A DNA stretch of 32,413 nucleotides, from the NCBI GenBank assembly GCA_021463145.1, contig JAJTWZ010000006.1, positions 81,485 through 113,897 on the forward strand, written 5' to 3'. This stretch comes from Blastocatellia bacterium. GTDB taxonomy: Bacteria > Acidobacteriota > Blastocatellia > UBA7656 > JADIYM01. Below, in pieces: positions 1-32,413 of this stretch (within the stretch, counting starts at the first letter, position 1; each line of letters begins with the position of its first letter). The translations under genes and the position numbers were made by a program. A model generated the notes under the pieces. The model had not been told where the DNA came from, made no database searches, and saw nothing but the letters and a program-made list of their open reading frames with translations.

Positions 1-548
1 ACCTCGAGCTCACGCAGCGGAATGCCGATCAGATCGCCGGGCTCATCGATGGGCTCGTGGATCTCTCGGCGCTGGGAACTGCAGAGATGTCCGTCCAGGA
101 GATCCCCCTGGCCCAGACGATCGAGGAGGCCTGGCGCGCGAACCAGCGGCCTGGGATCGAGCTGCGCGTGGCGGGACCGCTGCCCACGGTTCGGGCGGAT
201 CGGCCGATGATCCAGCGCGCGTTCCGTGACCTCTTCGATGAAGCGGCTCGGCTGAAAAAGGATGGGGTTGGCGCGTGGATGCACGTACGCGTTCGTGATG
301 CCGGACAGCATTGGGAGGTCGAGTTGACCGACAATGGAAAGGGGATCGGCGACTCGGATCCGGAAGCCCACTTCGGACCTCTCGCGCGAAACGTCGTGCA
401 CGTTGCGAACGGCGCAGGACCTACGCTGGTTGCGAACGGCGTGGGGCTCGCCGCGGTCCGGCGGGTAGCCGAGTTGCACGGAGGCGCGGCATCGGCGCGC
501 AACGGCGACGAGGAAGGCGCCCTGTTTGCCTTCACCATCGCGAAGTAG
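1..548 (+). CDS. Sensor histidine kinase, C-terminal part (5' end outside window)
   Basis: The reading frame is open from the left edge, so the gene starts outside the window; only about 180 residues are visible. What remains is an HATPase_c domain, the ATP-binding part of a two-component sensor kinase. The N box is degenerate (RAFRDLFDEAARL, with Asp rather than the usual Asn). The G1 box is DNGKGI and the G2 box GVGLAAVRRVAELHGG. The first visible residues (LTQRNADQIAGLIDGLVDLSALG) look like the end of a dimerisation/phosphoacceptor helix, so the phosphorylated His probably lies just upstream. The kinase would phosphorylate itself and then a response regulator; neither its sensor domain nor its partner is visible. 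It ends 85 bp before the convergent hslO gene. Class is secure, but the signal is unknown. Confidence 0.85.
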   Translation, partial: LELTQRNADQIAGLIDGLVDLSALGTAEMSVQEIPLAQTIEEAWRANQRPGIELRVAGPLPTVRADRPMIQRAFRDLFDEAARLKKDGVGAWMHVRVRDAGQHWEVELTDNGKGIGDSDPEAHFGPLARNVVHVANGAGPTLVANGVGLAAVRRVAELHGGAASARNGDEEGALFAFTIAK

Positions 549-633
549 CCGCTGGCTGGATCATTGCCAGGTTCACGCGGGCTGGCGCTGATCCGGTCGG
601 TGCCGGTTCACGGCAATCCGTTGACTGTTCGTG

Positions 634-1530
634 CTAGTTGACGAGTTCGTCCGTGACGAGCGCCCGAAGGTCATCGATAGTAACCGTGTACTGCTCAGTG
701 CAGACGTGGCACGTGAGAAGCTCGCCCGTGCCGTCGGCAATCATCTCGTCCACATCGGCCCTGGGCAGCGCGGCGAGCTTGTCGAGAAACCGCTCGCGCG
801 AGCAGTTGCAGGAGAAGCGCAGATCGCGCTCGTCGAGCACCTCGATTGACGAACTTCCGAGCGCTGTTTGAAGCATCTCGAGCGGCGAAGCGCCCTGCAG
901 GATCATCTCGGTCGCGTGCGGCGCGGATGAAATACGCGCCGTCAACTCTTCCTCGACGTCGCGTCTGGCGCCTGGCATCAACTGAACGATGAAGCCACCC
1001 GCGGCGAGAACCCGATTCGTATCGTTGTGCACGAAGACGCCGAGGCTTACGCCGGACGGAATCTGCTCCGAGACCGTGAGGTAGTAGGCGAAGTCGAGCC
1101 CGATCTCGCCGGATGTGATCTCGACTATTCCGCTGTATGGTTCGGCGTTGGTTCCGTTCTCGCGCCTCAGTTCGCGGCCCACGTGCATGGTGCCTCCGCC
1201 GACAACTCCGGCCACGTTGAGCTTGCCGTTCAGGGGCTCGGCGTCAGCCCACGGATTTCGCACGTATCCGCGTACGTCGCCTCGCGCGTTCGCCACTGCG
1301 ACTATGCCCCCGATCGGACCGTCGCAGACGAACTGGACCGTCGTACGTTCGTGTGCCTTCTGAGTCATCGCCAGAAGTCCGGCCCCGGTCAGAGTGCGGC
1401 CCAGTGCAGCCGAGGCGGCGGCGGTCGTGCGATGGCGCCGGCAGGCTTCGGCGACGAGTTGAGTTGTCACGCTCGAGAGAAGCCGGACCTCGACGCCCGG
1501 AATGGTCGCGTAGATTACACGGTCAGTCAT
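634..1530 (-). CDS. hslO: Redox-regulated molecular chaperone Hsp33
   Basis: 298 residues, the usual Hsp33 length. Hsp33 is a cytosolic holdase activated when oxidation releases its zinc and unfolds its C-terminal switch. The signature is present: a CNC pair followed about 30 residues later by CHVC, which is the four-cysteine zinc site. The N-terminal substrate-binding domain is recognisable by its Gly-rich core (around GIVAVANARGDVRGYV and GGGTMHVGRE) and by the FIVQLMPGA segment typical of the family. The frame is open for 17 more codons, but the start at MTDRVIYATI fits the family N-terminus. It overlaps the end of the upstream mogA/moaB-like gene by 8 bp, so the two are probably co-transcribed and translationally coupled. 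The functional link between a redox chaperone and a molybdopterin protein is not obvious. Confidence 0.95.
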   Translation of the reverse strand: MTDRVIYATIPGVEVRLLSSVTTQLVAEACRRHRTTAAASAALGRTLTGAGLLAMTQKAHERTTVQFVCDGPIGGIVAVANARGDVRGYVRNPWADAEPLNGKLNVAGVVGGGTMHVGRELRRENGTNAEPYSGIVEITSGEIGLDFAYYLTVSEQIPSGVSLGVFVHNDTNRVLAAGGFIVQLMPGARRDVEEELTARISSAPHATEMILQGASPLEMLQTALGSSSIEVLDERDLRFSCNCSRERFLDKLAALPRADVDEMIADGTGELLTCHVCTEQYTVTIDDLRALVTDELVN

Positions 1531-2026
1531 GTCGAGTCTTTCGCTCGGACGCCAGATCGACGGCGTGGGCAAGCGGGCCACGGACGATCTCGAACGTTTC
1601 GGCTACGCCCTTCGGGCTGCCAGGCAGGTTCAGGATGATAGTCCGGCCGCGTATTCCGCAGACCGCACGCGACAGCGCCGCCATCGGCGTCTTCTCGAGG
1701 CTTCGCATCCGTATCAATTCAGCGAGCCCGGGGGCGTCGCGCTCGAGTACGTCTCGCGTAGCCTCAGGTGTCACGTCGCGCGGCGAGAATCCCGTGCCAC
1801 CCGTCGTGACGATGAGGTCGACGCCTCCGACGGATGCAAAGTGACGCAGTCGTTCGGCGATCCGGATGCGGTCGTCCGGCAGGCACTCGTGCGCGAGTAC
1901 CTCGGCGCCCCACTCGCGCAGCGCCTCGACCAGCACGGGGCCGGAGCGATCCTCCCGCTGGCCGGCCGAGCACGAGTCACTGACCGTGATGGCCACGGCG
2001 ACCGGAACGGGCTTCAGCATCGACAT
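1523..2026 (-). CDS. MogA/MoaB-family molybdopterin-binding protein (molybdenum cofactor biosynthesis)
   Basis: 167 residues forming one MoCF_biosynth domain. Proteins of this family adenylylate molybdopterin (MogA) or are close relatives of that enzyme (MoaB). Visible hallmarks are the TTGGTGFSPRDVTPEAT segment, the molybdopterin/ATP-binding loop of the family, and the NLPGSPKG loop near the C-terminus. Sequence alone does not separate MogA from MoaB, so no symbol is given. The start may be at 2026 (MSMLKPV) or two codons later at 2020. No Shine-Dalgarno sequence is seen, and a CATAAT hexamer lies 8 bp upstream, so the message may be leaderless. It is first in a two-gene operon with hslO and diverges from the hydrolase-fold gene at 2099. 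No other cofactor gene is nearby. Confidence 0.9.
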   Translation of the reverse strand: MSMLKPVPVAVAITVSDSCSAGQREDRSGPVLVEALREWGAEVLAHECLPDDRIRIAERLRHFASVGGVDLIVTTGGTGFSPRDVTPEATRDVLERDAPGLAELIRMRSLEKTPMAALSRAVCGIRGRTIILNLPGSPKGVAETFEIVRGPLAHAVDLASERKTRHD

Positions 2027-2034
2027 CGTGGGGG

Positions 2035-2040
2035 ATTATG
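2035..2040 (-). promoter_or_regulatory. Putative -10 element for the mogA/moaB-hslO operon
   Basis: CATAAT on the minus strand, a 5/6 match to TATAAT, with 8 bp between it and the start codon at 2026. It lies in the 72-bp divergent gap. No good -35 is visible at the usual spacing. The close approach to the ATG implies an almost absent 5' leader. Confidence 0.4.
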
Positions 2041-2098
2041 CATTGCGCACCACTGGACGTGCCACGCGGCGGAGCCGAATGTGGTAAGTAGTCGCGCC

Positions 2099-2911
2099 AT
2101 GCCGTTGATCGAGACCTCGACTGGAACACTGTCGTGGGAGCAGCACGGCGACGGCCCGCCGGTGGTTTTCGTCAGCGGTTGGGCTATGTCGCGGACTTGC
2201 TGGGCGCTTGTCGTGGAGCGGCTGTCGAAGCGATTCCGGTGCATAACCTACGATCCTCGCGGGATTGGGCGGTCGTTGCTGTATCCGTCGGCTACTTGCG
2301 AGCTCGACGATCACGCGGAGGATCTGATGTCGGTGTGCGAAGCGGCCGGCGCGTTCGACGCACACGTCGTCGGCCACGAACTGGGCGGGCGTGTTGCGGC
2401 CATCGCCGTTCGGCAGCATCCCCAGATTGCGCAGACGGTCACGATCGTCGGATGGTGGGGAGCGGCCCGAATCGAGGAGGCCACCGGCGAACTGGCGAAG
2501 ATTCGGCAGGCCGCGAGTCTGCTTCTGCAGGACTTGGGCTCGTTTCCGGTGCTGAGGAATCTCGTGGCGTGGAGCTATCGGCGGGCTCCTGAGCCCTACC
2601 GCACCAGACTGTTCGACGAGTACTCTCAGATGGACGCCCGTGTTGCGTACACGACCGCCGCGGCGGCTTCCGATCCGGCAGCCGCTGTGGCGTTCGACGA
2701 CGCTGTCGCGCGTCTTGCGATGCCTGTACTGCTCGTTCAGGGCGGCGACGATCGCGAAGCTGCGCGAGAGGGGTTGCGCGCTCTGTTCCGCAGGCTCGAA
2801 CATGTCGATCTCGCGACGATTCACGGATCGGGGCCGCTTCCAATGCTCGAGCATCCGCAGGCATTCGCGAGAACGCTTTCACAGTTCATTCTCGAACACG
2901 GAGCACGATGA
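2099..2911 (+). CDS. Alpha/beta-hydrolase-fold protein, probably catalytically inactive
   Basis: 270 residues with a clear alpha/beta hydrolase layout. There is a strand-turn PPVVFVSGWAMS (oxyanion region), the YDPRGIGRS loop, a nucleophile elbow around residue 94, a cap of roughly residues 125-195, and the PVLLVQGGDD strand that carries the acid residue. The nucleophile elbow reads G-H-E-L-G, so the expected Ser (or Asp in dehalogenases and epoxide hydrolases) is Glu94. The C-terminal segment reads GSGPLPMLEHP where GxGHxPxxExP is expected, so the catalytic His is Pro246. Two of three triad positions are therefore lost while the fold motifs are kept, which suggests a binding or scaffold role rather than decay. 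The frame extends far upstream, but only as antisense of mogA/hslO; ATG 2099 is the sensible start. It overlaps the next gene by 4 bp (ATGA). Confidence 0.85.
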   Translation: MPLIETSTGTLSWEQHGDGPPVVFVSGWAMSRTCWALVVERLSKRFRCITYDPRGIGRSLLYPSATCELDDHAEDLMSVCEAAGAFDAHVVGHELGGRVAAIAVRQHPQIAQTVTIVGWWGAARIEEATGELAKIRQAASLLLQDLGSFPVLRNLVAWSYRRAPEPYRTRLFDEYSQMDARVAYTTAAAASDPAAAVAFDDAVARLAMPVLLVQGGDDREAAREGLRALFRRLEHVDLATIHGSGPLPMLEHPQAFARTLSQFILEHGAR

Positions 2912-3375
2912 CGTTTCTGAAGCGCATTGCGGAACGCGTGGGACCGGCGGAGCTGAGCTGGTTCGTAATGCTGACCGCGATTCTGGTTACAAGCGTGTTG
3001 TGGCATCCGGCCGACGACGGGGGCTTCATCGTCTGCGCGCTTCGGCGGACGACGGGGCTTCCGTGCCCCGGCTGCGGGCTGACGAGGAGCTTTTGCGCGC
3101 TTGCCAAGGGAAACGTCGAACGGGCCGGGCAATTCCACGCGCTTGGGCCGGCGTTGTTCACGTTGACGGCGATTTACTGGATGCGAAGCGTGGCGCTGAT
3201 TGCGGGGTTCCGCGAGGCCGTGTCGAGGTACGACGCCGGTATGTTCCGCTGGAAGATTCCGCACGTGTTCGGGATTGTGTTCGTCTTGGCGTGGATGGTG
3301 AAGATCGGCGTGATGTTGTGGACTGGCGAGTTCCATCGCCTGGCGGCCAGCGGAATACTCGCGCACTGGTTTTGA
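2908..3375 (+). CDS. DUF2752 family membrane protein
   Basis: 155 residues with the DUF2752 signature CPGCGLTR (about residues 53-60), which follows a first hydrophobic helix (WFVMLTAILVTSVLW) and precedes an FCALAKGN segment. Two further hydrophobic segments follow (ALFTLTAIYW and FGIVFVLAWMVKIGVMLW), so this is a small inner-membrane protein. The paired cysteines suggest metal or redox chemistry, but the family has no settled function as far as I know. The start codon overlaps the stop of the dead hydrolase (ATGA), so the pair is translationally coupled and may work together. No third gene follows in the operon. Confidence 0.85.
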   Translation: MTFLKRIAERVGPAELSWFVMLTAILVTSVLWHPADDGGFIVCALRRTTGLPCPGCGLTRSFCALAKGNVERAGQFHALGPALFTLTAIYWMRSVALIAGFREAVSRYDAGMFRWKIPHVFGIVFVLAWMVKIGVMLWTGEFHRLAASGILAHWF

Positions 3376-3471
3376 GCGCCGGGGTTTGGACTGTCGCGGC
3401 CCATCAGAGCCGTACCCGGAGCGCCAGCGACAGGCCGGCCGAGACCACGAGAACCCGTCGTTTGTTGTGGG

Positions 3472-3744
3472 CTAAGGCTGTCCCCGGGTAACCCCCAGGT
3501 AACCCTGGCGCGACTTCGGTTGCTCGTTTGGTCTCAGCCAGCCGAGATTCTTAAGGAGGGTTTCCGACAGTTGCCACCTGGAGAATCCGACCGGCTCCGC
3601 GATCTCTCGCAGCAGATCCCATTCAAGTCTATTCAGCGCCTTGCCGAGAAGCTCCCGAAGCGGCGCATCGGCTACTCCAAATGGAATTGCTCGCTGCGGG
3701 TACCCCTCGGCCCATCCGAGCCTGCCGTGGTCACTCCGCAGGCG
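3472..3744 (-). pseudogene. Possible decayed gene fragment, faintly DUF4338/DruA-like
   Basis: A minus-strand frame is open for 90 codons between a TAA (3745-3747) and a TAG (3472-3474) but has no ATG, GTG or TTG start. Its translation looks protein-like and includes SRWQLSETLL followed by NLGWLRPNEQ. That recalls the SRxxLSxxLCExLxWxxPNG pattern at the start of DUF4338 (DruA/transposase-associated) proteins. The resemblance is from memory and short. The plus strand is open in the same register, so a chance frame in GC-rich DNA is a real alternative. If it is real, it is a truncated fragment without its core. Confidence 0.2.
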
Positions 3745-3813
3745 TTAGTCCATTGCAGAATATCGAACATCGTCCCGCAATGATGCCGAAAGAACATTCT
3801 TGATCGACAGGCT

Positions 3814-3851
3814 GCGAAAGGCCACAGATCGCGAGATCCGTGGCCTTTCGC
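3814..3851. terminator. Perfect 12-bp hairpin, probable terminator for the minus-strand gene ending at 3929
   Basis: Arms GCGAAAGGCCAC (3814-3825) and GTGGCCTTTCGC (3840-3851) pair perfectly around a 14-base loop that contains a further small GATC/GATC pairing. It lies 77 bp beyond the stop of the Asp-rich protein gene. No long U-tract follows on either strand, so efficiency is uncertain, but position and strength fit a terminator or an mRNA 3' stabiliser. Confidence 0.6.
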
Positions 3852-3928
3852 CTGGCCGCCCTAAACTTCAGGATGCTTCGTGCTCGTCGTCAGCTTCCGT
3901 ATCACGGAAAACCGCCGACGGCACAACT

Positions 3929-5800
3929 CTATCTTAACCCGCCGTCGTCGCCGCCGTCGTCACCGCCGTCGTCGCCGCCGTCATCGCCGCCGTCGTCGCC
4001 GCCGTCGTCGCCGCCGTCGTCGCCGCCGTCGTCACCGCCGTCGTCACCGCCGTCGTCACCGCCGTCGTCACCGCCGTCGTCGGCATCCGCATCGTCAGAG
4101 ACGCCGTCGCCATCGTCGTCCGTGTCGGCTTCATCGGGAGTGCCGTCGCCGTCGTCGTCGGAATCCGCCTCATCGGGCGTGCCATCGTCATCCGAGTCTT
4201 CGCCCATGTCGTTGTTGTCGTCCTCGTCGGCCGAGTCTGGCGTTCCGTCGCCGTCATCGTCCGTATCCGAGGCGTCAGGGGTCCCGTCACCGTCGTCGTC
4301 GGTGTCCTTGTCGTCCGGCGTGCCGTCGCCGTCGTTGTCGTGGTCGGCGTCGTCGCCGTCATCGACCCCGTCGTTGTCGTCGTCGGCATCGGCATCGTCG
4401 TCGATACCGTCGCCATCGTCGTCATCGTCTCTGGCATCCGGCGTGCCGTCGTTGTCGTCGTCGGCATCCTTGTCGTCCGCGGTGCCGTCGTTGTCGTTGT
4501 CGCGGTCGCCGTCCTTCGCGTCGTCGACGCCGTCGCCGTCGTCGTCCATGTCGACGGTGTCATCCACGCCGTCGTTGTCGTCGTCGTCGTCGATGGCGTC
4601 CTCGACCCCGTCGTCGTCCGCGTCGGTCTCGAGACTGTCGATGACACCGTCATCGTCGTCATCGAGATCCTTCGCGTCGTCGATACCGTCCCCGTCGTCG
4701 TCGGTATCCGACGAATCCATCACGCCATCGTCGTCGTGATCGAGGTAGGCCAGGTCGTCGTCACCCATCACTTCGTCGAACTCGTCCGAACTCACCTCGA
4801 GCGACAATTCGTCGGTGTAGCTGTCGAATGCCGAGATCTCGGCTTCGGAAATGTCGACGTCGTAGGCATCGACGGTCTCGAAGGAAGCGGTGTCGTAACT
4901 GGCCCAATACTCTTCGGAGGAGTATTCCCAGGATGTCTCGACCGTGGTTTCCACGTACGAGGCCACTTCGGCGAACGAGGCGTTAGCGGTCGAGAAACTG
5001 GCATACGATGCCGAGTCGTAAACCAGCGCATATGACGAGATGCCGTAGTACGTGCCCACGAAATAGTCCTCGTAGGCCACGAGCTCGTAGTAGTAGTCAA
5101 CGGTCCACGTAGTCGGGGAGAGGAGCCGCGAGACCGAATCGATCAGCGCGGTCACTTCGGCGATTTTCGAAGGAGACTTGCCGAACTTTCCCTTTCCAGC
5201 CCTGTCCCGCGTCGTTCGAAGCTGGGTGGCCGCGGCCTGGTACTTCGCCTTCAGAGCATTGGCCTGCGCCGTTTCTTTATCCGTGAGCGGGCCACCCTTC
5301 TTGCGGCGCAATCCTGCCTTGCTGAAGTTCTTTCTGTATGCGTTGTAAGCGACGTCCAGTTTCTTGATGCCGTCGTCGATCTTCGCATTTTTCAGCCCCG
5401 TCAAGCGCCAGGCCGACTTCATCGAACTGATCGATTTTCCAGTGCGGCCAAAGGCCTTTTCGGCGGCCTTGTCCTTCTTGGCGGCGCTGGCTTTCGCGAG
5501 CGCCTTGATGTTTGCGTTCGTCTTCTTCAGAGCGGCGAAGAACGGCTGCTGGTCCTTCGACTTCGGGTTCACGGGCGCCGGGCTCGCGTCCTTGGCGGCC
5601 TTGCCGATGAATGCAGTCGCTTTCCGCATTGCCGCCACGAGGTCCTTACCGGACGCCTTTCCGGCGGCCGACGCGGTCGGAGTGACGAGCGAAAATGCGA
5701 CGAAGAAGACGCTAAAGGCGCCAAGGAGCGCCCGGGCTGGCCTCTGCGAGCGACCTGGAACTGAAGAGCCAACTGAAAGCTGTGGGCGGGGGGTAGTCAT
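3929..5800 (-). CDS. Secreted Asp-rich thrombospondin type-3 repeat protein with C-terminal GDDG tandem repeat
   Basis: 623 residues. A long basic N-region leads into a hydrophobic core (LLGAFSVFFVAFSLVTP) and an A-x-A site (ASA/AG near residue 46), so the protein is exported. Residues about 47-215 are a Lys/Ala-rich helical domain. Residues about 220-340 are rich in Tyr, Ser and Glu with many aromatic pairs and no recognised domain. Residues about 350-575 are a run of D-x-D-x-D-G-x-x-D type-3 repeats that bind calcium in related proteins. The last 50 residues are DDGG units encoded by twelve 12-bp repeats, ending in LR. No sorting tag or outer-membrane barrel is seen. The start at 5800 has a good ribosome site (AGGAGA, 6 bp spacing). 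The extreme acidity suggests calcium-dependent surface or matrix binding; this is inference. Confidence 0.85.
   Translation of the reverse strand: MTTPRPQLSVGSSVPGRSQRPARALLGAFSVFFVAFSLVTPTASAAGKASGKDLVAAMRKATAFIGKAAKDASPAPVNPKSKDQQPFFAALKKTNANIKALAKASAAKKDKAAEKAFGRTGKSISSMKSAWRLTGLKNAKIDDGIKKLDVAYNAYRKNFSKAGLRRKKGGPLTDKETAQANALKAKYQAAATQLRTTRDRAGKGKFGKSPSKIAEVTALIDSVSRLLSPTTWTVDYYYELVAYEDYFVGTYYGISSYALVYDSASYASFSTANASFAEVASYVETTVETSWEYSSEEYWASYDTASFETVDAYDVDISEAEISAFDSYTDELSLEVSSDEFDEVMGDDDLAYLDHDDDGVMDSSDTDDDGDGIDDAKDLDDDDDGVIDSLETDADDDGVEDAIDDDDDNDGVDDTVDMDDDGDGVDDAKDGDRDNDNDGTADDKDADDDNDGTPDARDDDDDGDGIDDDADADDDNDGVDDGDDADHDNDGDGTPDDKDTDDDGDGTPDASDTDDDGDGTPDSADEDDNNDMGEDSDDDGTPDEADSDDDGDGTPDEADTDDDGDGVSDDADADDGGDDGGDDGGDDGGDDGGDDGGDDGGDDGGDDGGDDGGDDGGDDGGLR
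3939..4082. repeat. 12 tandem copies of a 12-bp unit (codes DDGG repeats)
   Basis: Twelve contiguous units of CCGCCGTCGTCR on the plus strand; 11 differ only at the last base, and one has an extra G-to-A change. It is in frame with the minus-strand gene and encodes the acidic Asp-Gly tail. The near identity of units at the DNA level, including synonymous positions, points to recent slippage expansion, so copy number probably varies between strains. Confidence 0.9.
4083..4745. repeat. Degenerate thrombospondin type-3 repeat coding region
   Basis: Imperfect in-frame repeats of GTCGTCGTC-rich DNA that encode successive D-x-D-x-D-G-x-x-D motifs of the 3929-5800 protein. Units vary at both protein and DNA level, unlike the adjacent exact 12-bp array, so this is the older repeat. 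Boundaries are approximate. The repeats create long false frames on the plus strand and in the other minus frames. Confidence 0.8.
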
Positions 5801-5950
5801 GGATGGTCTCCTGCGGATTTCATGGTGGTGTCATTAGAGCGAGAGCCCCGGGCATCGACTCGTAGCGACACGGCCGGACAGCGGAGGAGTACGCAGGAGG
5901 ACGATTGGCGCCTCTCGGGAATACGCTCCGCGGTGCGATCAGAGTTGAAC

Positions 5951-5980
5951 TTGAACCGGTCGGTGGGGCCGCCGGTTCAA
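5951..5980. repeat. Perfect 9-bp inverted repeat, candidate operator
   Basis: TTGAACCGG (5951-5959) and CCGGTTCAA (5972-5980) are exact inverted copies separated by 12 bp. It sits mid-way in the divergent control region, 151 bp from one start and 262 bp from the other, which suits a dimeric regulator site. A transcription attenuator is possible, but no U-tract follows. Confidence 0.5.
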
Positions 5981-6101
5981 AACTGGGCGTGAATTGGTTT
6001 CCTTGGCCTGGCGTTCGGGAACGGTCGAAGTGTAGCCCACGCGGGAAAGGGCGAGAAGGCCTGGGCGGTCGCTCCAGCTATATATTTTTCCGCGACGTGA
6101 A

Positions 6102-6115
6102 GGCACGAAACCTGC
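6102..6115 (+). promoter_or_regulatory. Candidate sigma-54 promoter for the 6242-8434 operon
   Basis: AGGCACGAAACCTGCC carries the invariant GG (6102-6103) and GC (6114-6115) with exactly 10 bp between them, and GGCACG matches the -24 consensus. The -12 half is CTGC rather than TTGC. The predicted start near 6127 gives a leader of about 115 bases. Such a short pattern can occur by chance. Confidence 0.3.
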
Positions 6116-6241
6116 CGGGCCAACGAAATCGGGATTTCGAGTCCATTTCCCGCCGCGACGTTGCACGCAACATTTTTTCGGAACTCTCGATCATGGGGGC
6201 GTGTCGACGAACTCGACGCAGATCCGATGAAAGGAGCACTT

Positions 6242-7462
6242 ATGTCCATCGATAGAATCAGCGTCTCGACGGCTGGGTTTTCCCTCAATGCCGTGAATAT
6301 TCGCGGGCAGCGCGTCCAGCGGCTGCTCGAACAGCTCAACCGGTTGACCAGCGCGAAGGCGACGCAGGCCGGTGGCGCACCGACGGTGCAGCCAGGGCCA
6401 GGAGCGTTGCAGTCGCCGGCGGACCGTTTCCGCGACCAGATTCAGTCTGCTGCGCCATCGGCATCGGAGAACCCCGCGTCCTCCAACGGCGCCGCACAGT
6501 CCGGATTCGCGCCCGGTGGCGCCCAGAACCTGCAGCATCTCGATCCACAGGGCCTCATGAATCTACTCATCAACCTGCTGCAGCGCCTGCTCGAAGCGAT
6601 CTTCCAGATGATGTCAGGCGGCGCACAGCAGGGTGGCGGTGCACAGCAGGGTGGCGGTGCGCAGCAGGGTGGCGGTGCGCAGCAGGGCGGCGGTGCGCAG
6701 CCAGGTGGCGGAGTGCAGCCAGGTGGCGGAGCGCAGCAGGGTGGCGGAGCACAGCCAGGTGGAGGTAGCGGGGGGGCCGCGCCTCCGACTTGCGGTTCGG
6801 GATCAGGTCTCACGCCGGCGCCCTTGCCGCCGGCGCCATTGCCGCCGGCGCCGCCGTCAACCGGAGGCGGGGGGCCGGTCGGGCCGTGCAAGCCGCCCCT
6901 GCCGTCGGAGGAGCCGGCGCCGATTGGCGGCGGGGGGCAAGGCGGGAATTGCGGACGCCGCCGTCGCCGTCGCTGCAACGGTGCCCGGCCGGGGGGAAAG
7001 GGCGCGGCCATCAAGCGAATTCTGAAGGCGGTCGGACGCGGCGGGGCGGCTGTAGCGGCGAATGTGGCGTCCGGAGGCGCCGCCGGCCTGCTGCCCGGAA
7101 TGATGGTCAGTGGACCAACATCGGCCGAGCGAATGGAGTCGGCAAGGCGATTGGGCGTGAGCATGACCGGGCTTCCCAAGTCGGGTTCTCTCAATTTCAA
7201 CGGCGGTGGGAGCAAGACACTCGAAGATCAGCTCTTCGAGTTTCGCATCAGGGAACTCAAGGAGATCGAAGGACAGTTGAGGTCTGCGATGAACCAATCG
7301 GAGGCCGAGGGCGGCAATGGCGATTCGGACTCGCGATCGGCGACGTCGCAGAAAGTTCAGCAACTCATCCAGAAGCGCTCGCAGATGATCGAGCTTCTTT
7401 CCAACACGCTCAAGACGATGCACGACAGCGCGATGGCCGTGAATCGGAACATACGCACCTAG
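6242..7462 (+). CDS. Hypothetical protein with Gln-Gly hexapeptide repeats and helical C-terminus
   Basis: 406 residues; not a family I recognise. There is no signal peptide. Residues about 1-120 are polar and partly helical, with an amphipathic stretch (LMNLLINLLQRLLEAIFQMM) just before the repeats. Residues 128-175 are eight copies of A-Q-Q/P-G-G-G, followed by a Pro/Gly-rich linker with PAPLPPAPLPPAP and a short Arg run flanked by cysteines (CGRRRRRRC). A small Gly/Ala-rich segment (VAANVASGGAAGLLPG) follows. The last 75 residues are predicted helical (EDQLFEFRIRELKEIE through to the end), a coiled-coil-like tail. The start at 6242 has AAAGGAG 5 bp upstream. The next gene's ribosome site overlaps this stop codon, so the two are coupled. 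A structural or adhesive surface role is a guess. Confidence 0.7.
   Translation: MSIDRISVSTAGFSLNAVNIRGQRVQRLLEQLNRLTSAKATQAGGAPTVQPGPGALQSPADRFRDQIQSAAPSASENPASSNGAAQSGFAPGGAQNLQHLDPQGLMNLLINLLQRLLEAIFQMMSGGAQQGGGAQQGGGAQQGGGAQQGGGAQPGGGVQPGGGAQQGGGAQPGGGSGGAAPPTCGSGSGLTPAPLPPAPLPPAPPSTGGGGPVGPCKPPLPSEEPAPIGGGGQGGNCGRRRRRRCNGARPGGKGAAIKRILKAVGRGGAAVAANVASGGAAGLLPGMMVSGPTSAERMESARRLGVSMTGLPKSGSLNFNGGGSKTLEDQLFEFRIRELKEIEGQLRSAMNQSEAEGGNGDSDSRSATSQKVQQLIQKRSQMIELLSNTLKTMHDSAMAVNRNIRT
6623..6766 (+). repeat. Eight 18-bp tandem repeats coding A-Q-Q/P-G-G-G
   Basis: Contiguous 18-bp units of the form GCRCAGCAGGGTGGCGGT, in frame; later units change Gln to Pro and one changes Ala to Val. Units are highly similar at DNA level, so this is likely a slippage-prone minisatellite with length variation among relatives. 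Confidence 0.85.
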
Positions 7463-7471
7463 GAGGTCACG

Positions 7472-8434
7472 ATGCGCACGACGGCATCGTTTTGCGATCG
7501 ATGGATCAGGAAGGCGAGTCGCATTTCGATCTCCCTTCTCGTCCTGGGCTTCAACGTCTCCGGTCTGGCGATATTCGCCAGGCCGGAGCCCTTCCCGCTC
7601 GCCCCCCGCGCCGACGCCGTTGTCCGCCTGTCGGCCGGAGGCGAGAGGATCGCGGAGATCCGCACCGCTCGCGGGGTCACTACGATGATTTCACTGCCTG
7701 CGGAAGCAAAAGAAGCAGTCTGCGGCGACCTGTTCGACGCACAGTCGGGAAACGGTTGCTTTGTCATACAGCGGAGCGGCCGCGACCTGTTTCTCAAGCC
7801 GCTCAAGGCGTCCGGCTCCACGAACCTCTTCGTGAAGACCGATTCGGCCACGTACGCATTCGACCTGTCCGTGGTGCCCCCCGGCCGGGCAATGCGAATC
7901 GTGTTCGTCGAGACGGCTGCGCCGGACCGCGCACTCGCAGCCGAACGGGCGAACCTCGAGCGTGACCGCGCTGGGCTCGAGAGAGATCGTGAGCAACTCG
8001 CGAAAGATCGGGCCGCCGCTGTCATCGAACTCGACCGCTCGCGAGCCGCCATCGCCGAGGAGGCCAACGCGCGCGCCGAAAGGATCGCCCGAAGTTGGAT
8101 CGCCGATGGCGCCGTCGACGGCGCCATGATTTCACGCCGCTCGGCAAGAGGCCGCAGCGGAATAGAAGTGACGCTCGGCAGCGTCGCGGTGCGCATAGGC
8201 GATAGAACGGCGCTTCGATGCACCGTCCGCAACTCTGGCTCGAAGCCGGTTGAAATTGCTCAGGCGGAATGGTCGGACACGGCGAGGCGCACGACGCCAG
8301 TGCAGACGGTTGCACCAGCTGGCGGCGAGATCCATGTGGCACTTTGGTTTCCGGGTCCGCCACTTGCTCGTGGCGAGTTGCGTCTGCTCGACGCCTCGGG
8401 TGCCGAAATAGTGGCGATGCGCCCGTTCCGGTGA
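7472..8434 (+). CDS. Envelope protein with VirB9/TrbG-like N-domain and coiled coil (DUF2381-like)
   Basis: 320 residues. An N-terminal hydrophobic segment (ISISLLVLGFNVSGLAIFA) suggests a signal peptide or anchor. Residues about 48-150 resemble the N-terminal beta domain of VirB9/TrbG: an R-T-x-x-G-V-T-T-M-I-S-L-P strand, a GDLF/GNGCFVI turn, FLKPLKASGSTNLFV, then YAFDLSV. Residues about 155-205 form a charged coiled coil (repeated LERDRAGLERDRE), followed by a beta-rich C-domain with a CARDB-like look (RCTVRNSGSKPVEI). The same order of beta domain, coiled coil and beta domain is, from memory, that of the DUF2381 (TIGR02268) family expanded in Myxococcus. No other type IV secretion gene is present, so a conjugation role is unlikely. 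The ribosome site AGGAGG overlaps the upstream stop, coupling it to the repeat protein. Confidence 0.65.
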   Translation: MRTTASFCDRWIRKASRISISLLVLGFNVSGLAIFARPEPFPLAPRADAVVRLSAGGERIAEIRTARGVTTMISLPAEAKEAVCGDLFDAQSGNGCFVIQRSGRDLFLKPLKASGSTNLFVKTDSATYAFDLSVVPPGRAMRIVFVETAAPDRALAAERANLERDRAGLERDREQLAKDRAAAVIELDRSRAAIAEEANARAERIARSWIADGAVDGAMISRRSARGRSGIEVTLGSVAVRIGDRTALRCTVRNSGSKPVEIAQAEWSDTARRTTPVQTVAPAGGEIHVALWFPGPPLARGELRLLDASGAEIVAMRPFR

Positions 8435-8525
8435 CCGGCCGGTTGGCGGCCTGCGCACCCGGGATTCATCCGGCCCGGTAGGGTATGCTGGCCGCCTGCA
8501 GATTCCCGCGGTTCCGGGAGCCGTC

Positions 8526-9761
8526 ATGGACTTCACTCATTCGCCGTTCGCCACTCGTATCGTCGAGCAGGTCCGTTCGTTCGTCACCGAACGAATCGAG
8601 CCTGCCGAAGCCGACTACGAAGCGGAACTAGTCGGAGGCGCCGACTGGACGATCTGGCGGCAGCCGCCGACGATGGAACGGCTGAAAGCGGAGGCGCGCA
8701 ACGCGGGTCTCTGGAACCTCTTTCTGCCGGATGCGGCGCACGGCGCCAGTCACGCAAACGTGGAATATGCCCCGGTTGCCGAAATCACCGGCCGATCGTT
8801 CATCGCACCGGAAGTGTTCAACTGCAGTGCTCCTGACACCGGCAACATGGAAGTGCTCGCGATGTTCGGGTCCGCCGATCAGCAGCGCGAGTGGCTCGCT
8901 CCTTTACTTTCGGGCGAGATCCGGTCGGCATTCTGCATGACCGAGCCCGGCGTGGCATCCAGCGATGCGACGAACATGCAGGCGACGGCGGTTCTCGACG
9001 GGGACGAGGTCGTCCTGAACGGCCGGAAATGGTGGAGCACGGGTCTTGGCCACCCTCATTGCCGGCTAATCATTTTCATGGGGAAGACGGATCCCGATGC
9101 AGAGCCACACCGCCGCCACTCCATGGTCCTGGTGCCGGTCGGCACGCCTGGGGTTCGCATCGAGCGAATGCTGTCCATGTTCGGCGCCTGCGACGAGCCC
9201 GCCGGCCACGGCGAGGTCACGTTTACGAACGTGCGAGTGCCTTCGTCGAACATCATCGCCGGGCCCGGTCGCGGCTTCGAGATCGCTCAAGGGCGCCTCG
9301 GCCCCGGACGCGTGCACCACTGCATGAGAATGATCGGCATGGCCGAGCGCGCCCTGGAGATGCTCTGCCAACGCGCGGCTTCGAGGACCGCGTTCGGAAG
9401 CACTCTCGATCGCCTTGGAGGGAACACGGACGTCATCGCAAACGCCCGAATCGCCATCGACCAGGCAAGGCTGCTGACGCTCAGGGCAGCGTTCCTGATG
9501 GACACGGTGGGAGTGAAGGGCGCCATGAGCGAGATCTCGCAGATCAAGGTCGTGGCTCCGGCAGTTGCCCAGCAGGTCGTCGACGCCGCCATCCAGGTTC
9601 ACGGCGGACTCGGTATGTCGGACGAGATACCGCTCTCGCGAATGCTCGCGTATGCCCGCGCTCTTCGAATCGCCGACGGACCCGACGAGGTCCACCGTGC
9701 GTTGATCGCAAAGCTCGAGCTGCGGCGTCAGCGCGCCGGTTGGCCGGCGGTCGCCGAATGA
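8526..9761 (+). CDS. Acyl-CoA dehydrogenase, ACAD10/11 (LvaC-like) type
   Basis: 411 residues covering the whole acyl-CoA dehydrogenase fold: N-terminal helical domain, middle beta domain with the FAD/substrate signature FCMTEPGVASSDATNM, and C-terminal helices with QVHGGLGMSDE. Near residue 384 it has IADGPDEVH where classical members have YEGTSEIQ. The ADGPDEVH form is typical of the ACAD10/ACAD11-like clade. The gene overlaps the following kinase gene by 4 bp (ATGA). In that clade a kinase phosphorylates the hydroxyl of a 4-hydroxyacyl-CoA and the dehydrogenase-fold partner removes the phosphate; the levulinate enzymes LvaA and LvaC work in a similar way. By analogy this protein may process a phosphorylated hydroxyacyl-CoA. 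Family assignment is secure; substrate is inferred. Confidence 0.9.
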   Translation: MDFTHSPFATRIVEQVRSFVTERIEPAEADYEAELVGGADWTIWRQPPTMERLKAEARNAGLWNLFLPDAAHGASHANVEYAPVAEITGRSFIAPEVFNCSAPDTGNMEVLAMFGSADQQREWLAPLLSGEIRSAFCMTEPGVASSDATNMQATAVLDGDEVVLNGRKWWSTGLGHPHCRLIIFMGKTDPDAEPHRRHSMVLVPVGTPGVRIERMLSMFGACDEPAGHGEVTFTNVRVPSSNIIAGPGRGFEIAQGRLGPGRVHHCMRMIGMAERALEMLCQRAASRTAFGSTLDRLGGNTDVIANARIAIDQARLLTLRAAFLMDTVGVKGAMSEISQIKVVAPAVAQQVVDAAIQVHGGLGMSDEIPLSRMLAYARALRIADGPDEVHRALIAKLELRRQRAGWPAVAE

Positions 9762-10828
9762 AACAGAGCCGGCCGGCCGATGGTGCGGGACCGGTCCGTG
9801 CCGGCGAAGAGGTCGACGCTGCTTCGATCGCGCGTTATCTCGGTGAACTGGATTCCGCGCTCGCCGTCCAACCGATTCTGCGTCAGTTCGATGGAGGCGC
9901 GTCGAATCTGACGTACCTTCTCGAGTATCCGGATCGCGACCTCGTGCTGCGCCGCCCACCTTTCGGCCGCCTGGCACGGTCGGCGCACGATGTCGTCAGG
10001 GAAGCGAGAATGCTCGAGGCGCTCGCACCCGCCTTTCCACGCGTTCCACGCGTAGTTGCGATCTGTGAAGACACGAGCGTGATCGGCGCGGAGTTCTTCG
10101 TGATGGAGAAGATCGGAGGACTCATCCTTCGTCGTGACCTGCCCGAATCGCCAACGATCGATCCTGCTACCGCACATTCCCTTTGCATCGCCTTCGTCGA
10201 CACGCTCACGAGCCTGCACGCTGTCGACACAAGCGAACCTGCGCTCGCCGCTTTCGGCCGCGGCGACGGATACGTGTCCCGTCAACTCGAGGGCTGGACC
10301 GAGCGGTACCGCCGCGCAAAGACTCCGGGCGTGGGTGACTTCGAAGATGTCATCCGCTGGCTGGAGGCGCATCGGCCGGCGAGCGATTCCGGGCGCTGCC
10401 TGGTTCACAACGATTTTCGGTTCGACAACGTCGTGCTCGATCCCGATTCTCCGGCCAGGATAGTTGGCGTGCTCGACTGGGAAATGGCCACGGTCGGAGA
10501 TCCGCTCATGGACCTCGGCAACTCGTTGGCCTATTGGATCGAAGCTTCTGACGAGCCGGCCTTCCGCGGGCTTCGCCGTCAGCCGACGAATGCACCCGGC
10601 ATGATGACGCGAAGCGAGCTCGCGCGCGCCTATTCGCTACTGAGCGGCCGCAGCATCGAGAACCTTGCTTTCTACGAAGTGTTCGGCCTCTTCCGTCTCG
10701 CCGCCATTGCTCAGCAGATCTATAGACGCTACGTCGAGGGCAATGCGGCAAATACACAGTTCGCGAATTTCGGGGCCATCGTGCGCGTGCTGGAGGAGCG
10801 ATGCCGGGCGTTGACCGGTCGCGATTGA
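9758..10828 (+). CDS. Aminoglycoside-phosphotransferase-fold kinase, probable hydroxyacyl-CoA kinase (LvaA/ACAD10-like)
   Basis: 356 residues with the APH/choline kinase fold. The P-loop-like region is FDGGASNLTYLLE, with an RRPPFG strand. The catalytic loop is HNDFRFDN (His217, Asp219) and the metal-binding motif LDWEMATVGDPLMDLG (Asp240). RRPPFG and LDWEMATVGDP are characteristic of the subfamily that forms the N-terminal half of ACAD10/ACAD11 in animals and the separate LvaA-type kinases in bacteria. It is not an antibiotic-resistance enzyme. The start overlaps the stop of the dehydrogenase gene, so the two products are made together and probably act in sequence on a hydroxyacyl-CoA. The order (dehydrogenase first) is the reverse of the animal fusion. 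Confidence 0.88.
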   Translation: MKQSRPADGAGPVRAGEEVDAASIARYLGELDSALAVQPILRQFDGGASNLTYLLEYPDRDLVLRRPPFGRLARSAHDVVREARMLEALAPAFPRVPRVVAICEDTSVIGAEFFVMEKIGGLILRRDLPESPTIDPATAHSLCIAFVDTLTSLHAVDTSEPALAAFGRGDGYVSRQLEGWTERYRRAKTPGVGDFEDVIRWLEAHRPASDSGRCLVHNDFRFDNVVLDPDSPARIVGVLDWEMATVGDPLMDLGNSLAYWIEASDEPAFRGLRRQPTNAPGMMTRSELARAYSLLSGRSIENLAFYEVFGLFRLAAIAQQIYRRYVEGNAANTQFANFGAIVRVLEERCRALTGRD

Positions 10829-10907
10829 CCGCTGAATCGTCGCCGGGCCCGGCCCGACGCCAGTCCGGGCGAACTCGTGCCGTTGGCCAATCGCGTCGAC
10901 GCTCGGC

Positions 10908-10913
10908 TATACT
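10908..10913 (+). promoter_or_regulatory. Putative -10 element for ruvX-mltG
   Basis: TATACT (5/6 match), 12 bp before the ruvX start codon; TTGGCC at 10883-10888 is a weak -35 with 19-bp spacing. No Shine-Dalgarno sequence lies between, so the message may start within a few bases of the ATG. Confidence 0.45.
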
Positions 10914-10925
10914 CCCGACACCCCA

Positions 10926-11363
10926 ATGCGAACCATTGCTATCGATTACGGACGGCGGCGCACCGGCGTCGCGGTGTCGGATGCCCTCGGTATTTCCGGC
11001 CGCGGTGTCACGACTCTCGAGAACCTCTCGGACATCAGCGCTGTAGAGCGCATTTCCGAGCTGGTTGCCGAGCTCGAGGCAGAAGCTATCGTCGTCGGTA
11101 TTCCGCGGCGAGCCGACGGCACTTCCGGCGATGCTGCCCGGAGGGTCGAGCAGTTCGTCGAACGGTTGCAGGCCTCAGTCGGCGTTCCCGTTCATACGAT
11201 CGGGGAATGGCTGACGAGCGTGGAGGCCGACGCACGGTTACGCGAACGTGGATTGGCGGCCAGGGACCGGAAGAAGAAGATCGACGAGGCCGCGGCCGTC
11301 GTCATACTCGAGGAGTTTCTGGTCGAGCGTGAGCGCCTTGCCGGCCGGGGTGACCGTGGCTAG
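10926..11363 (+). CDS. ruvX: Holliday junction resolvase-like protein / pre-16S rRNA nuclease RuvX (YqgF)
   Basis: 145 residues, normal for the family. YqgF proteins have an RNase H-like fold and act as nucleases in 16S rRNA 5' processing; a Holliday-junction resolvase role has also been proposed. The N-terminal DYG motif supplies Asp7. VVGIPRRADGTSGDAA is the conserved central segment. EWLTSVEADARLRERG replaces the usual DERLTTVEA, retaining Glu, and D120 in KKKIDEAAAVVIL is the third acidic residue. It has no visible ribosome site and a -10 hexamer 12 bp upstream. It overlaps mltG by 8 bp, a ruvX-mltG pairing seen in many bacteria. Confidence 0.93.
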   Translation: MRTIAIDYGRRRTGVAVSDALGISGRGVTTLENLSDISAVERISELVAELEAEAIVVGIPRRADGTSGDAARRVEQFVERLQASVGVPVHTIGEWLTSVEADARLRERGLAARDRKKKIDEAAAVVILEEFLVERERLAGRGDRG

Positions 11364-12414
11364 ACGGCGCGTCGTCGCGACGCTGACCATTGCAACCGCT
11401 GTCCTGTTTGCCCTCGCAGTGGTCGGGGTATGGATACAGGTCAGCCTGACGGCGCGGCGAAATCTCGATTCGGAGTTTGTCTCGGTTACGGTGCAGCCTG
11501 GCATGGGAACGCGTGACATCGTGGCTTCGCTGTCGAACGCGGGTATCGTCGGAGATCAGTCGACGGTTCTGCTCTGGCTCGTCGTGACCGGACAGGGAAA
11601 GTCGCTGAAGGCCGGCGACTACGAGTTCAAGTCTCCGATCAGTCCGGTCGAGGCGCTCGGAAAGATCCAGCGCGGCGAAGTCGCGACGCGGCGTGTGACG
11701 ATTCCGGAGGGTTACAACCGTTACGATGTCGCCGAAACGCTGGCGGAAAAGACTGGACTTGGATCGCGCGATCGCTTTCTCGCGCTGACGGGAGACCCGA
11801 CACTCGTGCGCGACATCGATCCCGACGCAGGAACGCTCGAAGGGTTTCTTTTCCCCGACACCTACGAATACACGCCCAGGACCACGCCAGAAGAGCTAGT
11901 CGCGCAGATGGTCGACAGATTTCGGAAGGTGTACGCGTCGATGCCCGAGTTCAGCCAGGTAGCCGCGCAACGGAACATGACCGTGCACGAACTCGTGACC
12001 CTCGCGTCGATGATCGAAGAGGAAGCCCGCGTGGACGACGAGCGCCCGATCATCTCCTCAGTCTTCTACAACCGGCTTGCCAAGCCCATGCGGCTAGCGT
12101 CCGATCCGACCTTCGTTTACGCCGCGCTTCTTGCAGGCGACTACGACGGCAACGTGAACAATCCGAAACACCGCGCTCGCAATTCGCTCTACAACACCTA
12201 CATCTACGAAGGCCTTCCTCCGGGTCCGATCGCGAATCCCGGCTTGAAATCGATCGAAGCCGTACTTAAGCCCGAGTCTACGCAGTTCCTCTATTTCGTC
12301 GTCAGCGGGACCGAGGGCCGCCACAAGTTCTCGCGAACGGTGGCTGAGCACGATGCCGCCGTCGCCGAGTACCGCCGGCAGCAGCGCGAGCAGGGAACAA
12401 ACGGCCAAGAGTAG
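11356..12414 (+). CDS. mltG: Endolytic peptidoglycan transglycosylase MltG
   Basis: 352 residues from the GTG at 11356, chosen because it starts just before the membrane anchor (VVATLTIATAVLFALAVVGVWI) and GGGG lies 5 bp upstream; GTG at 11350 is an alternative, and the open frame further upstream is only an overlap with ruvX. MltG cuts nascent glycan strands in the periplasm and sets chain length. A LysM-like region (FVSVTVQPGMGTRDIVASL) precedes the YceG domain. Key motifs are EGFLFPDTYEY, LASMIEEEA with the catalytic Glu, SSVFYNRL and RLASDPT, and YNTYIYEGLPPGPIANPG. The C-terminus ends with FSRTVAEHDAAV. All expected residues are present. Confidence 0.95.
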   Translation: MARRRVVATLTIATAVLFALAVVGVWIQVSLTARRNLDSEFVSVTVQPGMGTRDIVASLSNAGIVGDQSTVLLWLVVTGQGKSLKAGDYEFKSPISPVEALGKIQRGEVATRRVTIPEGYNRYDVAETLAEKTGLGSRDRFLALTGDPTLVRDIDPDAGTLEGFLFPDTYEYTPRTTPEELVAQMVDRFRKVYASMPEFSQVAAQRNMTVHELVTLASMIEEEARVDDERPIISSVFYNRLAKPMRLASDPTFVYAALLAGDYDGNVNNPKHRARNSLYNTYIYEGLPPGPIANPGLKSIEAVLKPESTQFLYFVVSGTEGRHKFSRTVAEHDAAVAEYRRQQREQGTNGQE

Positions 12415-12435
12415 CGCCGGACGTCGCGATCGGCG

Positions 12436-13647
12436 TCAGATCGGGCGATATGTCAGGTCGATCTCGACGAGGCTCGACGGCGTTGACGGGTCCCGGTCAT
12501 CGGAGTCCACGACCCCGATAATCCGCATGACGAGCCGACGCGATGACCCGCTGCCCTTCGTCAGCGTGGAGACCACGGCGAGCCCTTCTATCTTGAGTCC
12601 GGAAGGCTTGCCGTCGTGCAGAACCGGTGTCACCAGCAGCCGTCGTCCGTCCGCCAGTTGAAGGCCGAGAGTCGTCCCGGACGTCGCTCCGTCGTCGATG
12701 GCATTCGCCGACGCCTCCGCTATCCCCGCTATCAGGACCGCGCCCGCGCCGCCGAGAATGGGCCGCGACGGAAGCGCGATCGCTTCGCCTATCGTCACTG
12801 CGCGGCCCCCGCTCTGGCCGAGGTCGTACTGCATCGGGTTGCGCAGAGGCGCGACAAACGGAGCGGCCGGATCGGACGCCGCGGCCTCGAAGTACGCGAG
12901 CAGATCGGCGGCGGCGAGGTCGACGCTGGCGGTGACGGAGCCCTCTCCACTGTTCCCCCTGTTGTAGAGCCGAACAGTCGCTCCGCCGTCAGCCGAAGAT
13001 GCAGCCTCGATGTTGAGCGCTCCCGCCGAACCGGAAAGCGACGGGCGCGCCCGCAGCGTGTCGTAAAGGGCGGTTGCGTGCGCAACGCGAACGAAGGACC
13101 GATCGAACGGCCGCTGGGGCACGACCAGAGCCATACGGTCGCGAACGCCGCGAATGGAACCGGAGCCGAACAGCAGGATCGCCGGAACAGTCCTTGCCTC
13201 GCCAGCCGGCCCGCCGAGGCGTCGGACGGTCGAGGCGCTTGCCCGAACGATCACGATGGCCTCGATGTCCGGCTTCTGGTTCTTGTTTCCGAATGCAGGG
13301 TGGAATCGATGCCTGCCGTCGGCGGTATCGAAGAGCCGGACGTGCGCGATTCTGCCGTCTTCGGCGATGGCCGCGAGCTCGGCGCTGTCGTCCTGCGCGA
13401 CCAGTGTCAGACCGAGATGCCGCGCGAGACCGGACCCGCCCGTCACCGCCGGAATTCTCGAGCCGCCGGGCGCATCGTGGACGATTGGCCGGATCGACAC
13501 GATCGACGCCGTCAGATTCCGCGACGCGACTCCTTTCAGGCGGCGAGTGCGAATGGCGAGCGAGCCGCCGATTGATGGAGCGACCATGAGCACCACGACG
13601 AAGAGCCCGATCAGGCCACGGATGGAGTCCAGCGCATCGAACTTCAT
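12436..13647 (-). CDS. Hypothetical membrane-anchored protein
   Basis: 403 residues; not recognised. The start at 13647 (MKFDALDSIRGL) is preferred because a transmembrane or signal-anchor helix follows at once (LIGLFVVVLMVAPSIGGSLAI); the 37 codons upstream look non-coding. The remainder is predicted extracytoplasmic, beta-rich and Gly/Ala/Ser-rich, with segments such as HVRLFDTADGRHRFHPAF, IEAIVIVRASASTVRRLGG and TVRLYNRGNSGEGSVTASVDL, and no cysteines. The C-terminal half reads like a regular beta domain (LGLQLADGRRLLVTPVLHDG). No catalytic motif is visible. It is divergent from the exported peptidase at 13806 (158 bp gap) and convergent with mltG (21 bp gap). An envelope role is likely from topology only. 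Confidence 0.7.
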   Translation of the reverse strand: MKFDALDSIRGLIGLFVVVLMVAPSIGGSLAIRTRRLKGVASRNLTASIVSIRPIVHDAPGGSRIPAVTGGSGLARHLGLTLVAQDDSAELAAIAEDGRIAHVRLFDTADGRHRFHPAFGNKNQKPDIEAIVIVRASASTVRRLGGPAGEARTVPAILLFGSGSIRGVRDRMALVVPQRPFDRSFVRVAHATALYDTLRARPSLSGSAGALNIEAASSADGGATVRLYNRGNSGEGSVTASVDLAAADLLAYFEAAASDPAAPFVAPLRNPMQYDLGQSGGRAVTIGEAIALPSRPILGGAGAVLIAGIAEASANAIDDGATSGTTLGLQLADGRRLLVTPVLHDGKPSGLKIEGLAVVSTLTKGSGSSRRLVMRIIGVVDSDDRDPSTPSSLVEIDLTYRPI

Positions 13648-13805
13648 TCCAGGGATCTTCCCACATACCGAAAGAGTGCGGAACTCCCGGCACGGCAAGG
13701 CCCCGAGGCGGCGCCTCGGCCCCGTTGCGAATCGGGCGTCCGGCGCGTGATTACGCATCGCTGTCCGAGTAGAGTACGGAGACTCGCCCGATTGGAGGTT
13801 CCCGA

Positions 13806-15869
13806 ATGCACCGAGCCGTAACCCTCTGTCTGGTCCTGGCCATCGTGTCGATCACCGCCGTGGCGCCCGCCGAGGGGCGTGAGTCGCGAACCGCGTCGTT
13901 GCTCTCGAATGAGCACCTGAACGCAATCGTGACTGAGGCCTCGGGCTCGCGGGCAAAGGACACCGTCATCGCACTGTCCACGATGCATCGCGTACAGGCG
14001 TCTTCGGGATTTCACGACGCCGCCGAGTACGTTGCGGCAAGGGCACGGGAGCTCGGACTCTCCGAGGTCGCCATCGAGCGCTTTCCAGCTGACGGGAAGA
14101 CGACGTTCGGCACGTTCCGCAGCTACTTCGGCTGGGAAGCCGAGTCCGGCGTGCTTACCGAAACCGGGCCGCGCGCGAGGACCGTCGCGGACTACTCCAC
14201 GATGCGTGTCGCTTTGGCCGACTACAGCAACGACGCCGACGTGACCGCCGACCTGGTCGACGTTGGAGACGGGCTCGCCGACAAGGACTACGCCGGCCGG
14301 GAAGTGAAGGACAGGCTGGTGCTCGCGGGCGGCAACGTCGCGGGCGTGCATCGCGAGGCGGTCGAAAAGCGGGGCGCTGCCGGGATCGTCAGCTACCAGC
14401 AGAATCAGCCTTCGGGATGGAGTGGCGATTACGCCGACAACGTCAGGTGGGGACACCTCTCGCCCTACAACCTCCAGAACAGGTTCGCCTTCATGGTTTC
14501 GCTCCGCGAAGCGCGCGAACTGCGATCGCGGCTTGCCGGTGGCGAATCGATAAGAATGCGGGCGGTGGTGCGAGCCCGGATGAAGCCCTCCCATTTCGAG
14601 GTCGTGACGGCGACGATTCCCGGCTCCGATCCGGCAGCCGGCGAGATTCTTTACACGTGCCATCTTTGCCATCAGAAGCCGGGCGCGAACGACAATGCGA
14701 GCGGCGCGGCGACGATTCTGGAGGACGCGCGGCTGCTCGCGCGCCTGATCCGCGAGGGCAAGCTCGCGCAGCCCCGCCGGACCATCAGGTTTCTGTGGCC
14801 GCCCGAGATCTCGGGCACGGCCTGTTACCTCGCGCGCCATCCGGAGGTCGCGTCTCGCACCCGCGCGGCGATCCACATGGACATGGTCGGCGGCGACTTC
14901 GAGCGGACGAAGTCGGTATTTCATATCACGCGAACGCCGGCCTCGCTGCCAAGCGCCGTGAATGACGTCGCCGCCGTGTTCGGCGAGCACGTGATCGGCG
15001 CAAGCGCGAGGTTCGCGGCGGGTGAGCGGAGTGTCGACGCCTACGTTTCGCCCGAGGGCTCCAAGGCGCAACTCGTTGGCGAGATTGCACCTCACTCGAT
15101 GGGATCGGATCACGACGTCCTCCAGGAAGGCAGTTACCGGATTCCGACCGTCTACCTCAACGACTGGCCCGACGTGTTCATCCATACCGACAACGACACG
15201 CCCGCCAACATCGATTCCACGAAGCTGCGTCGAGTGGCGATCGTCGGCGCGGCGACTGGTTACGTGCTGGCGGCCGCCGGACCGGATGACGCGCAGGACA
15301 TCGCCCTCGAGGTCTACGCACGCGGCGCCATTCGGCAGGGAGAAGCCTTGAAGCGCGCGCTGGAGTTTGGAGCTCGCGGGCCGGTAACGGTCGAGCGATT
15401 TCACGACGCGCGCAACATCGTCGAGCAGGCCGGACGCATCGAGCGCGAGGCCCTGCTTTCCATTCTGTCGCTGACATCGGACTCAGGCAGTGCCGCGCGA
15501 ACGATCGCGTCGCTCGTTTCGGGTGTCGAGGCGCGAACCCGAGCCGACGTCGCCGTTGTCCAGCGCTACGTGCCAATACCGGCGGCACAGACCTCGGAGC
15601 CGGCCGGTGCGAACCTCGTTCCGAAGCGCGCGCCAACGGTCGTTGGCCCGATGAGCGTGTACTACTACGACTACATCGAGGACAAGCTCGGAGCGAGTCC
15701 GGGCGGCGACGGGCGCATTCAGTACGAGATCCTCAATCTCGTGGACGGAAGGCGCAGTGCGCGGGCGATCCGCGAGATCCTGGCCGGGGCCTACGGTCCG
15801 GTCGAGGTCGAGACGGTCGTCGAATACCTCCGAGTGCTCGAAAAGGCGGGCGTCGTCCGTCTCGAATGA
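13806..15869 (+). CDS. Exported M28-type metallopeptidase with PA-like insert and C-terminal winged-helix-like domain
   Basis: 687 residues. The signal peptide core is TLCLVLAIVSITAVAPAEG. A protease-associated-like region (about residues 140-220, including RLVLAGGNVAGVHREAVEKRGAAGIVSYQQ) comes before the peptidase core. The core carries the M28 residues: His286 in CHLCH, Asp in GANDNASG (about 293-300), Glu334 in PPEISGTACYL, the HMDMVGG acid and the DVFIHTDND His. Cys288 stands where classical M28 members have the Asp of H-x-D; HxCH followed by xANDNxSG is the pattern I recall for DUF4910-type aminopeptidase-like proteins. The last 70 residues (IQYEILNLVDGRRSARAIREIL through VVRLE) look like a PqqD or winged-helix domain. 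The start has GGAGG 9 bp upstream. Substrate is unknown. Confidence 0.85.
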   Translation: MHRAVTLCLVLAIVSITAVAPAEGRESRTASLLSNEHLNAIVTEASGSRAKDTVIALSTMHRVQASSGFHDAAEYVAARARELGLSEVAIERFPADGKTTFGTFRSYFGWEAESGVLTETGPRARTVADYSTMRVALADYSNDADVTADLVDVGDGLADKDYAGREVKDRLVLAGGNVAGVHREAVEKRGAAGIVSYQQNQPSGWSGDYADNVRWGHLSPYNLQNRFAFMVSLREARELRSRLAGGESIRMRAVVRARMKPSHFEVVTATIPGSDPAAGEILYTCHLCHQKPGANDNASGAATILEDARLLARLIREGKLAQPRRTIRFLWPPEISGTACYLARHPEVASRTRAAIHMDMVGGDFERTKSVFHITRTPASLPSAVNDVAAVFGEHVIGASARFAAGERSVDAYVSPEGSKAQLVGEIAPHSMGSDHDVLQEGSYRIPTVYLNDWPDVFIHTDNDTPANIDSTKLRRVAIVGAATGYVLAAAGPDDAQDIALEVYARGAIRQGEALKRALEFGARGPVTVERFHDARNIVEQAGRIEREALLSILSLTSDSGSAARTIASLVSGVEARTRADVAVVQRYVPIPAAQTSEPAGANLVPKRAPTVVGPMSVYYYDYIEDKLGASPGGDGRIQYEILNLVDGRRSARAIREILAGAYGPVEVETVVEYLRVLEKAGVVRLE

Positions 15870-15937
15870 GCTGCGCGGGCACCCGAAGACAGGAGGCGGG
15901 AGAACGCCTGAAGTGCGACGCCGGCGGTGCGATCGGA

Positions 15938-16876
15938 TCAACTTCCATCCTGGCTCTGGAGGTTCCAGAGTCCGATGCGCTCGGAGAGCACGTAGGCGAG
16001 CCACGCGACCGCCGCCCCGGCGACCAGGTCGACGATGTAGTGCTGATTGAGCGCGACTGTCGCGACCCACATGATCGATCCATACACGGCTGCCGCGGCG
16101 AGCGCTCGACGTGATCGCTCGCGCCAGAGCAGGAGCAGAAGCAGGACCGGGTAACCGCCGTGTAGCGAAGGCACGGCCGCGAACCAGTTCGGCGCCGTCT
16201 TGATCGTCTCGCTGATGATCGTTCCGTCCATGCCGGCCGCCAGGTCCGTTGCCGCTACGAGTTCCGCCGTCGGCTGGGCGAAACCGTGCGCCGAGATCCA
16301 CCAGGGTGCGGCCGTCGGCAGCAGTACGTAAATGGCGAATCCGAGCAGGTTCAGCACCACGAACGCCCGCGTGAATCGCACGAAGCGGCCGCGCCACAGT
16401 GCCGACGCGCGGCCTTGCAACCACAATCCGAGCAACATGGCCGGATAGGCGAAGACGTGCGACAGGTAAACCACCTCGAGCGACATCGCCGTGCCTGCCC
16501 ATATCGGCGACGAAGCGTGCGCCGCAAGCCACGCTCGCGCTGCGTGGGGCGGCGTCCGCCCGCCCGCGAGCCAGCCGAACAGTGCTCGCTCCAGTTCGTA
16601 CGGCCACGCGACACCAACGCGTTCGAGCAGCCAGGGTTGGGCGAGCCGCAGCCGGTCGTATGTGACCCACGTGCCGAAAATCGGCCCCCAGTCGACGAAG
16701 AACCGTCGTCCGGCGTCCGCGGCTACGAGCGCGCCCGCAACGGCCAGCAAGAGGAAGAGGTGGTAGACGCGAAACGTTCGAGTCGCGTACCCAAGCGCCA
16801 GAAATGCCGCGACTCCCAGACAGACGACATACTGCCAAGGCTCGAGACGGCGCAGACGAAGTGCGAGCTGGGACAT
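15938..16876 (-). CDS. PAP2 superfamily membrane phosphatase/phosphotransferase (Aur1/PAP2_3-like)
   Basis: 312 residues with about six hydrophobic segments. Two of the three PAP2 motifs are clear: AVPSLHGGYP (His239) and LNQHYIVDLVAGA (His279, Asp283). These give the catalytic His pair on the outer face of the membrane. The classical KxxxxxxRP first motif is absent, as in the Aur1/inositol-phosphoceramide-synthase-like branch. The protein probably removes or transfers phosphate or a phospho-headgroup on a lipid such as undecaprenyl or phosphatidyl substrates; which one is unknown. The start at MSQLALRL is supported by GGAGGAAC ending 4 bp upstream; the 55 codons before it are rejected. It is 201 bp downstream of rdgB on the same strand and convergent with the peptidase gene. 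Confidence 0.88.
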   Translation of the reverse strand: MSQLALRLRRLEPWQYVVCLGVAAFLALGYATRTFRVYHLFLLLAVAGALVAADAGRRFFVDWGPIFGTWVTYDRLRLAQPWLLERVGVAWPYELERALFGWLAGGRTPPHAARAWLAAHASSPIWAGTAMSLEVVYLSHVFAYPAMLLGLWLQGRASALWRGRFVRFTRAFVVLNLLGFAIYVLLPTAAPWWISAHGFAQPTAELVAATDLAAGMDGTIISETIKTAPNWFAAVPSLHGGYPVLLLLLLWRERSRRALAAAAVYGSIMWVATVALNQHYIVDLVAGAAVAWLAYVLSERIGLWNLQSQDGS

Positions 16877-17077
16877 CCGGGTTCCTCCAAGCGTAGACCC
16901 CACTGCGAGATGCGTGCCAGAGGATTTGACGGGATTCCCGCGGGGACTGGAGAACCAGGGTGCAGGAATTGCCGGACGGTTGTCAGGAATAGCCAGGAAA
17001 CTGGCAAGCAGCGCTTTTCCGGGACTGCCGCGCGACGGCAAATCGATCTCGCTCAGTAATCGCGAGTAACGTCCGGC

Positions 17078-17659
17078 TCACCGTCCGGCGACGAACTCCC
17101 GGAGCTTCGCGAGGGCGCGGCCGCGGTGGCTGATGGCCGACTTCTCGTGGATGGACATCTCGGCGAACGTCCTGTCTTCGCCGTCCGGCGTAAAGACAGG
17201 ATCGAACCCGAAGCCGGAACCGCCGTGCGCCGTGTGCCGGATCCGCCCCTCGCATTCACCGGAGAAGATCTCGGCGAGGTTCTCGCCTACGAGCGCGAGT
17301 GTGCAGACGAATCGCGCCGAGCGTTCACTCGACGGCACGCCATCGAGTTCGGAAAGGAGCCTCTCGATCCGTTCGGAGTCCGAAGCGCCGTAACGAGCCG
17401 AATGGAGCCCCGGGCGGCCTCCGAGGATATCGACGACGAGTCCCGAGTCGTCCGCCACAGTCAGCAATCCCGAGGCTTCGTGCCAGGAAGTGGCCTTCAG
17501 CAGCGCGTTCTCGGCAAACGTCGAGCCGGTCTCGCTCGGCGCTGCGCGATCGGACAGATTCGCTGCCGCCAGATCGAGGATCTCGAAGCCCAAGCCGTCG
17601 AGCGCGTCGGCGAGTTCACGGACTTTTCCAGCGTTCGTTGTCGCAACGAGCAGCTTCAT
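17078..17659 (-). CDS. rdgB: dITP/XTP pyrophosphatase (RdgB/HAM1)
   Basis: 193 residues, a complete HAM1 protein. It hydrolyses non-canonical purine triphosphates (dITP, XTP, ITP) to monophosphates and pyrophosphate, keeping deaminated bases out of DNA and RNA. The N-terminal TTNAGKVREL substrate loop, the TFAENALLKA helix, the VADDSGLVVDILGGRPGLHSARYG metal-binding stretch, GFGFDPVF and the terminal KSAISHRGRAL motif are all present and intact. No clear Shine-Dalgarno sequence is seen; a weak TAGAAC lies about 10 bp before the ATG. The gene diverges from the zinc-ribbon gene at 17759. Confidence 0.96.
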   Translation of the reverse strand: MKLLVATTNAGKVRELADALDGLGFEILDLAAANLSDRAAPSETGSTFAENALLKATSWHEASGLLTVADDSGLVVDILGGRPGLHSARYGASDSERIERLLSELDGVPSSERSARFVCTLALVGENLAEIFSGECEGRIRHTAHGGSGFGFDPVFTPDGEDRTFAEMSIHEKSAISHRGRALAKLREFVAGR

Positions 17660-17758
17660 CGGCTGGGTGTTCTATCACGGCTTGGCGAAGCCCGTGAACC
17701 CGCTCCGAGCGCGCAGCGTGTTGCGGGCCCGCGGAAGTCTGGGGAAGAATCGCGCGTC

Positions 17759-18175
17759 ATGATTCGGACTGGATCATTGCAAGTTCCCGACGTTCCCAAT
17801 GCGTGCGTCCGGTGCGGAACGCCGTACGGGCTTACCCGCCAGCCGCTTCTGGTTCGCCGGGGAGGGGGACGGATCCGCTACGTCGACGTTCCATTTTGCC
17901 CTCGCTGCTGGCGGCTGCACGAATCCACCAGATCCGTGTTTTTCGTCGCGGCCGGAGTCGCCACTGCCTCGCTTGTCATCGGACTCGCCGTGTCCGTTAT
18001 CTCGCAAGACTGGGTGCCCGCCGCGGCATCGGTTGTCTTCGCCACGGCAACTGTGTTCGTGGCTCGCGCGATTCGCCGGCGCGCCCTTCCCGTCGTGCGG
18101 TACGAGCGTGGATCCGATCCCGTCGTCGTCATTCCGACAGTCGGCGAGGTCCGGATCGTGACAGGCGGCGAATAA
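17759..18175 (+). CDS. Small zinc-ribbon membrane protein of unknown function
   Basis: 138 residues. An N-terminal treble of CVRCG and, 33 residues later, FCPRC makes a four-cysteine zinc ribbon. Two hydrophobic helices follow (VFFVAAGVATASLVIGLAVSVIS and WVPAAASVVFATATVFVARAI), then a basic RRR turn and a short cytosolic tail. The start at 17759 is chosen because upstream codons are antisense to rdgB; GGGGAAG lies about 10 bp before it. The family is not recognised; similar small zinc-ribbon and two-helix proteins are common and uncharacterised in myxobacteria-like genomes. It ends at a strong hairpin shared with deoC. Confidence 0.7.
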   Translation: MIRTGSLQVPDVPNACVRCGTPYGLTRQPLLVRRGGGRIRYVDVPFCPRCWRLHESTRSVFFVAAGVATASLVIGLAVSVISQDWVPAAASVVFATATVFVARAIRRRALPVVRYERGSDPVVVIPTVGEVRIVTGGE

Positions 18176-18185
18176 GGACGGACCG

Positions 18186-18215
18186 GACGGATCGGAGTTC
18201 GAAGTCCGATCCGTC
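18186..18215. terminator. Bidirectional hairpin terminator between the zinc-ribbon gene and deoC
   Basis: Perfect 11-bp stem GACGGATCGGA (18186-18196) and TCCGATCCGTC (18205-18215) with an 8-base loop. It is centred in the 55-bp gap between two convergent genes. There is no long T-run on either side, but stem strength and position fit termination of both. Confidence 0.7.
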
Positions 18216-18230
18216 AGATCCAGGCTGCAC

Positions 18231-18905
18231 TCATCCTTCGTCGCCCGTCAGCCGCACGATGACCGGACCGCTGCTCGTCCCGATCCTGGTCGCACCCGCC
18301 TCGAGCATTGCTAGAGCATCGTCATAGGTGCGGATGCCGCCCGATGCCTTGACTCCAATCTCGGGACCTACTGTCTTCCGCATCAGCCGAACCGCGTCAA
18401 CCGACGCCCCGCCCGGTCCGAAACCAGTCGAAGTCTTCACGTAATCGGCGCCACCGGCGACCGCGAGCTCGCAAGCGCGAACGATGTCGTCGTCGTCGAG
18501 ACCCGCGGACTCGATGATGACCTTCAGCAGTCCGTCGCGGGCGGTAACGGCATCGGCGACGGCCGCGACGTCCGCGCGCACGCGATCGTATTCTTCGCTC
18601 TCGAGCCCGCCGAGGTCTATCACCATGTCAATCTCGATGGCTCCGTCCGCAAGTGCGGCCTCGGCCTCGGCGCGCTTTGCAGCAGTCGACGAAGCGCCAA
18701 GTGGAAACCCGACGACAGCGCAAACACGAACGGGCGAATCGGAGACCATCCGGGCCGCCTCCGGCACCCAGACACCGTTGACGCATACGGCGTGGAATCC
18801 AAAGTCGACGGCCTCGACGCAGAGCGCGCGGATCCGGTCTCGCGATGCAGCCGGGGCCAGAAGCGTATGATCGATGAAGGGGGCGATGTTCGTCTTCGTG
18901 GACAT
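18231..18905 (-). CDS. deoC: Deoxyribose-phosphate aldolase
   Basis: 224 residues, full-length class I aldolase with a TIM-barrel layout. It splits 2-deoxyribose-5-phosphate into glyceraldehyde-3-phosphate and acetaldehyde in deoxynucleoside salvage. The Schiff-base lysine is Lys157 in YVKTSTGFGPGGA; Asp93 (EIDMVIDLG) and Lys186 (GVKASGGIRT) complete the active site. IDHTLLAP at the N-terminus and ATRIGTSSG at the phosphate-binding end are also typical. No other deo gene is in the window. A TATTAT hexamer lies 7 bp before the ATG with no ribosome site between, so translation may be leaderless. Confidence 0.97.
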   Translation of the reverse strand: MSTKTNIAPFIDHTLLAPAASRDRIRALCVEAVDFGFHAVCVNGVWVPEAARMVSDSPVRVCAVVGFPLGASSTAAKRAEAEAALADGAIEIDMVIDLGGLESEEYDRVRADVAAVADAVTARDGLLKVIIESAGLDDDDIVRACELAVAGGADYVKTSTGFGPGGASVDAVRLMRKTVGPEIGVKASGGIRTYDDALAMLEAGATRIGTSSGPVIVRLTGDEG

Positions 18906-18912
18906 GCTGCTG

Positions 18913-18918
18913 ATAATA
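18913..18918 (-). promoter_or_regulatory. Putative -10 element for deoC
   Basis: TATTAT on the minus strand (5/6 match), 7 bp before the deoC start. No clear -35 at 16-18 bp. Transcription would begin at or next to the ATG. Confidence 0.4.
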
Positions 18919-19039
18919 AGCGGGAGAGTGGACAGAAATCACAGGGTTTTCCGGGGATCCGCCGGATTCCCGGCCTGGGTGGCGCTCACCCGCCGGCCGT
19001 CACCCGAAATTCCTGTGAATCCCGTCCGTTCATCCTTGC

Positions 19040-19045
19040 TACACT
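19040..19045 (+). promoter_or_regulatory. Putative -10 element for the PTS operon
   Basis: TACACT (4/6 match) with 10 bp to the EIIA start codon and no ribosome site between. The -35 is not identifiable. Confidence 0.3.
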
Positions 19046-19055
19046 TGTCGGCGAC

Positions 19056-19487
19056 ATGACCCAGAACTCACGACTGATTGGCGGCGTCATCGTGTCGCAC
19101 GGACAACTCGCGACGGAATTGCTCAGCGCGGCGGAAACAATCGTCGGCCCTATCGACCACGTCACGGCCGTTTCCATCGGTTGGCACGACGATGTGGACA
19201 TTGCCCGGGACGAGATCGAGCGATCGATCGAGCGAGTGGAGTATGGAAACGGCGTCCTCATCCTTACCGATATGTTCGGCGGCACGCCAACGAACATCGC
19301 GGCGACGTTTCTCGACGCCGGGCGTAAGATCGAGATCGTGACAGGGGCGAACCTGCCGATGATTATCTGCCTTTCGGACCAGCAGGCGGACGACGACCTG
19401 CCAGCCCTTGCCCAGCGTGTGCGCGATCAGGGGCAGCGCGACATCTACATCGCCAGTGATCTGCTGACGCCAAGAAAGAAAAGCTGA
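19056..19487 (+). CDS. PTS mannose-family EIIA component
   Basis: 143 residues, a single EIIA-Man domain. The phosphorylated residue is His15 in GGVIVSHG, and the LTDMFGGTPTN loop is the conserved second signature. VTGANLPM is also typical. In sugar transport this protein passes phosphate from HPr to EIIB, but no EIIB, EIIC or EIID gene is present here, so a regulatory role is more likely; similar EIIA-HPr-EI clusters occur in deltaproteobacteria. The start at 19056 is chosen from the family N-terminus; upstream codons are antisense to deoC. The HPr gene follows after 3 bp. Confidence 0.93.
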   Translation: MTQNSRLIGGVIVSHGQLATELLSAAETIVGPIDHVTAVSIGWHDDVDIARDEIERSIERVEYGNGVLILTDMFGGTPTNIAATFLDAGRKIEIVTGANLPMIICLSDQQADDDLPALAQRVRDQGQRDIYIASDLLTPRKKS

Positions 19488-19490
19488 TCG

Positions 19491-19778
19491 ATGCTTACCC
19501 GTAACGTCGTCGTCGCGAACCGGCTCGGACTTCACGCGCGCGCAGCGGCGCGCCTCGTCAATATTGCCCGCCAGTACACCAGCCACGTCCGCCTGGAGCG
19601 AGCCGACACGGGTCAGTCCGCCGATGGCAAGGGAATCTACGGCGTGCTTCTGCTGACAGCGTCGCGTGGGACCGAATTGCGCGTCATGGCGGAGGGCGAC
19701 GACGAGCAGCGAGCCGTGGATGCGCTTTGCGGCCTTATAGAGCGCCGATTCGAGGAGGAGGGTGATGCCCTCTTCTGA
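19491..19778 (+). CDS. HPr phosphocarrier protein
   Basis: 95 residues, an HPr with His15 in the NRLGLHARAAARLV motif, the residue phosphorylated by EI. The second conserved helix normally reads DxKSI with Ser46 as the target of HPr kinase; here it reads DGKGIYGVLLL, so the serine is Gly48. The protein can carry phosphate but should not be switched by HPr(Ser) kinase. It lies 3 bp after EIIA and overlaps the EI start by 14 bp, indicating tight coupling. A regulatory (NPr-like) relay is possible. Confidence 0.95.
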   Translation: MLTRNVVVANRLGLHARAAARLVNIARQYTSHVRLERADTGQSADGKGIYGVLLLTASRGTELRVMAEGDDEQRAVDALCGLIERRFEEEGDALF

Positions 19779-21561
19779 GTCACCGGCTCTCGTGCCATCG
19801 CCTTCCGGTGAGCGCGATGTGCGCGTCGACGGAATCGGCGTGAGCACCGGCGCGTCGGTCGGTCGCGTTTTGCGGCTCGACCAGCGCGACATCGCTGCCG
19901 GTCTGCCACCCGATGTAAATGCCGACGATCCCGCCGTCGAGATCGAGAGACTGCGGCAGGCATTCGTCCGAGCAAGAAATCAGGTGCTCGCCCTCAAACA
20001 GCGCGTGGCGACCGAGCTCGGCCGCGGACACGCCTACTTTTTCGAGGCGCATCTGCTGATGCTCGACGACCCGGAGCTCGTCGCTGACGTGGAACGCGTC
20101 ATTCGCACGAGGCGAGTAAAGGCGGAGTGGGCGGTGAAGGCGGTGCTGGACCGCATGCTCGTCGTCTATGAGTCAGTGAAGGACGACTACCTGCGCGAGC
20201 GGGGCTCCGACATCGAAGACGTCGCCCGCCGCGTCATCCGCGCTCTCGCGGGACGTCCCGGGACGAGCGGTCTTGCCAGGCTACAGCACGATGTCGTCGT
20301 GCTCGCGAACACGCTGCCTCCGTCGACAGCTGCGGAACTCGATCTGAGTCACGTTCTCGGCTTCGCGACGGGAGACGGCGGTTTTACGAGTCACACGGCG
20401 ATCATCGCACGCTCGCTTGGAATTCCGGCCGTAGTGGGACTGTCTGAAGTCGCACTTCGAGTTACGTCAGGAGAGCCGATGGTCGTCGACGGAACGGATG
20501 GCTGCGTCATCGTCCGCCCGTCGAAGCCGGTGATCCGAAGATACCTCCGGCAGCATGGACTCCAACGCCGGCTCGAGGAAATGGACGAGCCGCCCGAGCG
20601 CGCGAGAACCCTAGACGGACATCTGTGCATGCTTCGCGCGAACGTGGAGATCACTGCGGAACTGGATCTGGTGCGCCGGCACGGAGCGCGCGGTATCGGT
20701 CTCTACCGGACGGAGTTCCTCTTTCTCAATTCTCAGCCGTCGCTGCCCACCGAGGACGAGCAGACGCGCGTGTTCGAACAGGTGGCGGAAGCTGGGGGCA
20801 AGCACGGTGCGACGATCCGGACGTTCGATCTGGGCGGCGACAAACTGCCGATCGGCCGAGTCGAGTCCGAACAGAACCCGGCGCTGGGACAGCGCGCGCT
20901 TCGCCTGGCCCTGTCGACGCCGGACGTGTTTCGCTCGCACGTGCGGGCGATCCTTAGGGCCAGCGCGCGTGGAAACGTGCGCATCCTGCTCCCGATGGTC
21001 ACGCACGTCGACGAACTGAGGGCGGCTCGCGCGGTGATCGATTCGTGCATGGAAGAGCTCGACACGGAGGGAATTCCCTTCGATCCAAGGCTCGCGGTCG
21101 GGGTGATGATCGAAGTGCCTTCCGCCGTTCTGGTGGCCGATCAACTCGCGGCGGAATGCGATTTCTTCTCGATCGGCACGAACGATCTGATCCAGTACCT
21201 TCTGGCGGTAGACCGCTCGAACCAGCGCGTCGCGCCGATGTTCGCGCCGTTGCATCCGGCCGTGCTTCGCGCGCTCGAGCACGTCGTCAGGGCCTCGGAA
21301 GCGGCCGGCATCCCGTCGATCGTCTGCGGCGAAATGGCCTCGAATCCCGTTCATGCCACCGTGTTGGTCGGGCTCGGCTACGACCGGTTCAGCATGACGC
21401 CGACGGCGATCCGACTCATCAAGCGGGTCATCTCTTCGCTCGACCGCGACCTGGCCGCGTCACTGGCAGGCGAAGCGCTCAGGTGCCGGACTGCAGCCGA
21501 GGTCGACGGCCTCCTCGCGCGCGAACTGCCTCTCAGGTTCCCGGGCTTCTTCAAGGTCTGA
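19765..21561 (+). CDS. ptsI: Phosphoenolpyruvate-protein phosphotransferase (EI)
   Basis: 598 residues, full-length Enzyme I without GAF or other fused domains. It takes phosphate from PEP and passes it to HPr. The N-terminal domain carries the phosphohistidine in GGFTSHTAIIARSLGIPAVVG (His210), preceded by the HPr-binding helical region. The C-terminal PEP-binding barrel shows GIGLYRTEFLFL, TFDLGGDK, IGTNDLIQYLLAVDR and the catalytic Cys521 in CGEMAS. ATG 19765 sits 6 bp after GGAGG; GTG at 19762 is an alternative. It is last in the operon. With no permease in sight, the output is EIIA phosphorylation state, which presumably reports PEP/pyruvate status. Confidence 0.96.
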   Translation: MPSSESPALVPSPSGERDVRVDGIGVSTGASVGRVLRLDQRDIAAGLPPDVNADDPAVEIERLRQAFVRARNQVLALKQRVATELGRGHAYFFEAHLLMLDDPELVADVERVIRTRRVKAEWAVKAVLDRMLVVYESVKDDYLRERGSDIEDVARRVIRALAGRPGTSGLARLQHDVVVLANTLPPSTAAELDLSHVLGFATGDGGFTSHTAIIARSLGIPAVVGLSEVALRVTSGEPMVVDGTDGCVIVRPSKPVIRRYLRQHGLQRRLEEMDEPPERARTLDGHLCMLRANVEITAELDLVRRHGARGIGLYRTEFLFLNSQPSLPTEDEQTRVFEQVAEAGGKHGATIRTFDLGGDKLPIGRVESEQNPALGQRALRLALSTPDVFRSHVRAILRASARGNVRILLPMVTHVDELRAARAVIDSCMEELDTEGIPFDPRLAVGVMIEVPSAVLVADQLAAECDFFSIGTNDLIQYLLAVDRSNQRVAPMFAPLHPAVLRALEHVVRASEAAGIPSIVCGEMASNPVHATVLVGLGYDRFSMTPTAIRLIKRVISSLDRDLAASLAGEALRCRTAAEVDGLLARELPLRFPGFFKV

Positions 21562-21594
21562 GGGCGGAAATCGCCGCGTCCGGTCTTCCTTGGA

Positions 21595-23298
21595 CTAAGG
21601 CCTGCCGGCACCCTCGCGTATCGCCTCGCGCCGGCGCCGCTCGCGCTCCGCAAGCTTGCGAAGGCGTCGCCGCTCGACGGGCGTGAGCGCATCGACTCGA
21701 GGATCGGGCGTCGGCCGCATCTCGTGCACTTCGGGCGTTGGCGGGACTGGCTCCACTTCGGCAGCGGGCTTCGCGGCAGGCGGCCTGGGGGCCCGTGGCG
21801 CGGCGGGAGCAGCAGTCTCGCCGTCAACCTCCGCTTCGTCTGCGTCGACCGTCTCGGTGTCCGTTTCCGGCCCCAGGTCCGTGTCGTCAACTGCCGGTAC
21901 CTGAGCCGCGTCGGGGGCCGGCCGGGAGTTGGAATTGGAGTCGTCGATCGATACGGCCACCGGTGCGACCGGAAGCGGCGCGTTCGTAGAGGCCGGTTGC
22001 GGGCCTCCGGCGCCGAACCCCTGCCAGGCCGCGACGACCACCACCGCCGACATCGCGATTGCCGCTGGCACGATCCAGGAACGTGCGGCAGTGGCCGGTA
22101 GGGCGACAAGGCGCGTCGGAAGCGCCGCGGTCTCTTCGTCGTCCGTTCCCGGACGATTTGGCGTTGCGCCGACGCCAGGGCGCGTGACTTTTCCGCGTCC
22201 AACCAGTTGGGTAGCGTCGTGGCCCGCCGGAACGACGACAGTTGCGCGTTCGGCTCCGTTGCCGTCCCCGGCCGGCGTCGCGAGCCTCGGGTCCCGTTGC
22301 GTTCGGAGCGGGTCGTCGTTTTCGGCGCCGAGGCCTTCCGGGGCGCGCAGGGTCTCGCCCTCATCCGGGGCGGGAACGGCGCCTCCGGCCGCGGCAGTGT
22401 CGGCAGCCCGGATTGGAATCGTGAGAGCGGCGGTTTCGAGTTGCGACGTGCCAGCCACCGCGTCGAGTTCGCGCACGAACTCGGATGCCGTCGCGAGGCG
22501 CTGTTCGGGGTCCTTCTGCAGAGCCTGCCGGATGACCGCCTCCAGCTCCGTCGGCAATTCGACGCCGAAATCCGCCACCATAGGAACGTCAGCGTAAACG
22601 TGCTTTCCGACGATCTCGATGAAGGTGCCTTCGAACGGGGTCCGTCCCGCGAGCAGCTCGAACAGCACGCAGCCGAGTGCGTAGACGTCCGCTCGTCCGT
22701 CGACCGTCGCCGCCTGGAACTGTTCGGGCGCCATGTATTTCGGAGTGCCGATCAGCTCCGATTTGTTCGTCAGTTGCGAGGTCGTGTTCTCGAGCATCTT
22801 GGCGAGCCCGAAATCGACTACCTTGAGCACGGCCTTCCCCGACTCGTCCTGGCGCACCATCATGTTTTCAGGCTTGAGGTCGCGATGGACGATCCCCCGG
22901 GCATGCGCGGCGCCTACGGCCCCGGCGGCCTGGCGGACGAGGTCGATCGCGGTCCCCGGATCGAGCCTGCCATTTGCGCGCAGCACCTCGCGAAGCGTCA
23001 CGCCTTCGATGAACTCCATGACGAGATACGTGGAGCCGTCCTCTAATGAGCCGAAGTCGTAGACGTGCACCGCGTTCGGATGTTCGAGCTTTGCGGCCGT
23101 ACGCGCCTCGCGCGCGAACCGCGCTACGAACGAAGCGTTGTCGCTCAGGTCGCCGTGAAGCACCTTGATTGCGACGGTCCGTTCGAGCCGCAGGTGCGTC
23201 CCCGCATAGACCTCGCCCATGCCTCCGCGACCAAGCAGCCGGTCGACCTTGTACTTTCCGTCCAGGACGGAACCGATCAGGGATTCACTGGTTGACAT
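21595..23298 (-). CDS. Transmembrane Ser/Thr protein kinase (PknB-type), paralogue A
   Basis: 567 residues. The kinase domain is at residues about 16-285: Gly-rich GRGGMGEVY, Lys45 in VAIKVLH, HRDLKPEN with Asp140, DFG with Asp162, and GTPKYMAPE. All catalytic residues are intact. A low-complexity linker (about 286-405) holds many Thr in acidic or basic contexts, possible autophosphorylation sites. One membrane helix lies at about 408-427 (WIVPAAIAMSAVVVVAAW). The outer part is Pro/Ala/Glu-rich without PASTA or other sensor domains and ends in a very basic helix (RRRLRKLAERERRRREA). It follows paralogue B by 103 bp, in which a promoter-like pair is seen. Target proteins are unknown. It is convergent with ptsI. 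Confidence 0.92.
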   Translation of the reverse strand: MSTSESLIGSVLDGKYKVDRLLGRGGMGEVYAGTHLRLERTVAIKVLHGDLSDNASFVARFAREARTAAKLEHPNAVHVYDFGSLEDGSTYLVMEFIEGVTLREVLRANGRLDPGTAIDLVRQAAGAVGAAHARGIVHRDLKPENMMVRQDESGKAVLKVVDFGLAKMLENTTSQLTNKSELIGTPKYMAPEQFQAATVDGRADVYALGCVLFELLAGRTPFEGTFIEIVGKHVYADVPMVADFGVELPTELEAVIRQALQKDPEQRLATASEFVRELDAVAGTSQLETAALTIPIRAADTAAAGGAVPAPDEGETLRAPEGLGAENDDPLRTQRDPRLATPAGDGNGAERATVVVPAGHDATQLVGRGKVTRPGVGATPNRPGTDDEETAALPTRLVALPATAARSWIVPAAIAMSAVVVVAAWQGFGAGGPQPASTNAPLPVAPVAVSIDDSNSNSRPAPDAAQVPAVDDTDLGPETDTETVDADEAEVDGETAAPAAPRAPRPPAAKPAAEVEPVPPTPEVHEMRPTPDPRVDALTPVERRRLRKLAERERRRREAIREGAGRP

Positions 23299-23316
23299 TC
23301 TCGGGACCGGGTGGAG

Positions 23317-23344
23317 ATTAGACGAGCCTGGTTTACATCTCCAA
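23317..23344 (-). promoter_or_regulatory. Candidate promoter for kinase paralogue A
   Basis: On the minus strand TTGGAG (23339-23344) and TCTAAT (23317-23322) are separated by 16 bp, in the 103-bp gap before the ATG at 23298. It would give kinase A its own short-leader transcript in addition to read-through from the upstream genes. Confidence 0.35.
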
Positions 23345-23401
23345 CCATTACGACACGTTCACGGCACTTCAACGTTCAGGAAATCTCTCCGGAAACTTCA
23401 T

Positions 23402-24898
23402 CTACCGATTCTTTGGCTTCGGTTTCAATCCGGGAATTCCTCGCCGGATCTTTCCAGCGAGGCTCTTCGCCTTGCGGCCCGTGCCCACGACGGCGTCCTT
23501 CGTCTTTTCTCCGACGACGGGCAGGACGCCACGGTTGTCTTTCTTTGAATCGGCGGGATCGGGCTCCTGCGCTGGAGCGTGAGCCGGGGTCGCGTGCCCG
23601 GCCGGCCCTGATGACGGCTCCGTGGCTTTCACGTTCGCATCTGGTGGCTCGTCTGGCGGGACCACTTCGGATGAAACCGGCGACTCGCTGGCAGCAACCG
23701 AGCCGACGGATCCAGGCACCGATCCGGATTGCGGTGAGGGGGCATCGACGGCTCCTCGGCCCAGGAAGCTAAGTCCCGCGACGACGATGACGCCGACGAT
23801 CGCAACGGATGCCGGTAGTTGCCATCGGATGCGCCGGCCGGCCGGAACCGGCACCGTGATCGTGGGAACGGGGCTGCCAACCGCCCCGGACGCGAAATCG
23901 ACGGCCTTCGTTTCAGAGTCTGCAACGCCGGCATCGCCCGGCAGGGCGCCGGGCATCGCCGTAAGATCGCCCGAGTTACCGGTGCTCTCGCAGAACAGTT
24001 CGTCGCCCGTGGCGGGAATTGCAACGCGCAGCGGCGATTTCGAGAGTCCGGCCGCTGCGGTGGCGAGTTCGCGAACGAACTCGCCGGCCGATTGCTGGCG
24101 ATCGGCCGCGGCTTTGGCCAGTGCGCGTTGCACAGCGGATTCGAGCGCGGATGAAAACCGGGCGCCCTCGCGCTCGAGTCTCGGGATCGCGGCGTGGACG
24201 TGCTGGCCGACGATCTCGAGCATGGCGCCTTCGTATGGCGCCCGGCCCGTGAGCAACTCGAAGAGCACACATCCGAGGGCGTAGACGTCGGCGCGCCCGT
24301 CTACCGGCAGTCCCTGGAACTGCTCGGGAGCCATGTAGCGCGGAGTACCTATGATCTCGGAAGCGTTGGTGAGGAGGGTCGCCGGGTTTGCGACCAGTTT
24401 CGCGAGCCCGAAGTCGACGACCTTGAGAAAGAGCCGGCCGTCGTCGTCGCGGCGGACCATCATGTTCTCGGGCTTCAGGTCGCGATGGACGATGCCGTGA
24501 ACGTGCGCTTCGGCCACCGCTCCTCCCGCCTGAATGATGAGGTCAGCCGCGATTCCCGGCTCGAGAGCGGTGTTGGCACGGAGGATGTCGCGAAGTGTCA
24601 CGCCTTCGATGAATTCCATCACGAGGTAGCGCGACCCATCGGCGAGTGTTCCGAAGTCGTGGACGTGCACGGCGTTCGGGTGTTCGAACATCGCGGTGGT
24701 CCGCGCCTCGCGCTCGAAACGCGCGACGAACGACCGGTTGCGCGACGTGCTCGAGTGCAGCACCTTGATGGCGACGGCGCGGCCGAGGGCGGAATGGGTC
24801 CCGGCGTAGACCTCGCCCATTCCGCCGCGGCCGATCAGTCTGTCGACCGAGTACTTCCCGTCCAGAATCGTCCCGACGAGCGAAGCGCCAGCCGTCAT
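23402..24898 (-). CDS. Transmembrane Ser/Thr protein kinase (PknB-type), paralogue B
   Basis: 498 residues from the ATG at 24898, which aligns with the start of paralogue A and lies 5 bp after the upstream stop; the longer open frame is rejected. Kinase motifs fall at the same positions as in paralogue A: Lys45, Asp140 (HRDLKPEN), Asp162 (DFGLAK) and GTPRYMAPEQF, and long stretches of the catalytic domain are nearly identical. This indicates duplication. Beyond the kinase domain the two diverge: here the linker is shorter, the membrane helix is at about 361-380 (LPASVAIVGVIVVAGLSFLG), and the outer tail is Pro/Ser-rich with a Lys-rich end (GLKPKPKNR). No ligand-binding domain is visible. It is probably co-transcribed with the unknown gene upstream. 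Confidence 0.92.
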   Translation of the reverse strand: MTAGASLVGTILDGKYSVDRLIGRGGMGEVYAGTHSALGRAVAIKVLHSSTSRNRSFVARFEREARTTAMFEHPNAVHVHDFGTLADGSRYLVMEFIEGVTLRDILRANTALEPGIAADLIIQAGGAVAEAHVHGIVHRDLKPENMMVRRDDDGRLFLKVVDFGLAKLVANPATLLTNASEIIGTPRYMAPEQFQGLPVDGRADVYALGCVLFELLTGRAPYEGAMLEIVGQHVHAAIPRLEREGARFSSALESAVQRALAKAAADRQQSAGEFVRELATAAAGLSKSPLRVAIPATGDELFCESTGNSGDLTAMPGALPGDAGVADSETKAVDFASGAVGSPVPTITVPVPAGRRIRWQLPASVAIVGVIVVAGLSFLGRGAVDAPSPQSGSVPGSVGSVAASESPVSSEVVPPDEPPDANVKATEPSSGPAGHATPAHAPAQEPDPADSKKDNRGVLPVVGEKTKDAVVGTGRKAKSLAGKIRRGIPGLKPKPKNR

Positions 24899-24903
24899 CG
24901 CCT

Positions 24904-25725
24904 CTATCCCTGAACTACCACCTTGGCGTCGGGCAGTTCCTCGCGAATTGCATTCGTAATCAACCTGCATTTTCCGCGAATGAAATCGGACAGGAGCCGG
25001 TCCGAATGCGGCTGGCCGAAGTCCGCGAGCACCGGATCGAAAACGGGATGCACGCCGCAAACGACCAGATTGCCGTCAGTGGCGCGAATGTAGCCGCCGC
25101 CGATGAGGAAGAACTCGATGATCTGGTCCTCGAACTTCGCTCCGAAAGCCTGTTGGACGTAGGTTCGCGTGCGCATCACCGCCTCGCTCGGGTGCGGCGC
25201 GTCGAACGGCAGCAGCGACACGAACACGTGGTCGGCGAGCGCCACCAGCAGGTAGAGGAATGCTCCCTGACCGGACGCCGCCGCCTGTTCGAGGGCAGTA
25301 CGGTCTTCGGGGATTATCGCCGGACAGTCGGACAGAAGGGAATCCAGATCCACCCGGAACATTTCTGTCTGATCGAGGTAGTCCGTTGCCTGGGAGCCGA
25401 GAATCGACATAACCGTCTGACCGTCGTCGCCGTACGCCTCCTGGCCTTCCCAGAGAAGCTGGTGGACGCGCTTGATCGTCGACGGGTAGCTGAGCAGGAG
25501 ATCCTTGTGGCGCGGTTCCTTGACCATGACCTCGATCCGCCGCCGCATCATCGCGAAGTTGTGTACGTATTCCCGAAGGTCTCCGCGACGGAGCAGCGAC
25601 ATCGATTTCAGAAAGGAGAGAGTGTCGCCCTGGTCCTTGCGCAGGAACTCCTCGTAAAAGAGGTAAAGGGCCTCGGCGTCTGCTTCGACGAGGGGAGGGT
25701 CGATGAGGTTCTCGGTGCGTCCCAT
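24904..25725 (-). CDS. Hypothetical helical protein leading the kinase operon
   Basis: 273 residues; family not recognised. The start at 25725 (MGRTENLIDPP) is preferred: the open frame continues into the tRNA gene, which cannot be coding, and AAAGGAG lies 12 bp upstream, rather far. ATG 25767 is possible but would begin 4 bp from the tRNA end. The protein is mostly helical and acidic, with no signal peptide or membrane helix. Notable segments are LYLFYEEFLRKDQGDTLSF, REYVHNFAMMRRRIEVM, and a more conserved-looking C-terminal part with EFFLIGGGYIRATDGNLVVCGVHPVFDP. The last part could be a small beta domain. Being first in the operon with two kinases, 5 bp before paralogue B, it could be a substrate, adaptor or sensor partner. 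Confidence 0.7.
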   Translation of the reverse strand: MGRTENLIDPPLVEADAEALYLFYEEFLRKDQGDTLSFLKSMSLLRRGDLREYVHNFAMMRRRIEVMVKEPRHKDLLLSYPSTIKRVHQLLWEGQEAYGDDGQTVMSILGSQATDYLDQTEMFRVDLDSLLSDCPAIIPEDRTALEQAAASGQGAFLYLLVALADHVFVSLLPFDAPHPSEAVMRTRTYVQQAFGAKFEDQIIEFFLIGGGYIRATDGNLVVCGVHPVFDPVLADFGQPHSDRLLSDFIRGKCRLITNAIREELPDAKVVVQG

Positions 25726-25770
25726 GGGATTCGGCGTCTCCTTTGGTTCGGCGCATCCTACGGACATTGA

Positions 25771-25843
25771 TGGCCCCTGCAGGATTCGAACCTGCAACCA
25801 ATGGATTATGAGTCCACTGCTCTGACCGTTGAGCTAAGGGGCC
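25771..25843 (-). tRNA. tRNA-Ile(CAU), lysidine-dependent type
   Basis: 73 bases fold into a cloverleaf: acceptor GGCCCCT with AGGGGCC, D-arm TAGCTCAACGGTCAGAGC, anticodon stem GTGGA/TCCAT around loop CTCATAA, and T-arm with GGTTCGAATCC. The anticodon is CAT. The body, especially the GGCCCCT acceptor and CTCATAA loop, matches the bacterial minor isoleucine tRNA (E. coli ileX type) rather than methionine tRNAs, so the C is expected to be changed to lysidine by TilS to read AUA. The CCA end is not encoded (TCA follows the discriminator A). Confidence 0.93.
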
Positions 25844-25859
25844 GAACCGGCGCTGCGCC

Positions 25860-25865
25860 ATAATA
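25860..25865 (-). promoter_or_regulatory. Putative -10 element for the tRNA
   Basis: TATTAT on the minus strand, 16 bp before the mature tRNA 5' end, giving a predicted start about 10 bp upstream of it. GCGACA, a weak -35 match, lies 15 bp further upstream. Confidence 0.45.
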
Positions 25866-26006
25866 CTGGTGACGCTCCGATGTCGCGAGCGCCAGCGTGC
25901 GCCAAGGCTTCCGCGAGCGGAGACGAGGCCGTTTGCCGGGGCTGTAGACACCTCCGAAAACCGCGTGCTACTGTCCGGGGTTCAGCGTGCACCGGGAGAC
26001 CCGACG

Positions 26007-26717
26007 ATGGACCCTCAGTTTCTACTCTACATCCTGAATTTCTTCATCGTGTTCCTGTTTTCGCTGTCGTTGCACGAGTCGGCACACGCGTGGACGTCGG
26101 AGCGGTTCGGCGACGACACGGGGCGAGTGCTGGGCCGCATATCCCTGAACCCGTTGGTTCACATCGACCCAATCGGGACGATACTCTTCCCGCTACTGGG
26201 CATGGTTCGCGGCATCGGATTCGGGTGGGCAAAGCCGGTTCCGGTCAATCCGCTCAACTGGCGGGACAAGGACAAGGCGAACTTCTGGGTGTCGGCGGCC
26301 GGTCCGATAAGCAACCTGATCATCGCGATCGTCGCCTTCGCTGTCCTCAAGAGTCTGATTCTGCTCGGGGCGATTGAAGGTTCGATGGCTTTCCGGGCAC
26401 TTGACTCGGTGACCTCGGGTGGCGTTGTCGGCGCATCGGCCCTCGACGGGTCGGATGACGGACTGATGTTTCCGTTGGTCCTGATGATGACGCAGGCAGT
26501 GTTCCTGAACGTGATCCTCGCAGTTTTCAACCTGCTCCCGATTCCGCCGCTCGACGGCTCTCACATGCTCGAATCTGTGCTTCCTCCTGCCGCGCGCGAA
26601 GGGTTCAACCAGCTTCAGCCATACGGCTTCCTTATTCTGATTGCAGCGATGGCGACCGGCGGTTTCAATTACGTCCTCCAACCCATCCTTTCGGCCGTCA
26701 ACAGGCTGATCCTGTAG
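26007..26717 (+). CDS. Site-2 protease family (M50) intramembrane metalloprotease
   Basis: 236 residues, the compact M50 form without PDZ or CBS domains. The zinc motif H-E-S-A-H (His23, Glu24, His27) lies in the first membrane segment, and the third ligand Asp183 lies in NLLPIPPLDGSHMLE. GWAKPVPVNP and WVSAAGPISNLI are typical of the group often annotated as YwhC/SREBP-like. It would cut a transmembrane substrate inside the inner membrane; which one is unknown. This small type is commonly found directly upstream of scpA, as here. The start at 26007 is chosen because the hydrophobic N-terminus begins there. Confidence 0.92.
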   Translation: MDPQFLLYILNFFIVFLFSLSLHESAHAWTSERFGDDTGRVLGRISLNPLVHIDPIGTILFPLLGMVRGIGFGWAKPVPVNPLNWRDKDKANFWVSAAGPISNLIIAIVAFAVLKSLILLGAIEGSMAFRALDSVTSGGVVGASALDGSDDGLMFPLVLMMTQAVFLNVILAVFNLLPIPPLDGSHMLESVLPPAAREGFNQLQPYGFLILIAAMATGGFNYVLQPILSAVNRLIL

Positions 26718-26737
26718 CACTTTCGTCCGATAACCTG

Positions 26738-27595
26738 ATGCCCAGGCGCAACGAACAGAACGATCACGTGACGGAAACGCTGGTTGCCGAAAAGCCACCG
26801 GAACGCGGCCGGGGCGACTACCGCGTTCGCCTCGAGGCATTCGACGGCCCGGTCGACCTCCTTCTCTATCTGATCAAGAAGGAGGAGGTGTCGATCTACG
26901 ACATTCCGATTGCCCGCATCACCGAGCAGTACCTCGAATACCTGCGTCTGATGGAAGAACTCGACATCGCCGTCGCGGGCGAGTTTCTCGTCATGGCGGC
27001 CACGCTCATTCACATCAAGACGAAAATGCTGCTGCCTCGCGACCCGTTTGCCGAGGCGGCCGGCGAGGAATTCGAAGACCCGAGACAGGAACTGGTCGAC
27101 CGGCTGCTCGAGCATCAGCGCTACAGGACGGCGGCGGACTTCCTATACCAGCGCCGCGTCCTTGAAGGGGAAGTCTTCACTCGCCCGGTGCCGGAGGACG
27201 AGAAGTCCAACTCAGAAATCTCGGCCGGCGTTTTCGACCTGCTCACCGCGTTCCGCGACGCGATGCTGCGCGCCCAGGCTCTTGCCGAAATCGAGATCGC
27301 ACGCGACGAGGTTACGCTGGCGCAGAAGCTTGCCGAAGTACAGGCCATGCTCGAAACCCGCGAGACCATCGACGTTCGGGAGCTTTTCGAGCTTGCCGGG
27401 TCCAGGCGTGAACTGGTCATCACGTTTCTGGCCGTGCTCGAGCTCGTAAAGGAACTGAAGGTCCGGGTATTTCAGGCCGAAGCATTCGGCGACATCCAGA
27501 TGCGCCGTCGCGAGACGGAAGAGGAGCCCGGCTCGCGGGCCGACGACGCCGAACAGGCGTCCACCGACACGAAGGGAGCTACGCCCACTCAATGA
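26738..27595 (+). CDS. scpA: Segregation and condensation protein A
   Basis: 285 residues. ScpA is the kleisin that bridges SMC heads and, with ScpB, forms the condensin that organises and separates the chromosome. The N-terminal signature RVRLEAFDGPVDLLLYLIKKEEVSIYDIPI is very clear, followed by a long helical middle part and the C-terminal winged helix (LVITFLAVLELVKELKV and FGDIQMRR). A polar N-terminal extension of about 27 residues and an acidic tail after residue 252 are less conserved. It overlaps scpB by 4 bp (ATGA). No smc gene is in the window, which is normal. Confidence 0.95.
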   Translation: MPRRNEQNDHVTETLVAEKPPERGRGDYRVRLEAFDGPVDLLLYLIKKEEVSIYDIPIARITEQYLEYLRLMEELDIAVAGEFLVMAATLIHIKTKMLLPRDPFAEAAGEEFEDPRQELVDRLLEHQRYRTAADFLYQRRVLEGEVFTRPVPEDEKSNSEISAGVFDLLTAFRDAMLRAQALAEIEIARDEVTLAQKLAEVQAMLETRETIDVRELFELAGSRRELVITFLAVLELVKELKVRVFQAEAFGDIQMRRRETEEEPGSRADDAEQASTDTKGATPTQ

Positions 27596-28128
27596 CGGTC
27601 GACGAACTCAAACCAATCATCGAAGCAATTCTTTTCGCCACGGCCGACGAGCCGATTCCGCTCAAACGGATCACCGAAATCCTGGACGAAGATTCCGATG
27701 AGGCGATACGCGAGGCCCTTGCCGGCCTCGTCGGCGACTACGACGAGCGGGCGGGCGGAATCGAATTGCGTCAGATCGCGGGCGGCTACCGCTTTTCGAC
27801 GAGGGCCGAGCACTCCGAATACATCAGGCGATTCCGCAAGCAGCAGCCATCGGCGAAGCTTTCGATGGCGGCGCTCGAAACCCTGGCCGTGATTGCCTAC
27901 AAGCAGCCGGTGACGATCCCGGAGATCCTCGAGATCCGCGGCGTGAGCTCGTCGTCGGCGATAAAGACTCTCCTCGACAAGCGGCTTATCGTCGCGAAGG
28001 GAAGGAAGAAGGTGGTCGGCCGTCCAATGATGTACGGCACGTCGAAGGAGTTTCTGATTCAGTTCGGCATAAATGACCTGACCGAATTGCCGAACCTGGA
28101 GGACTTCGAGGATCTCGTCACGAGCTGA
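27592..28128 (+). CDS. scpB: Segregation and condensation protein B
   Basis: 178 residues, two winged-helix domains as expected. ScpB dimers bind ScpA in the SMC condensin. The start IIEAILFATADEPIPLKRITEIL is typical, and the second domain carries the diagnostic LSMAALETLAVIAYKQPVTIPEI segment and the GRPMMYGTSKEFLIQFGI ending. Start and stop overlap with scpA show coupled translation. RluB follows after 57 bp, the usual neighbour order. Confidence 0.96.
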   Translation: MTVDELKPIIEAILFATADEPIPLKRITEILDEDSDEAIREALAGLVGDYDERAGGIELRQIAGGYRFSTRAEHSEYIRRFRKQQPSAKLSMAALETLAVIAYKQPVTIPEILEIRGVSSSSAIKTLLDKRLIVAKGRKKVVGRPMMYGTSKEFLIQFGINDLTELPNLEDFEDLVTS

Positions 28129-28185
28129 CGTCACGGTCCGTCGAGCCTCCCGCACCGAATTCCCGCCAACGTCTGGATACCGTCA

Positions 28186-29196
28186 ATGCTCGAGCGCCTT
28201 CAGAAACTCATCGCCGAAGCGGGGATTGCCGCGCGACGCAAGGCGGAGCAGCTCATCGAGGCGGGCGCCGTGACCGTCAACGGGGTCGTCGTCACCGAGC
28301 TCGGCACGAAGGCGGACCCGGAGACGGACCACATTCGCGTCGACGGACGGCCGATCAATCCGCTCTTGCGCGATCGGGAGAAGATCTACGTGCTGCTGAA
28401 CAAGCCACGGGGATACCTGTCGGCGACCAGGGATCCGCTCAACCGTCCGCTCGCGATCGATCTATTGCCGAAGAACATTCAGAAAAAGGTCCACACCGTC
28501 GGACGGCTCGACTTCAACACCGAGGGCCTGCTCATTCTTACGAACGACGGTGCGCTCACCGATGCGGTCACGCGGGCCGGCTTCGTCGAAAAGACCTACC
28601 ACGCGAAGGTGAAGGGGCACCCGAGCGACGAGCAGATCGAGAGGCTGCGCCGGGGTATCACGATCGATCGCCGCAGGCTTGCGCCGGCCGATATCCGGCA
28701 GCTTGACCTGACCGATCACGACAATGTCTGGTACGAGGTCAGGCTGACGCAGGGTCGCAATCAGCAGGTCCGCAAAATGTTCGACGCAACGGGCCATTCG
28801 GTAGTGAAGCTGCGACGGGTGCGCATCGGTGCGATCGACGACTCCGGTCTGAAGGTGGGCGTCTTTCGGGTGCTCACTCCCGCGGAGGTCCGGGCATTGA
28901 TGACGGGAAAGCCCTCCCCGAAAACGCCGGCGGCGCGCGTTGGCGCAGGTCAGAACCGGGAGCGGCCGCGGCCGGGTGGCCGTGGGAAGAAGGATTCGAC
29001 GGCGGCGCCCAAACAGCGCGGAACAGAGGCGAAGTCCGGCAGCGGAGCAAGTCCCAGGCCTCGAGGCAAGTCAGGGGGTTCGGCGGGCCGGAAATCCGCG
29101 ACGACGAATCGGCAGGGATCGCCAGCGACGCGATCCGGAGGCCGGCCATTGAAACCCGGTGGCGCGCGACGACCCGTGACGCGAAAAACACGATGA
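28186..29196 (+). CDS. rluB: 23S rRNA pseudouridine synthase, RluB type, with long basic tail
   Basis: 336 residues. An N-terminal S4 RNA-binding domain (LQKLIAEAGIAARRKAEQLIEAGAVTVNG) leads into the RsuA/RluB catalytic domain with VGRLDFNTEGLLILTNDG (catalytic Asp), KTYHAKVKGHP, and the LTQGRNQQVRKMFDATGHSVVKLRR motif. It should make a pseudouridine in 23S rRNA, at the RluB position by family and by its scpA-scpB neighbours; RsuA/RluE/RluF alternatives are less likely. After about residue 240 comes a 95-residue tail rich in Lys, Arg, Gly, Pro and Ser with no predicted fold. Such tails occur on some RluB proteins and probably bind RNA. Confidence 0.9.
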   Translation: MLERLQKLIAEAGIAARRKAEQLIEAGAVTVNGVVVTELGTKADPETDHIRVDGRPINPLLRDREKIYVLLNKPRGYLSATRDPLNRPLAIDLLPKNIQKKVHTVGRLDFNTEGLLILTNDGALTDAVTRAGFVEKTYHAKVKGHPSDEQIERLRRGITIDRRRLAPADIRQLDLTDHDNVWYEVRLTQGRNQQVRKMFDATGHSVVKLRRVRIGAIDDSGLKVGVFRVLTPAEVRALMTGKPSPKTPAARVGAGQNRERPRPGGRGKKDSTAAPKQRGTEAKSGSGASPRPRGKSGGSAGRKSATTNRQGSPATRSGGRPLKPGGARRPVTRKTR

Positions 29197-29230
29197 GGCC
29201 GGATCCCGGTCCGGGAGCACGAGGTGACCA

Positions 29231-30379
29231 ATGAACTTTGATTTGACCGACGAGCAGGAGCACGTACGGCGGTCCGTCCGCGAATTCGCCGAAGGCGAGA
29301 TCCTGCCGCACGTTCTCGAGTGGGATGAGGCGCAGAAGTTCCCGCAGGAGGAGATGCGCCGGAAGATGGCCGATCTTGGCTGGCTTGGCGTACTGCAGCC
29401 AGAGGAGTTCGGCGGCGCGGGAATGGGCTACATCGAGTACGCGATCATCATCGAGGAGTTGGCTCGTGTCGATCCGGCGCTCGCGTTGTCGGTCGCCGCG
29501 CACAACTCTCTATGCACGGGCCATCTTGCGATCGCCGGCAGCGCCGAACAGAAAGCGAAGTACCTTCCGATGTTGACCCAGGGCGAATGCTGGGGCGCGT
29601 GGGGACTGACCGAGCCGGGGGCGGGTTCGGACGCCAGCGGTACAAAGACGGTTGCGGTCGAGAAGGATGGCGGATGGCTCGTCAACGGCTCGAAGAATTT
29701 CATCACGAACGCCTCTTACGCGGGCCTTTGCGTGGCCGTTGCAGTGACAGATCGCGAAAAGGGAAACAAGGGCATCACGGCGTTCCTGTTCGAGAAGGGC
29801 ATGCCCGGGTTCGGTCCGGACAAGAAGGAGAACAAGCTGGGTATGCGCGCGTCCGACACGGCGTCGGTGGTCTTCAGCGACTGCCAGGTGCCGTCGGCAA
29901 ACATGGTCGGCAACCGGGGCGAAGGGTTCGTCGATGCGATGAAGGTGCTCGACGGCGGACGAATCTCGATCGCGGCGTTGTCCGTCGGTTGCGCACAGGG
30001 TGCCTACGAGGCCGCGATCCGCTATTCGAAGGAGCGAGAGCAGTTCGGCAAGCCGATTTCGTCATTCCAGGGCATCCAGTTCAAGCTCGCCGACATGGCG
30101 ACCGAGATCGAGGCCGCGCGGTTGCTGACCTACCAGGCGGCGGCGATGAAGGACGCCGGACGCGGTGTGACCAAGCAGTCTGCGATGGCGAAGCTGTATG
30201 CCTCGGAAGTGAGCGTTCGTGTGAGCGAGGAGGCGATCCAGATCCACGGCGGTTACGGTTACATCAAGGATTACCCGGTCGAGAAGTTCTGGCGCGATTC
30301 GAAGCTGCTCACAATTGGCGAGGGAACGTCCGAAATCCAGAGAATCGTGATAGCCAAAAGGGTACTGAATCAGGGATGA
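29231..30379 (+). CDS. Acyl-CoA dehydrogenase, short-chain/butyryl-CoA type
   Basis: 382 residues, complete FAD enzyme of the SCAD/BCAD group. It forms the trans-2 double bond in an acyl-CoA and passes electrons to electron-transfer flavoprotein. The signatures are [16 protein letters not shown], the [10 protein letters not shown] loop, [19 protein letters not shown], and the C-terminal [19 protein letters not shown] with the catalytic Glu in [16 protein letters not shown] 29231 has AGGTG close upstream. It precedes meaB by 60 bp on the same strand, hinting at propionate- or branched-chain-linked metabolism, but substrate chain length cannot be read from sequence. Confidence 0.95.
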
Positions 30380-30439
30380 ACTCCGGGTGGAACGGATGAG
30401 CACTGGTCCGATCCGTGTCGATCGCTGGAAATCGGTGGA

Positions 30440-31390
30440 ATGACTGCCTCCGACATCGTCGACCGCGTCCTTGCCGGACAGCCGCGTGCCGTTGCGCGGG
30501 CGATCACGCACGCCGAGAACGGCTCTCCGGCGGCTGCGGACGTCATGTCGGCCGTTTATCCCAGGACTGGCCAGGCGCTCGTCGTGGGCATCACCGGCTC
30601 GCCGGGCGCGGGTAAGTCGACGCTCGTCGACCGGCTCGCCGTGCATTACCGCGGTGCTGGCCACAAGGTCGGCGTGATCGCCGTGGATCCTTCGTCACCG
30701 TTCTCGGGCGGCGCCATACTTGGTGACCGCATCCGGATGAAGAGTCTCGTCACGGATCCTGGCGTCTTCATCCGCTCGATGGCGACGCGTGGGAACCTTG
30801 GCGGGCTCGCACGCGCGACTGGCGATGCGGTGGCGATTCTCGATGCTGCCGGATACGAGCGCATAGTCGTCGAGACAGTAGGTGTAGGGCAGGACGAGGT
30901 CGATATCGTCAAGATGGCCGACGTCTGCGTAGTGGTGCTGGTGCCGGGAATGGGCGATGACGTACAGGCGATCAAGGCCGGGATAATGGAGATCGGCGAC
31001 GTGTTCGCGATCAACAAGGCCGATCGGGATGGCGTTCTTCGTACCGAGAAAGAGCTGGAGAATATGCTCACGATCGGGCACCGCGACGACGCATGGTCGC
31101 CGCCGATCGTGAAGACCGTTGCAACTGCCGATCAGGGAATTCCCGATCTGTCGGCTGCGATCGACTCCTATCTGGCATTCCTCGAGGCGAACGACACCTT
31201 GCGCGCCGGACGTCGCGAGCGGATCGCAGCGCAGCGAATCGTCGATCTGTTACGCGAGCGGTTGCTCGGCGAGGCCCTTGCGAGGCTGGGGCCGGGGGAG
31301 TTCGAACGGCTGACGTCGGCCGTCGCGGCGCGCGAGCGTGATCCGCATTCGGTCGTAGCCGAGATAATGAGGGGCGGGCAGGATGGCTGA
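30440..31390 (+). CDS. meaB: MeaB-type G-protein chaperone of methylmalonyl-CoA mutase (ArgK/LAO family)
   Basis: 316 residues. MeaB is a GTPase that protects methylmalonyl-CoA mutase and helps load intact adenosylcobalamin. The P-loop is GITGSPGAGKST (residues 50-61), followed by GVIAVDPSSPFSGGAILGDRIRM, ETVGVGQDEVDI and the NKAD base-recognition motif. It has the N-terminal helix bundle and C-terminal dimerisation arm of bacterial MeaB. No mutase gene is in the window, so it must be elsewhere or just beyond. The ribosome site GGTGG precedes the ATG closely. It overlaps the YggS gene by 8 bp and follows an acyl-CoA dehydrogenase. Confidence 0.94.
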   Translation: MTASDIVDRVLAGQPRAVARAITHAENGSPAAADVMSAVYPRTGQALVVGITGSPGAGKSTLVDRLAVHYRGAGHKVGVIAVDPSSPFSGGAILGDRIRMKSLVTDPGVFIRSMATRGNLGGLARATGDAVAILDAAGYERIVVETVGVGQDEVDIVKMADVCVVVLVPGMGDDVQAIKAGIMEIGDVFAINKADRDGVLRTEKELENMLTIGHRDDAWSPPIVKTVATADQGIPDLSAAIDSYLAFLEANDTLRAGRRERIAAQRIVDLLRERLLGEALARLGPGEFERLTSAVAARERDPHSVVAEIMRGGQDG

Positions 31391-32084
31391 GAACGGCATC
31401 TGTGAGCGACTGCGAGAAGTGGAGGCACGTGTGCTGGCGGCAGAGGCACGATCGGGACGTCCGGCCGGCTCTGTCACCCTCTGCGCCGTGACGAAGACCT
31501 GCGCCGCCGCGGTCGTTGCGGAGGCCGTTGCGGCTGGCAGCGCGGACGTCGGCGAGAACCGCGTCCAGGAAGCGGACGGCAAGCAACCGGAGGTCGTTGC
31601 ACTTGGCGCCAGCCCGCGTTGGCACCTCATAGGCCACCTTCAGTCGAACAAGGCGCGTCGCGCAGTGCAGCTTTTCGACGTGATTCAGTCGGTCGATTCG
31701 GTTGCGCTCGCAACCCGGATCGTAAGGTGCGCGGAAGAACTGGACCGCGAAGTAATCGCGTACGTGCAGGTCGACCTCGCTCACGAGGCGACGAAGACCG
31801 GCGCGCAGGCCGACGACGTACCTGCGATTCTCGAGGTTCTAGCCGCCGGGTCTGGCCGGGTTCGGCCCGCCGGGCTGATGACGGTACCGCCTTACTTCGA
31901 GGATCCGGAGGATGTCCGGAGATACTTCGAGGGGCTGAGGCTTCTTCGCGATGGCGTACTGCCTGGAGGCGGGCTTTCCATGGGAATGAGTCACGACTTC
32001 GAGGTAGCGATTGAGGAAGGTGCGACTCTGGTGCGGGTGGGCAGCGCGATCTTCGGGCAGCGGAATCAGAACGTGATCGCGTAG
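31383..32084 (+). CDS. YggS/PROSC-family pyridoxal-phosphate homeostasis protein
   Basis: 233 residues, the usual length. The protein is a single PLP-binding barrel without known enzyme activity that buffers free pyridoxal phosphate. The PLP lysine is Lys38 in LCAVTKT. GENRVQEADGK, WHLIGHLQSNKARRAV and the C-terminal phosphate loop LSMGMSHDFEVAIEEGATLVRVGSAIFG are all present. The VTKT start is as expected; PAGLMTVPPYFEDPEDVRRYF is typical of the group. It overlaps meaB by 8 bp, which suggests coupled translation with a cobalamin-related chaperone, perhaps only operon packing. It is the last gene before the repeat array. Confidence 0.95.
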   Translation: MAENGICERLREVEARVLAAEARSGRPAGSVTLCAVTKTCAAAVVAEAVAAGSADVGENRVQEADGKQPEVVALGASPRWHLIGHLQSNKARRAVQLFDVIQSVDSVALATRIVRCAEELDREVIAYVQVDLAHEATKTGAQADDVPAILEVLAAGSGRVRPAGLMTVPPYFEDPEDVRRYFEGLRLLRDGVLPGGGLSMGMSHDFEVAIEEGATLVRVGSAIFGQRNQNVIA

Positions 32085-32413
32085 GGCAATGCGCCGCTCG
32101 GACGGCCAAAGCAGTAAAGCGCCGGAGCTGCGGTGCTTCCTGTCAACGTGGAAAGCGAGCGCAGTTTCCGAAGCGCCGGAGCAACGGTGTTTCCTGTCAA
32201 CGTGGAAATGCGCGCGCAGTTTCCGAAGCGCCGGAGCAACGGTGTTTCCTGTCAAGCTGGAAATGCGAGCGCAGTTTCCGAAGCGCCGGAGCAACGGTGT
32301 TTCCTGTCAACGTGGAAATGCGAGCGCAGTTTCCGAAGCGCCGGAGCAACGGTGTTTCCTGTCAACGTGGAAATGCCTCGAGTTTGGCCCTCCGAGGGGC
32401 AAACGGGTCCGCG
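32085..32413. other. Non-coding or unresolved right edge containing a 55-bp tandem array
   Basis: After the yggS-type stop, no convincing gene is seen to the window end. The stretch is mostly the tandem repeat listed separately; 32377-32413 shows GAGTTTGGCCCTCCGAGGGGC-type sequence leading out of the window. Confidence 0.6.
32117..32376. repeat. 55-bp tandem repeat array, four full units and a partial fifth
   Basis: Units start at 32117 (54 bp, 1 bp deleted), 32171, 32226, 32281 (55 bp each) and 32336 (41 bp, then diverges). Each begins AAGCGCCGGAGC and contains TTTCC, GGAAA, TTTCC in alternating orientation, so small stems (TTTCC with GGAAA across 9 or 11 bases) can form repeatedly. Units 2-5 are almost identical; unit 1 is the most changed. 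There are no unique spacers, so it is not CRISPR. The unit length is not a multiple of three, yet no stop codon occurs in any forward frame of the consensus unit. Confidence 0.9.

Follow-up and report, generated by a model that had tools for sequence, protein, structure and literature searches.

A Blastocatellia family of alpha/beta-hydrolase-fold proteins without a catalytic nucleophile

Why would a bacterium keep a protein of the alpha/beta-hydrolase fold in which two of the three catalytic residues are replaced? The question is raised by a gene in a stretch of 32,413 nucleotides from a Blastocatellia bacterium (contig JAJTWZ010000006.1), which as a whole is called the window here. An earlier note on this DNA had read a Glu in the nucleophile elbow and a Pro at the position of the catalytic His. 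It had taken the product for a maintained pseudoenzyme and had described the gene as coupled to that of a DUF2752 membrane protein. The frame opens with the ATG at 2099 on the plus strand and ends with the stop at 2909-2911, giving a product of 270 residues. The elbow codons GGC CAC GAA CTG GGC encode G-H-E-L-G and the His loop reads GSGPLPMLEHP; both replacements are confirmed from the codons. The features are as follows, with counts that refer to the 28 family members introduced below:

2099..2911, plus strand: hydrolase-fold gene, 270 residues, of the nucleophile-less family (translation, Pfam, AF2, VIA-align)
2174..2176, plus strand: Ser26 of the oxyanion loop, where SG replaces the typical 'HG'; most relatives have Asn
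2378..2380, plus strand: Glu94 (GAA) in the nucleophile elbow; six of the 28 members, each from the window's order, have Glu
2750..2752, plus strand: Asp218 (GAT), the retained acid after strand beta7; Asp in 28 of 28
2834..2836, plus strand: Pro246 (CCG), which replaces the catalytic His; of the 28, the window alone has Pro, 5 have Phe and 22 His
2908..3375, plus strand: DUF2752 membrane protein gene (Pfam PF10825, 3.1e-15), sharing 4 bases with the hydrolase gene

The fold motifs and the full length are preserved, as had been claimed. Abhydrolase_6 matches with E=4.3e-17 and 63.9 bits against a cut-off of 26.3, and Abhydrolase_1 (E=9.1e-17) is also above its cut-off. An AF2 model from a 26-row alignment has a pLDDT of 89.4 and a pTM of 0.90. 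In it residue 94 is the one-residue turn that joins strand 88-93 to helix 95-106, so the elbow is intact; the cap blocks in 121-150 are less certain (mean pLDDT 58-69). VIA-align places the model on the esterase 3hi4 of Pseudomonas fluorescens with Z 31.4 and an rmsd of 2.1 over 254 aligned residues. Profile, model and Z score together put the protein in the alpha/beta-hydrolase fold superfamily. What it does not have is the triad of a catalytic hydrolase, a Ser, Cys or Asp nucleophile with a His and an acid (parts of PMC7034887 treat its geometry in this fold); the three residues are Glu94, Pro246 and Asp218. The best NCBIfam match, the 3-oxoadipate enol-lactonase PcaD (TIGR02427), reaches 90.1 bits, below its curated cut-off of 255.85. 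Among the matches listed, the BPO-A2/aryl-esterase group (P. fluorescens esterase 1va4/3hi4, TtEst2 4uhc) shares the fold and the arrangement of the cap across 254-260 residues with Z 30-31, and its profile matches range from 7e-22 to 1e-25. These are catalytic serine hydrolases, whereas the family described here has lost the nucleophile, and its members in the window's order the His as well. Judged from its sequence, and with high confidence, the window protein is not an ordinary serine hydrolase.

Is this a peculiarity of one gene? A search with the window protein of 39 genomes, its own and those of relatives, gave strong matches of 121-226 bits in 19 other genomes, after which the scores drop to 88 bits. 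A profile built from 17 members was then run on 162 Blastocatellia genomes at a threshold of E<=1e-40, and it found 28 members in seven taxonomic families with 272-401 bits. Among the cleaner genomes 22 of 101 carry a member; 134 of the 162 have no match at this threshold, including G006 and G007 of f2, a family of the window's order (the window itself belongs to f1). Across 396 genomes drawn evenly from the phylum, the single new match at E<=1e-35 had 126 bits and an intact GHS...GH (L063), which leaves a gap to the family at 272 bits or more. The elbow residue of the 28 members is Gly in 17, Glu in six and Ala in five, and in none of them Ser, Cys or Asp. At the His position 22 have His, five Phe and one, the window protein, Pro. 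The family has also changed the oxyanion-loop 'HG': position 26 is Ser or Asn in all 28. Close relatives with an intact Ser-Asp-His triad, which could have refuted the pseudoenzyme reading, were sought and amounted to none of the 28 members. Orthologues with the same two replacements were found for the one residue only: Glu94 is present in all six members from the window's order, but position 246 is Phe in the other five.

Two controls show what is usual in this fold. Of twenty further matches of the fold, drawn from the genomes of the window and its relatives, 18 have Ser in the elbow, one Asp and one Gly. The elbow is visible in 73 of 75 distant matches in named genomes and is Ser in 63, Cys in five, Asp in four, Gly in one and Glu in none. 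The pattern used for this second search admitted only F, H or P at the His position and did not include the elbow, so the His seen in 69 of 69 outsiders is a biased count. Against both elbow controls, the Glu of the window gene is not there by chance. The top-scoring intact relative is a protein from Chloroheliaceae (L073, 143 bits) with FNGW, GHSLG and GHLPMLE. Five distant relatives (L139, L071, L101, L108 and L128) all combine a Cys elbow, GNCMG, with a GHLPMLE His loop. The window genome has a second hydrolase-fold protein (L177, G000:C103:43860-44603) in an open frame of 488 residues; its elbow, GHGLG, contains Gly, and it retains Asp and His. In G004 a further hydrolase-fold gene (L022:839-1663, minus strand) is located some 5 kb away from the family gene.

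The order of the changes was read from a tree of 43 rows, 28 from the family and 15 from outside, in which the trait columns were included and the outgroup branches are long. The sampled taxonomic families were recovered as clades, except f9 with its one member, which fits vertical descent. The Glu clade, the window and five f2 genomes, has a support of 99/97; the node that unites the whole family, at 90/76, is not firm. At a minimum, this tree requires four elbow changes, of which one accounts for the Asp in a pair of outgroup rows, and two changes at the His position. Glu gain and His loss each fall on one branch, so any link between them is putative. By codon arithmetic, Glu (GAA/GAG) is one base away from Gly (GGA/GGG) and at least two changes away from the Ser codons. 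The simplest history would be that Ser gave way to Gly once, that Gly became Ala in a single genus, and that in the window's order Gly was exchanged for Glu and the His was lost as well. As far as such comparisons reach, this is an old, vertically inherited Blastocatellia family, in which the loss of the nucleophile is old, stepwise and family-wide. That two residues are replaced thus holds for the window protein, although not as a joint event there, since the nucleophile was gone class-wide before the His.

Two missing canonical residues, and a gene without a match in so many genomes of the class, two of its own order included, could also be the marks of a dispensable copy from which the residues have drifted away. 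This is the least credible of the readings considered here. An internal stop, a single TAG, occurs only in the G044 match and in none of the other 27 members, and the identical elbow residue is present in six members across two families. dN/dS is about 0.03-0.25 across pairs of relatives with dS below 2.1: 0.03-0.11 in f4, f5 and f8, 0.13-0.21 in f7 and 0.16-0.25 in the Glu-type pairs L003/L004 and L006/L007. In all pairs that involve the window dS is saturated, and the values for selection come from the relatives; of the dN/dS comparison proposed in the earlier note, purifying selection in relatives was obtained and a value for the window branch was not, because its synonymous sites are saturated. 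When the window was compared with five sisters, using three outgroups, fifteen Tajima tests gave p values of 0.08-0.90 and no acceleration, and the window branch in a 10-genome tree, 1.25, is about as long as the total path of the sisters. Against a lone decayed pseudogene, which we reject, stand the 27 further members, the purifying selection and the rate tests. Both marks of a hydrolase-fold pseudoenzyme, conserved loss of residues and purifying selection, are present, the latter measured in relatives. The idea of a maintained pseudoenzyme, or at least of a non-hydrolase, is supported by the lack of an intact triad in all 28 members, the constraint on the relatives and the unaccelerated window lineage.

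Conservation in the Glu clade points to further sites. While residue 246 varies between Phe and Pro, Glu94 is kept in 6/6. Positions near-specific to this clade are E14, S26, M30, A157, F172 and T186, and P108-Q109 and the stretch P248-x-L250-E251 are conserved besides. A cap stretch at about 149-182 has a mean entropy of 1.44, compared with 2.2 in the cap parts on either side, and is a candidate contact surface.

A maintained protein may still be an enzyme. By analogy with other members of the fold, non-hydrolytic His-Asp chemistry in the 22 His-type members would be the main rival explanation: ancestral members with a Gly or Ala elbow would use His-Asp as general base, like cofactor-free dioxygenases or dyad carboxy-lyases, and the window's order would have lost the base and become inactive or changed its chemistry. 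It is a possibility that we hold only tentatively. The 22 members do keep His and Asp beside a Gly or Ala elbow. In the dioxygenases HOD and AqdC, as described in parts of PMC10548524, the elbow Ser is dispensable, naturally Ala in AqdC, and only the His-Asp pair is required; D/E-H dyad enzymes without serine appear in sections of the 2024 survey (PMC11878206). The oxyanion-loop residue W28 is nearly invariant in the family, and Trp36 in the corresponding loop of HOD holds the ligand (PMC10548524, in part). However, the acid of HOD is D126, before the cap (same part of PMC10548524), whereas Asp218 here follows beta7; the His is missing throughout the window's order, so the window protein has no His-Asp dyad; and the neighbouring genes, which outside f1, f2 and f8 vary by family, suggest no pathway. 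HOD was absent among the 60 profile matches and the 50 structure matches listed.

Could Glu94 itself be catalytic in the window's order, as a general base or as a nucleophile like the Asp of dehalogenases, with Asp218 as its partner? Its invariance in the clade, its gain on the branch on which His was lost and the retention of Asp218 would fit. In dehalogenases and epoxide hydrolases with an Asp nucleophile, however, a His is required to release the ester, and the only invariant His residues of the Glu clade are H72, H93 and H107, with none in the beta8 loop. A Glu elbow is also absent from section 2.7 of the 2024 survey (PMC11878206), as it is from the 73 distant matches, and we consider a catalytic Glu94 improbable. 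Slightly less improbable, though still unlikely, is a stepwise rebuilding of the active site, in which Ser was replaced by Gly while His-Asp acted as base, Glu was later gained and His given up, and Glu94-Asp218 would be a new centre, either catalytic or charge-sensing, that resembles none of the listed triads. Alternatively, a shifted triad might be completed by another Ser of the protein, such as Ser26 or Ser31, which would make it an unusual active hydrolase. S26, S31 and S59 are indeed invariant in the Glu clade, but S59 is equally so in ordinary relatives and, judged by conservation, no His is placed to serve these residues; an active hydrolase of this kind is very improbable.

The reading that we prefer, with a probability of about 0.5, is that of a protein maintained as a non-hydrolase, which probably binds a ligand or a partner and whose pocket would now serve non-covalent binding in place of catalysis. 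A point against it is again the His-Asp pair kept in 22 of 28 members, which suffices for chemistry elsewhere in the fold (parts of PMC10548524). That a pocket of this fold can hold a ligand without its Ser is indicated by 4g8b, by its title the S102G mutant of AidH with a lactone. Nucleophile-less members with other duties are known. The S9B pseudo-peptidases DPP10 and DPP6, as described in parts of PMC4350108, have Gly (DPP10) or Asp (DPP6) in place of the catalytic Ser and modulate Kv4 channels. They resemble what is proposed here, a Ser-less hydrolase domain acting on a membrane protein, although the partner is a putative one in our case; and DPP10 retains His and Asp and has a beta-propeller and a membrane anchor of its own, whereas the protein from Blastocatellia is small and consists of one domain. 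CGI-58 (Q8WTS1), like the window protein without a catalytic Ser, is a lipase cofactor according to passages of PMC11878206; the likeness is one of description, and CGI-58 is human and also reported to be an acyltransferase. Neuroligins and thyroglobulin are named as non-catalytic members of the fold in parts of PMC5943944. RsbQ and the D14/DLK2 signalling hydrolases have the same single-domain fold (Z 28.7-28.9), used there together with a signalling partner. RsbQ depends on its intact triad S96-D219-H247, as stated in parts of PMC3183031, and is therefore a structural and not a functional match; the window protein has no S-D-H triad, and no PAS-domain gene adjoins it among the neighbouring window genes. 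A family of this kind already described was not found in the open-licence PMC literature, only such analogues.

If the protein serves a partner, the next gene deserves attention. The junction with the DUF2752 gene that had been noted as coupled is confirmed: the stop of the hydrolase gene overlaps the start ATG in an ATGA. DUF2752 lies downstream on the same strand in all ten members of f1 and f2, from the window's order, and of a third family, f8, and immediately so in nine, at spacings, counted from the first start codon, of -4 (window and G002), +8 (G003 and G044), +27 (G004), +34 (G033), +55 (G043), +88 (G001) and +102 bases (G005), which gives a range of -4 to +102. In the tenth genome, G029, it follows at +2612 with one ORF between. 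Both trees in the comparison of this linkage part f8 from the window and f2. Of the other 18 members, 17 have DUF2752 on a different contig or at a distance above 80 kb, and in G045 it was not found. The domain occurs in 145 of the 162 genomes of the class. G007 has it without a family gene, as does G006, where DUF2752 keeps the neighbours known from f2 relatives and the profile detected no hydrolase remnant over 7.6 kb of the locus. An obligate partnership is weakened by this near-universal occurrence and by the persistence of DUF2752 without a family gene in these two genomes. Since the link is absent in the other 18 members and DUF2752 persists alone in G006 and G007, it is one kept in part of the tree and not obligate. 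At sampled loci of other Blastocatellia (L143-L168) the DUF2752 genes adjoin TM2/zinc-ribbon genes, in L146 also a CD225 gene. Literature on DUF2752 was not found among open-licence PMC papers.

The remaining neighbours were considered as a guide to a common pathway, and this was rejected: outside f1, f2 and f8 they vary by family, and no function can therefore be deduced from them. In f7 they are an M28 peptidase, an isocitrate-type dehydrogenase, DUF4177, a sigma-54 regulator and a beta-eliminating lyase; a neighbour in f4 is presumably a homoserine-kinase-like gene. In the window the neighbouring genes match HSP33, MoCF_biosynth and DUF2752 in Pfam, the next gene being without a match. At 3929-5800 on the minus strand a 623-residue protein without a Pfam match has Asp-rich repeats, which we take to be thrombospondin-3-like, and a C-terminal run of GGDD repeats.

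For the ligand-binding or partner protein that we favour, the pocket of an ancestral hydrolase fold would have ceased to be catalytic and taken up non-covalent binding instead. Glu94 in the elbow and the nearby Asp218 would make this pocket acidic in the window's order and allow it to hold a small ligand; the protein would then relay the occupancy of the pocket to a partner or serve as the partner's chaperone or regulator. The best candidate for this partner would be the DUF2752 membrane protein.

Annotation would label genes of this family as hydrolases, given their matches to general alpha/beta-hydrolase models. The non-catalytic members of the fold that we found described in the literature are mostly from animals. 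Here is a class-wide bacterial family with intermediates, first Gly or Ala with His and then Glu without His, in which the order of the losses and the reuse of the pocket are directly testable.
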